Assembly: GCF_000183545.2 (NCBI RefSeq)
Contig: NZ_JH976535.1
Span: 1,107,890-1,171,889, forward strand
Origin: Thermaerobacter subterraneus DSM 13965
GTDB lineage: Bacteria; Bacillota; Sulfobacillia; Thermaerobacterales; Thermaerobacteraceae
Length of the DNA: 64,000 bases
Reading direction: 5' to 3'
The notes beneath the pieces were generated by a model. It ran no database searches. It worked only from the letters and a program-made list of their open reading frames with translations, and had not been told where the DNA came from. Below are positions 1-64,000 of this stretch, one piece after another. Numbering within the stretch: the stretch's first letter is position 1; the number at the start of each line of letters is the position of its first letter. The position numbers and the translations under genes are program-made.

Positions 1-2
1 TG

Positions 3-704
3 ATTCGCCTGCAGTGCTACGAAGGGCTCGACGCTGCCTCCGCCCTGTACGAGTGGAACTACCCGCGCCAGCTGTTGCGGATCCGGATGCAGGAGGGGGA
101 CCGGCGGGACGCGGCCGAGCGGGAGGCCGAGATCTTCTCCCCGGAGTTTCTGCTCAAGCGGCCGCTGCTCGACGCCATCACCCGGGAAGACCGGGCGCCG
201 GTGCTCCTCATCGACGAGGTCGACCGGGCCGACGAGGAGTTCGAAGCCTTCCTGCTGGAGGTGCTGGCCGACTTCCAGGTCACCATTCCCGAGCTGGGCA
301 CGATCCGGGCGCGGCACCGGCCCTTTGTCGTCCTCACCTCCAACCGGGTGCGGGAGCTGTCGGAGGCCTTGCGGCGACGCTGCCTGTACCTGTGGATCGG
401 CTATCCCGACTTCGCCAAGGAGACGCGGATCGTGGAGGCCCGCCTGCCCGGCATCAACCGGCGGCTGGCCGAGCAGATCGTGCGGTTCATCCAGCGGCTC
501 CGCACCCTCGGGTTGAACAAGCCGCCGGGGGTGGCCGAGACCCTGGACTGGGCCCGGGCGCTGGTGGCCCTGCACCGGGACGAGCTGGACGAGGAGACGG
601 TGGAGGCGACCCTGGGCTGCGTCCTCAAGCACGTGGAAGACGTGGAGCGGCTGGGCCGGGGGGAGCTGCAGAAGATCCTGGCCTCGGTGCGGGGCGAGCC
701 CTAG
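3..704 (+). CDS. CoxD/MoxR-type AAA+ ATPase, 5' partial
   Basis: The reading frame is open from the window edge, so the N-terminus and Walker A are missing. The visible 233 residues hold a Walker B (VLLIDEVDRA, about residues 66-75), sensor 1 (VVLTSNRVREL, about 108-118) and an arginine-finger stretch (RRRCLYLWIGYPD). The upstream part (YEGLDAASALYEWNYPRQLL) is typical of CoxD-like MoxR ATPases, which in CO-oxidising bacteria help insert copper and sulfur into the CO dehydrogenase active site. The XdhC-family gene that follows and the coxMSL genes at the other end of the window fit this role. A general MoxR chaperone is the alternative; the frame and AAA+ fold are certain. Confidence 0.85.
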   Translation: MRLQCYEGLDAASALYEWNYPRQLLRIRMQEGDRRDAAEREAEIFSPEFLLKRPLLDAITREDRAPVLLIDEVDRADEEFEAFLLEVLADFQVTIPELGTIRARHRPFVVLTSNRVRELSEALRRRCLYLWIGYPDFAKETRIVEARLPGINRRLAEQIVRFIQRLRTLGLNKPPGVAETLDWARALVALHRDELDEETVEATLGCVLKHVEDVERLGRGELQKILASVRGEP

Positions 705-843
705 GCCCGCGTTGAGGGCGCTGTGGGGGCCGGCGCCGGGTGAGCACCGGTTTCCCGGCGCCGGGGGCGATGCCGGGCGGCGCGGTGGGTACGGAGCGTG
801 GTACGCGAGGGCGTTCGGGAGAGTCCGGGAGAGGGGTGGAACC

Positions 844-2190
844 ATGGAGGCGGTGACGGCAGCCATCCTGGCGGCCCTGGAGGAGGGCCGGGCGGGTGCG
901 GTGGCGACCATCACCCGGGCGCGGGGGTCCACCTACCGGCGGGAAGGGGCCCGGATGTGGATCCCCGCTGCGGGCGAGCCGGTGGGCAGCCTGAGCGGCG
1001 GCTGCCTGGAGGGCGACGTCTTGGCCGTGGCGGCGGAGGTCATCGCCACGGGGCGACCCCGGCGGGTCGGGTACGATATGACGGCCGACGACGATGCCGT
1101 CTGGGGCCTGGGTCTGGGCTGCAACGGGGCGGTCGACGTGCTGGTCGAGCCGCTGCACCCCGGGCACGGGCAGGTGCTCCGCTGGCGGGAGCAGGGGCAT
1201 CGCCTGGCCGTGGTGGTGCCCCTGCCGCCCCTGGAGCCCCGGGACCCGGCGGGGGCCGAGCCGGCAGCGGGCACCGCGGGCCGTTCGGACGCGAGCGGGG
1301 TGGTGGCCGGCTGCGCGACGGCGTGGCCGGGCGAGGGGGACGGCGTCTCCCCCGGGGCCGGTGCCGGCGCTGCCCCGGGAGCTCCGCTGCCCGGGACGGC
1401 GGCGGAGGGCGGGACGGAGACCGGCGCGGCGGGGGCCCGCGGGACCGGCCGCCCGGCAGGGGGCGGGGCCGGCCGGTTCGTCCCCCGCCGGCAGCTGGTG
1501 GTGTGGGCGGGCGGTGGCAGCGAAGGCTCCCTGGGCTCGCCGGAGCGGGACGCCTACTGCGCCGCCGCGGCCCGCCAGTGGCTGGCCGCCGGCCGCACGG
1601 GCACCCTGGCCGTGCCCGGGGAGGGCGAGTTCTTCATCGAGGTCGTGCTGCCGCCGCCGGTCCTCCTGGTCTGCGGGGCCGGGCACGACGCGGTGCCCGT
1701 GGTGGAGGCGGCGGCGCCCCTGGGCTACGACGTGGTGGTGGCGGACAGCCGGCCGGCCTTCGCCCGGCACGACAGGTTCCCCCGGGCACGGCGGGTGGTG
1801 CGCACCCACCCCGAGGACTTGCGGCGCCACGTCACCCTGGACGACCGCACCTTCGTGGTCATCATGACCCATAACTTTTTGCAGGACGCGGGCTTTCTCG
1901 AGGCCGTTCTGAACAGCCCGGTGCGGTATATTGGCCTTCTGGGCCCCCGCCACCGGGCGGAGCGGCTTTTTGACGAACTTCGCCGGCGCGGGATCGAGCC
2001 GGCGGAAGAACAACTGGCCCGGATCCATGCCCCCGTGGGGCTTGACACCGGGGGCGAGACGCCCGAGGAGATCGCCTGCAGCCTGCTGGCGGAGGTGCAG
2101 GCGGTGCGGTACGGCCGGAAGGGCGGGTTCCTCCGCGACCGGCCGGGCCCCATTCACCCCCGGGCCGAGGAGGAGCGAGCACGAGGATGA
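844..2190 (+). CDS. XdhC/CoxI family molybdoenzyme maturation factor
   Basis: A 448-residue protein with the XdhC_CoxI domain at the N-terminus (GSLSGGCLEG at about residue 48) and a Rossmann-type XdhC_C domain near the C-terminus (VLLVCGAGHDAVPV about 273, YIGLLGPRHR about 361). Family members bind molybdenum cofactor and assist its sulfuration and insertion into xanthine dehydrogenase or CO dehydrogenase. A Gly/Ala/Pro-rich linker of roughly 85 residues splits the two domains, an odd but locally common style. The ATG at 844 follows a GAGGGGTGG-like ribosome site; longer in-frame starts give only low-complexity sequence. Its stop overlaps the next start by four bases (ATGA), implying coupled translation with psuG. 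This could be the CoxF-like partner of the coxI gene at 61 kb. Confidence 0.85.
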   Translation: MEAVTAAILAALEEGRAGAVATITRARGSTYRREGARMWIPAAGEPVGSLSGGCLEGDVLAVAAEVIATGRPRRVGYDMTADDDAVWGLGLGCNGAVDVLVEPLHPGHGQVLRWREQGHRLAVVVPLPPLEPRDPAGAEPAAGTAGRSDASGVVAGCATAWPGEGDGVSPGAGAGAAPGAPLPGTAAEGGTETGAAGARGTGRPAGGGAGRFVPRRQLVVWAGGGSEGSLGSPERDAYCAAAARQWLAAGRTGTLAVPGEGEFFIEVVLPPPVLLVCGAGHDAVPVVEAAAPLGYDVVVADSRPAFARHDRFPRARRVVRTHPEDLRRHVTLDDRTFVVIMTHNFLQDAGFLEAVLNSPVRYIGLLGPRHRAERLFDELRRRGIEPAEEQLARIHAPVGLDTGGETPEEIACSLLAEVQAVRYGRKGGFLRDRPGPIHPRAEEERARG

Positions 2191-3335
2191 CGTCCCAGAC
2201 CCGGTCCCAGACCCCGTCCCAGGCCGGGGCGTCCCCGGCAAGAGAGGAGGGTCCCGGCGGCCCGGTGGCCCCGGCCGGACCCGCGGCGCCACCCGCCCCT
2301 TTCCGGAGCGGGACTCGCACCGGGCTCCAGGGCGGGTTCCCCCCGGGTTCCCCACCGCCCCGGTTCCACCTGGGGGACGAGGTGCGGGAGGCGCTCAGCC
2401 GGGGCCGGCCGGTGGTGGCCCTGGAGTCGACCATCATCGCCCACGGTTTTCCCTATCCTGACAACCTGGAGATGGCCCTGGCGGTGGAAGAGGAGGTCCG
2501 GCGGGCGGGTGCGGTCCCGGCCACGGTGGCGATCCTCGACGGCTGCCTGCGGGTGGGGTTGAACCGGGCGGAACTGGAGCGGGTGGCCCGGAGCCCCGAC
2601 CTGCCCAAGGCGTCCATCCGGGACTTGCCGGTGCTGTGCGCCCTTGGGCGCAGCGCCGCCACCACCGTCGCGTCGACGGCCCAGGTGGCGGCCTGGGCGG
2701 GCATCGACGTGTTCGTCACGGGCGGCCTGGGCGGGGTCCACCGCGGCTGGGGACAGACCCTGGACATCTCGGCCGACCTGCCGGCCCTGGCCCGGCTGTC
2801 CCTGGTGGTGGTGTCGGCGGGGGCCAAGACGGTGCTGGACGTGGCGGCGACCCTGGAGTACCTGGAAACCCACGGCGTCACGGTGCTGGGCTACGGGACC
2901 AGCGAGTTTCCGGGCTTCTACCTGCGCTCGACGGGGTTGCCCGTCGACGCCCGTATCGACTCCCCGGACGATGCGGCGGCGGTGCTACGGGCCCGGCGGG
3001 CTCTTGGGCTCCCGGGTGCCGTGGTGGTGGCCAATCCCATTCCCTCCGCCGACGCCGTGGACGAGGCGGAGTTCAACCGGTGGCTGGCCCAGGCCGAGGC
3101 CGACCTGGCGGCCGAGGGGGTGAAGGGCAAGGCGGTCACGCCCTTCCTGCTGGCCCGGCTCCACGCCCTGAGCGGGGGGCGGACGGTGGCCGCCAACCGG
3201 GCCCTGGTGTTGAACAATGCCCGGCTGGGCGCGGCCATCGCCCGCAGCCTGTGCGGGCTGTCGCCTTCCCCGGCCGCCTCCGGACCGGAAGAACCGGCCG
3301 CCCGGGGGCGGGGAGGGCGCCCGGTACTGCGGTGA
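2187..3335 (+). CDS. psuG: Pseudouridine-5'-phosphate glycosidase
   Basis: Cleaves pseudouridine 5'-phosphate reversibly to uracil and ribose 5-phosphate. Family landmarks are clear: the Glu-containing ALESTIIAHG, the metal-binding region HRGWGQTLDISADL, and SAGAKTVLD with the lysine that in Escherichia coli PsuG forms the Schiff base with the sugar. The core (about residues 55-350) matches the usual length near 300; the first 55 residues are a Pro/Gly-rich extension. The ATG at 2187 overlaps the xdhC stop, and the 3' end overlaps the kinase start, so the operon is tightly coupled. The start could lie inside the extension, but no better ribosome site stood out. Confidence 0.93.
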   Translation: MTSQTRSQTPSQAGASPAREEGPGGPVAPAGPAAPPAPFRSGTRTGLQGGFPPGSPPPRFHLGDEVREALSRGRPVVALESTIIAHGFPYPDNLEMALAVEEEVRRAGAVPATVAILDGCLRVGLNRAELERVARSPDLPKASIRDLPVLCALGRSAATTVASTAQVAAWAGIDVFVTGGLGGVHRGWGQTLDISADLPALARLSLVVVSAGAKTVLDVAATLEYLETHGVTVLGYGTSEFPGFYLRSTGLPVDARIDSPDDAAAVLRARRALGLPGAVVVANPIPSADAVDEAEFNRWLAQAEADLAAEGVKGKAVTPFLLARLHALSGGRTVAANRALVLNNARLGAAIARSLCGLSPSPAASGPEEPAARGRGGRPVLR

Positions 3336-4417
3336 GCACCATGGACAGAAGGCGTCCAGGGCCGGACATCACGGGGGTGCCGCCCGCCGGCATGGCGGGC
3401 GGCCGGCCGTCAGGACGCCCGTTGCCGCCGGCGGGGCGCCCCGTTCTTCCGATCCGGCGGGAGGGGCCCGTGGTGGTGGCCGGTGACCTGGTGCTGGACC
3501 TGGTGGTCCAGGTTCCGGAGCGGCTGCACCGCGGCAGTGACACCTGGGGCGCCCTGCACCCCCGCCAGGGCGGCTCGGTGGCCAACACCGCCGCCTGGCT
3601 GGCCCGGTTGGGGGTACCCGTGGTGTTTTGCGGCAGGGTGGGCCGGGATCCGCTGGGCCACGCCCTGGTTGTCGCCCTGGAGGCCGAGGGCGTGGAGGTC
3701 CGGGCCGTCCCGGACGACCAGGCGCCCACGGGTGTCATCCTGGCGCTGGTGGGACCGGACGGGGAGAAGTCCATGGTGATCGGCCCGGGGGCCAACCACC
3801 GCCTGGAGGCGGGCGACCTGCCGCCCGGCCTGGTGGAGGGGGCCGGCCTCTGCTACCTCACCGGCTACTCCTTCTTCTGGGAAGATGCCCGGGATGCCGC
3901 CCGGGCGGTGATGGCGCGGGCGCTGGAGGCAGGGGTGCCCGTGGCCGTCGACGCCTCGTCGGCGGCGCTCCTTGCCCGCCAGGGAGCCGAGGGGGTGCTG
4001 CAACAGTGGCAGGGCGTCTCCATCCTCTTCGCCAATGAGGAGGAGGCGGCGCTGCTGGCGGGCGGTATTCCCGGGGATGAGGCGGCGGAGCGGCTTGGAG
4101 GGCTCCTTCCGGTGGTGGGGATCAAGGCCGGCCCGCGGGGCGCCTGGGGGGTGGCCTGGGGCCGGCGCTGGCGGGTCGAGGCGCTGCCCGTGCCGCGGGT
4201 TGTCGATACGACGGGCTGCGGCGATGCCTGGAATGCGGGCATGCTGGCCGGCCTCCGGGCGGGCCTTGATCCTGAGGCGGCCGCCCGGCTGGGGCGATTC
4301 GTGGCGGCCTGGGTGGCCCAGCGGCCGGGTGCCGTGCCGCCAGGCTGGACGGCGGCCGACAGGCAGGCGGCCTGGGATCACGCCCGCGAGCCCTCTGCCG
4401 GAGGAGGGAGGCCATGA
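3332..4417 (+). CDS. PfkB-family kinase, likely pseudouridine kinase
   Basis: A 361-residue ribokinase-fold sugar kinase. The N-terminal signature GGSVANTAAWLARLG and the C-terminal anion-hole and catalytic motif DTTGCGDAWNAG, with the base Asp, are intact. Its position directly after psuG suggests it phosphorylates pseudouridine to feed the glycosidase (PsuK role). GTG at 3332 overlaps the psuG stop (GTGA); an ATG at 3341 is the alternative. About 40 N-terminal residues are a Pro/Arg-rich extension before the first strand (VVVAGDLVLDLVVQ). Substrate is inferred from context only; another nucleoside or sugar is possible. Confidence 0.85.
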   Translation: MSTMDRRRPGPDITGVPPAGMAGGRPSGRPLPPAGRPVLPIRREGPVVVAGDLVLDLVVQVPERLHRGSDTWGALHPRQGGSVANTAAWLARLGVPVVFCGRVGRDPLGHALVVALEAEGVEVRAVPDDQAPTGVILALVGPDGEKSMVIGPGANHRLEAGDLPPGLVEGAGLCYLTGYSFFWEDARDAARAVMARALEAGVPVAVDASSAALLARQGAEGVLQQWQGVSILFANEEEAALLAGGIPGDEAAERLGGLLPVVGIKAGPRGAWGVAWGRRWRVEALPVPRVVDTTGCGDAWNAGMLAGLRAGLDPEAAARLGRFVAAWVAQRPGAVPPGWTAADRQAAWDHAREPSAGGGRP

Positions 4418-5667
4418 TGGAACCGGAAGGCGGGCCCGTCGAGCCGCAAGGCGGCTCCGTGGAACCACCGAGTGGCGCCAGGGCATGGCAAGGCGGGTGG
4501 GCTCCGTCGTCCTGTGCACCGGCCGCTGGTGCGCCTGGCGTCGAGTCCCGGCCGGCGGGGCGCCTGCCCGCTTCCCGCGCGGCCGTGGTGGTGGCGGGCA
4601 GCCTCAACATGGACCTGGTGGTGGTTTGCCGCCGCGCCCCCGAGCAGGGCGAGACCGTGTCCGGCGAGCGGTTCTTCACCGCCTGCGGCGGCAAGGGGGC
4701 GAACCAGGCCGTCGCGGCCGCCCGCCTCGGGGCGCCGGTGGCCATGCTGGGCTGTGTCGGGGACGATGCCTTCGGCGAGCAGCTGGTGGCCGCCCTCCGG
4801 GCCGAGGGCATCGACATCGCAGGGGTGCGGAGGGTACCGGGACCCAGCGGTGTGGCAGCCATCACCGTGGAAGCCGGCGGGGCCAACCGGATCGTGGTGG
4901 TTCCAGGGGCCAACGCCCGCTTCACGGAGCTGGACGCCGTGGCCCGCCGCTGCATCGCCTCCGCCCGGGTGCTGCTCCTGCAGCTGGAGTCGCCCCTGCC
5001 TCTGGTCGAACAGGCCGCCCGGGTGGCCCGGGCGGCGGGGGTGACGGTGATCCTGACGCCCGCTCCCGTTCCCCCCGATCCCCTACCCCCCGGCCTGCTG
5101 GAGGCGGTGGACTGGCTGGTGCCCAACGAGCATGAGCTGTGGGCGCTGGTTGGCGGGAAGGGCGGCCCGCCCGGCGCAGATTCCCCGGCGGAGCCTCCGG
5201 TCCCAGGGCCGGTGGGCGGTTCTTCCGTTCCCGGGGCCGGGCGGCCGGCGCCGGGCCCGGCGGCGGGGCCCGCGATGGGGGCAGCGGGACCGGCGGCGGG
5301 CCCCGGCGGGACCGGGGCGCTGGAAGCTGCGGCCCGCCGCCTGGGCGGGGGCCGGATCCACGTGGTGGTCACCCTGGGCGAGCGGGGCTGTCTCTACGTC
5401 CCGCCGGCGGGAGCGGCCCGGGCCATACCGGCGCTACCCGTCGCGGCGGTCGACACCACGGCGGCGGGGGACACTTTCGCCGGTGCTCTGGCGGTGGCCC
5501 TGGCGGAAGGACGGCCCGTCGAAGAAGCCCTGCGGTTCGCCACCCGGGCGGCGGGGATTTCCGTCACGCGGCCCGGCGCCCAGCCTTCCATGCCGTCCCG
5601 GGCGGAGGTGGAAGCGTGGCCCGGTCCCGGGAGCAGGGAGCCTGCCCCGCCGGTGCCGCCTCGCTGA
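4414..5667 (+). CDS. rbsK: Ribokinase-like PfkB carbohydrate kinase
   Basis: A 417-residue kinase with classical ribokinase motifs: GSLNMDLVVVC, GGKGANQAVAAARLG and DTTAAGDTFAGA carrying the catalytic Asp. Ribokinase makes ribose 5-phosphate from ribose. Alongside psuG/psuK it would complete a nucleoside-sugar salvage module, with ribose 5-phosphate as common product. It starts at an ATG overlapping the previous stop by four bases. Two low-complexity additions are notable: about 58 residues before the first strand and a Gly/Pro/Ala insertion of roughly 45 residues before the last ATP-binding part. Without them the length matches the usual 300-310. Substrate assignment rests on motif similarity. 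Confidence 0.85.
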   Translation: MMEPEGGPVEPQGGSVEPPSGARAWQGGWAPSSCAPAAGAPGVESRPAGRLPASRAAVVVAGSLNMDLVVVCRRAPEQGETVSGERFFTACGGKGANQAVAAARLGAPVAMLGCVGDDAFGEQLVAALRAEGIDIAGVRRVPGPSGVAAITVEAGGANRIVVVPGANARFTELDAVARRCIASARVLLLQLESPLPLVEQAARVARAAGVTVILTPAPVPPDPLPPGLLEAVDWLVPNEHELWALVGGKGGPPGADSPAEPPVPGPVGGSSVPGAGRPAPGPAAGPAMGAAGPAAGPGGTGALEAAARRLGGGRIHVVVTLGERGCLYVPPAGAARAIPALPVAAVDTTAAGDTFAGALAVALAEGRPVEEALRFATRAAGISVTRPGAQPSMPSRAEVEAWPGPGSREPAPPVPPR

Positions 5668-5786
5668 ACGAGGAGGCTCGCCGCATCCACCACCGCCCAT
5701 GGCGATCGTGGGGCGGCCGAGGGCCGAGCCCGCGGCGGGGCGAGAAGCCCGGCGGGAACCAAACGAGATGACAAGCCTGAACGGAA

Positions 5787-5817
5787 AAGGGGGCACGCCT
5801 GTCGGCGTGGCCCCCTT
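5787..5817 (+). terminator. Hairpin after the psuG-psuK-rbsK operon
   Basis: Two stacked stems (AAGGGGG with CCCCCTT and CACGCC with GGCGTG, one bulged G) about 120 bases after the rbsK stop. There is no clear T-run, so termination is inferred from position and stem strength. Confidence 0.45.
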
Positions 5818-6027
5818 CGCCTTACCGGTGACCACCGCTTGCTCGAGGCGGGGTCGCCTTCGGGATTGGCCGCGGGCGGGGCGGGTTGGCCGCCCGGATC
5901 CAACGTTCCGCCCGGGCGGGTAGCCCCGGTTTCGGCGTGCCCTGGGCGGGTTGCCGCCCGGGTTCGCCGTGGCAGGGTTTGGATACCTGCTTCTGCAGGG
6001 CGCTGTTGCTGCCTGCGGGTTGGCCCT
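5818..6027. other. GC-rich intergenic stretch with GGGCGG/CCGCCC palindromes
   Basis: No supported gene. At least three short inverted repeats of the form GGGCGG-gttg(g)-CCGCCC occur between 5870 and 5960, in similar sequence contexts (GGTTGGCCGCCCGG and GGTTGCCGCCCGGG). They could be small repetitive-extragenic-palindrome-like units or mRNA hairpins; nothing else was recognised. Confidence 0.35.
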
Positions 6028-6321
6028 TTACCGCTGCGCCGTCCCCGAACCGATGCGGATCTCCAGGTGCCCCCGGCCGGTAAGGCGGGCCGAGGGGGCC
6101 GGCTGGGCGCCGCCGCCACCGCCCGGGGCCGGATCCCCGCCACCGGAGCCCGGATCGCCGCCGCCGGGCAGGAGCTCCCGGCTTCCCGCCGGGATGCACC
6201 GCACCCCCACCTGGGCGCCGCAGGGCAGTTCGGGGCCCAGCTTGACGCCCGTCAGGGGCACCACAGGCAGCATCAGGCGGGAGGGGTGCTGGGGGCTGAG
6301 AACAGCTAGTGCGTTTCTTAC
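6028..6321 (-). pseudogene. C-terminal remnant of CocE/NonD-type hydrolase, left of the TnpB element
   Basis: On the minus strand the frame reads VRNALAVLSPQHPSRLMLPVVP and continues into Gly/Pro-rich sequence. The block HPSRLMLPV resembles the very end of X-Pro dipeptidyl-peptidase/CocE-like hydrolases. If the mobile element (6322-7767) is removed, this frame joins the fragment on the other side (7768-8330) in phase, reading LYLSTTA then VRNALAV. The expected C-terminal beta-sandwich is much longer, so the gene had probably lost sequence anyway. Family assignment is from remembered motifs. Confidence 0.55.
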
Positions 6322-6383
6322 CGTTTCTCGCCCAACGTCATCAAATCTTCGCATCCCCTCCCCTCCTCGGCCGGCTCGTTGCC

Positions 6384-6401
6384 TCAGAACAAATGTTCTG
6401 A
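6384..6401 (+). repeat. Left-end hairpin of the TnpB element
   Basis: TCAGAACA-AA-TGTTCTGA, a perfect 8-bp stem 62 bases inside the inferred left end. Such imperfect-free hairpins are the TnpA recognition structures in IS200/IS605 elements. Confidence 0.6.
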
Positions 6402-6436
6402 TACGCTGTCCTTGGATGATTTTGGGGGGCTTCCCC

Positions 6437-7705
6437 ATGCGTGTTTTGCAGGCGTACCGCTTCGCCCTCGACCCCACACCCCGCCAGGAACGGGCGCTGG
6501 CCTCCCACGTGGGCGCCCGCCGCTTCGCCTTCAACTGGGGCCTGGCCCTGGTGAAGGAGCGCCTGGACGCCTGCGCTCGGGGCGACGACGTGGAAGTGCC
6601 ATGGACCCTTTCCGCCCTGAGACGGGAGTGGAACCGGCAAAAGCACGTCGTCGCCCCCTGGTGGCGGGAGAACTCGAAGGAGGCCTACTCCTCCGGCCTG
6701 GACGGGCTGGTCCGGGCCCTTCAGAACTGGTCAAAAAGCCGCAAGGGTGAACGCAAGGGCCGCCGGGTGGGGTTCCCCCGGTTTCGGAAGAAGGGCCGGG
6801 GGCGGGAGTCGGTGCGGTTCACCACCGGCGCGATCCGGGTGGACGACAAGAGCCACGTCGTCCTGCCCCGGATCGGGCGGGTCAAGATCCACGAGCCGAC
6901 CACGGCCCTGCTCCGGCGCATCGAAGCGGGAACGGCCCGCATCCTCTCGGCCACGGTGTCGCGGGAAGGCGGCCGGTGGTTCGTCAGCTTCACCTGCGAG
7001 GTGGAGCGACCGCCGGGACGCCCCCGGTTCCCCTGGAGGGTCGTCGGCGTCGATGCGGGCGTCAAGCACCTGGCGGTGCTCTCCACCGGCGAGGTCTGCC
7101 CCAATCCCCGAGCGCTGGAGAAGAACCTGAAACAACTGGCCCGGTGGAACCGCGCCCTGGCCCGCCGGCAGAAGGGCAGCCGGGGGTGGCGAAAGGCCCG
7201 CCGCCGGCTGGCCCGGCTCCATGGGCGGGTCCGGAACATCCGCCAGGACGCGCTTCACAAGCTGACGCACCACCTAGCGAGCACCTATGGCGTGGTGGTC
7301 GTCGAACAGCTGAACGTGGCGGGCATGCTGAAGAACCGGCGGCTGGCCCGGGCGCTGGCCGATGCGGCCCTGGCGGAGATCCGCCGTCAGCTCAGGTATA
7401 AGTGTGCCTGGCACGGGGCGGTCCTAGTCGAATCACCGCCCTTCTATCCCAGCAGCAAACGTTGTTCCCGGTGCGGTGCGATCAAGCCGTCGCTGCCGCT
7501 TTCGCAGCGTGTTTTCCGCTGTGAGGAATGCGGGCTCGTGCTCGACCGGGACGAAAACGCGGCCCGAAATCTCGCGACCCTGGTGGCCGCCGTCGCCGGG
7601 AGTGGCCCGGAGACGTTAAACGCCCGTGGACGGGACGGAAGACCTGCCCTCCGGCAGGCGGTCCCGGAGGAAACGGGAAGCCGGCGCCGGCTCATCGCTG
7701 GGTAA
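6437..7705 (+). CDS. tnpB: TnpB RNA-guided nuclease (IS605 OrfB family)
   Basis: A full-length, 422-residue TnpB. All RuvC catalytic residues appear present: Asp in VVGVDAGVKHL (about 205), Glu in VVVVEQLNV (about 289) and Asp in LDRDENAARN (about 371). The zinc finger is CSRCG (about 344) followed by CEECG. The N-terminus MRVLQAYRFALDPTPRQE is a typical start, preceded by GGGGGG. TnpB proteins cut DNA next to a short motif, guided by an RNA read from the right end of their own element, and help retain the transposon. The ORF looks intact, unlike the host gene around it. The protein is highly basic in its wedge region (RKGERKGRRVGFPRFRKKG). Confidence 0.95.
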   Translation: MRVLQAYRFALDPTPRQERALASHVGARRFAFNWGLALVKERLDACARGDDVEVPWTLSALRREWNRQKHVVAPWWRENSKEAYSSGLDGLVRALQNWSKSRKGERKGRRVGFPRFRKKGRGRESVRFTTGAIRVDDKSHVVLPRIGRVKIHEPTTALLRRIEAGTARILSATVSREGGRWFVSFTCEVERPPGRPRFPWRVVGVDAGVKHLAVLSTGEVCPNPRALEKNLKQLARWNRALARRQKGSRGWRKARRRLARLHGRVRNIRQDALHKLTHHLASTYGVVVVEQLNVAGMLKNRRLARALADAALAEIRRQLRYKCAWHGAVLVESPPFYPSSKRCSRCGAIKPSLPLSQRVFRCEECGLVLDRDENAARNLATLVAAVAGSGPETLNARGRDGRPALRQAVPEETGSRRRLIAG

Positions 7706-7767
7706 GACCGGCACCGTCGATCCGTGAGGGTCGACTGCCTGAAACAGATGACGATGTTTCAGGTAAC
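7560..7767 (+). ncRNA. Candidate omega RNA (right-end guide RNA) of TnpB
   Basis: In characterised TnpB systems the guide RNA overlaps the 3' end of tnpB, runs to the element's right end, and takes its guide from the flanking DNA. Here 62 bases follow the tnpB stop and contain two hairpins: GTCGA/TCGAC (7716-7735) and CCTGAAAC/GTTTCAGG (7738-7763). The 5' limit is a guess. The resident guide would begin at 7768 with GGCCGTGGTCGACAGG from the hydrolase remnant. Confidence 0.45.
7738..7763 (+). repeat. Right-end hairpin of the TnpB element
   Basis: CCTGAAAC and GTTTCAGG form a perfect 8-bp stem with a 10-base loop, ending four bases before the inferred right boundary. Confidence 0.6.
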
Positions 7768-8330
7768 GGCCGTGGTCGACAGGTAGAGGGTGGCCGTGAT
7801 GGGTCCGGTGATGAGCATGGGCCGGTCAAAGGGCTTGCTGCGGTATTCCACCTCATCGGGCAGGTGGGCGGTGGTCAGGGGCGGGCCCGCCGACGGCCCC
7901 AGCTGGTAGCTCCAGGACTGGCGGCCGGGGCCGGAGAGGTAGCGGGCCGGTTCTTCCGGCGCGGCGGGGTGGTGGAGAGGCTCCCGTCCCCGTGCAGGTA
8001 CCAGCTGGTCCAGCGGGTATCCTCCAGAGGGAAGGTGCGGGAGACCTTCCGGCCGTTGGAGGCCAGCACGCCGCCCTGGCGGTGCATCTCCAGCAGGGTG
8101 ACCACCGAGGTTCGCTTCTGGCTCAGGGTGCCGAATCCGCCGTCGACCCCGCGCAGCCAGTGGTCCATCCATGCCAGCCGGTCCTTCCAGATCTCGGGCG
8201 GGTCCATCTGGGTGCCGTGCACGCCGTTGGTCAGGACCAGGCGCTTGGGCACGCCCTGCACCGCCTCCCACAGGTGGGCCGGCCCGCGGGGGCCCGTCTG
8301 CTCGTCCTGGCAGGTTCTCCTATCCTCGAG
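7768..8330 (-). pseudogene. CocE/NonD-type hydrolase remnant, right of the TnpB element
   Basis: Minus-strand fragments read QDEQTGPRGPAHLWEAV, LVLTNGVHGT and PEIWKDRLAWMDHWLRG, then, after a one-base shift near 7965, RYLSGPGRQSWSYQLGPSAG and MLITGPITATLYLSTTA. This order resembles the end of the alpha/beta-hydrolase core and the start of the beta-sandwich domain of CocE-like esterases. The catalytic N-terminal half is absent and the 3' part is cut by the TnpB element. It is therefore a decayed gene, with a 5' deletion, a frameshift and an insertion. Confidence 0.65.
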
Positions 8331-8444
8331 GGGACACTGGCAGAGACCGCGGGTCACCAAGGGGCGGGCCCGGGGGCCTGGGACCCCCGGGCCCGGCTGC
8401 AAATGGTGCCTCGCCTTGATTCCGTTTCACCTCGACGCTTTCAC

Positions 8445-8819
8445 CTAGACGCTCTGCCCGAGCCGCTCGACGGCCTCCCGCAGCCGGGTCACCTCCCGCT
8501 CCAGCCGCTCCAAACGCCGCAGCAGCTCCGGGTCGGTACTTCCGCCGGTCCCGCCGGCCTGCTGGCGCTCCCGCTGGCGCTGGGCCCGCCAGCGCTGCAG
8601 CCGCTCGTAGATCAAGAGTAGCGAGGGGTCGCCCACCACGGCGTCGATGAAGGCGTCGGCGAAGGTCTCCCGGTAACCGGGGATGCCGTGGTCCTTGCCG
8701 TAGAGCAGGTGCTTCTCCACCAGCTTGGGAATCTGGGGGTTGTTGGGGCCGCCGCTCTGCCGGAAGAAGGCCTGGATCCGCTCTTCCATCGTCATGCGGC
8801 GCCCGTTGCTGGCCGGCAT
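8445..8819 (-). CDS. Conserved-looking small protein with C-terminal coiled coil
   Basis: A 124-residue protein of unknown function. ATG at 8819 follows GGGAGGTGACCC, a strong ribosome site. The first 75 residues look globular (MEERIQAFFRQSGG, then LVEKHLLYGKDHGIPGYRETFADAFIDAV). The last 40 (LLRRLERLEREVTRLREAVERL) form a leucine-rich heptad coiled coil, suggesting oligomerisation. It lies 33 bases after the acyl-CoA ligase gene on the same strand, so it may be the last gene of that transcript. Confidence 0.75.
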   Translation of the reverse strand: MPASNGRRMTMEERIQAFFRQSGGPNNPQIPKLVEKHLLYGKDHGIPGYRETFADAFIDAVVGDPSLLLIYERLQRWRAQRQRERQQAGGTGGSTDPELLRRLERLEREVTRLREAVERLGQSV

Positions 8820-8852
8820 AGGGTCACCTCCCGCCTGGTACCATCTGGGCCG

Positions 8853-11471
8853 TTACCGGAACCACTTGCGCCAGTCGCCTTCGCCCTCGGCGGCCTCGCC
8901 CTGGGGTCCCGTCTCCAGCAGCTCCTGCGGCGTGACCATGCGGGCGGGCGGTTCGGGCGGGAGGTGGGCCGGCCCACCGGCCTGTTCGCCCGCCGCCGCG
9001 CCGGCCGGGGTATCGGATTCCCCGGTACCCCCGCCGGCGCCACCGGCCTCACCGTGGCCTCCGCCGGCACGATCGGGGCCTGCTTCCTCATCGTCGCCTC
9101 CGGTGGCGGGGGTGCCTGCAGCACCGGCGGCCTGGGCGGGCGCCGCCGGGCTCCCTACGGCCTGCTTCTGGCGCTCCTCTTCCAACAGGGCCCGGCGCAG
9201 CACCTTGCCGATCAGCGTCTTGGGCAGTTCGCTGCGGAACTCCACGGCCCGCGGCACCTTGTACTTGGCCAGGCGCTGGCGGCAGAACTCGATGATCTCC
9301 TGCTCCGTGGCGGTCTGGCCGGGCTTGAGCACCACGAAGGCCTTGACCATCTCGCCGCGGTAGGGGTCGGGGGCGCCGATGACGGCGGCTTCCAGAACCT
9401 TGGGGTGCTCGTAGAGGACCTCTTCCACCTCGCGGGGGTAGACGTTGTAGCCGCCGCTGATGATCATCTCCTTCTTCCGGTCCACGATCCGGAAGAAGCC
9501 GTCCTCGTCCATGGTGGCGATGTCACCCGTGTAGAGCCAGCCGTCCCGCAGGGTCCGGGCCGTTTCCTCGGGCCGGTTCCAGTAGCCCTTCATCACCTGG
9601 GGGCCGCGGATGACGAGCTCGCCCACCTCGCCCGGCCCCAGCACCCGGGTCCCGGTCTCGATGTCCACGATGCGGGCGTCGGTGTCGGGCACAGGGAGCC
9701 CGATGGTCCCGTTGCGCTTGTACTCGTTGGGGGGATTGGCATGGGTGACGGGCGATGCCTCCGTCAGGCCGTACCCCTCTACCAGCTGGCCGCCGGTGCT
9801 GGCCTCGAAGCGCTCCTGCACCTCCAGGGGCAAGGGAGCCGCCCCGCTGACACAGGCCTCGATGGACGAGACGTCGATCTTGTGGAACTTGGGGTGGTTC
9901 ATCAAGGCCACATACATCGTGGGCACTCCCGGCACCATGGTGGGCCGGTACTTGGCGATGGCCTTGATCACCATCTCCGCCTCGAAGCGCGGCAGGGGCA
10001 CCATGGTGCACTGCAGGGCGATGGCCAGGTTCATCACCGTGGTCATGCCGTAGGAGTGGAAGAAGGGCATGACGCCCAGGATCACCTGCTGGTGCGCCTC
10101 ATCCCAGCGGCCCCGCAGGGTCCACTCCGCCGTCTGCAGCACGTTGGCCACCAGGTTGCGGTGGGTCAGCATGGCGCCCTTGGCCGTACCGGTGGTGCCG
10201 CCGGTGTACTGCAAGAGGGCCAGGTCGTCGGGTTGAACCTCCACCGGCGGCGGCACGGGGGGCGCCTCCCGGAGAAGCCGGCCGAACCAGAGCACGTTTT
10301 CATGCCGCCCGATCTCCACCCAAGTGCCGTCCTTCTTGGCCTTGAGGGGGTAGAGCCGCCGCAGCAGGGGCGACATGAACTCGTTGATGCGCGTCACCAG
10401 CACCCGCTCGAGGGGCGTGGCGTGGACCACCTGCCGCACCGTGGGATACATCAGGTCCAGGGCGACGATGACGCGGGCGCCGCTGTCGTTGAGCTGAAAT
10501 TCTAGCTCCCGTGGGCTGTAGAGCGGGTTGCAGTTGACGACCACGGCCCCGGCCTTGAGGGCGCCGTAGTAGGCGATGACGAACTGGGGGCAGTTGGGCA
10601 TCATCAGGGCCACCCGGTCGCCGGGCCGGATGCCCAGGTTGGCCAGCACCCGGGCAAAGCGGTTGGCCAGCTGGTTCAGCTCGCCGTAGGTCATGGTGCG
10701 GCCGAAGAAGTGGACGGCCGCCTGCCGGGGCCGCATCTCCGCAGCCCGCTCCAGCAGCCGCTGAAGGGGGATCTCCGGGTAGTTCAGGTGGGGGCGTACC
10801 CCGGCAGGGTAGTACCGGAGCCAGGGCCGCTGGCGGATCTCTTCTTCAGGTACCAGCTCGGTGGCATGGACGGTGGCGCCGGCCGGGACCTGGTGCTGCC
10901 CGGTGCCGCTGCGGCCGCGGCCCCGGGTTTTACCGGCGGAACCCGGGCCCGCCGCGTCCTCGCCAGGGGTCGCACCCGCGGCGCCATGGGCCTGCCCGTT
11001 CATCATCGCGGGGGTCACGATCACCGGCTGCCAGGCCACCATCAGCGACCCGCCGAGGATCCCAAGGATGGCTCCCACGAACAGGCCGCCCAAGGCGCCG
11101 AAGATCGACACGATGGAGAACAGGATGACCAGGATTCCCAGGTACGTCGACGCCGCCGGGAGCAGAAAGCCCGCGATGGCCGTGGCGATGACCAGTCCGG
11201 AGAAGAGATATCCCAAGAAGATCAGGGTGTCGGGCAGGAACGCGAAGGGAAACAGGTTGAGCGGCATCCACAGGATGAGGAACCCGGCGATCAGGCTCAA
11301 GGTGGCTCCCCAGAAGGGCCGCTGGGCCTTCCAGGCGCGGAAGCCGCCGCCGGGGCGGGCGGGAACCCCCTGGGGTCCCCTCCCTGCGCCTCCGGTGCCG
11401 GGACCCCCCGGGTCCCGGGCCAGGGCGGTCCCGGCCCCGCCCGGGCCGGAGGCAGCATGCTGCATGGACAT
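8853..11471 (-). CDS. Long-chain acyl-CoA ligase fused to an N-terminal membrane domain
   Basis: An 872-residue protein. Residues about 235-780 are an AMP-forming acyl-CoA synthetase with the phosphate loop YTGGTTGTAKGA, YGLTEASP, YTGDIA, RKKEMIISGGYNVYP and the C-terminal lysine motif PKTLIGKVLRR. It would activate fatty acids with ATP and CoA. Residues about 50-160 are four hydrophobic segments (SLIAGFLILWMPL, LIFLGYLFSGLVIATAIAGF, TYLGILVILFSIVSIFG, LFVGAILGILGGSLMV) resembling DUF6114, followed by a Gly-rich linker. No stop separates the parts, and ATG 11471 has GGGAGGGG upstream. The last 95 residues are low complexity, ending EGDWRKWFR. The fusion would tether the enzyme to the membrane. 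Confidence 0.9.
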   Translation of the reverse strand: MSMQHAASGPGGAGTALARDPGGPGTGGAGRGPQGVPARPGGGFRAWKAQRPFWGATLSLIAGFLILWMPLNLFPFAFLPDTLIFLGYLFSGLVIATAIAGFLLPAASTYLGILVILFSIVSIFGALGGLFVGAILGILGGSLMVAWQPVIVTPAMMNGQAHGAAGATPGEDAAGPGSAGKTRGRGRSGTGQHQVPAGATVHATELVPEEEIRQRPWLRYYPAGVRPHLNYPEIPLQRLLERAAEMRPRQAAVHFFGRTMTYGELNQLANRFARVLANLGIRPGDRVALMMPNCPQFVIAYYGALKAGAVVVNCNPLYSPRELEFQLNDSGARVIVALDLMYPTVRQVVHATPLERVLVTRINEFMSPLLRRLYPLKAKKDGTWVEIGRHENVLWFGRLLREAPPVPPPVEVQPDDLALLQYTGGTTGTAKGAMLTHRNLVANVLQTAEWTLRGRWDEAHQQVILGVMPFFHSYGMTTVMNLAIALQCTMVPLPRFEAEMVIKAIAKYRPTMVPGVPTMYVALMNHPKFHKIDVSSIEACVSGAAPLPLEVQERFEASTGGQLVEGYGLTEASPVTHANPPNEYKRNGTIGLPVPDTDARIVDIETGTRVLGPGEVGELVIRGPQVMKGYWNRPEETARTLRDGWLYTGDIATMDEDGFFRIVDRKKEMIISGGYNVYPREVEEVLYEHPKVLEAAVIGAPDPYRGEMVKAFVVLKPGQTATEQEIIEFCRQRLAKYKVPRAVEFRSELPKTLIGKVLRRALLEEERQKQAVGSPAAPAQAAGAAGTPATGGDDEEAGPDRAGGGHGEAGGAGGGTGESDTPAGAAAGEQAGGPAHLPPEPPARMVTPQELLETGPQGEAAEGEGDWRKWFR

Positions 11472-11498
11472 GGTCCTTCACCCCTCCCACTTGACTTT

Positions 11499-13295
11499 TC
11501 AGGCCTTGTTCGACCGCAACACCCGCCAGACGGTGTACACGCCAGCCCCCAGGGATCCCCACAGCGCGGTGGTGGTCACCGCCGCCAGCCCTGGAATCCG
11601 GTCCAGGGCGCCGCTGCCCAGGGCCGCCAGCAGGGCGGAACCCAGGAAGAAGCTGCCCGAGACCAGGCCCAGGGTGGCCCGGTTGACCATCCGGTTCAGG
11701 TTCCGGGTCGCCTGTTCGCTGAGCCTCCCTTCCACCGGCAGCTTGAAGTCGTTCCAGGCCGCCCGCTCCAGGATCTTGTTCAGCCGCCGCGGCAGCGTGG
11801 CCACAAGCTCCGAAGCCTCGGCAATCCAGGCGGCGTTGGCCCGGTAGTTGAACCGGCGCGCCAGCAGCCGGCGCAGGATCTGCACGTCGGCCGATTCGAC
11901 CACCGTATGGTAGGTGATCTCCGGGCAGAGCCAGCGGGCCGTGCCTTCCGCCGCCGACCACCCCTTGGCCCAGAGGGAGAGACCGGCGGGGATGCGGCAA
12001 TGATTCTCCATGGCGATGCGAATCTCTTCCACCAGCAGGTGGCCCCAGTTGTGGGACCCGGCCTGTTCGGTGTCGACGTACTGGATGTAGAGGGAGCGAA
12101 GCTGGTCCTTCAGGCGGCCCGTGTCGGTATAGGGCGTGGGCTCGAAGACGTCCAGCATCACCTCGGCGGCATCTTCGGCCTGGTTGAGCCGGATGTGCAG
12201 CAGGTGGCGGAAGATGGCCTCGGTGTGCAGGGCGTCCATCCGCCCCACCATGCCCCAGTCGATGACGTACACCTTCCTGGTGTGGCGGCAGACCATCAGG
12301 TTCGACCCGTGGGGGTCGGCGTGGTAGCGCCCGTCGAGGAACTCCTTGATGTAGAGGTGGGCCAAGTCGATCATGCGCTCGAACCGCTCTTCGAAGGTGA
12401 AGAAGTCGACGGGGAAGTCCTTGATGTTCCAGCCGTCGATGTACTCGGTGACCAGCACGCGCCGGGTGGCCAGGTAGACCTCGGGTACGGCCAGCGTGCC
12501 GAATTCCTCGACGATCGCGCGGCCCTCCTTGGTGTTGCGGGCCTCGATGCGCATGTCCAGTTCGCTGGCCACGCTGCTGTAGTAGTCGCGGATCACCCCG
12601 GGCAGGTCGGAGGAGGCCGCCATGGGCGGCGGCAGTAGCTTCTGCAGCCGCCGGGCCAGCTTGGCGATGTTGGCGATGTCCGTCTGGAACAGCTTGTCGA
12701 CCAGGGGACGAACCACCTTGACGGCGCAGGGCCGGCCGTCCCGCAGCTGGGCGCGGTAGACCTGGGCCAGCGAGGCCGAGCCGATGGGGTCGGGGTCGAT
12801 CCAGGCCAAGGTCTGCAGGCCGTCGGGCAACTCGTCGTCCAGCACGACGGCCATGTAGGGGAAGGGCATGGGCGGGACCTGGTCCAGCAGCTGGGCCAGC
12901 TCCATGGTGATGGGCTCTGGCAACAGTTCCTGGCGGGTCACCAGCACCTGCCCCAGCTTGATGAAGGTGGGGCCCAGCTCCTGGAAGGCCAGCCGCACCC
13001 GGCGGCCAATCTGCCGTAGCCGTTGGTCCTGAGGGCTGCCCGGCCCGGTGCCGGCCAGCTCCTTCACCGCCTTGCGATCTTGGAGCAGGTGAAGCAGGCC
13101 GTGGCGGGCCAGGGTGCGGACCACGGCCCGCAGCCGCTTGCGGGGCGTGATGCCGGCCTCCAGGGCGGCCAGCTCCGCTTTGATGCGCTTCTTCTCTTCC
13201 GCCCACCGGGGCGACGACCACCAGGCGGCCGACAGGTCGACCCGCCGGCCGGTTGGGGTGGCCGCCTGCCGCGGGGGCAGGGTGGCCATGGCCAT
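11499..13295 (-). CDS. ABC1/UbiB-like (AarF family) atypical kinase
   Basis: A 598-residue ABC1-family protein. It has the KxGQ motif (LGPTFIKLGQ, about 110), the Ala-rich loop GSASLAQVYRAQL, the catalytic-loop equivalent YHADPHGSNLMV (about 325) and the metal-binding VIDWGMVG (about 345). The C-terminus carries two membrane helices (SGSFFLGSALLAALGSG and TTTALWGSLGAGVYTVWRVL). Relatives act in ubiquinone/menaquinone or isoprenoid lipid metabolism, with ATPase rather than protein-kinase activity. It starts at ATG 13295 or 13289, behind GAGGGGGG, and sits 27 bases upstream of the acyl-CoA ligase, consistent with a shared lipid-related transcript. The exact substrate is unknown. Confidence 0.9.
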   Translation of the reverse strand: MAMATLPPRQAATPTGRRVDLSAAWWSSPRWAEEKKRIKAELAALEAGITPRKRLRAVVRTLARHGLLHLLQDRKAVKELAGTGPGSPQDQRLRQIGRRVRLAFQELGPTFIKLGQVLVTRQELLPEPITMELAQLLDQVPPMPFPYMAVVLDDELPDGLQTLAWIDPDPIGSASLAQVYRAQLRDGRPCAVKVVRPLVDKLFQTDIANIAKLARRLQKLLPPPMAASSDLPGVIRDYYSSVASELDMRIEARNTKEGRAIVEEFGTLAVPEVYLATRRVLVTEYIDGWNIKDFPVDFFTFEERFERMIDLAHLYIKEFLDGRYHADPHGSNLMVCRHTRKVYVIDWGMVGRMDALHTEAIFRHLLHIRLNQAEDAAEVMLDVFEPTPYTDTGRLKDQLRSLYIQYVDTEQAGSHNWGHLLVEEIRIAMENHCRIPAGLSLWAKGWSAAEGTARWLCPEITYHTVVESADVQILRRLLARRFNYRANAAWIAEASELVATLPRRLNKILERAAWNDFKLPVEGRLSEQATRNLNRMVNRATLGLVSGSFFLGSALLAALGSGALDRIPGLAAVTTTALWGSLGAGVYTVWRVLRSNKA

Positions 13296-13681
13296 GGGAA
13301 CCCCCCTCGCTTTCTGGGCGGCGGGCGGGCCCGCCGTGACGGCGGCAGGCTGGGTTGGCCATCGCCGCGCCGCGCCGTGCCGGCACCGCCCGCCGGTCGC
13401 CCGGCCGACCCGCGAGCAGCCTGCAGGCCCTGGGCCGGTTCCACCGAACGGTCGTTAAGGAAACAGGGTACGATGGGAGGAACGGGCATCCCCCAGAGCC
13501 CGCCGGCTGGGGACCGCCCCCGTGCCGGTTGCTCGCCGGCAGGCTCGTTTCGGCAAAGGATATTCGCGGGAGGGGTCCCGGTTTGCGCCACGGGGCGACG
13601 GCACCCTGGCGGGAAACGTCGTGGATGTTCCGCAACGGGCCCGGCCCCTGCAGGCCCGGCGGTAGGGGGGCGCGGGGACGG
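13296..13681. other. Intergenic region upstream of the ABC1-kinase gene
   Basis: About 390 bases with no supported gene; it should carry the promoter of the ABC1-kinase/ligase transcript on the minus strand. Open frames here are GC-driven shadows. No clear operator was seen. Confidence 0.4.
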
Positions 13682-13725
13682 AGCGGGCGGAGCCGGTTCC
13701 ACCGCCGGTGGGGGCTCCGCCCGCT
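13682..13725. terminator. Strong 13-bp hairpin downstream of the Ycf48-like gene
   Basis: AGCGGGCGGAGCC and GGCTCCGCCCGCT pair perfectly around an 18-base loop that holds a second small stem (CCACC/GGTGG). It lies about 48 bases past the stop of the minus-strand gene ending at 13773. Confidence 0.6.
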
Positions 13726-13772
13726 GGGGGGCCTGGGAAGGAGGAGGCGGGAACCAGGCGGCAGATGGCGGG

Positions 13773-14789
13773 TCAAGATGAACCCGGTGCCGGCGGCGCT
13801 TCGACGGTGACGTTGACCGTCTCCCAGGTGACGCCGCCGTCTTGCGTCCGGGCCAGGCGCCAACCGTCGTCGCCCTGCACGAAGAGAAGGCTCCAGCCCA
13901 GTTCCGCCGTGACAAAGTCCAGCTCGATAAAGGCCCGCACGCCGGACGGCCCCTGGCTCACCTTTTGCCAGGACCTCCCGCCGTCCTGCGTATGCCATAC
14001 TTCGCCATACCGGGTGGTTCCAAACCAGCCCGTCTTCGGGTCAAGGAAGAACAGGTCGCCCACGTAGCCACCCGTGGGAAGGCCGCCCGGCACCTCCTCG
14101 CCATCGCGCTGGACCGCCGCGATTCGTTCCCACGTACGGGCAGCGTCCGCCGTTCGCAGCAGTACCTTGGTTTCGCCACCCATTCCTTCATCGCTCCCAC
14201 AAATGAACCAGCCGTCATGGGAACTGATGAAGGAGGCCGCCCAAGCTGCCGGATTCTCGACCGAAGTGCACGGGTTTGTCTTCGGCTCCCAACGGTTGCC
14301 TCCGTCGGTCGTGTGGTACAACCGGAACCGGTCGTCTGTGGCCCAGGCGACTCCCTCGTCAACGAGGTCGACGAATCCCGGCGAGAACGGCGTCTGGACC
14401 TTGGTCCACGACGCTCCCGAATCGGTCGTCGACCAGATGCCGTCTCGGGCCGTTGCCCAGCCCACGCTGGCCGAGGCGAAATCGATGCCGGCGATCGGCT
14501 CGTCGAATTCGTGGATCACGTGCCAGGACATCCCGCCGTCTTCCGTCCGGGCCAGCCGGCCATCCTCGCCGAGGACATAACCCGTGTCCGGATCTACGAA
14601 GTCGACATCCACGGGCGCCAGCGGCACCTGCTCCAGCTGCTGCAGTTGCCCCTGACTGCCTTCACCTGCCGGTGGACGGTCTCCCTCGTGCGGCTGGCTG
14701 CCGCGTCCTGGGGTGCAACCCGTCAGCAGCAACAGGATCAGGATGCCGACCCCGATGCTTTGCGGGGGGTGCCGCCGGCTCCTGGGCAT
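13773..14789 (-). CDS. Ycf48-like/BNR-repeat lipoprotein
   Basis: A 338-residue secreted lipoprotein. The N-terminus is a signal peptide with lipobox (GILILLLLTGC, Cys about 25), then a Gln/Gly/Pro-rich tether. The body consists of repeated beta-propeller strands with Asp-box-like units: RTEDGGMSWHVI, TTDSGASWTKV, TTDGGNRWEP, RTADAARTWERI, HTQDGGRSWQKV, RTQDGGVTWETV. This arrangement matches Ycf48/HCF136-like and BNR-repeat proteins; in bacteria outside photosynthesis their role is mostly unknown (extracellular assembly or binding). Codon choice looks slightly less GC-extreme than its neighbours. Confidence 0.88.
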   Translation of the reverse strand: MPRSRRHPPQSIGVGILILLLLTGCTPGRGSQPHEGDRPPAGEGSQGQLQQLEQVPLAPVDVDFVDPDTGYVLGEDGRLARTEDGGMSWHVIHEFDEPIAGIDFASASVGWATARDGIWSTTDSGASWTKVQTPFSPGFVDLVDEGVAWATDDRFRLYHTTDGGNRWEPKTNPCTSVENPAAWAASFISSHDGWFICGSDEGMGGETKVLLRTADAARTWERIAAVQRDGEEVPGGLPTGGYVGDLFFLDPKTGWFGTTRYGEVWHTQDGGRSWQKVSQGPSGVRAFIELDFVTAELGWSLLFVQGDDGWRLARTQDGGVTWETVNVTVEAPPAPGSS

Positions 14790-14903
14790 CGGCCGCCGCC
14801 CTTTCTGTGAAACAGGAGCACATCGTCCCGATTCGGCTAGGGCCAGGATTCGGTGTGCTGGAAATTGATCCTGCTGGTGGCGTCTGGGTCTTTAACGTTG
14901 TTG

Positions 14904-15473
14904 CTAACCGCGCCCACCCTTACGGCGGCGGCGCACCTCTTTGAGGACCCAGCGGGGAGCGTCCAGGGGTACCCCGTGTTCCTCCACAAGCGCCAGCGCC
15001 TCCACGGGGTCCTGCGGTGTCACGATCACCGCGCCCCGGTGCAGGTGCAGGCGGACGGCGGGACCCCGGTCGGTGCTCCCCAGCAGCAGCTGGCGGCCCA
15101 GGCCGCTGAGGTAGAACCAGCCCACCGCGTACCCCGGCGCATAGGTGGCCAGCAGGCGGATGCCCCCGGCCAGTTCCAGATACTCAGCCCGCTGGATGGC
15201 GGCGTACGGGATCACGCGGCGTCCGACCAGGGTTTGGACGATCAGCCGGTCGGGTCCGGCCAGATAGGCCAGCCGGGCCCGGGCCAGGTAGCCCAGGAAG
15301 ACCAGGGCCGGTCCGAAGGCAAAGAGCCAGGGGACGCGGGTGCCCCAGGCCGCCAGGCCGAAGAGGAGCAGGATGAGGGCGGTCCAAAGGCTCTCGTCCC
15401 GAGCCGGGACCAAGGGCAGCGCCCGCCAGGCGGGGGGCTGGGACGGTGCAGACCGGCGGGGTGGCGACATCAC
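14904..15473 (-). CDS. Membrane protein with bacterial PH-like domain
   Basis: A 189-residue protein with two membrane helices near the N-terminus (LWTALILLLFGLAAWG and PWLFAFGPALVFLGYLA), then a beta-rich domain (YAVGWFYLSGLGRQLLLGSTDRG, IVTPQDPVEALALV) resembling PF10882-type bacterial PH domains. The C-terminus is basic (RRRRKGGRG). Start is GTG 15473 overlapping the upstream gene's stop as GTGA, or ATG 15470. Tight coupling to the nucleotidyltransferase gene suggests one operon, but no shared function is evident. Confidence 0.75.
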   Translation of the reverse strand: MMSPPRRSAPSQPPAWRALPLVPARDESLWTALILLLFGLAAWGTRVPWLFAFGPALVFLGYLARARLAYLAGPDRLIVQTLVGRRVIPYAAIQRAEYLELAGGIRLLATYAPGYAVGWFYLSGLGRQLLLGSTDRGPAVRLHLHRGAVIVTPQDPVEALALVEEHGVPLDAPRWVLKEVRRRRKGGRG

Positions 15474-16159
15474 GGCTGTTCCTCCTTCTCAAGCAGCCGG
15501 CAGGCGGCCAGGTAGTCTTCCCAGGTGTCCACGTCGAGGGTGACCTCCGGTCCCGGTGCCGGCCAGCCGAGCACGCGGTCCCGGTACCGCTGAAGCAGCG
15601 GCCGGGCCCCTTCGTCGCCCGCCAGCGTCAAGACCTCGGCGAACAGGGGCCGGCCGAGGACCACGGGGTGCCCCGGCCGGCCCTGCCAGACGGGGCGGGC
15701 GGCAACGGGAGCCCTGCTCGGCCAGAAGGTCGCCGGCGAGGTCGAACCGGCGGCCGCCTGCTTCACCGCCCGGTCGAAAGCCCCGGCCAGGCCGGCCAGC
15801 GCCCTGGGGGTGATGAAGGGCTGATCGGCCAGGACGATCATGGCGGCCGCCAGGGCGGGTTCGACCTGAAGGAGGCAGCGCAAGCCGAGCCGCAGCGACC
15901 GGGCCTGGCCCTGCTCGGGCCAGGGATTCACCACCGGGTGCAGGCAGGGGTGGGGGGGCCGGGGGATGCCGGCCGCGGCCACGGCGGGGTGCAGGACGGC
16001 TACCACCGGACCTGCCGTGGCGGCCAGTGCCGCGTCGATCACCCGCTGGGCGAGGGATCGATCGCCTAGGGGCAGGAGCTGCTTGAGCCGGCCCATGCGG
16101 GTCGCCTGACCGGCCGCCAGCACGATGATCCCGATCCGGGAGAATGCCGGGGACGTCAT
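15470..16159 (-). CDS. MobA/MocA-like nucleotidyltransferase
   Basis: A 229-residue NTP-transferase. The nucleotide-binding signature GIIVLAAGQATRMGRLKQLLPLG is right after the start, followed by MIVLADQPFITP with the metal-binding Asp and GRPGHPVVL. This pattern fits molybdenum cofactor cytidylyltransferase (MocA), which makes the MCD cofactor used by CO dehydrogenase and other xanthine-oxidase-family enzymes; a MobA-like guanylyltransferase is the alternative. That fits the cox genes in the same window. The ATG at 16159 sits just before the domain; a GTG at 16201 would add 14 residues. Confidence 0.8.
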   Translation of the reverse strand: MTSPAFSRIGIIVLAAGQATRMGRLKQLLPLGDRSLAQRVIDAALAATAGPVVAVLHPAVAAAGIPRPPHPCLHPVVNPWPEQGQARSLRLGLRCLLQVEPALAAAMIVLADQPFITPRALAGLAGAFDRAVKQAAAGSTSPATFWPSRAPVAARPVWQGRPGHPVVLGRPLFAEVLTLAGDEGARPLLQRYRDRVLGWPAPGPEVTLDVDTWEDYLAACRLLEKEEQP

Positions 16160-16201
16160 GCCGCCGCCCCGAGCCGTGGCCTGGATTTCCAGCACATCCA
16201 C

Positions 16202-16768
16202 CCCCCGAATGAGGGCCGGGCTTTTGGCTGGGCCGGTTGCTCGCCCTAGGGGCCGCCCGGCATTCGCCCTGTTGGCCGCCAGGCAGGGACTTCAGCCTGG
16301 AGGGACCGGGCTCCGGCTGGGACCCGCCCTTCCCCCTGGGATCGGCGCAGGACGCCGCACCGGCCCGTCGAGATCTGCCGTCGCTATTGTCCACCCTGGG
16401 CGGAGCGCTGTCACCGGGTCGCTGGCGGCCGGCGGGGCGCCCTGGGTACGCCGGTACGTCCCCGGAGAAGGAACCGGCGGGGCCGGCCGCCAGCACGGGC
16501 CCCCGCCCCCACCGGCGACGGCACGCTGCCCGCTGAAGCCTCCGTTGCCTACCGGCGGGCCCCGGTTGCGGAGCCGGCCAGGGCAGTTCAGGGCAGGATT
16601 CCGGCCCGGGATCCGGAAGGAACTGGCGGGGGTACGACGAAAAAACTCAATGTGCCCTTAGCTTTAATAAACGTTCAGTAATTCGGCCCGTCATCCGGCG
16701 AGCAATCCGGCCGCCGCCCGGTGCGGTGGACCGGCCGGTGAGGTGAACCGGCGGTTGGGGGGACGGCG
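16202..16768. other. Divergent intergenic region between mocA-like and tetR genes
   Basis: No supported gene over about 565 bases. Near 16660-16690 the composition drops sharply in GC, and the sequence TAATAAACGTTCAGTAATT contains an imperfect palindrome centred on AACGTT (TAAAC/GTTCA). This is a plausible TetR operator and promoter for the TetR-R2lox cluster, but only by position. Confidence 0.35.
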
Positions 16769-17494
16769 TTGGCGCAGGGAAAGATCCTCGCACCACAGCA
16801 GGAGACCATCCTCCAGCAGGCGGCCAGCCTGTTTGCCCGTCAGGGCTACCCCGCGACCACAATGCGGGATCTGGCGGCGGCGCTGGGGGTCACCCCGGCC
16901 GCCCTCTATTACCACTTCAGCAACAAGGACCAGCTGCTGCTCGAGGTGATGTTGCACGGGATCCAGGTGGTCCACCGCCGGGTGGAGGCGGCGATGGCGG
17001 CGGCCCGTCCCGGGGTGGCCGAGCGGGTCTGGGCCGGGCTGCGGACCCACCTGCTGGCATGCCTGGAGCACCAGGACTTCGTCGCCGTGATCCTGCAGGA
17101 GAGCCGCTACCTGAGCCCGGAGGCGGCCGGACAGGTGGTGGCCGCCCGGGATGCCTACGAGGCGCTGTGGGCTCGTACATTGGAGGAAGGCGCTGCGGCA
17201 GGGCTTTTCCAGGCGGACGTCGACCTGCGGCTTCTCCGCCTCTTCGGCTTCGGGGCCATGAACTGGGTCACGGTGTGGTACCGGCCGGACGGTCCCCAGA
17301 GCCCGGAGGCCATCGCCGACGCTTTCCTGCTGTACATCGCAAAGGGGGTGTTACGGCCGGAAGTGGCCGGAGCGCTCGTCGCCCAGGTGGCGGCCACGGC
17401 CGGCTGCCCGCCGCGGCCGGGTTCGTCCGGTCGCAAGGCAGGGGCGGCCGGTGCCCGTGACGGGGGCCCCACGGCCGCCAGGGGACGGCCGTAG
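16769..17494 (+). CDS. TetR/AcrR family repressor
   Basis: A 241-residue TetR-type regulator. The N-terminal helix-turn-helix is typical: QQAASLFARQGYPATTMRDLAAALGVTPAALYYHFSNKDQLLLEVM (residues about 13-58). The middle is an all-helical ligand domain; the last 35 residues are a Gly/Ala/Arg-rich tail. TTG at 16769 follows GGTTGGGGGGAC. It heads a row of SCP2, alcohol dehydrogenase, R2lox and aldehyde dehydrogenase genes on the same strand and likely controls them in response to a hydrophobic substrate or acyl-CoA. The ligand cannot be told from sequence. Confidence 0.9.
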   Translation: MAQGKILAPQQETILQQAASLFARQGYPATTMRDLAAALGVTPAALYYHFSNKDQLLLEVMLHGIQVVHRRVEAAMAAARPGVAERVWAGLRTHLLACLEHQDFVAVILQESRYLSPEAAGQVVAARDAYEALWARTLEEGAAAGLFQADVDLRLLRLFGFGAMNWVTVWYRPDGPQSPEAIADAFLLYIAKGVLRPEVAGALVAQVAATAGCPPRPGSSGRKAGAAGARDGGPTAARGRP

Positions 17495-17645
17495 GGGGAT
17501 CCGGCCGGCCGGCGGGAGAGCGAGGAAAGAGAGCCGGCAGGCCGGTGGCATGCCGGCACCGGTGCGGCAGGTTCCATTCCCGTGATCCGCTGGCTGATCT
17601 GTGCACTTCAATTCCGAACCGCGCGTTTTCGGGAGGGGATGACCG

Positions 17646-18074
17646 GTGGCGTACCAGGCGTTCTCTGAGGAGTGGGCCAAGGCTTACAAGGAGCAGATCA
17701 ACGCGAACCCCAACTATCGCGAGGCGGCCCGGACCTGGGAGTGGCCCCTGGCCTTCGTCCTGGAGGCGGACCCGTCCCTGGGCATCGAGGAGGAACGGGC
17801 CATCATCCTGGACCTCTACCAGGGCGAGTGCCGGGATGCCCGCATCGGCGGCAAGGATGACCTGGAGAACGTACCCTACGTCATCAGTGCCGACGCCTAC
17901 ACCTGGAAGCAGGTGATGGAAGGCCAGCTGGACCCGCTGGCGGCCATGATGCGGGGCAAGCTCAAGATCCTCAAGGGCGACATGGGGGTGCTGTCGGGCT
18001 ACGTCATCGCCGCCAAAGAGCTGGTGACCTCCGCCCAGCGGGTGGAGACGGAGTTCCCCGAAGGGGTGGCATGA
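17646..18074 (+). CDS. SCP2 sterol-carrier-like domain protein
   Basis: A 142-residue stand-alone SCP2-fold protein. The segments LVLEADPSLGIEEERAIILDL and YVISADAYTWKQVMEGQLDPLAAMMRGKLKILKGDMGVL are characteristic: the family ends in a conserved hydrophobic lipid pocket with the MxGKLKxxGD pattern. It probably binds or presents a lipid-like substrate. GTG at 17646 is preceded by GGGAGGGGATGACC. Its place between TetR and the redox genes suggests it carries the substrate for the dehydrogenase/R2lox pathway. The segment 17495-17645 between it and tetR contains no gene. Confidence 0.85.
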   Translation: MAYQAFSEEWAKAYKEQINANPNYREAARTWEWPLAFVLEADPSLGIEEERAIILDLYQGECRDARIGGKDDLENVPYVISADAYTWKQVMEGQLDPLAAMMRGKLKILKGDMGVLSGYVIAAKELVTSAQRVETEFPEGVA

Positions 18075-18172
18075 CGGCCCCTCGGCGGCCCCATGGCGAC
18101 CCCATGGTGGCTCCGAGACGGTCCCGTGACGACCCCGGCGGTGCGGCCGGAGCGAGGGAGGGGTGGCCTGAC

Positions 18173-19219
18173 ATGAAGGCCGTCACCTACTGCGGCGTGG
18201 GCCAGGTGGCCATCGAAGACGTCCCCGAGCCCAAGATCCAGCAGTCCGGTGACGCCATCGTCCGCGTCACCCGCTGCGCCATCTGCGGCTCGGATCTGCA
18301 CATCTACCACGGTCACATCCCCGGCATGGTGCCGGGGTCCGTCTGCGGCCACGAGTTCACCGGCGTGGTGGAGGAGGTGGGACCCGGCGTCCAGGCCTTC
18401 CGCAAGGGCGACCGCGTGGTGGGCACCTTCCACACCGCCTGCGGTCACTGCCCCATGTGCCGGAAAGGCGCCTACAACCAGTGCCGGGAATACGGGGTGT
18501 TCGGTTACGGGGTGGCCTTCGGCAACCTGCCCGGATCCCAGGCCGAGTTCATCCGGGTGCCTTACGCCGACGTCAACCTGCGGGCCATTCCCCGGGAGCT
18601 CAGCGACGAGAAGGCCCTCTTCTGCGGGGACATCCTCACCACCGCCTACGGCGCGGTCCGCAACGCGCAGCTGCAGCCGGGAGAGACGGTGGCGGTGATC
18701 GGCTGCGGGCCCGTGGGCCTGATGGCGATCCAGAGCGCCCTTGCCCAGGGAGCGGCGCGGGTCCTGGCCATCGACCTGCTGCGCGACCGGGTGGAACTGG
18801 CCGAGCGGCTGGGGGCGGTGCCCATCGTCGCCAGCGAGACGAACCCCGTGGCCCAGGTCAACAAGCTGACGGGAGGCCTGGGGGCCGACGTGGTGATCGA
18901 GGCGGTGGGCGGGCCGAAGACCGTCGCCCTGGCCTTCGAGCTGGTGCGGGGCGGTGGGCGCATCTCGGCGGTGGGGGTCACCACGGCCGAGAGCTTCCCC
19001 TTCCCCCTGGCCACCAGCCTGACCCGGGACATCAGCTTCCGCATCGGCCTGGCCAACATCCACCGGGACATCGACGCCACCCTGGCCCTGGTGGCAGGGG
19101 GCCGGATCGACCCTGAAGTGATCATCAGCCACCGCTTGCCTCTGACGGAGGCCGTCGAAGGCTACCGCCTCTTCGACAGCCGGGAGGCGACGAAGGTGGT
19201 GCTGATCCCCGGCGAGTGA
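18173..19219 (+). CDS. Zinc-dependent medium-chain alcohol dehydrogenase
   Basis: A 348-residue MDR-superfamily enzyme. It has catalytic zinc ligands (CAICGSDLH and CGHEFTG), the structural zinc loop CGHCPMCRKGAYNQC with four cysteines, and the NAD(P)-binding GCGPVGLMAIQ. It would oxidise an alcohol to an aldehyde or ketone. ATG 18173 is preferred: GAGGGAGGGG lies just upstream and MKAVTYCGVGQVAIEDVP is a classic start. The aldehyde dehydrogenase two genes downstream could take its product to the acid. Substrate unknown. Confidence 0.92.
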   Translation: MKAVTYCGVGQVAIEDVPEPKIQQSGDAIVRVTRCAICGSDLHIYHGHIPGMVPGSVCGHEFTGVVEEVGPGVQAFRKGDRVVGTFHTACGHCPMCRKGAYNQCREYGVFGYGVAFGNLPGSQAEFIRVPYADVNLRAIPRELSDEKALFCGDILTTAYGAVRNAQLQPGETVAVIGCGPVGLMAIQSALAQGAARVLAIDLLRDRVELAERLGAVPIVASETNPVAQVNKLTGGLGADVVIEAVGGPKTVALAFELVRGGGRISAVGVTTAESFPFPLATSLTRDISFRIGLANIHRDIDATLALVAGGRIDPEVIISHRLPLTEAVEGYRLFDSREATKVVLIPGE

Positions 19220-19317
19220 CGGCGGCGGGCTGGCCGGCAGGATGGGTCCCTGGGGGGTGGAGCCATCGCCGGCGATCCCGGGAGGATCGCGGGGCCAGAT
19301 CGCCAGAAAGGGCGGGG

Positions 19318-20373
19318 ATGCACATGGCCGGTGCAGTGACGCCCGGTGCAGGGGCCGCGCCGGAGCCGGGCCGGGGGCGCCCGGCGGTGGCGGCAGCGCG
19401 GCACGACGCCTTCACCACCACCAGCAGCCGCGGGCTGAACCACGACCTGCCGCCGATGCGGCTCTACCACAAGGCCAAGAAGTTCGGCACGTGGGATCCG
19501 CGGGCCATCGACCTCAGCCAGGACCGGGAGGACTGGAACCTGCTCAACGACGCCCAGAAGGACGCTCTGCTACGGCTGGTGTCGCTGTTCGCAGCTGGTG
19601 AAGAGTCCGTCACCCTGGACCTCCTGCCCCTCATCATGGTGATCGCCCGGGAGGGCCGCCTGGAGGAGGAGATGTTCCTCACCACCTTCCTCTGGGAGGA
19701 GGCGAAGCATACCGAGTTCATGCGCCGCTTCCTCGACGAGGTGGCCGGGGTCTCGGGGGCCGACCTGCACCATTACCACACCCCCAGCTACCGCAAGATC
19801 TTCTACGAGGAACTGCCCCGGGCGATGAACCGGCTGCTGGAAGACCCCTCGCCGGCCGCCCAGGCGGAGGCCTCGGTGACCTACAACCTGATCGTCGAGG
19901 GGGTGCTGGCCGAGACAGGCTACTACGCCTTCTACCGCACCCTCCAGCGGCAGGGGGTCATGCCGGGCTTCATCCAGGGCATCCGCAACTTCCAGCGGGA
20001 CGAATCCCGGCACCTGGCCTACGGGGTCTTCCTGCTGCAGCGCCTGGTGGCGGCCGACGACGCCATCTGGCAGGTCATCGACCGGCGGCTGAATGACCTG
20101 CTCCCCTACGCCCTGGGCGTGACCCACGAGATCTACGCGGCCTACGGTGACCAGCACCCCTTCGAGGTGGACCAGAAGGAGTTCATCGACTACGCCATCA
20201 AGCAGTTCAGCCTCCGGGCCCAGCGTATCGAGCAGGCCCGGGGCAAGTCCCTGGCCGAGGTCTACCGGCTGGCCGCCGACCACGTGGAAGAGGCCACCGG
20301 CGCCGCGGAAGAACCGGCTGCCGGGGCGGGCCCGGGCGGCCTGGCGGCCGGCGGAGGAGGGTCCGGCGCATGA
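19318..20373 (+). CDS. R2-like ligand-binding oxidase (R2lox)
   Basis: A 351-residue ferritin-like protein. The six metal ligands of R2lox are recognisable: Glu in AAGEESVTLD (about 94), EEAKH (about 126-130), Glu in NLIVEGVLAETGYY, and RDESRH (about 226-231). The Val in ESVTLD and the Tyr in TYNLIVEG are at the places that form the Val-Tyr ether cross-link in the Geobacillus enzyme. R2lox proteins assemble a Mn/Fe cofactor and bind a fatty-acid-like ligand; their physiological reaction is unsettled. ATG 19318 or 19324 follows AAAGGGCGGGG. The stop overlaps the next start (ATGA). The C-terminal 35 residues are a Gly/Ala tail. Confidence 0.9.
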   Translation: MHMAGAVTPGAGAAPEPGRGRPAVAAARHDAFTTTSSRGLNHDLPPMRLYHKAKKFGTWDPRAIDLSQDREDWNLLNDAQKDALLRLVSLFAAGEESVTLDLLPLIMVIAREGRLEEEMFLTTFLWEEAKHTEFMRRFLDEVAGVSGADLHHYHTPSYRKIFYEELPRAMNRLLEDPSPAAQAEASVTYNLIVEGVLAETGYYAFYRTLQRQGVMPGFIQGIRNFQRDESRHLAYGVFLLQRLVAADDAIWQVIDRRLNDLLPYALGVTHEIYAAYGDQHPFEVDQKEFIDYAIKQFSLRAQRIEQARGKSLAEVYRLAADHVEEATGAAEEPAAGAGPGGLAAGGGGSGA

Positions 20374-21896
20374 GTTCGCGGGAGGGGCCGGGTTCGTCCC
20401 GGTCGCAGACCCTGGAGCTTCCCTTCGTGGCCCCAGCCCTGCGGCAGTGGCTGAGCTCGCCCAAGCAGCTTTTCATCGGCGGCCGGTGGCAGGAGCCCCG
20501 GTCGGGCCGCTACCTGGTGGTGACCGACCCCTCTACGGGCGAGCCGCTGGCCGAGGTGGCCGAGGCGGGGGAGGAGGACGTGGACCTGGCCGTCCAGGCG
20601 GCCCGGCGGGCCCTGGAGGGCACCTGGGCGAAGCTGCCCCCGGCGGAGCGCGGGCGGCTGCTCTGGAAGCTGGCCGACCTCCTGGAGGAGAACGCCCAGG
20701 AGCTGGCCCAACTGGAGTCCCTCAACACCGGCAAGCCGGTGACGGAGACCAGCATGGCGGACATCCCCCTGGCCGTCGAACACTTCCGCTACTTCGCCGG
20801 CTGGGCCACCAAGTGGACGGGGGAGACGCTGCCCGTGTCCTTCCCCGGGGAGTACCTGGCCTACACGCGGCGGGAACCGGTGGGTGTGGTGGGGGCCATC
20901 GTGCCCTGGAACTTCCCCCTGATGATCGCCTCCTGGAAGCTGGCACCGGCCCTGGCCACGGGGAACACGGTGGTGCTCAAGCCCAGCGAGCTGACGCCGC
21001 TGACGGCTCTGCGGCTGGCGGAGCTGGTGCGCCAGGCCGGCTTCCCCCCGGGGACGGTGAACGTGCTGCCAGGATATGGCGAACCGGCGGGACGGGCCCT
21101 GGTCGAGCACCCCGGCGTCGACAAGATCTCCTTCACCGGTTCCCCGGGGGTCGGCCGCAAGATCATGACGGCGGCGGCCCGGGACTTCAAGCGGGTGACC
21201 CTGGAGCTGGGCGGCAAGTCGCCCAACATCGTCTTTCCCGACGCGGACCTGGACAGCGCCGTGGCCGGGGCGATGATGGGGATCTTCTTCAACCAGGGTG
21301 AGGTCTGCTGCGCCGGCTCCCGCCTGTTCGTCCACAAGGAGCAGTTCGACCGGGTGGTGGACTCCATTGCCGAGCGGGCGGGCCGGCTGCGCCAGGGGCC
21401 GGGGATCCACCCCATGACCCAGATGGGACCCCTGATCAGCCAAACCCACATGGAGCGGGTGCTGGGCTACATCGAAAAGGGTCGCGCCGAAGGGGCCGAG
21501 CTGCTGGTGGGCGGGGAGCCCAACCCCGAGGCGGGAACGGGCTATTTCGTCAAACCCACGGTGTTCCTGGGCCGGGACGACATGACCATCGCCCGGGAGG
21601 AGATCTTCGGGCCGGTCCTGACGGTGCTGCCCTTCGAGATCCTGGACGAGGTGGTGCGGCGGGCCAACGACACCCCCTACGGGCTGGCGGCGGGGATCTG
21701 GACGCGGGACGTGGCCAAGGCCATCAAGGTGGCCCACCGCCTCAAGGCGGGGACGGTGTGGATCAACGGCTACAACCTGCTGGATGCCACCAGCCCCTGG
21801 GGCGGGTTCAAGCAGAGCGGGATCGGGCGCGAGATGGGGCGCTATGCCCTCGAGCACTACACCGAGGTGAAGAGCGTCTGGATCAATCTGGGTTGA
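20370..21896 (+). CDS. NAD(P)-dependent aldehyde dehydrogenase
   Basis: A 508-residue ALDH-superfamily protein with the standard motifs: VVGAIVPWNFPLM, cofactor site SFTGSPGVGRKIM, general base Glu in LELGGKSPN (about 279) and nucleophile Cys in NQGEVCCAGSR (about 311). It starts at ATG 20370, overlapping the R2lox stop by four bases, which ties the two proteins together. It presumably oxidises the aldehyde made by the alcohol dehydrogenase or by R2lox chemistry. Sequence resembles broad-specificity ALDH1/betaine-aldehyde-type enzymes; the exact substrate is not evident. Confidence 0.95.
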   Translation: MSSREGPGSSRSQTLELPFVAPALRQWLSSPKQLFIGGRWQEPRSGRYLVVTDPSTGEPLAEVAEAGEEDVDLAVQAARRALEGTWAKLPPAERGRLLWKLADLLEENAQELAQLESLNTGKPVTETSMADIPLAVEHFRYFAGWATKWTGETLPVSFPGEYLAYTRREPVGVVGAIVPWNFPLMIASWKLAPALATGNTVVLKPSELTPLTALRLAELVRQAGFPPGTVNVLPGYGEPAGRALVEHPGVDKISFTGSPGVGRKIMTAAARDFKRVTLELGGKSPNIVFPDADLDSAVAGAMMGIFFNQGEVCCAGSRLFVHKEQFDRVVDSIAERAGRLRQGPGIHPMTQMGPLISQTHMERVLGYIEKGRAEGAELLVGGEPNPEAGTGYFVKPTVFLGRDDMTIAREEIFGPVLTVLPFEILDEVVRRANDTPYGLAAGIWTRDVAKAIKVAHRLKAGTVWINGYNLLDATSPWGGFKQSGIGREMGRYALEHYTEVKSVWINLG

Positions 21897-21942
21897 ACCG
21901 GCAAAGCGCCGGGCGCGGGTGGGGTCCTTGGGGGGAGACGGA

Positions 21943-22797
21943 GTGGGGGATCCGTTGCGGTCCATCGCCGTGACCTACATGATGGCCGGGGCGGGAGCCA
22001 TCGTGCTGCCCGCCCTCGTTTTCGCCGCGGGGTATCGCCGGTGGGGGTGGCGGGCCCGGGTGGCACTGGTGGGGGCGGCCACCTTCCTCGTCTTTCAGGG
22101 CCTTCTGCGGCTGCCGTGGCAGCCGGCCTTCAGCGCCTGGGCCACCGCCCGCTGGGGCGTGGCGGCCGCGGGGCTTCTGGCGTCGTTGACGGCGGCCCTG
22201 TGGGAGGAGACGGGGCGCTATGTGGCGTACCGGGCGGCCGTCCGGCGCCCCCGGCTGGCCGATGCCGCCGCCATGGGGGTCGGGCACGGCGGCTTCGAGT
22301 CGGCGGTGCTGGTGGGGCTCTCCTTGCTCGGCACGGGGATCGCCTTGCTGGCCCTGCCGCTGCTGGGGGCGGGCGGGAGCGGTCCCGGCCCCGGGGGTGG
22401 GACCGCCCCGGGGCCGGGATGGCCAGCCCTGCCCGCCGAGGCAGGGCCGGCACTGGACCAGTTGCGGCAGGCCGCCCTGGAGGGCGGGGTGCTGGCTCCC
22501 GTCCTCGCCCTGGTCGAACGGGCCGCCGCCCTGACCCTGCACGTGGGTCTCAGCATCCTGGTGGCGGCGGCATGGGTCCAGCGGCGTGCCGTGTTGTGGC
22601 TGGCGGCGGTGGTGATCCACTTCGCGGCCAATGCGGCGGCCGTGGCCCTGGCCCAGATGGGCTACGCCGTGGCGGCGGAGGGGGTCGTGCTCGTTATGGC
22701 GGGCCTGACCCTCTACACCGGCCTGCGCTGGGGGCCGCTGCTGGATGCGGCGGCGGGGTGGGACGGCCCGACGGGGGAGCGGCCGGCGGCACCGTAG
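21943..22797 (+). CDS. YhfC-family intramembrane peptidase-like protein
   Basis: A 284-residue polytopic membrane protein with about seven hydrophobic segments. Conserved polar motifs are EETGRYVAYR, GHGGFESAVLVG, HVGLSILVAAAW and HFAANAAAVALA, matching the YhfC (PF10086) family of putative membrane metalloproteases related to CPBP/PrsW proteins. A Gly/Pro-rich loop interrupts the middle. GTG 21943 is chosen because GGGGGGAG precedes it by five bases; a GTG at 21919 is in frame but lacks this. Function in this genus is unknown. Confidence 0.75.
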   Translation: MGDPLRSIAVTYMMAGAGAIVLPALVFAAGYRRWGWRARVALVGAATFLVFQGLLRLPWQPAFSAWATARWGVAAAGLLASLTAALWEETGRYVAYRAAVRRPRLADAAAMGVGHGGFESAVLVGLSLLGTGIALLALPLLGAGGSGPGPGGGTAPGPGWPALPAEAGPALDQLRQAALEGGVLAPVLALVERAAALTLHVGLSILVAAAWVQRRAVLWLAAVVIHFAANAAAVALAQMGYAVAAEGVVLVMAGLTLYTGLRWGPLLDAAAGWDGPTGERPAAP

Positions 22798-22942
22798 AGC
22801 AGGGGCTCCAACGCCGTGCCGCCGACCCCGTGACTGCCCCGTGGCGCCGGCTACCGTACGGGGCGCGGGCTCGGTCCCGAGATCCGCACGGCCGCCCGCT
22901 GCGTTGAACGGGCGAGAGGGGGCGCGGGCCGGGCAACCATCC

Positions 22943-24745
22943 CTAAGACGGGTGCGGTTTCCGGCGTCCCTTGCCCATGTCGTGGTGCCCGTCGCGGGCG
23001 GCCCCCGGAGCCTGCCAGCTGGCCCGCAGCACCAGGACCAGCGCGATCACCGCGCCCAGGCCGGCCGCGCCGGCCGCGGCCATGACCGGCGTGCCCCAGG
23101 GGACGGCCCGTCCCGTCAGGGTCTGGCCAAGGCCGGGCAGAACCCGGAACAGGGCGGCCAGCGCCGCCAGGGCCACGGCCAGGGCGACCCCCCCGCGGCT
23201 CCGCAGGCGTCCCCCGCCGAAACCCGGCAGCATGGTGGGGGCAACACCCATGATGAGCAGGGTCATGAAGCCGGCGCCCACGGCATGGAGCGCCGCGTCG
23301 GCGGGCGGGATGCTGGCGGCCACCTGCACGCCCAGCGTTCCCAGGCCCCGGAGCCCCAGCAGGAGTGCCGCCACCAGGGCCCAGACGTAGGCCAGCACGG
23401 CGGCCACTCCGGCGGGATCGCGCCACCAGCGATAGCCCCCTTTATCGCCGGGGAACACCAGCCGGGGCTCGAAGACGCGCACCCCGATGGTGCCGAGGAC
23501 CAGGGCTGCACCCCAGGCCAGGTCGGCGGCTGCCGACACCCCGGGCGAGGCGGGCCGGCCGGTGAGGAGGGCGCCCGTTCCCGCTGCCGCATCCAGCAGC
23601 AGCGCCACCCCGAAGGCGCCGGCCGCCGCTGCCAGCCACCCGGGTCGTGCCGGGCGAATCCGGAAGAACAGGCTGAACACCCGGGCGGACATGGCCACTG
23701 AGATGGCGCCGATGAAGCCGAACAGGAGGAGCCGCAGGGCGGCCGCATCCACCGGCCCCGGTAGGGTGGCCGACACGGCGGCGGGGAGGCTGGCGGGAGC
23801 CGCCGCTCCCGAACCAGAGGCCGCGTTGAAGCCCGCGGCCGCCCGCAGCGCCGCGGTGGCTGCGCTGAAGGCGCCTAGGGTCCACAACAGGAGGCCGGCC
23901 AGCAGGCTGGCGCCGGCCAGGACGAACAGGGGGGCCACCTGGGCAAAGGCCTTCTTCTGGCCCAGGGGCGGGCCCTGGCGCAACGAACGGGCCAGCAGCC
24001 CGGCCAGCAACCCCGCCGCCACCGCCTCAAGGGCGGCACCGGCGGCCAGGATGCAGAGGCCCGCTGCCCGCGCGGCGGGTGCCGCCGCCAGGGCGGCCAG
24101 GACCTGGCCGCCCACCCTCAAGGCCAGACCGGCGGCCAGGAGCATGAACCCCAGGGGCACGCGCCGCGGGTCGCTCAACGTGCTGCCTCGCAGCCGGGGC
24201 AGGAACTGCAGCGCCACCCCCAGGATCAGCGCACCGCCCCAACCCAGCAGCTGGGCGTGGCCGTGGGCCTGGGCCAGGGCCGGGTAGGCGGAAGCCCAGC
24301 TCCATCCCTGCCAGGCAGCAGCCGCCAGCACGCCCCCCAGCAGGAAGCCCGGAACCAGGGCGGCCACCACCGCCAGGTCGAAAAAGGGAAGCCAGGGCCA
24401 GTGCCGGTTCGCCCGGTGCCGGGAGGCCGGCGCGCTGGGGCGCCGGCTCCGGGGGGCCGCACCCCTGGGGCCCGCCGCCCGCTCTCCCGGAGCCGCCGCT
24501 GTCGGGGCCGCCCGCGGCTCCTCCGGCGCCGCCGCCTGCCGGGGCGGGCCGCCGCCCGCGACGACTGAGGTAAGGGAGCCTGTTCCGGCGGCTCCCCCTG
24601 CCGTTTCTCCCCCGGCGGGGCGGGGACCAGGTTCGGATGGGCGGGGGCGGGGTGCGGGTTCGTCCACGGGATGGGCAAGGGGCCGCGCCGGCTCAAGGGT
24701 GTGCCCTGCGGTCCCGCCCTGGGGAGCCTGGGGTTCACGGGTCAT
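22943..24745 (-). CDS. NnrS family membrane protein
   Basis: A 600-residue polytopic protein. After a Pro/Ala-rich tail of about 120 residues come roughly twelve hydrophobic helices. The stretch ALAQAHGHAQLLGWGGALILGVALQFLPRL, ADAALHAVGAGFMTLLIMGVAPTMLPGF and SVAMSARVFSLFFRI are typical of NnrS, a haem- and copper-containing membrane protein linked to nitric oxide tolerance in denitrifiers. ATG 24745 is favoured by an AGAGAGGTGG ribosome site; an ATG at 24775 is possible. A degenerate Crp-type palindrome lies about 130 bases upstream. It ends with a basic, His-containing tail. Confidence 0.85.
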   Translation of the reverse strand: MTREPQAPQGGTAGHTLEPARPLAHPVDEPAPRPRPSEPGPRPAGGETAGGAAGTGSLTSVVAGGGPPRQAAAPEEPRAAPTAAAPGERAAGPRGAAPRSRRPSAPASRHRANRHWPWLPFFDLAVVAALVPGFLLGGVLAAAAWQGWSWASAYPALAQAHGHAQLLGWGGALILGVALQFLPRLRGSTLSDPRRVPLGFMLLAAGLALRVGGQVLAALAAAPAARAAGLCILAAGAALEAVAAGLLAGLLARSLRQGPPLGQKKAFAQVAPLFVLAGASLLAGLLLWTLGAFSAATAALRAAAGFNAASGSGAAAPASLPAAVSATLPGPVDAAALRLLLFGFIGAISVAMSARVFSLFFRIRPARPGWLAAAAGAFGVALLLDAAAGTGALLTGRPASPGVSAAADLAWGAALVLGTIGVRVFEPRLVFPGDKGGYRWWRDPAGVAAVLAYVWALVAALLLGLRGLGTLGVQVAASIPPADAALHAVGAGFMTLLIMGVAPTMLPGFGGGRLRSRGGVALAVALAALAALFRVLPGLGQTLTGRAVPWGTPVMAAAGAAGLGAVIALVLVLRASWQAPGAARDGHHDMGKGRRKPHPS

Positions 24746-24873
24746 GCTGGCCACCTCTCTCGGTACCTTGTCCATTCATCCTGCGCCTTCCACGCCGCGT
24801 GCCACCGGCCCCGCGTGCCGGTTTCCATATGCTGCTTCGCCCTGATCATACCCCACAGCCTGCCCGCCCCGCA

Positions 24874-24887
24874 GTGCGCTGGGTCAC
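24874..24887. promoter_or_regulatory. Degenerate Crp-type operator between nnrS and crp
   Basis: GTGC-GCTGGG-TCAC, followed by AG: one mismatch from the GTGA-N6-TCAC palindromes seen upstream of six other genes here. It lies in the 365-base divergent region (24746-25110) between nnrS and the Crp/Fnr gene, which shows no other clear signal. Confidence 0.4.
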
Positions 24888-25110
24888 AGGGGGGCGCCGG
24901 CAACGGCATCGGGGCGGCGCAACCCAGCCCTGACGCGGCATCGCCACGCGGCGGCCCCGCGAGGGCGCGGCACCTGGATGGCACGGCCCCCGCCAGGGCG
25001 CCGCACGGGACAGCGGAGGCGCCGGCGCGGCAACGCGGCCCCGGCCCCGCCGGCAGGAATGGGCTGTGCGGGAGAAAACCTATGCTGGGGAAGACCCGGG
25101 GAGGATCGTC

Positions 25111-25803
25111 ATGGACCCCATGGACCAGCCCGTACCGCCCTCCCGGCGGGGGGCCTTCGACACCCGGGAGGCGGTGGTGGCCGCTCTGCGCCGCATCCAC
25201 CCCTTCGACCAGGTGCCCGCCGAGCTGGTGGCCCGGGTGGCCGAGCAGGTGCGCTGGCGACCGTGCCACGCCGGCGACGTGCTGTTTCGCGAGGGCGAGC
25301 CGGTCAAGGCCGTGTTCCTCCTGCGCCAGGGGCGCGTCAAGATCGTGGCCGTCGACGACGAGGGCCGCGAGTACATCATGCATCTTCTGGGACCGGGTGA
25401 TCTCTTCCCCGCCGTGGGGCTTTTCACCGGCGGCGGTTACCCCGCCACCGCCGAGGTGATCCAGGACGGCGTGGTGGGGACGGTAACCCGGGAGGCCATC
25501 CTCGACCTGGTGCGCCGGCACGGGGATCTGGCCATGGCCTTGCTGATGGCCCAGGAAGAACGCATCCGCTACCTGCAGGATCGCATCCGCAGCCTGGTCT
25601 GGCGCGACCTGCGCACCCGGGTCCTTGAGGTCCTGGTCAAGCACATGGGCGACCAGCTCACGCACCAGGAGATCGCGGCCCTGGTGGGGGCCGCCCGGGA
25701 GAGCGTCAGCCGGGTGATCAGCGAGTTCAAGCGCCAGGGACTGGTGACCCGGGACCCCAGCGGCCGCTGGCGCGTGCGATCCCGAGGGGGCGAGGGTCGG
25801 TAG
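25111..25803 (+). CDS. Crp/Fnr family transcriptional regulator
   Basis: A 230-residue regulator: cyclic-nucleotide-type beta-barrel (HAGDVLFREGEPVKAVFLLRQGRVKI), dimer helix, and C-terminal winged helix (LTHQEIAALVGAARESVSRVISEFKRQGLVTR, about 183-212). The recognition helix has RESVSR, keeping the Arg-Glu and Arg positions by which E. coli CRP (RETVGR) reads TGTGA half sites. There is no N-terminal cysteine cluster, so it is not an Fe-S FNR; a haem, NO or small-molecule ligand is possible. ATG 25111 follows GGGGAGGATC. It is the only Crp-type gene in the window and the best candidate to bind the GTGA-N6-TCAC sites between 30 and 41 kb. Confidence 0.92.
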   Translation: MDPMDQPVPPSRRGAFDTREAVVAALRRIHPFDQVPAELVARVAEQVRWRPCHAGDVLFREGEPVKAVFLLRQGRVKIVAVDDEGREYIMHLLGPGDLFPAVGLFTGGGYPATAEVIQDGVVGTVTREAILDLVRRHGDLAMALLMAQEERIRYLQDRIRSLVWRDLRTRVLEVLVKHMGDQLTHQEIAALVGAARESVSRVISEFKRQGLVTRDPSGRWRVRSRGGEGR

Positions 25804-25834
25804 CGGCCGTTACGCGCGGCAGGCCCTGCCCCAC

Positions 25835-25858
25835 GCCGGCGGCGATCCCGCCGCCGGC
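25835..25858. terminator. GC-rich hairpin after the crp gene
   Basis: GCCGGCGGC and GCCGCCGGC, a perfect 9-bp stem 32 bases after the stop. No T-run. Confidence 0.5.
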
Positions 25859-25895
25859 CGGCCCATCGGGCCGCAGCGGGGCAGTATGGCCAGAA

Positions 25896-25931
25896 CGGGG
25901 GAGCAACGGCCGCCAGGCCGCCACTCCCCCG
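25896..25931. terminator. Second hairpin between convergent crp and multicopper oxidase genes
   Basis: CGGGGGAG pairs with CTCCCCCG around an inner repeat of GGCCGCC. Together with the preceding hairpin it probably stops transcription from both sides. Confidence 0.5.
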
Positions 25932-26014
25932 CAGATCACCCGTGCCCTGCCTGGACCCTTCCGGTCGTTGGCTCCGGCCGTTTGCACCCGCCGGGACTTC
26001 CGGAACGGCGATCC

Positions 26015-27131
26015 CTACTCCTCCACCTGGAGCACCTGGATCAGGCCCATCATGTTGCCCTGGGCGTCTTCCACGTGGGAGATGATGTGGCAGTGCCAGA
26101 CCCACGTGCCCGGACGGTCGAAGTGGACCAGGACGTCATAGGTGTCGCCCGGCATCATGTCCAGGGTGTTGGCCTTCATGGGTTGGGGCAGGGGCTGGCC
26201 GTCCTTGGCGATGATGGTGAAGTCCGCACCGTGCAGGTGCATGGGGTGGACCTGGTCGCCGATGTTGATCAACCGGACGCGGGCCGTCTCGCCCACCTTC
26301 ATCTTGATGGGCGCGCGCCGTGTGGGGGAAGGACTTGCCGTTGATCACGTAGCCCAGCTGGCCGTCGGAGATCATCAGGCTGTAGTCGGCGTCATACTTC
26401 CACGGTTCGGGGTCCTTGGGCTCGACGATGAAGGTGCCGTAGAGCCCCATGCCCTTTTGCTTCATCGTGTTGTGATGGGTGTGGTACATGTGGGTTCCCG
26501 CCGGCTGGGCCACGAACTCGTAGACGAACTGGCCTCCGGGCGGGATGGGATCCTGGGTCACCATGGGCACGCCGTCCATCTTGTTGGGTACGGCCAGCCC
26601 GTGCCAGTGGACCACGGTGGGCTCGGGCAGCTGGTTCTTCACGATGATGCGGACCCGGTCGCCCTCCTTGACCCGGATCTGGGGGCCGGGCACCGTGCCG
26701 TTGAAGGTCCAGGCCTCATATTCCTTGTCGCCCACGGACCACTTGACGGGCAGCGCCGTCAGTTCGAAGACCTTGACGCCATTCTCCACGCGGTACCGGG
26801 CCAGCTGCTGCCCCTCGGGCAGCGCCTTCTGGCCCTCCGAGCCCGTGCCCGCGGGGTAGATGGTGTAATCCGCAGCCGCTTCGCCGCCTGGCTGGCCATC
26901 GTGGCCCGTCCCGGCAGCGCCGGTGGTGTCCCCGGCGGACGAACCGGCCCCTGCCGGGGTCCCGTCGTTGCCCGAGCCCGAGGCGCCGGCCATGGGGTAG
27001 ACGGCCCAGAGCACAAGGCCCAGCACCACCACACCCGCCAGCATCCACCAGCGCCGGCGGGCCGTCGCCTTGCCCCGGTGCCCGCCCGTGCCGCCTGCAC
27101 CACCCTGGCGGTCCATTGCGCCCGTTCCCAT
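26015..27131 (-). pseudogene. Multicopper oxidase with a frameshift
   Basis: Two overlapping minus-strand frames together make one small two-domain multicopper oxidase of about 370 residues with an N-terminal membrane anchor (MLAGVVVLGLVLWAVYPM). All four copper-binding clusters are present: HWHGL, MYHTHHN, HPMHLHG and HCHIISHVEDAQGNMMG. The frame breaks after VINGKSFPHTA, within a GCGCGCGCC run near 26315; adding or losing one base, or a GCGC unit, would restore PIKMKVGE. Either the gene is dead, or this is a sequencing error or a phase-variable spot. ATG 27131 or GTG 27134 follows AGGAGGTG. Relatives oxidise Cu(I), nitrogen oxides or phenolics outside the membrane. Confidence 0.85.
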
Positions 27132-27194
27132 CACTGCCGCACCTCCTGCGACGTCGGCTGGATCAGCGTCCGCAAGGCCATGGTGGCAGGCGAT

Positions 27195-27234
27195 CCTGAG
27201 GGGTACCTAAGGCAAACCTGAGGAGCACCTGAGG
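27195..27234. promoter_or_regulatory. Four 11-bp-spaced CCTGAGG repeats upstream of the multicopper oxidase
   Basis: CCTGAGG at 27195, CCTAAGG at 27206, CCTGAGG at 27217 and at 27228: exact 11-bp periodicity, 64-104 bases before the oxidase start. Helical-turn direct repeats like this are typical of OmpR/PhoB-type response regulators. A matching array precedes nirK (30019-30058). The rest of the 27132-27435 gap holds three imperfect AAATGC repeats and a terminator. Confidence 0.65.
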
Positions 27235-27295
27235 AATGGGTGGCCCGGCCGCAAATGCGAACCGGCGCCAAATGCAAGCCGCCGCTAAATACGGG

Positions 27296-27321
27296 CCGCC
27301 GCCGGGAAAGACCGGCGGCGG
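27296..27321 (-). terminator. Hairpin downstream of the radical SAM gene
   Basis: CCGCCGCCGG-GAAAGA-CCGGCGGCGG, a perfect 10-bp stem about 115 bases past the stop of the minus-strand radical SAM gene. Confidence 0.45.
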
Positions 27322-27435
27322 TTGCGAGGACGCATGTGCCCGAACCGCGCGGGCGCCGGGGAACGCAGCCGGAAGCGGGCCGCCGGGCCCAGCCGGGCAA
27401 CCCCGGCCGCTGGGAGGCGGCGGGGCCGCCCGGCC

Positions 27436-28533
27436 TCAGGCGCCTTCCCCGGCGAACACCAGCTCCGCCACCGCCGCGGTCCCGGTGCCGGGATCGTAGG
27501 CACAGGTGGGCTCTTCCGCCAGCGGATCGCCCGTCAAGGCGTAAGCGCGGGCCCGGGACCCGCCGCACAGCTGGCGGAAGGGACAGCGGCCGCACTTCCC
27601 CTTCAGCTGGGCGGGGTCGCGGAGGGAGCGGAAGAGCGGGCTGTCCCGGTAGATGCGCGCCAGGGAGCTGGTCCGTATGTTGCCCGCCGCCAGGGGCAAG
27701 AAGCCGCTGGGGAAGACGGCACCCGTGTGGGAAACGAAGCAGAACCCCTTGCCGTCGCCGATGGCCGGGCGCGGCGGCCGGCCGCGTTCGACCAGCACGC
27801 GGCGGTATGCCGGCGCCTCCGTGGTCTTGATGGCGAAGGGGACCTTGCCTTCCAGGTCCGCCAGCCAGCGGTACACCGCCTCGTGCTCGGCGGCGTCGAG
27901 GGGCTCCAAGGTCGCGCCCCGGCCCGTGGGCACCAGGAAGAACACGCTCCACCGGCCGGCGCCCAGCTCGGCCACCAGGCGGGCGATCCGGTCCAGTCGC
28001 CGCCAGTTGAGCCGGGTCACCGTGGTGTTGATCTGCAGGCGGAGCCCGGCCTCCCGCACCGCCCGCGCCGCCTCCAGGGTGCGGGCAAAGGATCCCGACC
28101 AGCCGCGGAAGGCATCATGAAGGGCGGCCTCGTCCCCGTCCAGGCTGAGAGCGATGGCTTCGGCGCCGGCTTCGGCCATGGCCCGGATGCGCTCGGCGGT
28201 CAAAAGGGGCGTGGCGCTGGGGGTCACCGAGGGATGCAGGCCCCGGTGCGCCGCGTGGCGGATCAGGACGTTCAGGTCCGGGCGCTTGAGCGGGTCGCCC
28301 CCGGTGAAGACGAAAAGGCGCGTCCCCATCTCCGCCGCCTCGTCGATCAGCCGGCGCGCCTCGTCCGTGGCCAGTTCGAGAGGGTGGCGGTGAGGCTGGG
28401 CCGACGCGCGGCAGTGACGGCAGACCAGATCGCACGCCTGGGTGGTCTCCCAGATGAGGATGACGGGAGCGCGGTCGAAGTCGATGGGTGGGCGGGCGCG
28501 GGCGACATCCGGGGGTTTCGGCAGGTGGTTCAC
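27436..28533 (-). CDS. Radical SAM/SPASM protein of the TIGR04053/AhbD-NirJ-like group
   Basis: A 365-residue radical SAM enzyme. The Fe-S site CDLVCRHC is near the start (about residue 33), followed by VFTGGDPLKRPDL. The C-terminus has a SPASM-like cysteine set including CGRCPFRQLCGGSRARAYA. The opening ILIWETTQACDLVCRHCRASAQP and overall layout match the family I know as TIGR04053, related to the haem-modifying AhbD and NirJ. Its place between a copper oxidase and nirK would suit a role in haem or redox-cofactor maturation, but this is inference. GTG 28533 is chosen because GGAGGTG lies six bases upstream; upstream codons give only low-complexity sequence. Confidence 0.88.
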   Translation of the reverse strand: MNHLPKPPDVARARPPIDFDRAPVILIWETTQACDLVCRHCRASAQPHRHPLELATDEARRLIDEAAEMGTRLFVFTGGDPLKRPDLNVLIRHAAHRGLHPSVTPSATPLLTAERIRAMAEAGAEAIALSLDGDEAALHDAFRGWSGSFARTLEAARAVREAGLRLQINTTVTRLNWRRLDRIARLVAELGAGRWSVFFLVPTGRGATLEPLDAAEHEAVYRWLADLEGKVPFAIKTTEAPAYRRVLVERGRPPRPAIGDGKGFCFVSHTGAVFPSGFLPLAAGNIRTSSLARIYRDSPLFRSLRDPAQLKGKCGRCPFRQLCGGSRARAYALTGDPLAEEPTCAYDPGTGTAAVAELVFAGEGA

Positions 28534-28680
28534 GACCAGCACCTCCGTTTGGCGAAGGATCTCCGCGGGCTCCGCGGGTTCCGCCGGCCGGCTCGGTCCG
28601 ACGGGCTGCCGCCGTCCATCGTGCCCCCGTCCATCGGGCTGCCCGGCGCGGATGGGGCGCGGCACCGGCCCCAGCGAAAG

Positions 28681-28711
28681 GGCGATCCGGCGGCGGGGCC
28701 GCCGGATCGCC
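28681..28711 (-). terminator. 14-bp hairpin downstream of nirK
   Basis: GGCGATCCGGCGGC-GGG-GCCGCCGGATCGCC, a perfect 14-bp stem about 45 bases after the nirK stop on the minus strand. Confidence 0.6.
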
Positions 28712-28756
28712 GCGGCTGGTTCGCCCGCCCGGTCAGGGCCGGCGGCGGGACCGGGA

Positions 28757-29890
28757 TCAGTGCCCCTCCGCCGTCATCTCGGGCGCGTCGAAGACCTCGG
28801 GGTTCGGATCGCCCTCCACCACGATCTGGGCCAGGGCGCCCTTGTCGATGGACCGGCTGATGGAGTGGTCCACCAGGGTGTAGGTGCCCGGGACGTCGAC
28901 GGTGAACTCGACCCAGGCCGCGCCGCCCGCGGGGATCAGCGTGGTCTGCACGTTGTGCACCGCTTCCGTGGCCCCCTGGTCGTGGACGGCGTCGAAGACC
29001 TCTCCGATCACGTGGAAGCTGGAGATCAGGTTCGGGCCGCCGTTGCCGACGAAGATCCGGATCCGGTCGCCCACCTTGGCCTTCAGCGCCCGCTCGCCCG
29101 TCCAGTAGGCGCTGGCGCCGTTGAAGACCACGTAGTTGGGCTCCTCGTCCAGCAGGGCCTCATAGTCGTATCCGGCATGGCCCTTCTCGCCGTGCTTCAG
29201 GTCGGTGTAGATCTCGCCCTGGACGATATAGAACTCCTTGTCGACGGGCGGCAGGCCGCCTTCCGGCTCCACCAGGATCAGGCCGTACATCCCGTTGGCG
29301 ATGTGGGTCGGGATGTGGGGCGACGCGCAGTGGTAGATGTACAGGCCCGGGTTGAGCGCCTTCCAGGTGAAGACCTTTTCCTCACCGGGCTTGACCTGGG
29401 TCGCCACCGCGCCGCCGCCCGGCCCGTTCACGGCGTGCAGGTCGATGGAGTGGATCTGGCCGCTTTGGGGCGAGTTCTTCAGGTGCAGCTCCACCGTGTC
29501 GCCGACCCGCACCCGCAGCATGGGCCCGGGCACCTGGCCGTTGAAGGTCCAGTAGGTGTACGTGGTGCCGTCGGCCAGCTGGCCGTCCAGTTCCACCGCC
29601 TCCAGGTCGATGCGTACCGTCTTGGGCGGCCGCTTGCCCACCGGTTCCGGGACGGCCGTCGGATCGGCGGCCACCACCTTGGCGTCGGCACGGGCCGGTT
29701 CGACCTGCTGGGCCTGCTCCGTACCCGGACCGGACGAACCCACCTGCCCCTTGTTGCTGTCGCCGGCGGTGCTGCTGCCGCAGGCCGTCACCGCCACCAT
29801 GCTGAGACCCAGAAGCAGCGCCAGCCATCCGCGAGTACGCCGCCTGTTCTGTGCCGCGCGGCCCTGGGGACCACTCGTTGGACGTGCCAT
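28757..29890 (-). CDS. nirK: Copper-containing nitrite reductase
   Basis: A 377-residue exported lipoprotein (lipobox SMVAVTACGSS) with two cupredoxin domains. Key residues line up with known NirK: HSIDLH (type 1 His, catalytic Asp, type 2 His), YHCASPHIPTHIANGMYG (type 2 His; type 1 Cys, His, Met), the catalytic His in SSFHVIGEVFD and the type 2 His in LVDHSISRS. It reduces nitrite to nitric oxide at the cell surface. ATG 29890 follows GGGGAGGG. Nearby NnrS, hemerythrin and DUF2249 proteins would deal with the NO formed. The four-fold 11-bp repeat array at 30019-30058 probably controls it. Confidence 0.93.
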   Translation of the reverse strand: MARPTSGPQGRAAQNRRRTRGWLALLLGLSMVAVTACGSSTAGDSNKGQVGSSGPGTEQAQQVEPARADAKVVAADPTAVPEPVGKRPPKTVRIDLEAVELDGQLADGTTYTYWTFNGQVPGPMLRVRVGDTVELHLKNSPQSGQIHSIDLHAVNGPGGGAVATQVKPGEEKVFTWKALNPGLYIYHCASPHIPTHIANGMYGLILVEPEGGLPPVDKEFYIVQGEIYTDLKHGEKGHAGYDYEALLDEEPNYVVFNGASAYWTGERALKAKVGDRIRIFVGNGGPNLISSFHVIGEVFDAVHDQGATEAVHNVQTTLIPAGGAAWVEFTVDVPGTYTLVDHSISRSIDKGALAQIVVEGDPNPEVFDAPEMTAEGH

Positions 29891-30018
29891 CGGAGACCCT
29901 CCCCTTTCGGAAGTTGCGCACCGCTCTGCCCTCGCCGGCATCCCCGCCGCTGGTGCGCTCCGCTCCTTGGTGATCCCGGAGCGCGCTGCGGTGCTCACTT
30001 CCGATGCTGGGGGAGGAT

Positions 30019-30058
30019 CCTGAGTCTGCGCTGAGGCGGGTGTGAACGCCGCCTGAGG
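30019..30058. promoter_or_regulatory. Four 11-bp-spaced CCTGAGG-like repeats upstream of nirK
   Basis: CCTGAGT at 30019, GCTGAGG at 30030, TGTGAAC at 30041 (only TGA kept) and CCTGAGG at 30052, again at exactly 11-bp steps, 130-170 bases before nirK. Same motif, number and spacing as the array before the multicopper oxidase at 27195. Confidence 0.6.
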
Positions 30059-30072
30059 ATTGGTGCTCGCCG

Positions 30073-30555
30073 TCAGCGAACCAGCTGCACCGCCAGGAAC
30101 ACCACGACGAGCGCCAGCAGCGCCGTCAGGCGCGCCAGGTGCCCCGAACGGCGCCGCAGGGTGGTGGCATCCGCTCCGCTCCGGGCGGCTCGCTCGGCGG
30201 CCGGTCCGGCCACGAAGTCGTGGAGGGCCGTCAGCAGCATCATGACGAACACGGCCAGCAGCTTCGCCCCCATCACCCGCCCCCAGCGGCTGTCGAAGAA
30301 GGTGCCGTCCAGGACGCTGGCCAGCGTGGCGCCGCGGGCGGCCATCTGGATTGCGCCCGTCACCACGAGGATCCCCAGGGCGGTCCAGCCCACGTTCCGG
30401 AACCGGCGCCCCACGTCGGTGAAAAGGCGCGCCCGGACGTCTTCGGGATAACGCCGTGAGGCCGGCACCACCACGAGGCTGAGGAACAGGATGCCGCCCA
30501 CCCAGACCATGGCGGCAAGGATGTGGATGTAGACGATCAGCTCGTACCCGGTCAT
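30073..30555 (-). CDS. CopD-domain membrane protein
   Basis: A 160-residue, four-helix membrane protein (IVYIHILAAMVWVGGILFLSLVVVP, VGWTALGILVVTGAIQMAA, KLLAVFVMMLLTALHDFV, LTALLALVVVFLAVQLV). The first helix with HILAAMVWVGG matches the CopD/DUF2269-like family of putative copper transport proteins. ATG 30555 is preceded by AAGGAGGAGG. It shares a divergent promoter region with the hemerythrin gene, where a perfect Crp-type palindrome sits 82 bases upstream. It may supply or export copper for the neighbouring copper enzymes. Confidence 0.8.
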   Translation of the reverse strand: MTGYELIVYIHILAAMVWVGGILFLSLVVVPASRRYPEDVRARLFTDVGRRFRNVGWTALGILVVTGAIQMAARGATLASVLDGTFFDSRWGRVMGAKLLAVFVMMLLTALHDFVAGPAAERAARSGADATTLRRRSGHLARLTALLALVVVFLAVQLVR

Positions 30556-30636
30556 CGGCGGCCTCCTCCTTGCCCAGGCTGTCTCCGCCGGCGGCGGCCG
30601 TCACCGATGTAACGGTACCATGCCGGTCCGGTGGGG

Positions 30637-30654
30637 CTGTGACTGCTATCACAG
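30637..30654. promoter_or_regulatory. Perfect Crp-type operator, copD/hemerythrin divergent promoter
   Basis: CTGTGA-CTGCTA-TCACAG, an 18-bp perfect palindrome identical in form to the CRP consensus TGTGA-N6-TCACA. It lies about midway, 82 bases before copD and 76 before the hemerythrin gene. Confidence 0.7.
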
Positions 30655-30729
30655 CCTCGGCCGGCGCACCGGCGATACGCTGGCATCGACCCGCAGGCGC
30701 AGGGTCGCACTGCGAAGGAGGGGGTCGAC

Positions 30730-31473
30730 GTGACCACGCGCAACGAAACGGTGGCGGCGCGGATCCGCGCCCACCACGACGCCATGGCCCGGGAGCTGGA
30801 CGGGCGGCTGGACGCCCTGGTGGCGGCCGTCCGCCGGGGTGAGCCGTACCGTCCGGCCCTGGAGAACGTGCTGCAGTACGTCCGCCAGGAGATCCTGCCC
30901 CACGCTGCAGCCGAGGAGGAAACCCTCTACGCCGCCGCGTCCCGGCGAGAGGCGGGGCGCGCCCTGGTGAAGGGGCTGACGGCCGAGCACGGGACGATCC
31001 AGGAGACCCTGCGGCGGCTGGAGGGGGCCGGGGACGCCCTGGAGGCCGTCGCCCTGGCGTCCGCGCTGACGGCTCTCTTCATCAGCCACGCCGCGGAGGA
31101 GAACGACGCCCTGCTTCCCGTCTTGATGGAAGAACCGGCAGCGGACCTGGAGGCCCTGCTGGAAGGCATGCACGAGCGGCTGGCGGGTGCAGCCCCGGAG
31201 GCCGGCGGGGAGGCGGGTCCCACCGGAGGCGCGGCTGGCGAGGAGGACGGTACGCCGGAGCTCGACGTTCGCGCCCTTCCACCCTTCCAACGCCACCAGC
31301 TGATCTTTGCCACCTACGAGGCCATGCGGCCGGGCCAGGCCTTCATCCTGGTCAACGATCACGATCCCAAGCCGCTGTACTACCAGTTCGCTGCGGAGCA
31401 TCCGGGTGCGTTCGAGTGGGAATACCTTGAGCAAGGTCCCGAAGCCTGGCGCGTGCGCATCGGCAAGGTGTGA
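30730..31473 (+). CDS. Hemerythrin-like domain fused to DUF2249
   Basis: A 247-residue protein. The first 150 residues are a hemerythrin-type four-helix bundle with spaced iron ligands (IRAHHDAMARELD, ILPHAAAEEETLY, LTAEHGTIQETL, FISHAAEENDALLP). After a Gly/Glu linker comes a DUF2249 domain (LDVRALPPFQRHQLIFATYEAMRPGQAFILVNDHDPKPLYYQF). Such fusions occur in denitrifiers and in iron-sulfur repair proteins and may sense or detoxify NO or oxygen. GTG 30730 follows AAGGAGGGGGTCGAC. Expression is likely governed by the Crp-type palindrome upstream. Confidence 0.88.
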   Translation: MTTRNETVAARIRAHHDAMARELDGRLDALVAAVRRGEPYRPALENVLQYVRQEILPHAAAEEETLYAAASRREAGRALVKGLTAEHGTIQETLRRLEGAGDALEAVALASALTALFISHAAEENDALLPVLMEEPAADLEALLEGMHERLAGAAPEAGGEAGPTGGAAGEEDGTPELDVRALPPFQRHQLIFATYEAMRPGQAFILVNDHDPKPLYYQFAAEHPGAFEWEYLEQGPEAWRVRIGKV

Positions 31474-31499
31474 CCTGCCCGCGGCAGGTGCCGGCGGGG

Positions 31500-31515
31500 C
31501 GTGACCGGCGTCACG
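31500..31515. promoter_or_regulatory. Perfect Crp-type operator upstream of ferredoxin
   Basis: CGTGA-CCGGCG-TCACG, a perfect palindrome centred about 55 bases before the ferredoxin start. Confidence 0.65.
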
Positions 31516-31561
31516 GCGACCGGCGCCGGCCGGTTCTACCGTCAAGGTGGAGGTGAGACCC

Positions 31562-31798
31562 GTGATCTACGTGATCTGCGAGCCCTGCATCGGGGTGAAG
31601 GACAAGTCCTGCCAGGAAGTCTGTCCCGTCGACTGCATCTACGAGGGCGACGACCAGTTGTACATCAACCCTGAAGAGTGCATCGGCTGCAGCGCGTGCG
31701 CGGCCGTTTGCCCCGTGGAAGCCATCTACGACGAGGACGAGGTCCCCGAGCAGTGGAAGAGCTACATCGAGAAGAACCGCAAGTTCTTTGAGCAGTGA
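31562..31798 (+). CDS. 7Fe/8Fe-type bacterial ferredoxin
   Basis: A 78-residue ferredoxin. Two clusters are indicated by CIGVKDKSCQEVCPVDC and CIGCSACAAVCP. The longer spacing CIGVKDKSC in the first site is that of 7Fe ferredoxins with a [3Fe-4S] plus a [4Fe-4S] cluster. It is a small soluble electron carrier. GTG 31562 is set by an ideal GGAGGTGAG five bases upstream. The Crp-type operator suggests it is induced with the nitrite/NO genes; it could serve the radical SAM enzyme or the oxidoreductase at 63 kb. Confidence 0.93.
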   Translation: MIYVICEPCIGVKDKSCQEVCPVDCIYEGDDQLYINPEECIGCSACAAVCPVEAIYDEDEVPEQWKSYIEKNRKFFEQ

Positions 31799-31846
31799 CG
31801 GCCACCGTGGGGAGAGCAGGGGCGGGCGGTGTCACGGCTGAGGGCT

Positions 31847-31874
31847 GCGCCGGGTGCCGGTGGGTGCCCGGCGC
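31847..31874 (+). terminator. Hairpin after the ferredoxin gene
   Basis: GCGCCGGG and CCCGGCGC, 8-bp stem, then TTGATGCTTG. Confidence 0.5.
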
Positions 31875-31959
31875 TTGATGCTTGAGTCGAACCGGCCCGT
31901 GGTGCGCGCCCCGGGCTGAGCGCAGCCCATGGCACGCACCTCCGGCCGGGGCCCGCGAG

Positions 31960-31985
31960 CCGGCCGCCTGCGGTCAGGCGGCCGG
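31960..31985. terminator. 11-bp hairpin between convergent ferredoxin and mrp genes
   Basis: CCGGCCGCCTG-CGGT-CAGGCGGCCGG, a perfect stem in the convergent gap, likely bidirectional. Confidence 0.55.
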
Positions 31986-32082
31986 CCCACGGGGGAGGAC
32001 CGGCGCCGGGGGGATGACCGGCGCCGCCCAGCGCGAGGGCGGCCCGGGAGGAACACCGGCCGCCCCGTGCGGGCGGCGGCCG

Positions 32083-33192
32083 TCAGCGGACCCCGTCGGC
32101 CCCGGCCGGCTGCGGGACGCCCACCCCCAGGCGCTCGGCGACCCGGGTGGCCAGCTCGGCAAAGGCGGCGCCGGCGCCGGATTCCGGGGGAAAGAGGCCG
32201 TCCCGGCGCAGTCCGGGCGGCGGGGGTTCCATGGGGATCCGGGCCAGGACCTCCGTACCAAGGGCCGCCGCCACGGCATCCCCGCCGCCGCGTCCCAAGA
32301 GGTATTCCCGCTGCCCGCAGCCGCTGCACTGGCGGTAGGCCATGTTCTCCACCACGCCCATCACCCGGTGACCCATCTTCTGGGCCATGGACCCCGCCCG
32401 CTCGGCCACCCGGGCGGCGAAGGGGTCCGGGGTGGTCACGATCAGCACGTCCATGGGCGGGAACTGCTGCTGCACGTCCAGCGCCATGTCGCCCGTGCCC
32501 GGGGGGAGGTCCAGCACCACCACGTCCGGGTGGTTCCACACGGTGTCGAACAGGAACTGGCGGAGAGCCTTGCCCAGCATGGGCCCGCGCCACACCACCG
32601 GGCGGTTGTTCTGGACGAAGAAGTCCATCGACATGACGTCGACGCCGTGGCCGTGACCGGGAATGACCTTGCGGTCGTCGTCCAGGGCCGGCGCCCTTTC
32701 CAGGCCGATCAGGGCGGGGACGCTGAACCCGTAGATGTCGCAATCGAGGACGGCCACCTTCAGGCCGCGCCGCGCCAGGGCCACCGCCAGGTTGACGGTG
32801 ACGCTGGATTTGCCCACGCCGCCCTTGCCGCTGGCCACGGCCACGACGCGAGCGCCCTGGAGGCCCTCGGGCAGTTTCCGGGCCGGGGCGTCGCCACCCC
32901 CCGGGGCGGGCGCGGCGCCGGGCACCGTCACCCCCCGGGCGCGGGGGCGCGGCCGCGGGACGATGCGCACCGACGCGACCCCCGGCATCGCCAGCACCGC
33001 CTGCCGCAGGCGCTCCTGGGCGTCGGCCGGCGGCGAGCCGCCGTCCCAGTTCTCATCGATCAGGATCGCCACGTGGGCTCGCTCGCCGTGCATCTCCACC
33101 AGCACGTCCTGGATGCGGCCGTCGGCCAGCGGATTGCTGCCGTCGGCCAGTCGCACCCGGACCAGCTGCTGCAACACGTCGCGCTTGTTCAT
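32083..33192 (-). CDS. Mrp/ApbC/NBP35-type Fe-S cluster carrier ATPase
   Basis: A 369-residue P-loop protein. The deviant Walker A VASGKGGVGKSSVTVNLA (about 122) and VLDLPPGTGDMALDV are hallmark Mrp/ApbC sequences; CSGCG near residue 290 is the cluster-binding CxxC. An N-terminal DUF59-like region precedes it, with a Pro-rich joint. It builds or delivers [4Fe-4S] clusters. ATG 33192 follows AGGAGGAAG. A perfect Crp-type palindrome lies 74 bases upstream. With ferredoxin and the MIP18/SufT-like protein it suggests cluster repair under nitrosative stress. Confidence 0.92.
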   Translation of the reverse strand: MNKRDVLQQLVRVRLADGSNPLADGRIQDVLVEMHGERAHVAILIDENWDGGSPPADAQERLRQAVLAMPGVASVRIVPRPRPRARGVTVPGAAPAPGGGDAPARKLPEGLQGARVVAVASGKGGVGKSSVTVNLAVALARRGLKVAVLDCDIYGFSVPALIGLERAPALDDDRKVIPGHGHGVDVMSMDFFVQNNRPVVWRGPMLGKALRQFLFDTVWNHPDVVVLDLPPGTGDMALDVQQQFPPMDVLIVTTPDPFAARVAERAGSMAQKMGHRVMGVVENMAYRQCSGCGQREYLLGRGGGDAVAAALGTEVLARIPMEPPPPGLRRDGLFPPESGAGAAFAELATRVAERLGVGVPQPAGADGVR

Positions 33193-33265
33193 GGGCCGGC
33201 TTCCTCCTGTTGTCAGGCCGTTGGCTGTGCCGGTTCCAGCGTACCGCGCGAGCCGGGCGCGGTCG

Positions 33266-33279
33266 GTGATGGGGGTCAC
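33266..33279. promoter_or_regulatory. Perfect Crp-type operator upstream of mrp
   Basis: GTGA-TGGGGG-TCAC followed by AGG, 74 bases before the mrp start, in the 307-base gap between mrp and doxX. Confidence 0.6.
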
Positions 33280-33499
33280 AGGGGAAGCCGCTGAAGAGGT
33301 GGGGGGTGCCGGAGACGCGGTTCTCCCAGGCAGGGTGCCGGCGCGGCCGCGACAGGCGGCGCTGGCGGTGATCGCTAAGCCCGGCCCTGCCCTTTGGGGC
33401 GATTGGGGCCCCGTCCCGGTTGGTGACCGGGTCACCTGGCCGGGAGGGGCCCTGCCGGTCCCTGACCACCCGCTTTCGCCACCAGGGTGATGGTGGCTC

Positions 33500-34054
33500 C
33501 TACCGCCGGAAGGCGCGCCCAGGCTCCCACGGCGTGCCCAGCAGGGGCAGGAGCCAGCGATCCAGCCCGATCCAACCCGCCACCCGCCAGGCGAGCACCA
33601 GCGCGGTGGCGACGGCGAACATCACCGGATTGGCGCTGGACGTGCCCGCCAGCATGAAGCTGAAGTTCATGAAGCTTCCGAAGAAGGCCGCGATCCCGGT
33701 GAGCATGCCGGCCAGCAGGGCGATGCCCACCAGCAGCTCCCCGTAAGCGACCAGCTTGGCCCACGTGGCGGCGTTGGGGAGCACCACGTCGCGCAGGAAA
33801 CGGGCGTACCAGCCCGTCACTTCGGGATGTGGCCCCTCCGCGCGCTGCAATGCGCCCTGGATGAAGCCTTGCAGGGCCGCGCCGGCCTGCGGGCCGGTCC
33901 ACGCCGGGTCCCCCACCTTGCCAAGGGCGGCCTGGAGCCACTGCCACCCGAGCCAGAGGCGCGGCAACAACCATACCCACCCAGCCCGTGGATTGGCCAG
34001 GAGCCAGCGTACGGGCGCCGGCTCGTGGATTTCCGGGAAGACGTCGCGGGCCAC
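33500..34054 (-). CDS. DoxX-family membrane protein
   Basis: A 184-residue protein with four hydrophobic helices. The opening WVWLLPRLWLGWQWLQAALGKVGDPAWTG and LVAYGELLVGIALLAGMLTGIAAFFGSFMNFSFMLAGTSSANP are typical DoxX/thiosulfate:quinone-oxidoreductase-subunit-like sequences. DoxX proteins associate with quinone-linked redox stress systems. GTG 34054 is preferred because CAGGAGGGGG sits just upstream; an ATG at 34105 would add 17 charged residues. It follows the Fur gene on the same strand after a gap with no recognised gene. Confidence 0.85.
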   Translation of the reverse strand: MARDVFPEIHEPAPVRWLLANPRAGWVWLLPRLWLGWQWLQAALGKVGDPAWTGPQAGAALQGFIQGALQRAEGPHPEVTGWYARFLRDVVLPNAATWAKLVAYGELLVGIALLAGMLTGIAAFFGSFMNFSFMLAGTSSANPVMFAVATALVLAWRVAGWIGLDRWLLPLLGTPWEPGRAFRR

Positions 34055-34399
34055 GGTCCCCCTCCTGTCCCTTCCGCCCCGGCGTTCTACGTTACTGTGC
34101 GCCACGGCTGCCCGTGGTACTCCCGCCGCCGGTCACCGGGGGCACGTGGGTTGACATTCCATGGCCCCATGATGCAGGACGAGGGGGAGAAAAGCAACGG
34201 AAAAAGGAGTACGCAGGCACCGGACGACGCCTGCCGGCGCAGAAGACCCCATCTTCCCGGCCACCCGTCACCACCGGGCCGGCGGACCGGGCGGGGTCCG
34301 GGGAGCGGCGGCGGGGGCCGCGGACGGGAGCCGGCGGCACAGGCCTTCCGCCGGCACCGACCGGTTCGGCGCAGGGCCCTCCACCGGGTGCGCCGGGGA
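34055..34399. other. Intergenic region between fur-like and doxX genes
   Basis: About 345 bases with no supported gene. A TTGACA box stands at 34152-34157 but has no convincing -10 partner. The segment 34190-34230 is unusually A-rich for this genome. Confidence 0.3.
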
Positions 34400-34888
34400 T
34401 CAACCGCCGCGAGCTTCTGGGGAACCGGCGGCAGCCCGGGGGACGGGCCACCCTTGACGGCAGTGGCGGCACAGGCCTTCGAGGACCAGTTCCTGGCCGG
34501 TAATCAAAAAGCCCGTCTGTTCCCGCACCTGGCGGACGATCTCGTCCAGCTCGGGCAGCGCCACGTCCTGCAACCGGTGGCAGCGCACACAGGCCAGGTG
34601 CGCGTGGGGTGCCGGATCCCCGTCGTAGCGGTCGGGCTCGCCCGGCATGGCCACCCGCCGGGCAAGCCCCGCCTCGACCAGCACGGCCAACACCCGGCGC
34701 GTGGTGGCGGGGCTCAGGGTCGGCAGGGACGGCCGGAGGGTTTCGTACACCTCGTCCGCAGTCGGATGGACCCCCGCCCTGGCCGCGCGCAGCAGGGCTT
34801 CGTAGACCGCCACCCGCTGGATCGTCGGGCGCTGGCCGGCCCGGCGCAGGTGGCGGGCCAGCTGCTGCCACGCTCGTTGTCGGGCCAT
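34400..34888 (-). CDS. Fur-family metal/peroxide regulator
   Basis: A 162-residue Fur superfamily protein. Winged-helix part: ARHLRRAGQRPTIQRVAVYEALLRA, TADEVYETLRPSLPTLSPATTRRVLAVLVEAGLARRV. The metal-binding part has HAHLACVRCHRLQDV and a second CRHC pair, i.e. the structural zinc site with four Cys. The sensing site cannot be assigned, so Fur, PerR or Zur roles are all possible. ATG 34888 follows GGGAGGAACC. It lies 17 bases downstream of the hypothetical gene ending at 34905, so the two are probably cotranscribed. Confidence 0.88.
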   Translation of the reverse strand: MARQRAWQQLARHLRRAGQRPTIQRVAVYEALLRAARAGVHPTADEVYETLRPSLPTLSPATTRRVLAVLVEAGLARRVAMPGEPDRYDGDPAPHAHLACVRCHRLQDVALPELDEIVRQVREQTGFLITGQELVLEGLCRHCRQGWPVPRAAAGSPEARGG

Positions 34889-34904
34889 GCAGGTTCCTCC
34901 CATC

Positions 34905-35405
34905 TCAATGGCCGGCGTGACGGGGGTGGGTCGCACCGGTCAGGGCGTGGAGCAGGCCGTTGAGGCGCTGCGCTTCCCGGGGGAAGTCGTGGCGCAGCAG
35001 GGACCAGGCCTGGGCTGCCATCATGCAGGCCCGCTCCGGTTCCCCGGCGGCGTCCAGCTCGCGCAAGGCCTGGACGAACAGGCGAACCAGGGGCGGGACC
35101 ACCGGAGCCTCCCGGGAGGGCAGGGCCGGGCCGGTTGGCGCCCGCCCGCTACCCGCTTCAACCGCTGGAGCAGCCGGCCCCGCTGGCGCCCCGGGGCTGC
35201 CGGAGCGGGGGGTGGCGATCGACCGGCCCACGCCGGCCGCCGGGCGTCTGCCTTGTAGGGATGGCTGGATGGGCCGCCCGGCTCCGTCCCCTGGTTCCCG
35301 GCGGCTGCGGCCGGCGTCCTTGTGGCCGCCGGCGATGTCCTCTCGGGCCGCCTCGCTTCCCGGCGCCTCTGGGCCGTGTTCGGCCTGGCGGGGTTGCCAC
35401 AGCAC
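34905..35405 (-). CDS. Small unknown protein upstream of fur-like gene
   Basis: A 166-residue frame. The first 100 residues are low-complexity (Arg/Gly/Pro/Ser); the last 60 look like a real helical domain (PPLVRLFVQALRELDAAGEPERACMMAAQAWSLLRHDFPREAQRLNGLLHALTG). GTG 35405 is supported by GGGGGGAG seven bases upstream. A one-mismatch Crp-type palindrome lies about 110 bases upstream. I do not recognise the family. The true protein might start later and be only the C-terminal domain. Confidence 0.6.
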   Translation of the reverse strand: MLWQPRQAEHGPEAPGSEAAREDIAGGHKDAGRSRREPGDGAGRPIQPSLQGRRPAAGVGRSIATPRSGSPGAPAGPAAPAVEAGSGRAPTGPALPSREAPVVPPLVRLFVQALRELDAAGEPERACMMAAQAWSLLRHDFPREAQRLNGLLHALTGATHPRHAGH

Positions 35406-35513
35406 GGTCGTCTCCCCCCGTCCCGTTCCACCACAAGGCCCGGCGTCCTGTGGGGCCGTCCTCGCGCCCCGGTTTCCGCGTGCCCGGCTCGCGCCGGGTT
35501 TCCATAGCCTCCT

Positions 35514-35527
35514 GTGACCAGGGCCAC
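35514..35527. promoter_or_regulatory. Degenerate Crp-type operator upstream of the 34905-35405 gene
   Basis: TGTGA-CCAGGG-CCACG, one mismatch from GTGA-N6-TCAC, about 110 bases before the GTG start. Imperfect repeats of GCGACCT follow at 35577-35615. Confidence 0.35.
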
Positions 35528-35604
35528 GCTGCTACGGTGGCCACCGCGCCAGGTTGCCACGTTGCCGCTTGGCGGCCTCGCGACCTCGCGACGCCGCGAC
35601 CTGG

Positions 35605-37119
35605 CTACCTGGCTGCGTGACGACCCGGCGACGTTCCCGCCCCCCGCTGGATGAGGAACCGGAAATACCGCCAGGGCCAGATGCGCCTTCGCTCGCGGAA
35701 GAGCAGCCGGTGCCCGTGGACTTCCAGCCAGGCCGGCAGTTCCCACCAGGAGATGGGATCGGAACTCAAGAGCTCCAGCACCTCGCCCGGCGCCATGCCG
35801 GCCAGGGCTTCTTCCACGTGGACGAACCCGGCACAACCGGCGCCGCGCCGGTCGAGACGCCGTACCGGGGCGGCCGCGGCCGCCCCGGGCAGGGAGGCGG
35901 CGGCTGGACGGCCCGCTTCACCCCGCCGGCGCAAGGCACGGCCCCGGCTCGTTCCAGCCGTTGGACCGGCCAGTTCCTCCAGATCGCACATCCCCTTGAT
36001 CGGCGAGCAGGCGCGCCACAGGGGGCAGGTGATGAAGATGACGAAGAGGGCCGCCACCAGCCCCAGCTTGACCAGGGCCAGGCGACCCACCCAGTTCCCG
36101 GGCCAGGCCAAGGGGTTCCACCCGGCATAGGCGGCCGCCTGGGCAAGGCCGGTCGCCAGCAGCAGGGGCAGGAAGACCCGGACCCGCTTGCGGAAGCGTT
36201 CCAGCTGGGTGGCCGAGGCGGCCACCGTGGCAAAGGCCAGCTCGTCCCGGGCGGCGGGCACGGCGACGAAGATGTTCCACACCGCCCCGCCCAGCCACAG
36301 GCCGAAGGCCCCCAGGTGAAGGGGGCGCAGGACCCAGGCCGGCCACCAGGTGCCGAAGGTCAGGGCCGCGTCCAGAAGGCCCATGGCAACCAGGAGGGCG
36401 GTGGCGGACCAGAGGACGGCCAGCGCCTGGCGGCGTGCCGCCAGGGCCTCGTCGTCGGGCAGGCGTGACAGCGCCAGCGTGGCAGCGACCAGGCCGCCGT
36501 AGAGCGCGACGACGAGCAGCCAGAGCCCGACCCAACCGCGGGCGGCGGCCACCGGGCCGACCCAGGCGGCCCAGAACCCGCCGCCGGCCAGCGCCGCCAC
36601 CAGTCCTCCCGCCATCAGCGGCCGGTAGTGGCGGGCCTGGGCGGCCGCCAGCCGGGCCACGGCGGCGGGCTGGGTGTCCCGGGGCACGACGAAGCGCGAC
36701 CACCACATGGTGCCGCCGGCCAGAATGCCAAGCCCGACCAGGCCCGCCCAGCGCGGCACGACCAGCCAGGGCGGCATGCCCTGCATGCGCAGGGTCAGGT
36801 AAACACCGACCAGCGAGGCCAGGCTGATGACCGTCAGCGCCACCCGGGGAAGCAGGTAGCGGTTGACGTAGCGTCCCAGCAGGGAGTCGGCCGGTGCCGT
36901 CTCTGCGGCCGCGCCGGCCCCGACCGCCCCGTCCCCGGCCTCCCTGTCCGGGACCGCCGGGCGCTGCATGGGCGGGGCCGCCGGGGAAGCGGGTTGGGCG
37001 GCGACAGTCAGGGATCGCACCTCATCCTGGCTAGCGGGGGACGGGCGACCTGCCGGGGCGGGTGCGGGCCCCCGGGCAAGCCGCTCAGGGCCGGCGATCT
37101 GCGTGGGGACCGGCATCAT
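35605..37119 (-). CDS. CopD-like membrane domain fused to a TusA-like sulfur-carrier domain
   Basis: A 504-residue protein. After a Pro/Ala-rich N-terminus come eight or more membrane helices (LPRVALTVISLASLVGVYLTL, LRPLHLGAFGLWLGGAVWNIFVAVP, LALVKLGLVAALFVIFITCP), with the HLGAFGLWLGGAVW helix typical of CopD/DUF4149-like proteins. The C-terminal 90 residues (RRLDRRGAGCAGFVHVEEALAGMAPGEVLELLSSDP, SWWELPAWLEVHGHRLL) are a TusA/SirA-type domain with its conserved Cys. The combination suggests persulfide or metal handling at the membrane. ATG 37119 follows GGAGGTGACGG. A perfect Crp-type palindrome sits 58 bases upstream. Confidence 0.85.
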   Translation of the reverse strand: MMPVPTQIAGPERLARGPAPAPAGRPSPASQDEVRSLTVAAQPASPAAPPMQRPAVPDREAGDGAVGAGAAAETAPADSLLGRYVNRYLLPRVALTVISLASLVGVYLTLRMQGMPPWLVVPRWAGLVGLGILAGGTMWWSRFVVPRDTQPAAVARLAAAQARHYRPLMAGGLVAALAGGGFWAAWVGPVAAARGWVGLWLLVVALYGGLVAATLALSRLPDDEALAARRQALAVLWSATALLVAMGLLDAALTFGTWWPAWVLRPLHLGAFGLWLGGAVWNIFVAVPAARDELAFATVAASATQLERFRKRVRVFLPLLLATGLAQAAAYAGWNPLAWPGNWVGRLALVKLGLVAALFVIFITCPLWRACSPIKGMCDLEELAGPTAGTSRGRALRRRGEAGRPAAASLPGAAAAAPVRRLDRRGAGCAGFVHVEEALAGMAPGEVLELLSSDPISWWELPAWLEVHGHRLLFRERRRIWPWRYFRFLIQRGAGTSPGRHAAR

Positions 37120-37176
37120 CCGTCACCTCCGTGTTCCCTTCGCTTCTACCCTGCCCCAAGGCGGACCGGCCGGGCT

Positions 37177-37190
37177 GTGACGGCCGTCAC
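37177..37190. promoter_or_regulatory. Perfect Crp-type operator upstream of copD-tusA fusion
   Basis: TGTGA-CGGCCG-TCACC; GTGACGGCCGTCAC is a full palindrome, centred about 64 bases before the start at 37119. Confidence 0.65.
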
Positions 37191-37426
37191 CGCCGGCGGC
37201 AGCCGCGCGGCGGGGCGACGGGGCACGGCGGGGCAACGGGCCTCGGGCCGTGGGGCGTGCCGTCCCGGGGGCCGGCCAGCGCGGTGTGGGCCGTGACCGC
37301 TGGGGCCCGCCGCCGTGGGAGCGTCCCGCCGCCACGCCCGGTGGCGGGACCGCCCGGCGGCAGGACCCCGGGCGGGGACCGGCCGCACGGTCACTACCGG
37401 ACGGCGTCACCTCCTTACGGCGCCCG

Positions 37427-37440
37427 GTGACGGGCATCAC
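37427..37440. promoter_or_regulatory. Perfect Crp-type operator upstream of the DUF2249 gene
   Basis: GTGA-CGGGCA-TCAC followed by AG, 71 bases before the start at 37511. With the site at 37177 it occupies the 391-base divergent gap; no gene was seen between them. Confidence 0.6.
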
Positions 37441-37510
37441 AGCCGGCGGACCCCGCGATCGGGCACCATCGCCCTGAGGAGACGTTCCAAGGAGACGAGG
37501 AGGTGGGAGC

Positions 37511-38263
37511 ATGTTCTTCCGCAGGGGCAAGGGTGCCGGCCGGGCCGGACCTGCCGGGGAACGCCCAGGGGCGGCGGGCGGCACGGAGGCTTCGCCGAAC
37601 GGGCAGGCTGCGCCGGGCGGGATCGCGCGCGAGGGCCTGCGGTTGCCGCCCTCTCCGGCCGAACCGGCGCTTCAGCTGGACAACCGCGGGCTGCAGCCGC
37701 CCGAACCCATGGTGCGGATCCTGTCCGCTCTGGACCGCCTGGAGCCCGGCCAGGTGCTGCAGGCCCACAACGACCGCAAGCCCATGTTCCTCCTGCCCCA
37801 CCTGGACGAGCGCGGTTTCGAATACGCCATGGCAGAACAGGACGACGGATCGGTGATCATCCGCATCTGGCGGGCCGGCGCGGCACCGGGTCCGCAGGAT
37901 GCGGCCGCCCTGCCGGCGGGGAGCGAGCCGCCCGCCCAGGAGGTGCCGGGTTCGGCCGAACCGGCTGACCCTGCCGGACAGCCCGCAGCGGGCGGCAAGG
38001 AGCAGGATCCCGGGACGTCGGCGGCTGGCGCGGGCGTGGAGCCGCTGGTCATGGACGTCCGGCCCTATTTCGCCCGCCGTCAGGAGCCCTTCCGGGACAT
38101 CATGGCCAACGTGGCACGCCTCAAGCCAGGCCAGCCCTTCGTGCTGATCGTCGGGTTCGAGCCCGTGCCCCTCTACTGGGTGATGAAGCGCAAGGGGTTC
38201 GAGCACCGGGCGGAGCGGCAACCGGACGGGGCCTGGCGGGTCACCTTCTGGCGGCCGGAATAG
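37511..38263 (+). CDS. Tandem DUF2249 protein
   Basis: A 250-residue protein with two DUF2249 units. The first is LDNRGLQPPEPMVRILSALDRLEPGQVLQAHNDRKPMFLLPHLDERGFEYAMAEQ (about 55-115), the second MDVRPYFARRQEPFRDIMANVARLKPGQPFVLIVGFEPVPLYWVMKRKGFEHRA (about 180-235), joined by an Ala/Gly/Pro linker. DUF2249 domains resemble TusA in fold and occur beside NO-handling genes; their ligand is not established. ATG 37511 follows GAGGAGGTGGG. The GTGA-N6-TCAC site upstream links it to the same regulon. Confidence 0.88.
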   Translation: MFFRRGKGAGRAGPAGERPGAAGGTEASPNGQAAPGGIAREGLRLPPSPAEPALQLDNRGLQPPEPMVRILSALDRLEPGQVLQAHNDRKPMFLLPHLDERGFEYAMAEQDDGSVIIRIWRAGAAPGPQDAAALPAGSEPPAQEVPGSAEPADPAGQPAAGGKEQDPGTSAAGAGVEPLVMDVRPYFARRQEPFRDIMANVARLKPGQPFVLIVGFEPVPLYWVMKRKGFEHRAERQPDGAWRVTFWRPE

Positions 38264-38308
38264 GCGGCGGGAGGCTGGCGGGGTCGCTCCCAGGCGGCGC
38301 GAGCACCA

Positions 38309-38344
38309 CGCGGGCCGGGCCCCCGAAGACCCGGCCCGCGTTTT
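38309..38344 (+). terminator. Rho-independent terminator after the DUF2249 gene
   Basis: CGCGGGCCGGG and CCCGGCCCGCG, a perfect 11-bp stem, followed directly by TTTT. Confidence 0.75.
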
Positions 38345-38512
38345 CGAATTGCCGGGGGCGCCGCCGAAGGCGGGTTCGGCCGGCCGGCGGGGCGCGGTCT
38401 GAGCACTGTCCGAGCAGCCGAGCAGCCTGCTCTGGCGACCCGGCAGGCCGCCACGGTGCCCGGGTGCCGAATCCGGGATCCCGTCCCGGTCACCGGCCGC
38501 CACCGGCAGCGG

Positions 38513-38830
38513 CTAGCCTTCGATCAAGCCGAAGAACCGCTTGGCCCGGTCGCTCATCAGGTCGGGCGTCCACGGCGGCGACCAGACCACCTGGACGTCA
38601 ACCTCCTTGACCCCGGGGACCGCCAGCGCCCGTTCCCGCGTGCCTTCCTGCAGGTAGTTGGTGGCCGGGCAGCCCGGGGTGGTCATGGTCATCACGATGT
38701 GGACCTTGCCGTCTTCCACGGTAATGCCGTAGATCAGACCCAGGTCGACGATGTTGAACCCCAGTTCGGGGTCGATGACGTCCATCAAGGCTTCGCGGAT
38801 GTCGTCCTCCGTCACCATGGGCTCCGCCAC
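38513..38830 (-). CDS. MIP18/SufT-like Fe-S assembly factor
   Basis: A 105-residue DUF59/MIP18-family protein. VTEDDIREALMDVIDPELGFNIVDLGLIYGI, VHIVMTMTTPGCPATNYLQEGTRERALAVPGVKEVDVQVVWSPPWTPDLMSDRAKRFFG is a full family signature with the reactive Cys in TPGCP. Such proteins help mature Fe-S enzymes. GTG 38830 is favoured by GGGAGGTG; a GTG at 38839 overlaps the NnrS-like stop. It lies directly after the NnrS-like gene, probably in one transcript with it. Confidence 0.9.
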   Translation of the reverse strand: MAEPMVTEDDIREALMDVIDPELGFNIVDLGLIYGITVEDGKVHIVMTMTTPGCPATNYLQEGTRERALAVPGVKEVDVQVVWSPPWTPDLMSDRAKRFFGLIEG

Positions 38831-38835
38831 ACCCT

Positions 38836-40455
38836 TCACCTCCCTTGCACGGCGCCCTCACCGGGACGAACCGGCGACAGGCTGCCGCTTCCCCCTGGTG
38901 GAACCCGGCCCGCGGCGCCGGCCCGCCCGCGCTGCCCGAGCCAGGGGGGTGGCACCGGCGCGGCCTGCGGCTTGGGGTCGGCCCGGCGCGCCCGCCAGAG
39001 CTCCAGGGCGATGACCAGCGTGCTCACCAGGGTCAGGCCGGTCATGGCCCGCCAGAGACCGGCCCAGCCGGCCAGGGCCGCCGCGGTGGCCGCGGCCACC
39101 GCCGCAAAGTAAAGCCAGAACCAGGGCCGGGCGCGGTCCTCGTTGACCAGGTCCTGCACCCGGACGGCCGGGCCGCGCCCGAGGCGGGGCCCGAACCTCT
39201 CCAGCCAGGTGAGGAACGGAACGATCTTGTAGAGCTGGGTGAGCCCCAGGCCGGAGAGCCAGCCGAAGAGCAACAGGTACACCAGTGCCGGGGCCAGGCC
39301 GGCCAGCCGGCCCAGCACGGCGCCGGCGGCCATCAACACCACACCCGCAGCCAGCGCCCCGAAGGCGATGGGGGCGTACCGGGCGTTGAGTTCCAGCGCC
39401 TGCCGCCGGCGCTGCCGGTACAGGCGCCGCATGTCCCACAGGTAGAGCAGCACCCCCGCGCCGGCGGCGACCCAGCCGGTGGTGGCCAGGCCTGCCAGTC
39501 CGGTTGCCAGCGCATCCGTCCCTGGGAGACCTGGGGCGCCGGGCGCCGGGATGCCGGCGCCCGCCGGATCCGGCGTCCCGGCCCCCGCCGGGCCGGTGGC
39601 GCCGGCTCCGGCCCGCAGCAACGATGCCAGGCCGCCCAGCCAGGCGACGGCCAGGCCCGCGCCGGCCAGGCGCAGGACCCAGCGCCCCACGGGGCCGCGT
39701 TCTTCCGGCGCCAGGGTGAACATGCTGAGCAGCTTGTAGGCGACGCCCATGGCCGTCAGGGTGAACCAGCCGCCAAGGCCCGCCGCCATGTGCAGGGGGA
39801 GCCCGCGGGCCAGCAGCTGGGCCGCAAGAGCGGGCGACAAGTGGCGGCCGGCGACGTCCGGAAGGGCCAGGACCAGAGCCAGGCTGACCCCCAGCCCGCC
39901 CGTCAGGAGGAGAAAGGCGAGGCCCACCGCCACGAAGCGCGCCGGCAGGACCAGGGGCCGGGCCCGCCAGAGGCCGATGGCCAGGTTGACGGCGGCGACG
40001 GTGAAGCCGGCCAGCACCAGGGTGCCCCCCGCGGGCAACGCCGCCACCAGGAGCCCGCCGCGCAGGGCCGGCGCAGGCGCCGCCACGGCCAGTGACCCGC
40101 CGGCCGGGCCCGGGTCCGAAGCCGGGCTGCCGGCCAGCGGGCCGCCCGGCAACGCCATAAAGCCCAGCACCATGCCCGCCAGGCCGGTCAGGATGAGGCC
40201 CAAAGCCCAGGCCGCCGCGGTGTCGCTGGCCAGGGAGCGCTCGGTGATGACGGGCACGAACTGCTGCAGGGCGCCCAGGATCAAAAGGCTCAGCCAGCCG
40301 ATGGTCAGGAGGTGGACCACGGCCAGGGTGGACGGAGCCCCGAGGCCTGCCTCCGGGTAGGCCCAGCCAAGGGCCAGGACCCCCTGGGCGACGGCGAAGC
40401 AGGCCAGGGCGGCGGTGAAATAGGGGAGGGTCCAGCGGGAGACGCGCACGCCCAT
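38836..40455 (-). CDS. Second NnrS-like polytopic membrane protein
   Basis: A 539-residue protein with about twelve membrane helices. LAVVHLLTIGWLSLLILGALQQFVPVIT and LPLHMAAGLGGWFTLTAMGVAYKLLSMF carry conserved His residues in the pattern seen in NnrS and in subunit-I-like haem proteins. A Gly/Pro/Ala insert of about 40 residues lies between helices. ATG 40455 follows GGGAGG. It is the partner of the MIP18-like gene and has a perfect Crp-type operator 120 bases upstream, supporting a role in NO response rather than respiration itself. A haem-copper-oxidase-like function cannot be excluded. Confidence 0.78.
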   Translation of the reverse strand: MGVRVSRWTLPYFTAALACFAVAQGVLALGWAYPEAGLGAPSTLAVVHLLTIGWLSLLILGALQQFVPVITERSLASDTAAAWALGLILTGLAGMVLGFMALPGGPLAGSPASDPGPAGGSLAVAAPAPALRGGLLVAALPAGGTLVLAGFTVAAVNLAIGLWRARPLVLPARFVAVGLAFLLLTGGLGVSLALVLALPDVAGRHLSPALAAQLLARGLPLHMAAGLGGWFTLTAMGVAYKLLSMFTLAPEERGPVGRWVLRLAGAGLAVAWLGGLASLLRAGAGATGPAGAGTPDPAGAGIPAPGAPGLPGTDALATGLAGLATTGWVAAGAGVLLYLWDMRRLYRQRRRQALELNARYAPIAFGALAAGVVLMAAGAVLGRLAGLAPALVYLLLFGWLSGLGLTQLYKIVPFLTWLERFGPRLGRGPAVRVQDLVNEDRARPWFWLYFAAVAAATAAALAGWAGLWRAMTGLTLVSTLVIALELWRARRADPKPQAAPVPPPWLGQRGRAGAAGRVPPGGSGSLSPVRPGEGAVQGR

Positions 40456-40574
40456 GGGAATTGCCTCCCTTTCCTGCCTGGTGCGCCGGGTGCGGCCGTG
40501 GCGGCCCGGCGGCGCCAGGTCCGTCCCGGTTCGGATGTCGCTTTTAGACTAGGAGATCGCCCGGGGCCGGTGCC

Positions 40575-40588
40575 GTGATGGCCGTCAC
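40575..40588. promoter_or_regulatory. Perfect Crp-type operator upstream of the second NnrS-like gene
   Basis: CGTGA-TGGCCG-TCACA, full GTGA-N6-TCAC match, about 120 bases before the start at 40455. Confidence 0.6.
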
Positions 40589-40704
40589 ACGAGGACATGC
40601 TGCCGAAGGGTGCCTCGACCGGGCCATTCCGAGCCCTGCCGGGGCGAGGTCCGGTGGGCCTTGGCTGCGGGGTATGGCGGCGGCGCGGGCGGCGCGCCGG
40701 GCGG

Positions 40705-40905
40705 TCAGCCGCCGTGCGGGTCCTCCTCGTCCGGGGCGTCCTCCAGGGGACCCCAGCGCAGGGCATCGAGCTCTTCCACCACGCCGTTCTCCCAGCGGAC
40801 GACCACCACGGGCATCAGGCAGGCGGGGTTGGTGCGGACCGCCAGCACCAGACCGCGGAGAGGCAGCTCGGGGTGGCAAACGACCTGACCGGGCCGGATT
40901 CGCAT
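40705..40905 (-). CDS. Small unknown protein
   Basis: A 66-residue protein starting at ATG 40905 behind GGAAGGAGTGCCC. Sequence MRIRPGQVVCHPELPLRGLVLAVRTNPACLMPVVVVRWENGVVEELDALRWG reads like a small beta-barrel (SH3-like) fold; the tail is acidic with a His. No family recognised. It lies between the NnrS-like operator region and the PH-domain gene, transcribed away from the latter. Confidence 0.65.
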   Translation of the reverse strand: MRIRPGQVVCHPELPLRGLVLAVRTNPACLMPVVVVRWENGVVEELDALRWGPLEDAPDEEDPHGG

Positions 40906-41000
40906 GGGCACTCCTTCCCGGGGCGGGGCATGGCCGGTGGCGAGGGCAGACCCGTCCGGTGATGCGGGCATCTTGCCGGTCAAGCCCCGGCCCCTTGCCG

Positions 41001-41017
41001 TATACGTTTAGTGTATA
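41001..41017. promoter_or_regulatory. TATAC/GTATA inverted repeat in a divergent promoter
   Basis: TATAC-GTTTAGT-GTATA in an AT-rich patch between two divergent genes, 8 bases after a TTGCCG box. It is a candidate operator/promoter, from symmetry and composition only. Confidence 0.3.
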
Positions 41018-41116
41018 AGAAACGAACCCGGCTGTGCGGGACCGAGTCCGCAGCCGGTGCCGGCGGCGGGGCTGACGGGGCGCGGCCCGGGGCACGCCGC
41101 GGGGAGGGAGCCGCCC

Positions 41117-41494
41117 GTGAGCTGGATCGGCCGCATGATGGGCCACGCCGGGGAAGCCGACCTGGAGCGGGTTCAACAGGAATACCGCGTCCTCCTGGCG
41201 GAAGGGGAGCGGATCGAGGCCGCCTACCAGGTGATCCGTGATCTCTTCATCTTCACGAACAAGCGCCTCATCCTGGTCGACAAGCAGGGGCTCACCGGCA
41301 AGAAGGTGGAGTACCTGTCCATCCCGTACCGAAGCATCAACCGGTTTGCCGTGGAGACGGCGGGCCACCTGGATCTGGAGGCCGAGCTCAAGATCTGGCT
41401 GGCGGGTAGCCGGGAGCCGCTGGTCAAGACCTTCCACCGCGACCTGGACATCTACTACGTGCAGCGGCTCCTGGCGACCTACGTCCTTCGGTGA
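41117..41494 (+). CDS. Bacterial PH-domain protein
   Basis: A 125-residue protein. EYRVLLAEGERIEAAYQVIRDLFIFTNKRLILVDKQGLTGKKVEYLSIPYRSINRFAVETAGHLDLEAELKIWLAG matches the bacterial PH (PF08000-type) fold. GTG 41117 follows GGGGAGGGAG. Family members are widespread, with unknown biochemical role. The IS1182 element begins two bases after its stop, so the element inserted at the gene's 3' edge. Confidence 0.85.
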   Translation: MSWIGRMMGHAGEADLERVQQEYRVLLAEGERIEAAYQVIRDLFIFTNKRLILVDKQGLTGKKVEYLSIPYRSINRFAVETAGHLDLEAELKIWLAGSREPLVKTFHRDLDIYYVQRLLATYVLR

Positions 41495-41495
41495 A

Positions 41496-43116
41496 GAGCC
41501 TGTTTCACGAACCCAGGTATTTCCACAGGATTGCACCCACGTGGGTTTAAGTGAGGCCATTGGTTCGCATTCGCCATCGCCCGAGGTGTCCCTATGGCCT
41601 ACAACTTTCGCCCGGTGAACCGTGACCAACTGTACCTGCTCCCACCGAGCCTTCGCGACTGGCTGCCTGAGGATCACCTGGCCTGGTTTCTGATCGACGC
41701 CGTCGAGCAGATGGACCTGCGGGCGTTTCGGAGCAAGTACCGCGCCGACGGATGGGGCGGGGAGAGCTACGACCCCGCCATGATGGTGACGCTCCTGCTG
41801 TACGCCTACTGCGTCGGCGAGCGGTCCAGCCGGCGGATCGAGCGACTGTGCCTCGAGGACGTGGCCTTCCGGGTGATCACCGCCAACCAGAAGCCGGATC
41901 ACGTGACCATTGCCCGCTTCCGCCAGCGCCACGAGCGGGAGCTGGCCGCGCTGTTCACCCAGGTGCTGCGGCTGTGCCGGGAGGCGGGGCTCGTGAAGGT
42001 CGGCGTGGTGGCACTGGACGGGACGAAAGTCAAGGCCAACGCCTCGCTGGCGGCCAACCGAACCTACGATGCGATTCGCCAGGAAGTGGAGAAGATGCTC
42101 CGGGAGGCGGCGGCCACGGACCGGGAAGAAGATGAGCGGTACGGCTCCGGGCGTCGTGGGGACGAGTTGCCGGAGGAGCTGCGCCACCGTGCGAGCCGGC
42201 TGGAGCGGCTGAAGGCATGCAAGCGGCGGCTGGAGGACGAGGCGGCCCGGGAAGCCGCCCGGCAGCAGGCCCGCATCGAGGAGCGGAAAGCCCAGGAGCA
42301 GGCGACCGGCAAGAAGCGGCGGGGGCGCAAGCCGAAGGCGCCGGATCCCTCGGTGGATCCGGCGGCGAAGGCCAACATCACGGATCCGGACAGCCGGATC
42401 ATGAAGACCCGGCAGGGCTTTGTGCAAGGGTACAACGCCCAGGCGGTGGTGACCGAAGACCAGCTCATCGTGGCCGCGGCGGTGACGCAGGACGCCAACG
42501 ACGTGGGCCAACTCCACCCGATGCTCCAGCAGGCGCAAGCCAACCTGCGGGCAGCGGGCGTGGACAAGCCCATCCGGGCCGTCGTCGCCGACGCGGGGTA
42601 CTGGAGCGAGGCGAACGTGAAGCAGGCACCGGCGGATGGGCCGGAACTGTTCCTGGCGACGAGTAAAGAGTGGAAGCAGCGCCAAGCCTGGAAGGACACA
42701 CCCCCTCCGCGAGGCCGCATCCCCAAGGGGCTGAGCCTGCGGGAGCGGATGGAACGCAAGCTGCGGACCCGGCGAGGGCAGGCGATCTACGCCAAGCGCA
42801 GCCAGACCGTGGAGCCGGTGTTCGGGCAGATCAAGACCGTGCGAGGCGCCGACCGGTTCCTGCGTCGCGGTCTGGCGGCGTGTAACAGCGAGTGGAAGCT
42901 GCTCTGCTTGACCCATAACTTGCTGAAGCTCTGGCGGAAGGTAACGAAGGGGTCCGCATCCTCACCCTTTGGTTGGATGGCGGCCGCGTTGGCGTAGAAG
43001 GGTAACGACCGGGCCGCCGGCCTACCCCGTCCTGACCGTCAGCCCACGGGACATGGCCGAATCGACCCGGTACGTTCCCCCAGTTCTGATCTCGTCAGGA
43101 TCAGTGAAACAGGCTC
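41496..43116 (+). mobile_element. Complete IS1182-family insertion sequence
   Basis: Terminal inverted repeats GAGCCTGTTTCAC (41496-41508) and GTGAAACAGGCTC (43104-43116) enclose one full transposase gene. The 21-base left terminus recurs at 44600 and the 32-base right terminus at 55479, so the family has left other marks here. No convincing target duplication was found. Confidence 0.85.
41594..42997 (+). CDS. IS1182-family DDE transposase
   Basis: A 467-residue transposase that looks intact. Catalytic Asp in VVALDGTKVKANAS, Asp in VVADAGYWSEANV and Glu in KRSQTVEPVFGQIK are present; the N-terminal FRPVNRDQLYLLPPSLRDWLPEDHLAWFLIDAVE and the central basic/helical insert are family features. 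It would recognise the 13-bp inverted repeats and could act in trans on the related ends at 44600 and 55510. Confidence 0.93.
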   Translation: MAYNFRPVNRDQLYLLPPSLRDWLPEDHLAWFLIDAVEQMDLRAFRSKYRADGWGGESYDPAMMVTLLLYAYCVGERSSRRIERLCLEDVAFRVITANQKPDHVTIARFRQRHERELAALFTQVLRLCREAGLVKVGVVALDGTKVKANASLAANRTYDAIRQEVEKMLREAAATDREEDERYGSGRRGDELPEELRHRASRLERLKACKRRLEDEAAREAARQQARIEERKAQEQATGKKRRGRKPKAPDPSVDPAAKANITDPDSRIMKTRQGFVQGYNAQAVVTEDQLIVAAAVTQDANDVGQLHPMLQQAQANLRAAGVDKPIRAVVADAGYWSEANVKQAPADGPELFLATSKEWKQRQAWKDTPPPRGRIPKGLSLRERMERKLRTRRGQAIYAKRSQTVEPVFGQIKTVRGADRFLRRGLAACNSEWKLLCLTHNLLKLWRKVTKGSASSPFGWMAAALA

Positions 43117-43173
43117 CGGAGGCGGGAGGTGTATGCTGGGATAGGTTCAGGCAGGAAGGGAGGAGGAGCGGCG

Positions 43174-43473
43174 ATGGGTCTTGGACGCGTGCAGACGCGA
43201 GGTCAAGTAACGATCCCGGTGGAGGTCCGGGAAGCGTTGGGGATCCGGCCTGGGGACGTGTTGTTGTTTGAGGTGCAGGGCCCGGACGAGGGGCGGTTCC
43301 GGGTGATCCGGACGTCGCGCTCGCTGGATGCATTCTTCGACAAGTACCAGGTCGACGGGCCCGTACCAGCAAACCTCTGGGATGCGGTGGCCGAGGACGT
43401 GTCGCGGGACGTCATGGAGAGGGGGCTCCTCGGCACAGCCGAGCGGGAGGCGGCAGCTGCCCGTGGACACTGA
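43174..43473 (+). CDS. AbrB/MazE-type antitoxin
   Basis: A 99-residue protein. The N-terminal swapped-hairpin DNA-binding domain is clear: VQTRGQVTIPVEVREALGIRPGDVLLFEVQG. The C-terminal half (LDAFFDKYQVDGPVPANLWDAVAEDVSRDVMERG) would bind and block the toxin. ATG 43174 follows GGAGGAG. It overlaps the PIN-domain toxin gene that follows by 11 bases, the usual VapB-VapC layout. Confidence 0.88.
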   Translation: MGLGRVQTRGQVTIPVEVREALGIRPGDVLLFEVQGPDEGRFRVIRTSRSLDAFFDKYQVDGPVPANLWDAVAEDVSRDVMERGLLGTAEREAAAARGH

Positions 43474-43889
43474 GCGGGTGCAGCTGGGTTGGCTCGATGC
43501 AAACCTCTTCATCCATCCCTTCTTCCGAGACGCCCATGCCGACCGATGCCGGGCGCTGCTTGCGGCACTGCAGGCAGGAAGGGACGGCGGAAGGGTACCT
43601 GCACCCGGTGACCATCCACGAGCTAACCTATGCACTCTACCGCCATGTGTTCCGGCAGGACCGGAAGGCCGTGGCGGACTACTTGAGCGCCATCATCGCC
43701 CTGGAGACCGTCCACGTGGAAGGCAAACACGTCGTCCTGAAGGCGCTTGAGCTATGGGCCACAGGTGCGTCCGACACCTACGGCGACGCAAGGCTTCGGG
43801 CGCTGGCCGAGCAGACCGGCCTGCCGGTGTGCACCGTGAATCAGCGGCATTTCATCGGCGTGCCGAATACGTACCGCGTTGAACCCTGA
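43463..43889 (+). pseudogene. PIN-domain (VapC-like) toxin with a frameshift
   Basis: Two frames together give a VapC-type PIN ribonuclease of about 140 residues: VQLGWLDANLFIHPFFRDAHADRCRALLAALQAG in the first, then GYLHPVTIHELTYALYRHVFRQDRKAVADYLSAIIAL and YGDARLRALAEQTGLPVCTVNQRHFIGVP in the second. The acidic residues (D in LDANLF, E in IHELTYA, D in DTYGDARLRA) are all still encoded. The break is near 43575 in GGCAGGAAGGGACGGCGG. Either the toxin is inactive while the antitoxin survives, or the shift is a sequence error. Confidence 0.8.
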
Positions 43890-43913
43890 CGGAACGGGGG
43901 CAGGGGAGGTGGG

Positions 43914-44045
43914 ATGGTGCGGGGCAAGTGGGTGTCCGGGCTGCTGATTGGTGGGCTGCTCCTGGCTTTAGGTGTGCCGGTACTCGACGGGGACGACACC
44001 CCCTCGGAAGCAGCCGGCATTTTCGGTCCCCGCTCACTAGGATGA
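43914..44045 (+). CDS. Candidate 43-residue exported peptide
   Basis: ATG 43914 follows CAGGGGAGGTGGG. The peptide begins MVRGKWVSG, continues with one hydrophobic helix (LLIGGLLLALGVPVL), then an acidic joint DGDDTPSEA and ends AGIFGPRSLG. This layout (basic start, membrane or signal helix, short hydrophilic tail) resembles signal-peptide-bearing pheromone precursors or small membrane peptides. No partner receptor gene was identified nearby. Reading frame and ribosome site are clear; function is open. Confidence 0.5.
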   Translation: MVRGKWVSGLLIGGLLLALGVPVLDGDDTPSEAAGIFGPRSLG

Positions 44046-44181
44046 AGTCTTGCAGGGGGGGCGGTGAAAGAAGTGAGCGGACGGACGTCGGGTGCAGGAT
44101 TTCGCGCGTATCGCGCTCGTTGTTGCGCTCGCCGGTGCAGTGCGAATGCGAGCTGCGACCTGCCTCCAAATATGAACGCAA

Positions 44182-44197
44182 TGTCGAGGCATGTCGA
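44182..44197 (+). promoter_or_regulatory. Tandem TGTCGA half-sites upstream of the peptide promoter
   Basis: TGTCGAGGCA-TGTCGATAAG: the same hexamer twice, ten bases apart, about 55 bases before the palindrome TGTCGA-ATTATA-TCGACA. Four copies of one hexamer in 90 bases suggest cooperative binding by one regulator. Confidence 0.45.
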
Positions 44198-44235
44198 TAA
44201 GTTAAAGGACCTTGCCTGCATGCCTTACCATGCAC

Positions 44236-44269
44236 TTGACGGCGCGAATTATGTCGAATTATATCGACA
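44236..44269 (+). promoter_or_regulatory. Sigma-A-type promoter with overlapping perfect palindrome
   Basis: TTGACG (44236-44241), 17-base spacer, TTATAT (44259-44264): a good housekeeping promoter. An 18-bp palindrome TGTCGAATTATATCGACA (44252-44269) covers the -10 box, the position of a repressor operator. Transcription would start near 44271, giving an untranslated leader of about 100 bases before the peptide gene at 44372. Confidence 0.6.
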
Positions 44270-44371
44270 ACACGCCGCTACTCCTCGGAAGGACTTTTTC
44301 ATTGGTCGGCGAATAGGGAATTCGCGCTCGGAAGGGCGCAACACTATGTCACCCGCGGGGAGGTGAGGAAG

Positions 44372-44533
44372 GTGGCCAACGTTTCTACTAGCCCACAGGA
44401 GGAACGCCAGCCTACCGCACCTCAGTCACCCCGGGACCACTTCCTAGACGAGGTGCCTGAGGTTGTGGAGATCCGTATGGATGTTACCAAGGACGCAGTG
44501 ATGCCACGAGGTGCGGGATGTAGCTGGAAATGA
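44372..44533 (+). CDS. Candidate RiPP precursor peptide, 53 residues
   Basis: GTG 44372 lies behind GGGGAGGTGAGGAAG. The peptide starts MANVSTSPQEERQPT, has an acidic leader-like middle (HFLDEVPEVVEIRMDV, then TKDAVM) and ends PRGAGCSWK. Short length, acidic amphipathic leader and a Gly/Cys/Trp/Lys-rich end are the form of precursors modified by radical SAM enzymes. The own promoter upstream and strong hairpin just after the stop also fit. Downstream lie two SPASM radical SAM genes, a B12 radical SAM gene and an ABC exporter. I do not recognise the family. Modification of Cys, Trp or Lys is a guess from the core composition. Confidence 0.6.
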   Translation: MANVSTSPQEERQPTAPQSPRDHFLDEVPEVVEIRMDVTKDAVMPRGAGCSWK

Positions 44534-44535
44534 CG

Positions 44536-44574
44536 GTAGTGAGGGGGGCATTTTGAGTGCCCCCCCGCCCTACC
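44536..44574 (+). terminator. Hairpin directly after the precursor gene
   Basis: GGGGGGCA-TTTTGAG-TGCCCCCC, extended by outer GGTAG/CTACC pairing, three bases past the stop. There is no long T-run, so it may act as a partial terminator or 3' stabiliser, letting the peptide be made in excess over its enzymes. Confidence 0.6.
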
Positions 44575-44599
44575 TCTCTGAGGATTAATGGACACATTA

Positions 44600-44620
44600 G
44601 AGCCTGTTTCACGAACCCAG
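44600..44620 (+). repeat. Solitary IS1182 left terminus
   Basis: Twenty-one bases identical to the left end of the IS at 41496 (begins GAGCCTGTTTCACGAACC); similarity stops abruptly afterwards. See the matching right terminus at 55479. Confidence 0.8.
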
Positions 44621-45206
44621 AATCCGGAAATTATATACCAGATGTGGTGTCGGTCTCAATGCATATGCCCTAGATATCGTGCGCGAGCGACGTCCGAGTT
44701 GTTCCGTGCAACAGGCTCATTACAGGGGCGCAAATCTACCGAGGATGGGGGCCCGCACGGCCATTATTCACGCCAAAAGATATCTGCGTTTACTGGGTCC
44801 AAGCAGAAGGCGGTACCACGGCTGCATCCATGGCAATCATTGCCCGTTGATACTGCCTTCGGCCGTTAACAGGTCCACCTGTATGTTTGGGTCCGACATC
44901 GTGATTGATCGCTGTTTCGCCAATAAATACGTTGGATTCCTCGCTTCACGTCTTAGCCGCGGCCTTGGACTTGTTTCCGTCCCGCCCCTGGCGACGGTAA
45001 CCTGGGACCATCACCAGGAGTGGCCGTCCCAGAAGCGACCAAATTACGTCCGCGGGTGCTAGGACTTTGCGGGCGCCACGCCCAGCGACTCAACACCTAG
45101 ATCCTAATCATTGCGCGGTGGTCTTCGTACGCCCCATGGCGTGAAGGGGTAGGCCTTTCATCGCCATAGAAACGATCATCTCCACCGCGCTTAAGGAGGT
45201 GAAAGC
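44621..45206. other. AT-richer gap between the precursor and first radical SAM gene
   Basis: About 585 bases with no supported gene. Two open frames (up to 127 codons) have no convincing ribosome site or recognisable domain. The last 15 bases carry AAGGAGGTGAAAGC, the ribosome site of the radical SAM gene. Confidence 0.35.
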
Positions 45207-46583
45207 GTGATCTTGTCCTTCGGGGACCGCTGGTTGATTCGGCGTGAATACTTTGGAGCGCTGGCCGTAGACAAGACCGGTGAAGATCGTGTGCTCTACC
45301 TTAATCGACCTGCTGCCACAATAGTGGAACTTTGCATTAGAGCGCCGAGACAACTCGACGATCTTGTAACCTGGTTCGGCAATGATAGTAGAACAACAAT
45401 TCAGTCTCTCGTTCACCGGCAGCTTCTCGAAGCGGACTTGGTTGATACGTATCGTATAATAGAATCATCGGAAATACACGACGTCGTTTCTACATTTGAT
45501 ATGTTGAACCCTGATTATCTGACTGCACCGTTCGAAGTCAATCTCTATACAACAACCAGGTGCAACCTAAATTGCAAATTCTGCTATCTCTCGGCCGATA
45601 CGCGGCAGCAATATGGCCCCAACGTGATGGAACGAACCTTACTCGCCAAAGCGCTTAGCGACTGCGCAGAAGCAGGTGTAATGTGCGTAAACTTCTTGGG
45701 CGGGGAACCCTTTCTTGACCAACAGGCGATCCGTTACGCTATAGAACATTACTACAATCGGTTCTTAATCAGCATAACGACTAACGGTACCATCGCCCCG
45801 GATGATTATACACTCTCGCTTTTATCACGACCGGGAGTCGATGTAATCGTCTCGATTCATTCTTCTAAGCCAGAGGTACATGATTTTGTAACGCAAGCGA
45901 CCGGTGCTTGGCATAGGGCAGTGCATACACTTAAGAGGCTAACACGGGCTGGAGTCAGAACAGCAGTGCAAATGGTCCTGACTCGGTTCACGACGAAAGA
46001 CGATGTAATTGGGCTCGTGCGCATGGCACGCGAGTTGGGAGCCAATGGTTTCTATGTAAATAACATGTTTCCTGGCTCGCATATGTCTCTAGAGGAGTAT
46101 GTGGCAATCGCTATGCCGCCTGAGGACGTTCGGCCAATTGCCGAGGAATTGAACGAGTTGCGGCGGCACTATAGCGATTCGTTCTATATCTTCCCCAAAG
46201 GAACATATCTGTTCGCATACAATGACGAGCCTATACCCAACGAGAGTGGACTTGACAAGTATTTGTGGCCAGTTGTGGACGGTCTAACTAGTTTAGAAGT
46301 GATGTCTGATGGGCAGGTATTTCCGGGTCCCGTACTGCTAAACGGTATAAGCGAGCCGGTTGGAAATTTGCGTGAGAAGACGTTGTATGATGTTTGGCAC
46401 TCTACAGAAATGCAACAGCGTAGGAAGAGGCCAACTATTTCTTACTCTCCATGCCGAGAGTGCGTGCATGTATCAGTCTGTGGCGGTGGCAGCGGCTCTA
46501 TTTCGCGAGTCATTGCTGGACGAGAGACGGCAGGTGACGTGCGCTGCCCGCGGGTGTGGCGATTGTTGGTCCAGGCAAATTAG
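45207..46583 (+). CDS. Radical SAM/SPASM peptide maturase 1 with PqqD-like N-terminus
   Basis: A 458-residue enzyme. Residues 1-85 form a PqqD-like domain (WLIRREYFGALAVDKTGEDRVLYLNRPAATIVELCI, IQSLVHRQLLEADLVD), the type that binds precursor leaders. The radical SAM core has CNLNCKFC (about 118-125) and FLGGEPFLD. The C-terminal SPASM/twitch region has CRECVHVSVCGGGSGS and a further Cys in GDVRCPRVW. It would use a 5'-deoxyadenosyl radical to alter a peptide. GTG 45207 has a near-ideal AAGGAGGTGAAAGC. Codon use is far more AT-rich than in the flanks, indicating transfer. Confidence 0.9.
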   Translation: MILSFGDRWLIRREYFGALAVDKTGEDRVLYLNRPAATIVELCIRAPRQLDDLVTWFGNDSRTTIQSLVHRQLLEADLVDTYRIIESSEIHDVVSTFDMLNPDYLTAPFEVNLYTTTRCNLNCKFCYLSADTRQQYGPNVMERTLLAKALSDCAEAGVMCVNFLGGEPFLDQQAIRYAIEHYYNRFLISITTNGTIAPDDYTLSLLSRPGVDVIVSIHSSKPEVHDFVTQATGAWHRAVHTLKRLTRAGVRTAVQMVLTRFTTKDDVIGLVRMARELGANGFYVNNMFPGSHMSLEEYVAIAMPPEDVRPIAEELNELRRHYSDSFYIFPKGTYLFAYNDEPIPNESGLDKYLWPVVDGLTSLEVMSDGQVFPGPVLLNGISEPVGNLREKTLYDVWHSTEMQQRRKRPTISYSPCRECVHVSVCGGGSGSISRVIAGRETAGDVRCPRVWRLLVQAN

Positions 46584-46588
46584 AAAAA

Positions 46589-47190
46589 GGTGGCCGAAGC
46601 GCTCCGAGGCTACTTGGAAGAGCTCGAGGCCAATGATCGGGCGGAGGGTGCGGAACTCGGCCTGGACTGGACAGCGGGTGGCGGTTGCCGCCCGAGGTGG
46701 CGACGGTGGAAGAGCGGCTGAAGGCGATTCAGGCGGGCAAGGCCCGGCTGGAGCAGCGGGCCCGGGCCGCGGCCGAAGCCAAGGAAGCGGCGCGGGAAGC
46801 GGAGGCAGCCAGGAAGGGGCGTCGCTCCCGCCGCAAGCAGGCCGCTACTGAACCACGCCCGGCGGACAAGGACCCGATCAACTTTGCAGACCGCGAGTCG
46901 CGAATCATACGCAGCGCCGACAAGGCCTTCATCCAGGGGTGCAACGCTCAACTGACCGTCGAAGCGGAGACGCGCGTGATCGTAACGGCGGACCTGACGA
47001 ACCAGGGCGGCGACGCACCCCATTTGGTGCGCCAGCTGGAGCAAGTCGAGCCGAACACGGGGCGCTACCCCTGGGAACTTGCCGCCGGCGCCGGTTATTC
47101 CAGTGAAGCCAACCTCCAGGCCCTACCGGACAAGTCCGTCTCACACAGGCTGTTGCACGCGGAGGCGGAATTGGCGCTCTGCCGGCCGTA
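46589..47190 (+). pseudogene. Decayed IS1182-like transposase fragment
   Basis: High-GC debris between the two AT-richer radical SAM genes. VAEALRGYLEELEANDRAEGAELGLDW, then in another frame VEERLKAIQAGKARLEQRARAAAEAKEAAREAEAARKGRRSRRKQ, ADKDPINFADRESRI and AGAGYSSEANLQAL match the middle of IS1182-type transposases. Both termini are missing, there is a frameshift near 46685, and the catalytic Asp of ADAGYWSEAN reads Gly. Confidence 0.75.
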
Positions 47191-47256
47191 ACGACACTTC
47201 GTAACAGCTGGAGTTAACACCTGCTTGAACTATAAACCATGAGGGGAGGGACAACC

Positions 47257-48696
47257 ATGATGCGCGTCGGGCAGCACGTAGCGTTCAACTACAAGGAATA
47301 TACCTTTAACCGGTTCAAGGACGAGGCATACCTCTTTCACCGTCGAGAGCGCAAGTACACCGTTTTTCGAGGCTTGGTAGCAGATTTGATCCATTTAATC
47401 TTTGTGGAAAGTGCTACGAGGGATCTGCTTTACAATCGACTAAATGCGGTTACTCATCCAGGTCGCATCAGCAGAGAACAATTTGAGGATGCGCTGACAA
47501 GACTGGCGGAGGAAAATATAGTGGTACTTGAAGACGTATACCGCCGTACACCGGCCTTGCCTGGTGATACGGACGCAGTGACGCATGTACGCCATCATCG
47601 CGATAGGCCTTATTTCTACGCTCCGTTAGCTGCAAACCTATTTATCAACGGGAGATGTAATCAGCGGTGCTCATTCTGCTTTCTTGATTTCGGATTGATG
47701 GCCCAACAAGAAAAGAGGAAATTGTCGTGTGAAGAGTGGCTCGCTATAACGGACGAATTGATACACGCGGGTGTCAACGTGATTAATATCGGGGGTATGG
47801 AGCCATTTCTAGATATTGAGTTGACCATTTCTATTTTGGAAAAAGCTTATGAAAACGGATGCATCGTTGGCGTCATCACGAATGGCAGCATCTCATTATC
47901 CAGCGAACAAATGGAACGACTCGCTGCGATGCAATGTTACGTAGGGGTCTCGTTGGAAGCGCACGTTCCAACCGTTCACAATGACTTAGTGAATGCGCGC
48001 GGAGCGTTTCAGCAATGTGTGGCCAATATCGAAAAGATGATCCAGCACGGCGTGCCGGTTGGTATTCAAACTGTAGCTTTGCGATCCAATATGGCCTACT
48101 TGGAACAGTTTGTTGAATGGCTTGAGGAATTGGGGGTAAAGTCGCTGTCGATTCAAAACATCTTTGCGGGTCCATGGTGCAGCCATGTACGGTTTTTCGA
48201 CCTTGCAATGACCCCGGCGGAATATCGGACTATTGTTGAAAGGGCCAAATTGCTAGAAAGAACGGCGAAAATTCGAATTGAATACGAGGCCTTTCCGCAC
48301 GAGCGACCAAACGACTATTATACGGGACCGCTGCAAGGCATTCGTTTTAGGCTGTACAGTATGTGTTCCGCAGGTAAAACGGCAATCCAAGTGTCGCCCA
48401 CGGGTGACTTAAGTCCGTGCCCGTTTACAGTTGGTCACTCGGAGCATGTTGTTGGCAATCTCTTGGCCAATAAACTATTAGTTCTGTGGCATGACTCTGC
48501 TGCGTTCGGTCCATTTCGAAAGACTAGAAGGGAGGATTATGCGTCTGTTGCATGCCGGACTTGCGAGATGTTTGACATTTGCAGAGGGGGATGCCTTATT
48601 ACCGCACGCTGGGCAAACGGTGGCTACCTCAATGGTGATCCGCGGTGTTCGAAGGTGTGGGATGCCGTGGAAACGCTCGAGGCTCAGTCGCGGTAG
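47257..48696 (+). CDS. Radical SAM/SPASM peptide maturase 2 with PqqD-like N-terminus
   Basis: A 479-residue enzyme of the same general type as the first but clearly divergent. The N-terminal 110 residues (YTFNRFKDEAYLFHRRERKYTVFRGLVADLIHLIF, LTRLAEENIVVLEDVY) look like a winged-helix leader-binding domain. The core has CNQRCSFC (about 134-141) and INIGGMEPFLDIE. SPASM cysteines are in YSMCSAGKTAIQVSPTGDLSPCPF and CRTCEMFDICRGGC. ATG 47257 is set by GGGGAGGG. Two such enzymes suggest two different modifications, or that they act in sequence on the 44372 peptide. Confidence 0.9.
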   Translation: MMRVGQHVAFNYKEYTFNRFKDEAYLFHRRERKYTVFRGLVADLIHLIFVESATRDLLYNRLNAVTHPGRISREQFEDALTRLAEENIVVLEDVYRRTPALPGDTDAVTHVRHHRDRPYFYAPLAANLFINGRCNQRCSFCFLDFGLMAQQEKRKLSCEEWLAITDELIHAGVNVINIGGMEPFLDIELTISILEKAYENGCIVGVITNGSISLSSEQMERLAAMQCYVGVSLEAHVPTVHNDLVNARGAFQQCVANIEKMIQHGVPVGIQTVALRSNMAYLEQFVEWLEELGVKSLSIQNIFAGPWCSHVRFFDLAMTPAEYRTIVERAKLLERTAKIRIEYEAFPHERPNDYYTGPLQGIRFRLYSMCSAGKTAIQVSPTGDLSPCPFTVGHSEHVVGNLLANKLLVLWHDSAAFGPFRKTRREDYASVACRTCEMFDICRGGCLITARWANGGYLNGDPRCSKVWDAVETLEAQSR

Positions 48697-49049
48697 TCAG
48701 GGTGTTTTAGCTGGCTGTAAGGAATGGTCGCTGGCGGGGTCCGGCCCCGCGTACTAGGGCACGGTAAGTCCTACGGTTTCTCCATAGTACGATGAATGCC
48801 CCAGGCATCGTGATTGAGCCGCCTCGATTGTACTGGATTTTGTTAGATGATCGGGCCGAGCCGTTGTACATTACGAGTAGCCGTGGTACCCATTGGACCC
48901 CATGCTGCGCCTGCGTGTTGCACGCGCGATGGAAGCGATCCGCTGCACGTAGACCTGAGCTATGTCGTCCCGCGTATCATCGGCGTGCCGGCACGCGGCG
49001 GGCCAGTTGTGCGTTCCATCATCGCCTTTTTGTGGCGGAGGCCTAGCCG
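48697..49049. other. Gap after radical SAM 2 with hairpin and unidentified frames
   Basis: A GCGGGG-TCCGG-CCCCGC stem stands at 48734-48750, about 40 bases after the stop. Frames beyond 48792 (LYWILLDDRAEPLYITSSRG in one, YPLDPMLRLRVARAMEAIRC in another) look like broken coding sequence of unknown origin. Confidence 0.35.
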
Positions 49050-49290
49050 CAGCTGTCGCAGGAAACGGGGCAGCATCATCCTGACGAGCAGCAAGGGCTT
49101 TGCGGAGCGGACGACGCGCTGGGTGCCTGAGGGATTAGCACGGCGATCCTCGACCGGCGCTCCACGGCAGCCATGTTATCAACCTCCGGGCGGCTACCGG
49201 CTGCGGGAGAAGAAGCGAGGCGGCTTGTTTGGCGGGGCACCACCCCGGACGGAAGTGATGCCGGAGTACCCCGCGACCGTTCGGGAGTGA
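49050..49290 (+). pseudogene. IS21-family IstB helper ATPase remnant
   Basis: Fragments GSIILTSSKGFAE, TAILDRR and YRLREKKRGGLF, spread over more than one frame, correspond to the C-terminal region of IstB (SIILTSN...GEWG..., AILDRLLHH, YRLREKRRAGL). High GC and multiple frame breaks mark it as a dead relic between the radical SAM genes. Confidence 0.65.
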
Positions 49291-49429
49291 CCCCTACCAC
49301 TGCCGGAGAATAGCTCTCACCCCGTCGTACGGGAGGGACGGATCCAACGACCTCCGATCGTGACGATACTTTGCAAACGCCGGCAAGGGATCCTTTTTGG
49401 ACCTTAACCCACACGGGGGCATTTGGGAT

Positions 49430-50833
49430 ATGAGGGCTTTATACATCCACCCTGGGATGAATGGGCGATCGTCTATGTACGCCATTATGCCGATGGGGGC
49501 TGTCGCTTTAGTCAACCTGCTGCGTGAACGGGGATGGAGTGTATGCGGAGTCAATGCCGCAATGGAACGGTCCTTATCCTCTAGTTTTGATCTGGCACGC
49601 TTCTTGGCTTCCCTTCCGAGGCAGGATTTAGTGCTCATTGATTTGCATTGGTATATGCATACCGCTGGCGCGTTTGAGGCCGCATCCCTCGCACGTACTC
49701 TTTGGGAAGACAGCATAGTCGTCGTGGGTGGCATGACAGCGAGTATTTTTGCGGAGGACGTGCTTCGGCTATGCCCGTCAATTGACGTTGTTATTCGTGG
49801 CGACGCGGAAGACGCAGTGCTCCAGCTTGCAGAACTAGCGTGTCACGGCGACCGAGACTTTGCTAGAATACCAAATGCAGTGTATTGGAACGACAATACT
49901 ATATGCCGCTCACCTCGTTTGGCAGCAACGTCACCCACACTATTCAACGAATTGGACTTTGTAACCATTGACTGGCTACACAATTGGCAAGCATACTACA
50001 AAACTGGGATTAGTGGATACTCCCCAATGCAAAAGTCCAGGTACTGGTTGGAAACAGCGCGAGGGTGCTTCTATAACTGCATTATGTGTGGCGGTGGACA
50101 ATCTGTGCATGAAAACCTGTGCGGACTTCGTCGCCCGTTGTTTAGGGATGTTGGCCGGATCTTGTCAGACATAGAGCGCCTTTATGAACTGGGCGTAGAA
50201 CAAGTTGCTTTCTCACACGACATTTTTACACTGCCGTTCCCCGGCCGAGAGGATCTTTTGCGTGGTCTGCTGGCTCGCGGTCTCAAAGTGGGCTTGTACC
50301 ATGAGTTCTGGCGGTTAACGGCGACGTTCGTCATTAGCCAATTGCACACGGTTTTCGACGCAGAGAGGTCAGATATTGCCATTTCTCCGGAATCGGGATG
50401 CGAAGTCGTGCGAAAGCGCAATTTCCCCAGCAAATTCTTTAAGAATGAGGAGCTACTTGAACTATTGCGGACTTTGTCCAAAGCCACATTTGAACTACAA
50501 GTCTTCTTTGCCGCGAATCTGCCGTGGGAAACGGAGACCACCTGGCAAGAGACATTGCGATTAACTCGTGACATCGTAAGTGTATATGGGTGCGACCGCC
50601 TAACATTGTATGCGGGCTTTATCACAATTGATCCGATGTCGCCTATGTGGCTTAACCCTGATACATACAACATTCATCGGTATTTTAGCGGCCTCAGTGA
50701 TTATTGGCGCATGACTAACGAAGGAGTAAGGCGACCTGGGTACGAAAGTGAAGAGTTGACTATTGCAGGCGTGCGAAGGAACCTCGAAAGATTTCGCGAA
50801 GTAGCAATCAGCATGAGGAAGGCTCAGGTATGA
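49430..50833 (+). CDS. B12-binding domain radical SAM protein
   Basis: A 467-residue class-B-type radical SAM protein. The N-terminus (MRALYIHPGMNG, VALVNLLRERGWSVCGVNAAM, VVVGGMTASIFAEDVLRLCPSIDVVIRGDAEDA) is a cobalamin-binding Rossmann domain; the core has CFYNCIMC (about 212-219) inside YWLETARGCFYNCIMCGGG, then HDIFTLPF, ISPESGCEVVRKRN. Relatives methylate unactivated carbons or do other B12-assisted chemistry. It may methylate the peptide of this cluster. ATG 49430 starts exactly at the domain; a TTG at 49397 is the alternative. Codon use is AT-rich like the other cluster genes. Confidence 0.88.
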   Translation: MRALYIHPGMNGRSSMYAIMPMGAVALVNLLRERGWSVCGVNAAMERSLSSSFDLARFLASLPRQDLVLIDLHWYMHTAGAFEAASLARTLWEDSIVVVGGMTASIFAEDVLRLCPSIDVVIRGDAEDAVLQLAELACHGDRDFARIPNAVYWNDNTICRSPRLAATSPTLFNELDFVTIDWLHNWQAYYKTGISGYSPMQKSRYWLETARGCFYNCIMCGGGQSVHENLCGLRRPLFRDVGRILSDIERLYELGVEQVAFSHDIFTLPFPGREDLLRGLLARGLKVGLYHEFWRLTATFVISQLHTVFDAERSDIAISPESGCEVVRKRNFPSKFFKNEELLELLRTLSKATFELQVFFAANLPWETETTWQETLRLTRDIVSVYGCDRLTLYAGFITIDPMSPMWLNPDTYNIHRYFSGLSDYWRMTNEGVRRPGYESEELTIAGVRRNLERFREVAISMRKAQV

Positions 50834-50946
50834 TCACTCACACCAACAGGCGTGGTGGGTCTCCTCTAATAGCCGTTGAATGCGGCGAGTGGCGGTATCG
50901 TAATTCACTGCAGTTTTTCGTAGTGGCGGTCCCCCGGGATAATTGA
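50830..50946 (+). CDS. Possible 38-residue coupled small ORF
   Basis: ATG 50830 overlaps the B12 radical SAM stop by four bases (ATGA). The product begins MITHTNRRGGSPL, contains AVECGEWRYRNSLQFFVVAV and ends PRDN. Translational coupling and position before the exporter hint at a real small gene, but length and unfamiliar sequence leave this open. Confidence 0.3.
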   Translation: MITHTNRRGGSPLIAVECGEWRYRNSLQFFVVAVPRDN

Positions 50947-50982
50947 CCAGAACCAGGCACTGCAATGGGGAGGACTCCGTGG

Positions 50983-51909
50983 GTGTCCGACAATGTCGTG
51001 ATCATGGCGCGTGGATTAACCAAGAGATACGGTAACATTGATGCATTACGGGGCGTGGACTTAAGGGTTAGTTCTGGAGAGTGTGTCGGGATACTCGGTC
51101 CGAATGGTGCTGGTAAGACAACTCTACTCAACATAATATCCGGGCGGACCGAGCCGACTTCAGGTACGCTTTGGGTGTTGGGGAAAGATATTGCAGACGC
51201 ACCATCTGTGATTAAGGAAAGGGTAGGCTGTGTTCCGCAAGAAAACAACCTAGACCCTGAGCTGAGCGTGATTGAAAACCTGGAACTATACGCGCGATAC
51301 TTTGGCATGAGTTCTCATGTAGCCCGGCAACGGGCGCAGGAACTCCTACGATTCGTTGACCTAGACAATAAGGGGGACGCCAAGATCGATGAGTTATCTG
51401 GGGGTATGAAGAGGCGCCTAATTATAGCGAGGTCCTTAATTAATGACCCTGAGCTGGTCGTACTGGACGAGCCGACAACAGGGTTGGACCCACAGGCACG
51501 TCTGACTGTTTGGGAGAAGATACGAGAATTGAAGTCGGGTGGGCGCACGTTGATATTGACAAGCCATTATATGGAGGAGGCATGGCGGCTTTGTGATCGG
51601 GTAGCAATATTACATGAAGGCAGCATCATCGCGGAGGGTGAGCCCAGCTCCCTCGTCACTCAGTACGTGGGTAAGTGGGTTATGGAGATTCATGACACTG
51701 TGGAGCCGAACTTGGATATGGCCAGGGTTCAAGCCGATGTCCGCCGTGTCGAACAGCTCGGGAGGAGCGTTTATGTCTACGCAGACAGTCCTGATGTACT
51801 GATGGGCATGCTGCCGGCGGAGCTTCGCAATCCAAATCAGTATTTGATTCGTCCCGCAAACTTGGAAGATGTCTTCTTAATCGTCGCAGGGAAGGGACTA
51901 AGGGCATGA
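50983..51909 (+). CDS. NodI-like ABC transporter ATPase
   Basis: A 308-residue ABC ATPase: Walker A GPNGAGKTT (about 41), Q-loop VPQENNLD, signature LSGGMKRRL (about 139), Walker B LVVLDEPTTGLDP and switch His in LTSHYMEEA. The signature variant LSGGMKRRL and CDRVAILHEG fit the DrrA/NodI export group. GTG 50983 is preferred for its GGGGAGGA ribosome site; ATG 50965 is in frame. Its stop overlaps the permease start. It likely powers export of, or immunity to, the modified peptide. Confidence 0.92.
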   Translation: MSDNVVIMARGLTKRYGNIDALRGVDLRVSSGECVGILGPNGAGKTTLLNIISGRTEPTSGTLWVLGKDIADAPSVIKERVGCVPQENNLDPELSVIENLELYARYFGMSSHVARQRAQELLRFVDLDNKGDAKIDELSGGMKRRLIIARSLINDPELVVLDEPTTGLDPQARLTVWEKIRELKSGGRTLILTSHYMEEAWRLCDRVAILHEGSIIAEGEPSSLVTQYVGKWVMEIHDTVEPNLDMARVQADVRRVEQLGRSVYVYADSPDVLMGMLPAELRNPNQYLIRPANLEDVFLIVAGKGLRA

Positions 51910-52682
51910 GACGACTGTTATTGCCAACCGTCAGCAGGAAAGCACTTGCGGTTACACTAAGAAATTGGCTTGCATGGCGGAAGCAATTTCACACTAACAT
52001 TATACTGTTTCTTGGTGATCCTGTAATGTACTTAGGTGCCATCGGGTGGGGTCTTGGAGGGTTTGTGAACCTCAATGGTACGTCTTTGCTAGAGTATATC
52101 GCTCCAGGACTTCTTGTCATGACTGCTGCGACTAGCGTGGTGTATGACATAACGTCGGGAGGGTATATGCGGCTGCGCGAACAGGGCGTCTATCAAGCAA
52201 TGATGAATACTTCAATAAGAGAAGAGGAGATTATAGCGGGCGAATTGATATGGGAAATTGTGCGCAGCATTATGTATGGAGGTATGTTTTTGTTGGTCAC
52301 CGTCTTGTTTGGATTAATGCCGGCGTGGTCCGTGATTATGTTGCCAGCCATTCTGGCCATCAATGGTATGTTTTTCGGGTCTATCACGTGGACTGTAGTG
52401 GCAAAAATCCGGCATGTAGAGCAGTTGTTCTACTACTTTACGCTGGTGGTGACTCCGTTATTGCTGTTCTCGGGTGTATTTTTCCCTGTTGATAAACTGC
52501 CGGGAATCGCGCAGATGATAATTCAAGTTCTACCAATGTACCACATAGTGGAAATGAGTAGGGATGTCTTTTTCGGCGAGCTAGGAGTATCCACGTTACA
52601 CCATGCTATCTGGGCTATAGGTGGCACTGCTGTGGCGTTGCTGTTTCCGGTCCGGGAGTTAAGACGTGCATTACGGGAATGA
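51906..52682 (+). CDS. NodJ-like ABC-2 permease
   Basis: A 258-residue ABC-2-type permease with six membrane helices (LFLGDPVMYLGAIGWGLGGFV, EYIAPGLLVMTAATSVVYDI, GGMFLLVTVLFGLMPAW, IMLPAILAINGMFFGSITWTVV, YYFTLVVTPLLLFSGVFFPVDKLP, AIWAIGGTAVALLFPV). The LFSGVFFPVDKLP motif is characteristic of NodJ/DrrB-like exporters. It pairs with the upstream ATPase (four-base overlap). The IS3 element begins 13 bases after its stop, so it may be the cluster's last gene or the boundary may have been cut. Confidence 0.92.
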   Translation: MRRLLLPTVSRKALAVTLRNWLAWRKQFHTNIILFLGDPVMYLGAIGWGLGGFVNLNGTSLLEYIAPGLLVMTAATSVVYDITSGGYMRLREQGVYQAMMNTSIREEEIIAGELIWEIVRSIMYGGMFLLVTVLFGLMPAWSVIMLPAILAINGMFFGSITWTVVAKIRHVEQLFYYFTLVVTPLLLFSGVFFPVDKLPGIAQMIIQVLPMYHIVEMSRDVFFGELGVSTLHHAIWAIGGTAVALLFPVRELRRALRE

Positions 52683-52756
52683 GTTGCAATGGAGTTGGCC
52701 CGGTTTCGTGGACAGGTTGAGGCTTACGCGACGACCCCTTCCTGTGGCTGAGCCTT

Positions 52757-53620
52757 TCACTCCTGGATCCAACGCTCCTCGTACTCGTAAGGCGAGAGGT
52801 AACCCAGTGCCGAGTGACGCCGCCGCCGGTTGTAGAACCCTTCGACGTACTCGAAGATCGCCATGCGCAGTTGATCCCGAGTGGCCCAGGTTTGCCGGTC
52901 GAGGAGTTCCGTCTGCAGCGTCGCGTAGAAACTCTCCGCCACGGCGTTGTCCAGTGCATCGCCCACGGAGCCCATCGATCCGGCGATGCCCAGGGCCTCC
53001 AAGCGACGGGTCAACGCCAGCGAGGTGTACTGGGCCCCATGGTCGGAGTGGTGGATCAAGCCGGGCCCCGGTCGGCGCCGCCGCACCGCCATGGTGACGG
53101 CGTCCACCCCCAACTCCGCCACGGGCCGGTCGCCCATGGCCCAGCCCACTACGGCGCGGGAAAAGGCATCCACCACCGTGGCCAGGTACAGCCAGCCTTC
53201 CTCCGTGCGGTGCTCCGTGAGGTCCGCCACCCACACCCGGTTGGGCGCATCGGGTACAAACTGGCGATGCAGCCGATCCGGATAGACGGGTCGTCGCGGA
53301 TCCCGGCGGGTCACCCCTCGGTTCCGGCGCCGGTGCACCCCGGTGAGCCCCATGGCCCGCATCAGCCGGGCGATGCGCTTGCGTCCGCAACGGATGCCAT
53401 GAACCAGCCGAAGTTCGGCGTGCACCCGCGGGGCCCCGTAGGTGCCCCGGCTCGCGGTGTGGATGGCGTGGACGCGCCGGCTCAGTTCTGCGTCTTCGCG
53501 GGACCGCTGCGAGATCCCACGCCGCCGCCATGCGTAGTAGCCGCTTGTCGAGACGCCCAGCACACGGCACAAGGTCGCCACAGGGTGATGCGCCTTCTCC
53601 TGCTCGACGAACCGGAACAC
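52757..53620 (-). CDS. IS3-family transposase OrfB (DDE integrase part)
   Basis: A 288-residue rve-type integrase: HTH-like FVEQEKAHHPVATLCRVLGVSTSGYYAWRRR, then the DDE core with Asp in RVWVADLTEH, Asp in GLIHHSDHGAQYTS and Glu in DNAVAESFYATLQTELL, and the end RRHSALGYLSPYEYEE. It is normally made as an OrfAB fusion by -1 frameshifting. GTG 53620 is only the internal start; the frame is open up to the IS110 junction at 53664. Because IS110 separates it from OrfA, the fusion cannot now be made from this copy. Confidence 0.9.
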   Translation of the reverse strand: MFRFVEQEKAHHPVATLCRVLGVSTSGYYAWRRRGISQRSREDAELSRRVHAIHTASRGTYGAPRVHAELRLVHGIRCGRKRIARLMRAMGLTGVHRRRNRGVTRRDPRRPVYPDRLHRQFVPDAPNRVWVADLTEHRTEEGWLYLATVVDAFSRAVVGWAMGDRPVAELGVDAVTMAVRRRRPGPGLIHHSDHGAQYTSLALTRRLEALGIAGSMGSVGDALDNAVAESFYATLQTELLDRQTWATRDQLRMAIFEYVEGFYNRRRRHSALGYLSPYEYEERWIQE

Positions 53621-53687
53621 CGTTACCGGCTCCGGTGGTTCTCCTGGGCAAAAAAGGCCGCGGCTCCCTCGAAAATGCGGCGTGGGC

Positions 53688-54920
53688 TTAGGCGGCGGAC
53701 ATGGGCTTCTCAAGTGTGACCTTGTAACCCAGCGCCTCAAGACGTGCCACGGTCCGCCGGACGGTGGCCTGCTCGTTGAGCCGTTCGAAATGCGCCGCCC
53801 CAAGATCGTTATAGCGTGTGCCGTGCTTGATCATGTGGTAGATGATCACCAAGATGCTATGGGCGACGGCCACTTTGGCACGGTTCTTGCCCCGCCGCGC
53901 AGCGAGGCGGCGGAATTGGGCCGCCAAGTAGGTGTCGCGTGTCCGCGCCGCAGCCTGAGCCGCGCGGACCAGGGCCGCCCGTAGATAGGCGTTCCCTTGC
54001 CCCGTGTTCCCACTCCGGCGCTTTCCGGCACTCTGGTTGTTGCCCGGACAGATCTTGGCCCACGAGGCCAGGTGACGATGCGTCGGGAAGCGGCTCATGT
54101 CGACGCCGATCTCCGCCAGGATCTCCTCGCTTGTGCGCCGGGCCAGGCCATCCAGCTCGTCCATCCGCTCCAGGATGGCTTCATAAGGGCGCATGCGCTC
54201 GGCGATCTCGCGATCCAAAGCGGCAATCTGCTCATCCAGGAACTCGACGTGGGCCAGCTGTGCAGCCAGCAACCGCCGTTGGTGCGGGCCGATCAAACCC
54301 GTCAGCGCTTGGACCAAGCTCTCCCGCTTGCTCCGCAAACGACCCCGGGCCAAATCCGCCAGCTTCTCCGGATCCGTCTCTCCGGCAATGATGGCCTTTA
54401 ACATCTGCCGGCCGGAGACACCCAGGACCACGCTGGTCACATCCCCGAGTTTGATGTTGGCACCTTCCAGCACCTTTTGGATCCGGTTCGCTTCCCGGGC
54501 TTGCTCCTGGATCAAGCTCCGGCGGTAGCGCACCAGTTCCCGCAGCTCCCGCTGGTTGCGATCCGGGATGAAGCTGCCCCGCAGCAGCCCATGCCGGAGC
54601 AACTCCGCGATCCACGCGGCATCCTTGACATCCGTCTTGCGACCCGGTACCTGCTTGATGTGTTGCGCATTGACCACCAGGACCTCGATCCCGGAGCCCT
54701 CGAGCAGGTTGTAGACCGGCTTCCAGTACACCCCCGTGCTCTCCATGGCCACGTGCGTCACGCCGTGGTGTTGCAGCCAAGCGACCAACTCCAACAACGG
54801 CGCCGTCATCGTGCCGAAGGTCCGCGTCTCACGGACCTCCGGGGTGATCACACAACCGGTCACCGTCTGCTTATGCACGTCCAGCCCCGCGCACCGCTCG
54901 TGCACCACGTCCACCGCCAC
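53688..54920 (-). CDS. IS110-family DEDD transposase/recombinase
   Basis: A protein of about 410 residues. The N-terminal RuvC-like DEDD part includes [34 protein letters not shown] and [25 protein letters not shown]; the C-terminal Tnp domain has the conserved [26 protein letters not shown], with the likely catalytic Ser. Recombination in this family is directed by a bridge RNA from the element's own non-coding end. GTG 54920 is the likely start; the frame runs to 55064 but the extra residues are not family-like. Frame intact. Confidence 0.9.
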
Positions 54921-55156
54921 CGCCCCCCGTCCCAGGGAACTCACCGGCGTGGCGATCGCCTCGGTCAAGATTCTCCCTCGCGTGCTCCCCCGTGCGGAGG
55001 GCAACAGTTCGTGGTGCCGCGCGATCGCCAGGATCAGACTTTTTTGCGGGCTTGCCGGCACCAAGCAAGCTCGATCTCATGCAACCGGTGGCACATACAA
55101 CTTTGGCTGGACGCCATTTTCGTCCTTCGTGGTGCCGCCGTAGGCGGCATGGAGGA
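54921..55156 (-). ncRNA. Candidate bridge RNA region of the IS110 element
   Basis: Only about 20 bases lie between the transposase stop and one edge, but about 235 non-coding bases lie upstream of its start. In IS621-type elements this end encodes the bridge RNA whose loops pair with target and donor DNA. No structure was computed; a target loop should pair with sequence around the IS3 T7 run (55158-55164) and its partner GGCCGCGG. Confidence 0.4.
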
Positions 55157-55412
55157 CTTTTTTTAGGATTTCACGCTCCTCCCGCAGGATCCGGTTCTCC
55201 CGCCGCAGCCGGTTCAGTTCCTCCCGTTCGGCCGTGGTCAACCCGGGGCGCTGCCCCGCATCGATCTCGGCTTGGCGGACCCACTTCCGCAGGCTGGCTT
55301 CCGAGACGCCGAGGTCGGCGGCAATCTGCTGGAGCTTCTTCCCGCTCTCCCGGACGAGGCGGACGGCTTCGGCCCGAAACTCGGAAGGGTACGGCGGCTT
55401 GGTAGCCGGCAT
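55077..55412 (-). CDS. IS3-family OrfA, 3' end replaced by IS110 sequence
   Basis: Helix-turn-helix/leucine-zipper protein: FRAEAVRLVRESGKKLQQIAADLGVSEASLRKWVRQ, then EREELNRLRRENRILREEREILKK. The true frame runs to 55158; residues after KK are read from IS110 DNA. ATG 55412 has AAAGGGTG upstream; GTG 55421 is an alternative. The A7 slippery run follows ATCCT at 55158-55164 on the minus strand. Confidence 0.88.
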   Translation of the reverse strand: MPATKPPYPSEFRAEAVRLVRESGKKLQQIAADLGVSEASLRKWVRQAEIDAGQRPGLTTAEREELNRLRRENRILREEREILKKVLHAAYGGTTKDENGVQPKLYVPPVA

Positions 55413-55478
55413 GGGGATCACCCTTTCCGGGGCTTATGCCCCAAGTATCGGGGTGTCCACGAAACCGGGGCAAGTCCA

Positions 55479-55510
55479 TCTGATCTCGTCAGGATCAGTG
55501 AAACAGGCTC
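55479..55510 (+). repeat. Solitary IS1182 right terminus
   Basis: Thirty-two bases identical to the right end of the IS at 43116 (ends CAGTGAAACAGGCTC), starting six bases after the IS3 edge. With the left terminus at 44600 it brackets 10.9 kb in the orientation of a single element. Confidence 0.8.
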
Positions 55511-56125
55511 TGGTGATCGGTGCACTGCGGCACGGTTTCACCTCGGTGGTGGCCGACTATTCTTCCCGGCCCTTCGCCCAAAACGTCGAGCTCACTCGCA
55601 AGGTCGTGGAGGCTGCCCACGCGGCCGGCGCGGCCGTGGAGGGGGAGCTCGGCTACGTCCCCCCCACCGGCGAGTAGGCACCGCCAGCCTCGACAGGGGA
55701 CGGCACAGCCGGGGGGGATACCCGGGACTCCTTCACCCGCCCCGATGAGGGCCGAGGCCGTCGTCGCCCGTACAGGCGTGGACAGCCTTGCGGTATCGAT
55801 CGGGACGGTACACGGGGCATACCGCGGTGAACCCCAATTGGACCTGGAGCGATTGGAAGCGATCCGGTGCCGGGTTCCGGTACCGCTGGTCCTGCACGGT
55901 GGGTCGGGAGTACCGGGGGACTTGCTCCGGGAGGCCATCGCCCGGGGCATTACCAAGATCAACTTCGCAACGGAGTTGAAACACGCTTGGAGTCATACCG
56001 TGCGCTCCGCCCTCGCCGGCGCAGCGGCATCGGACCCCAGGCACGTGTCACGGGCGGGGCTTGAGGCCCTCAAGGCCGCCGCGGCGGGAAAGATCCGGCT
56101 CTGCGGAGCGAGGGGGCGGGCCTGA
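55511..56125 (+). pseudogene. Class II fructose/tagatose-bisphosphate aldolase remnant
   Basis: Two in-order blocks belong to one class II aldolase: ALRHGFTSVVADYSSRPFAQNVELTRKVVEAAHAAGAAVEGELGYVP (then a stop and a shift) and AEAVVARTGVDSLAVSIGTVHGAY, VPLVLHGGSGVPGDLLREAIARGITKINFATEL. The zinc and phosphate-binding Gly-rich parts remain, but the N-terminal half with the first zinc ligands is missing at the IS edge, and there is an internal frame break near 55700. The IS event therefore ran into or deleted part of a sugar-catabolic gene. Confidence 0.75.
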
Positions 56126-56127
56126 GC

Positions 56128-56558
56128 GATGGACCCGCGTACGGCGCGTGTACGAGCGCCCCGGCGGCAAGGCGGTGAACGTAGCCAGGGTCCTCGGCCA
56201 GCTGGGGGTGCGTACGACGGTTGCAGGATTCGTCGGGGGCACGACGGGCCGCCGGATCGATGCCGCGCTGACGGCGTCCGGCTACGAGACGCGCTGGGTA
56301 TGGATCGACGGCGAGACCCGGCGTTGCGTCGCAAATCCCGTGGGCGCCGGCGATGCCGTGGTGGCCGCCCTCGTGGACGCGAGCCTGCGAGGGTGGTCCT
56401 GGCCGGAACGATTGTCTCATGCGGCGGCGGCCACGGGCGCTGTCGTGGCGGCTCCCGTGGCCGGGGAGATCGACGCCGGCGTCTACGGGGAGCTACGCGG
56501 GCGCGTACGCCTTAAGAAAATTCGTCGGCCGTGGGCCCAGGAAGGAATTTGTTGTTAA
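56128..56558 (+). pseudogene. PfkB-type sugar-phosphate kinase remnant
   Basis: VRRVYERPGGKAVNVARVLGQLGVRTTVAGFVGGTTGRRIDAAL is the N-terminal substrate-binding part of a 1-phosphofructokinase/tagatose-6-phosphate kinase. It jumps directly to NPVGAGDAVVAALVDASLRGWSWPERLSHAAAATGAVV with the catalytic Asp. The middle of about 170 residues is deleted. It follows the aldolase remnant in the order of a tagatose/fructose pathway operon. The next 220 bases up to coxM hold no gene and may contain the cox promoter. Confidence 0.75.
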
Positions 56559-56782
56559 GTCGCGAAGACAACGAAACCGAACCACGGCACCGTGGCTGGG
56601 GGAGAAGACACGGGGCGGGGAGCGGCCGACGTTGCTCTCCGTATCGCCGCACAGTCACTGCAGTTCCCAGGTCGTCGCTACATCTCTGGAGGGTCCAACC
56701 TTGTCCCGTCCCCAGTGCCCCGTTTGGGCGTGCAAGGCGCCGCTCCCCGCATGCCCGGAAGAATCGCGATAGGGGGAGTGTC

Positions 56783-57655
56783 ATGATTACACCGCCTTTC
56801 GACTACGTCGCACCGCGTACGGTGGCCGAGGCGGTGCAACTGTTGCGCAAGCACGGTTACGAGGCCAAGGTGCTGGCGGGCGGCCAGAGCCTCATCCCCA
56901 TGCTGCGCTTCCGGCTGCTGGAGCCCGCCCTGCTGGTGGACATCAACCGCATCGAGGACCTGGCGTACCTCCGCGAGGAGGACGGGTTCCTCCGCATCGG
57001 CGCCCTGACCCGGCACGCCGACGTAGAAAACGCGCCCGGCCTCGAAAAGCGCTACCCGCTGCTGGTCGCCACGGCGCGGGTCGTCGCCGATCCCCTGGTG
57101 CGAAACCGCGGGACCGTGGCCGGCTCCCTGGTCCACGCGGACCCTGCCGGCGACTGGGGTGCGGCCATGCTGGCCGCCGGGGCGCAGGTGGTGGTGACGG
57201 GGCCGGACGGTTCCCGCACCCTGTCCATCGACGAGTTCCTGGTGGACACCTTCACGACGGCGATGGGCGAGGACGAGCTGCTCACCGAGGTGCGGGTGCC
57301 CATCCCGCCGGAGCGGTCGGGTGGCGCCTACCTGAAGCTGGAGCGCAAGCTGGGGGACTTCGCCATCGCCGCGGTGGGCGTGCAGGTCACCCTCAACGCG
57401 GCGGGCGAATGCACGCGTGCCGGCATCGGCCTGTGCGCGGTGGGGCCCATCTCCCTGCGGGCCAGCAGGGCGGAGGAATACCTGGTGGGCAAGCCCCTGA
57501 CGGCGGACACCATCGCCGAGGCCGCCCGGCTGGCCGCGGAGCAGGCCGAGCCCACTTCCGACCAGCGCGGGCCGGAGGAATACAAGCGTGACATGGTGCG
57601 GGTGCTGACCCAGCGGGCCCTGCAGGAGGCCGCCGAGCGGGCCCGGGCCGCGTGA
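56783..57655 (+). CDS. coxM: CO dehydrogenase medium (FAD) subunit
   Basis: A 290-residue FAD-binding subunit of the xanthine-oxidase family. [27 protein letters not shown] and [28 protein letters not shown] are the two FAD-binding motifs (AGGQSL and the TxGG-like GTVAGS). It passes electrons from the Fe-S subunit to the respiratory chain. ATG 56783 follows AGGGGGAGTGTC. It begins the coxMSLGI run; its stop is 14 bases before coxS. Confidence 0.95.
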
Positions 57656-57668
57656 GGAGGTGTCGCCG

Positions 57669-58217
57669 TTGGAGACGATCCGGAAGCGCATCAAGGCGAC
57701 CGTCAACGGGGTGACGTACGAGCGCGAAGTGGAGCCGCGCCGCCTGCTGGCATACTTCCTCCGTGAAGAACTGGGCCTGACGGGGACGCACATCGGTTGT
57801 GACACGACCAGTTGCGGCGCGTGTACCGTGATCCTGGACGGGCGGCCCGTCAAGTCGTGCACGGTGTTCGCCGTGCAGGTGGACGGCAGCGAGATCATGA
57901 CGGTGGAGGGCCTGGCCCAGGACGGCCAGCTCCACCCGCTGCAGAAGGGCTTCTGGGATCAGCACGGGCTCCAGTGCGGCTACTGCACGCCGGGCATGCT
58001 GATGACCGCCTACGCCCTGCTGCAGCGCAATCCGAACCCGACGGAGGAAGAGATCCGGTTCGCCATCTCCGGCAACCTGTGCCGGTGCACCGGGTACCAG
58101 AACATCGTCAAGGCCGTCCAGCAGGCCGCGGCGGAGCTCCGGGGGGAGACCCCGGCCGCTGCAGCTGGCGAGGACGTGGCTGTCGCCGCGGAGCCGCAGG
58201 CGCGAGGGGGGAACTGA
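57669..58217 (+). CDS. coxS: CO dehydrogenase small (2Fe-2S) subunit
   Basis: A 182-residue subunit with two [2Fe-2S] sites: plant-type [21 protein letters not shown] and the helical [10 protein letters not shown] with [10 protein letters not shown]. It carries electrons from the Mo-Cu site to FAD. TTG 57669 is preferred because GAGGAGGTG lies at the right distance; a GTG at 57660 is within that ribosome site. The last 30 residues are a Gly/Ala tail. Confidence 0.95.
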
Positions 58218-58220
58218 CCG

Positions 58221-60566
<2,346 letters not shown>

Positions 60567-60577
60567 GGCGGGTTCGC

Positions 60578-60634
60578 GGAGGGCCGCCGGCAGGCCGGCC
60601 GGCGGCCCTCCGGGGCGGGCCCGTGTCCCGCCCC
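60578..60634 (+). terminator. Two adjacent hairpins between coxL and coxG
   Basis: GGAGGGCCGCCGG/CCGGCGGCCCTCC (60578-60611) and GGGGCGGG/CCCGCCCC (60612-60634). They may end or attenuate transcription after coxL, lowering the dose of accessory genes, or protect the coxMSL mRNA. Confidence 0.55.
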
Positions 60635-60670
60635 GCAGCCACATCATCCGTAGAGGGGGAGGAGACGGCA

Positions 60671-61165
60671 TTGCACCTGCACTACGACGGTGAACTGACC
60701 ATCGAGGCCCCGCAGGAGAAGGTCTGGGCGTTCATCAACAATCCCGGCCAGGTCGGTCACTGCCTGCCCGATCTGCAGGAACTGAACGTCAAAGATGACC
60801 GTCACTTCGATGCCGTGGTGCGCATCGGGGTCGGCCCCGTGCGCGGCCGGTTCAAGATGGAGGTGGAGCTGCAGCCGGAAGAGGCGCCACGCCGCGGCGG
60901 CCTGCGGCTCCGGGGGAGCGGTATGGGGAGCGGGCTCCAGTTGACCGCACGCATCGAGCTCGAACCCGCGGGGGAGGGCGCGACCCGCTTTCGCTGGGGA
61001 GCGGACGCGGATGTCAGCGGGCCGCTGGCCACGGTGGGCGGCCGGCTGCTGGACAACCAGGCCCGCAAGATCACCGAGCAGCTCTTCGCCACGATTCGGG
61101 CCAACCTGGAGGATCAGGCGGGTTCCGCCTTAACCGGCACGGGTGGCGCTGGCGGGGGGGCCTGA
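60671..61165 (+). CDS. coxG: CoxG-type SRPBCC membrane-anchoring/assembly protein
   Basis: A 164-residue SRPBCC-fold protein. LTIEAPQEKVWAFINNPGQVGHCLPDLQEL and the following strands are characteristic of CoxG, which recruits CO dehydrogenase to the membrane and may handle quinone. TTG 60671 is supported by GGGGGAGGAG six bases upstream. It lacks the long C-terminal membrane tail of some relatives. It is followed after five bases by coxI. Confidence 0.88.
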   Translation: MHLHYDGELTIEAPQEKVWAFINNPGQVGHCLPDLQELNVKDDRHFDAVVRIGVGPVRGRFKMEVELQPEEAPRRGGLRLRGSGMGSGLQLTARIELEPAGEGATRFRWGADADVSGPLATVGGRLLDNQARKITEQLFATIRANLEDQAGSALTGTGGAGGGA

Positions 61166-61170
61166 ATCCG

Positions 61171-62409
61171 GTGGAAGTGGGAACGGCGGGGCGACCTGAC
61201 GCAGTTCTGGCCCGGGCGGCGGCGTTGCGGGCCCGGGGCCATTCCTTCGCCCTGGCTACGGTGATCCGGCGACGTCCCCCCGTTTCGTCCAGAGCGGGGG
61301 ACAAGGCGCTGATCACCGCGGACGGTCGTATCGAGGGCTGGATCGGGGGCAGCTGCTCCGAGTCCATCGTCCGGCGGCAGGCGCTGGCGGCGCTGGCCGA
61401 CGGGCAGCCGCGCCTCATCCAGATCCGTGTCGACGTACCGGCCGATGCCGCCACCGCCGAGGAGAGCGACGAGGGGCAGGAACCCGGAGCGGCCGGCGGG
61501 GAGGGGGACGCCCGGGTCGTCACCGTCGCCATGACCTGCCCCAGCGGCGGCGAGGTGGACGTATACATCGAGCCCTTCGTTCGGCCGCCCCAACTGATCG
61601 CGTGCGGCGATACGCCCCTCGCCTACGCTCTGGTGCAGATGGCCGCCATGGTGGGCTTCGAGCCCGTGCTGGTGTACGGCCGGGAGGCGCCGCCGGAAGC
61701 TGCCGTGCCCGGCGGGCGGGCCATCTCGGTGGATGCCCTGGAGGACTTCGAGCCGGTGCCGGAAGCGTACGCCGTCGTGGCGACGATGGGGCACTTCGAC
61801 GAGGAGTGCCTGCAGCGCTGGCTCGCGGCCGGCGTTCCCTACGTGGCGCTGGTGGCCAGCCGCAAGCGGGCGGCGGCCGTCAAGGAGGTGCTGGCCGGGG
61901 CGGGCGTGCCGGCCGCCGATCTGGAGCGGGTCCGCAATCCGGCCGGCCTGGACCTGGGGGCCGTCACCCAGGAGGAAATCGCCGTCTCCATCCTGGCCGA
62001 CATCATCCGGCAGCGGCGGGCCCGCTTGCGGGCCCACGCGGGGATGGTCGTCGGCGATGAGGTCGCTGCCAGACTCGGGGCCGAAGGTGCCGGTACGGCA
62101 GCGGGCGCCGCGGAGAGAGCCGCCGAGCAACCCGCGGCTTCCACGACCCACACGGCCTCCCGGCCCGTCTCGACCGGCGCTGCAACGCAGGTGGCTGCTG
62201 CAGCATCCGGGTCAAGGGCGGCGTCAGACGGGGCGGCAAGGGAGGCCGAACTTCCCGCCGTCGCTCGCGATCCGGTGTGCGGCATGGAGGTCGTGCCCGG
62301 GGAAACCCGCCACGTGGCCGAATACGAGGGGCGGCAGTATTACTTCTGTTGCCCCCATTGCAAGGCCACCTTCCTCAAGGATCCGGAGCGCTACGTCGAA
62401 AGCGCCTGA
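61171..62409 (+). CDS. coxI: XdhC/CoxI-family maturation factor with C-terminal YHS domain
   Basis: A 412-residue protein. The N-terminal XdhC part has ITADGRIEGWIGGSCSESIVRRQ; a Rossmann domain follows (PQLIACGDTPLAYALVQMA, YVALVASRKRAAAVKEVL, VRNPAGLDLGAVTQEEIAVSILADII). After a 60-residue Ala/Ser-rich linker the last 45 residues are a YHS metal-binding domain: DPVCGMEVVPG, YEGRQYYFCCPHCKATFLKDPERYV. The YHS part could deliver copper for the Mo-Cu site. GTG 61171 is five bases after the coxG stop. A 17-bp terminator closes the operon. Confidence 0.88.
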   Translation: MEVGTAGRPDAVLARAAALRARGHSFALATVIRRRPPVSSRAGDKALITADGRIEGWIGGSCSESIVRRQALAALADGQPRLIQIRVDVPADAATAEESDEGQEPGAAGGEGDARVVTVAMTCPSGGEVDVYIEPFVRPPQLIACGDTPLAYALVQMAAMVGFEPVLVYGREAPPEAAVPGGRAISVDALEDFEPVPEAYAVVATMGHFDEECLQRWLAAGVPYVALVASRKRAAAVKEVLAGAGVPAADLERVRNPAGLDLGAVTQEEIAVSILADIIRQRRARLRAHAGMVVGDEVAARLGAEGAGTAAGAAERAAEQPAASTTHTASRPVSTGAATQVAAAASGSRAASDGAAREAELPAVARDPVCGMEVVPGETRHVAEYEGRQYYFCCPHCKATFLKDPERYVESA

Positions 62410-62447
62410 TGGCAACCGCACGTGACGGCACAATCCCCAACCGCCAC

Positions 62448-62486
62448 GCCGGGACCTGTCGGCCGCCAAGGCCGACAGGTCCCGGC
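62448..62486 (+). terminator. 17-bp perfect terminator at the end of the cox operon
   Basis: GCCGGGACCTGTCGGCC and its exact complement around a GCCAA loop, followed by ATTCTTGTTT. Convergent genes on both sides make it likely bidirectional. Confidence 0.8.
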
Positions 62487-62510
62487 ATTCTTGTTTGACT
62501 GGCAGGCCGC

Positions 62511-62942
62511 TCAGGCGCTGTCCCACCAGTCCCGGATCTCAGGAGGGAGGGCGGCTCGCACGGCCTGCTGGGTGCCCGCATCGAGCCGCTCCTTGAGGGT
62601 GGCGAAGACCGCCTGCATCCGGGTGGCGGCGTCGTCGTCCATGTACGCGGCCACCAGATCCAGGCCGCCCACCGTCTGGTCGTAGCCGTACTCGGTGTCC
62701 ATGTGGTTGACCAGCGGCCCTACGAAGACCTGGCGGTCGATCAGCGGGTCCGGCCGGTCCGGTGCCCGTGCCAGTTCGGCCGCCAGCTCGGCCGGCAGGG
62801 CGGCCGCCAGGGCGCCCGCGGCTTGCCGCCCCAGCACTTGGGCCATGCTCTGCAGGGTCATGCGGGTGGCGGCCGCCGCCTCCTCAGACGATCCCATCCG
62901 CCCGCGCCGCTGTACCGCCTGGTAGATCTCCCGCGCATCCAC
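62511..62942 (-). CDS. DUF2267-type helical protein
   Basis: A 143-residue protein. RMGSSEEAAAATRMTLQSMAQVLGRQAAGALAAALPAELAAEL fits the DUF2267 repeat; LPPEIRDWWDSA repeats the end of the motif. All-helical, soluble, function unknown, sometimes found beside redox or stress genes. ATG 62942 precedes the domain by about 12 residues. It lies 25 bases after the oxidoreductase gene on the same strand, so the two may be one transcript. Confidence 0.8.
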   Translation of the reverse strand: MDAREIYQAVQRRGRMGSSEEAAAATRMTLQSMAQVLGRQAAGALAAALPAELAAELARAPDRPDPLIDRQVFVGPLVNHMDTEYGYDQTVGGLDLVAAYMDDDAATRMQAVFATLKERLDAGTQQAVRAALPPEIRDWWDSA

Positions 62943-62967
62943 GCCAAGGACGCCTCCTCCGAAGGAC

Positions 62968-63912
62968 TCAGAAGAACTCGGCCTTGAGCCGCTCCAGCCC
63001 CTCCTCGCCCAGCTCGTCCAGCGGGCGTTCCACGATGGGTGGGTCTACGGGGAGCCCGGGGACCCGCTCCTCGTAGGCCGGGACGGTGTCATTGCGCCAC
63101 AGGATGCCGATGGGGATCCGCTCCCCCCACTCGTTGCACTTCGCCCAGGCCGCCTCGGGGTCCGTGGGGTCGTGCCCCTCCTCCTCCACGGAATAGGCCC
63201 GCTCGGCGTACCAGTCGTAGGTGTTCAGCTTGTTGAAGGTCACGCAGGGCTGGAGCACGTCGATCAGGGCGTAGCCGCGGTGCCGGATGGCGGCGGCGAT
63301 GATGTCCGCCAGCTGGTTGGGCTGGCCGGCGAACCCCCGGGCGATGAAGCTCGCCCCGGCGGCGAAGGCGACCCGCGTCGGCAGCACGGGGTCCTCGGGC
63401 GCGCCGGTGGGCGAGGTGGTGGTCTTGAACCCCCGCTCGCTGGTGGGCGAGTACTGGCCCTTGGTCAGGGCGTAGATCTGGTTGTTCTCCACGATGTCCA
63501 CCAGGTCCACGTTCCGGCGCATGGTGTGCAGCCAGTGGTTGCCGCCGATGCCGTAGCCGTCGCCGTCGCCGTGGACCACGATGACGTGGAGCTTCGGATT
63601 GGCCAGCTTGATGCCCGTGGCCACCGCCAGAGGCCGGCCGTGGATGGTCATGAAGCCGTTGGCGTTGATGTAGTCGGGCAGCTTGCTGCCGCAGCCGATG
63701 CCGGAGACGATCATCACCTCGTGGGGCCAGATCTCGAGGTCCACCAGCGCCTTCTTCAGGGCGGTGAGGATGCCGAAGTCGCCGCAGCCCGGGCACCAGG
63801 TGGGCCGGTGGTCGCTGGCGTAGGCCTTGACAGTGAGCCGCTCCGCCCGGTCGGCCACGGCCGCGCGGGCGCCCGTGCGGGCTCCCCCCGCGGCAGCCCG
63901 CGCCCCGCCCAA
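62968..63912 (-). CDS. 2-oxoacid:ferredoxin oxidoreductase beta subunit
   Basis: The thiamine-diphosphate subunit. WCPGCGDFGILTALKKAL holds two of the cluster cysteines, GDGDGYGIGGNHWLHTMRRN is the TPP/Mg motif, and NNQIYALTKGQYSPTSERG and LQPCVTFN (third Cys region) follow. Together with an alpha subunit, expected just outside the window, it interconverts 2-oxoglutarate or pyruvate and acyl-CoA using ferredoxin. The frame stays open from 63912 to the window edge through Ala/Gly/Arg-rich codons, so the start is not certain and may lie outside; the conserved part begins near 63840. Confidence 0.92.
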   Translation of the reverse strand: MGGARAAAGGARTGARAAVADRAERLTVKAYASDHRPTWCPGCGDFGILTALKKALVDLEIWPHEVMIVSGIGCGSKLPDYINANGFMTIHGRPLAVATGIKLANPKLHVIVVHGDGDGYGIGGNHWLHTMRRNVDLVDIVENNQIYALTKGQYSPTSERGFKTTTSPTGAPEDPVLPTRVAFAAGASFIARGFAGQPNQLADIIAAAIRHRGYALIDVLQPCVTFNKLNTYDWYAERAYSVEEEGHDPTDPEAAWAKCNEWGERIPIGILWRNDTVPAYEERVPGLPVDPPIVERPLDELGEEGLERLKAEFF

Positions 63913-64000
63913 CCCGGTGCCGGTGCCCCCCGCCTCGCCGCCGCGGAACGCGGCGGGCGGGACCTGGGCCGCGGGCCCGTCGCCCTCCCCTCCCTCACCG

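Follow-up and report, generated by a model that had tools for sequence, protein, structure and literature searches.

The locus studied here raises the question whether a small peptide and the radical SAM enzymes encoded behind it form a RiPP pathway, and whether such a pathway would be a new one. It lies in a window of 64,000 nucleotides from Thermaerobacter subterraneus DSM 13965 (contig NZ_JH976535.1), which is the whole stretch of DNA that was analysed. In the initial annotation, a RiPP system had been proposed with a 53-residue precursor, two radical SAM/SPASM proteins (here rSAM1 and rSAM2), a B12-binding radical SAM protein and an exporter made of an ABC ATPase and an ABC-2 permease. We found every claimed open reading frame in its place, all on the plus strand (Table 1), and the Pfam and NCBIfam libraries backed the assignment of the five large proteins, none of which scored above the curated NCBIfam cut-off of any family compared. 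The best reading of the locus is a SPASM-type RiPP cluster of uncertain activity. On the sequence evidence, we put the probability that it is a horizontally acquired radical-SAM RiPP cluster with the 53-aa peptide as its precursor at about 0.55.

Table 1. Position of the genes, mobile elements and signals of the locus (coordinates of the window)
Feature	Coordinates	Strand	Evidence or remark
Intact IS1182-family element, left edge of the insertion	41496..43117	+	NF033551; copies 91-96% alike in congener G003
Possible weak sigma-70-like promoter, TTGACG-18-TATATC	44236..44265	+	Read from the sequence; missing from consensus scan
Candidate precursor, 53 aa, GTG start, C-terminus PRGAGCSWK	44372..44533	+	Ribosome site GGAGGTGA 5 nt upstream
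RNA hairpin after the peptide stop	44536..44575	+	MFE -26.9 kcal/mol, z -2.8
rSAM1, radical SAM + SPASM, 458 aa	45207..46583	+	PF04055 and PF13186 above gathering
IS1182-family remnant between rSAM1 and rSAM2	46603..47124	+	83-84% to copies elsewhere in the genome
rSAM2, radical SAM + SPASM, 480 aa, all seven SPASM cysteines	47254..48696	+	PF04055 and PF13186 above gathering
Repeat piece in the gap between rSAM2 and the B12 gene	49064..49262	.	77-79% to places in congeners G000-G003
B12-binding radical SAM protein, 467 aa, CX3CX2C at C213/C217/C220	49430..50833	+	PF02310; TIGR04190 175 bits
ABC ATPase, NodI/DrrA-like	50965..51909	+	Pfam/NCBIfam
ABC-2 permease, NodJ/DrrB-like, start overlapping the ATPase stop (ATGA)	51906..52682	+	Pfam/NCBIfam
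IS3-family element, right edge of the genes, split by an IS110-family element (~53666-55156)	52690..55478	-	Profile matches and congener DNA comparison

The claim that the genes lie in AT-richer DNA agrees with the base composition, as the GC content is 51-55% over 44-52 kb against about 70% elsewhere in the window. In a DNA comparison with three congeners, the segment of about 41,495-56,770 proved to be an insertion that is absent from congener G001. Window positions 41494 and 56771 are only about 0.54 kb apart in that genome, so about 15 kb has been inserted here (or lost in G001). The gene island is best read as horizontally acquired, brought in by mobile elements and bounded by insertion sequences. 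The IS-bounded insertion had been overlooked in the initial annotation, together with the IS1182 remnant inside the cluster, the loss of Aux I cysteines in rSAM1 and the loose arrangement of the operon. In addition, the congeners carry uninterrupted copies of the IS3 element, in which the two halves adjoin. Between the left IS1182 element and the peptide, the stretch 43129-43889 likely carries a VapBC-like pair, made up of a MazE/AbrB-type antitoxin (PF04014) and, behind it, a PIN-domain protein that scores just under gathering (PF01850). Two sites on contig C2 of congener G003 match this stretch at 73%. On the other side, at 55520-56558, the IS elements are followed by pieces of a truncated class-II fructose-bisphosphate aldolase and of a PfkB kinase, apparently remnants, before the downstream genes begin. 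A reading of the locus as a defence system was rejected, as the PADLOC matches were to generic viperin-like radical SAM only, and the Rfam search gave no match.

The genes do not form a tight operon, since gaps of about 0.65-0.75 kb lie between them. The peptide is separated from rSAM1 by 0.67 kb; the gap between rSAM1 and rSAM2 is also 0.67 kb and is mostly filled by the IS1182 remnant, and the 0.73 kb gap between rSAM2 and the B12 gene contains part of a repeat common to all congeners. Several copies of this stretch of about 200 bp were seen in each of them at 77-79%. Clear coupling was found only in the ABC pair. Rearrangement has affected the cluster, possibly with loss of genes; the island encodes neither a peptidase nor a separate RRE protein. 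This arrangement brings in the alternative of a decaying, inactive import, in which foreign genes are trapped between insertion sequences, rSAM1 is degenerate and the operon is broken by IS remnants. This alternative agrees with the IS1182, IS3 and IS110 sequences, whole or as remnants, that lie within and beside the cluster, with the adjoining aldolase and PfkB fragments and with the three cysteines missing from rSAM1. However, the five large ORFs (rSAM1, rSAM2, B12 protein, ABC ATPase and permease) are all uninterrupted, and rSAM1 keeps its radical SAM and Aux II motifs; what it has lost is exactly the ligand set of a single cluster, a pattern suggestive of specialisation more than of random decay. 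Decay of the whole import is considered somewhat unlikely.

Both SPASM enzymes are best read as parts of a radical-SAM locus for peptide maturation, given their matches to SuiB, and this much of the proposed RiPP system stands, whereas its named precursor is plausible rather than demonstrated. In a search of PDB sequences, SuiB was the best solved match of rSAM1 (2e-14, residues 10-429), and it was second for rSAM2 (1.6e-10) after PqqE (3.4e-12). AF2 models of both enzymes were built from alignments of 29 distant homologues, with confident cores and poor N-termini. In a second alignment, SuiB was the top structural match of each model, with Z 29.1 and 4.0 A over 348 residues for rSAM1 and Z 31.1 and 5.0 A over 361 residues for rSAM2. 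The KxxxW maturase profile TIGR04080 also aligns over residues 7-429 of rSAM1, below its cut-off. SuiB is one of the few solved enzymes with the layout RRE, radical SAM and SPASM; since such structures are few and the identity is about 20%, the match argues for peptide modification and not for Lys-Trp chemistry as such.

The PqqD-like N-termini ascribed to both enzymes were at best weakly confirmed. The N-terminus of rSAM1 gave a weak in-register match to PqqD (6 of 3000 shuffles were as good), that of rSAM2 gave no real one (307 of 3000), and the Pfam PqqD profile matched neither protein. The SuiB match of the rSAM1 model begins at model residue 31, inside the N-terminal domain, and this part of the model has a beta-beta-beta-alpha-alpha order at low confidence. 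When the N-terminal pieces of rSAM1 and rSAM2 were compared with PDB sequences on their own, there was no match, so the RRE reading comes from the shuffle test together with the alignment to SuiB over the full length. A PqqD-like recognition domain (RRE) is likely at the N-terminus of rSAM1 and uncertain in rSAM2, as judged from these comparisons.

The likeness to SuiB also bears on a third possibility, that the cluster makes or modifies a non-ribosomal substrate (a small metabolite, a cofactor or a tetrapyrrole-like molecule) with the Drr/NodIJ-type ABC pair as exporter. Among the profile matches below cut-off are the heme-type enzymes NirJ and AhbD, ABC-2 pairs of the NodIJ/Drr type usually export small molecules, and the TIGR04190 family of the B12 protein has no known role in such a setting. 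Against this, both SPASM proteins match the RRE-bearing peptide cyclase SuiB over their full length and the N-terminus of rSAM1 is RRE-like. A non-peptide substrate appears improbable.

The interesting and testable point of the locus is rSAM1. Its CX3CX2C radical SAM motif is intact, and all Aux II ligands are kept (C416, C419, C425 and C447), but the Aux I ligand positions are V356, G374 and S429, so that all three cysteines are gone. The ligands of rSAM2, by comparison, are complete (CCC for Aux I and CCCC for Aux II); this enzyme has GGMEP at 47793-47811 in place of the GGEP that radical SAM enzymes normally read. Among the 29 aligned homologues, only rSAM1 combines zero Aux I cysteines with a full Aux II set, and the other incomplete sequences are missing Aux II ligands or parts of both sets. 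In the streptide-type KW cyclase, Cys347, 365 and 419 ligate Aux I and Cys406, 409, 415 and 437 ligate Aux II; the characterised SPASM enzymes compared in the same work all have the Aux I cysteines conserved (PMC5491770). The authors judged retention of Aux II with loss of Aux I very unlikely in the enzymes they studied (PMC5491770), and rSAM1 reads as exactly this case. The enzyme may be active alone, a partner of rSAM2 or degenerate; specialisation is favoured over random decay because the radical SAM motif is intact and the loss follows a clean pattern, confined to the ligands of one cluster. In a bolder form of the RiPP reading, the locus would represent a new RiPP class: a pair of paralogous SPASM enzymes, with rSAM1 using Aux II and no Aux I and perhaps serving as partner of rSAM2, would work on the one core GAGCSWK together with a B12 radical SAM enzyme. 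We consider this doubtful; if true, it would go against the expected retention of a buried Aux I in SPASM peptide enzymes.

The 53-aa ORF is a plausible candidate for the precursor of the cluster enzymes. The strong ribosome site claimed for it was confirmed, as GGAGGTGA has 8 nt at a spacing of 5 nt before the GTG at 44372 and is the longest in the intergenic regions. When the region was shuffled, 2.7% of the shuffles (P 0.027) had an ORF of 50 aa or more behind a site of 7 nt or longer, and the gaps between the cluster genes contained no other small ORF with a comparable site. On the other hand, the codon usage of the ORF is not gene-like (-0.08 bits/codon, against 0.24 for the cluster genes and -0.21 for random sequence); all 34 windows of cluster genes score higher, and the value of the ORF is reached by 10% of random stop-free sequences. 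Since leader peptides have an odd composition, the poor score is no refutation of a precursor, yet it is no support either. The peptide had no homologue in the family libraries or in 72,556 plasmids, and its exact core pattern was present, among 399 genomes, in its own genome alone. Furthermore, the ORFs with CSW- or WK-like ends beside the fetched SPASM loci were chance reads only. In the literature, we found no relevant paper with GCSWK as a peptide core and none on Thermaerobacter together with radical SAM and RiPP.

The signals around the peptide are of unequal value. Its own promoter, as claimed, is visible as TTGACG-18-TATATC; it is not among the 13 sites found by the consensus scan (6.8 expected), and for this reason it is doubtful. 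The hairpin claimed downstream of the peptide is real. It has no T-run and is not among the terminator-like sites, and it is possibly an attenuator.

These results bear on the alternative that this is a radical SAM cluster of the RiPP type with another precursor, whose gene lies elsewhere in the genome or was lost or displaced by IS insertions, and that the 53-codon ORF arose by chance. A codon score within the range of random stop-free DNA and under all windows of the cluster genes is what a chance ORF would give, the IS remnants sit in two of the gaps, and no relative of the peptide was found in the plasmids or the 399 genomes. However, the ribosome site is the best in the region, the ORF sits just upstream of the maturases, and the gaps hold no rival candidate with a site of this quality. 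We regard this alternative as unlikely and keep the 53-aa peptide as the candidate precursor.

If the 53-aa peptide is the precursor, it would be translated from the strong ribosome site, and its leader, roughly residues 1-43 and including the strand-like segment EVVEIRMDV, would be bound by the N-terminal recognition domain of rSAM1. Together, rSAM1 and rSAM2 may cross-link or oxidise the C-terminal core GAGCSWK at one or two places, and the B12 radical SAM protein could add a methyl group or another bond. The leader would be removed by a host protease, as the island encodes none, and the NodIJ/Drr-type ABC pair might export the small product. The genes with their domains and SuiB-like architecture, and the island itself, are established; we infer the small ORF as substrate, the modified residues, the role of the B12 enzyme and the export of the product; a Lys/Trp/Cys cross-link or a C-methylation of the product is put forward on inference only. 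B12 radical SAM enzymes in RiPP clusters methylate carbons, and C-methylation had been tentatively proposed for this one. Its B12 and radical SAM domains were confirmed; its gene has no clear ribosome site. Methylation is one option among several for this protein, because the B12 radical SAM enzyme of the pbs RiPP cluster cross-links ortho-tyrosines (PMC12257519).

Relatives of the cluster were sought in several collections. The congeners contained no homologue of rSAM2 (E <= 1e-20), rSAM1 (E <= 1e-25) or the B12 protein (E <= 1e-45). In relatives and about 400 genomes of the phylum, the best match of rSAM1 and rSAM2 was 31% over part of the protein, and the B12 protein had no match at E <= 1e-45 outside its own genome in the phylum sample; a second phylum sample appears to be of the same kind as the first and is not independent. 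In plasmids, rSAM1 had no match, rSAM2 had only PqqE/MftC-like matches and the B12 protein had one distant match, and there was no near match in viral contigs. A single contig scan of 84,980 species' genomes was made with the patterns CNQ[RKN]C[SKR]FC and GGMEPF[LV]D, derived from rSAM2 alone and chosen from a steered alignment of the window's sequence with three artificial rows altered outside the selected stretches. It returned 80 distant SPASM loci, the best being Nitrospirota SPASM proteins of about 33% over part of rSAM2, and the gene set of the cluster was in none of the 80. Since a pattern scan misses relatives without those stretches and covers rSAM2 only, the result means no relative at this sensitivity. 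In a related genome of the same class (G017), we also observed 17 PqqD-profile matches, for example at L121, several of them above the cut-off, which suggests that it may encode many RRE/SPASM peptide systems.

Overall, the RiPP reading is favoured by the SuiB matches, the TIGR04080 alignment, the weak PqqD match of rSAM1, the P value of the ribosome site and five intact large ORFs in a foreign IS-bounded segment. The codon usage of the peptide, the lack of conservation found for the peptide and the gene set, the gaps with their IS remnants, the missing peptidase and separate RRE protein and the absence of a clear PqqD match for rSAM2 weigh against it. As no close relative was found and rSAM1 is without the Aux I site, which binds a buried iron-sulfur cluster in characterised relatives, the cluster may give rise to a peptide product not yet described. 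An active cluster would amount to a RiPP pathway that has no known counterpart and would directly test the roles of the two auxiliary clusters in SPASM enzymes. The locus also illustrates how such a cluster is placed in a high-GC genome, as a small import between insertion sequences.

Compared with known systems, the ABC pair shares with the NodIJ/DrrAB ABC-2 exporters the ATPase and ABC-2 permease with overlapping start and stop, and it is related to them without being a member (324 bits against the NodI cut-off of 521, and 138 against 207 for NodJ). The B12 protein is nearest to TIGR04190, the Ta0216 family (175 bits, cut-off 500), and is distant from the RiPP methylase model TIGR03975 (32 bits); it resembles the B12 radical SAM enzymes of RiPP clusters in its B12-binding and radical SAM domains and in its position near a candidate peptide and further maturases. 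The top NCBIfam profile of rSAM2 is that of mycofactocin MftC (110 bits, cut-off 265), and the PqqE profile gives 104 bits against a cut-off of 381; unlike the PQQ and mycofactocin loci, the island has no PqqA/MftA-like precursor and no other pqq or mft genes. GeoRSP (TIGR04303), a system whose name comes from radical SAM and SPASM proteins, is the top curated profile for rSAM1 (102.6 bits) and the second for rSAM2 (109.2 bits), both far under the cut-off of 400, and to our knowledge its description includes no set of B12 radical SAM protein and NodIJ. The SuiB/StrB KxxxW cyclases of the streptide family (TIGR04080; PDB 5V1Q/S/T) differ in sequence, with about 20% identity and 62.7 bits for rSAM1 against a cut-off of 500. 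The KxxxW spacing is absent from the peptide, in whose core GAGCSWK the W and K are adjacent, and rSAM1 is without the Aux I cysteines that SuiB-type enzymes have at Cys347, 365 and 419 (PMC5491770). What the locus has in common with this family is the layout of radical SAM and SPASM domains, with a likely RRE in rSAM1, and a candidate core that contains both Trp and Lys.
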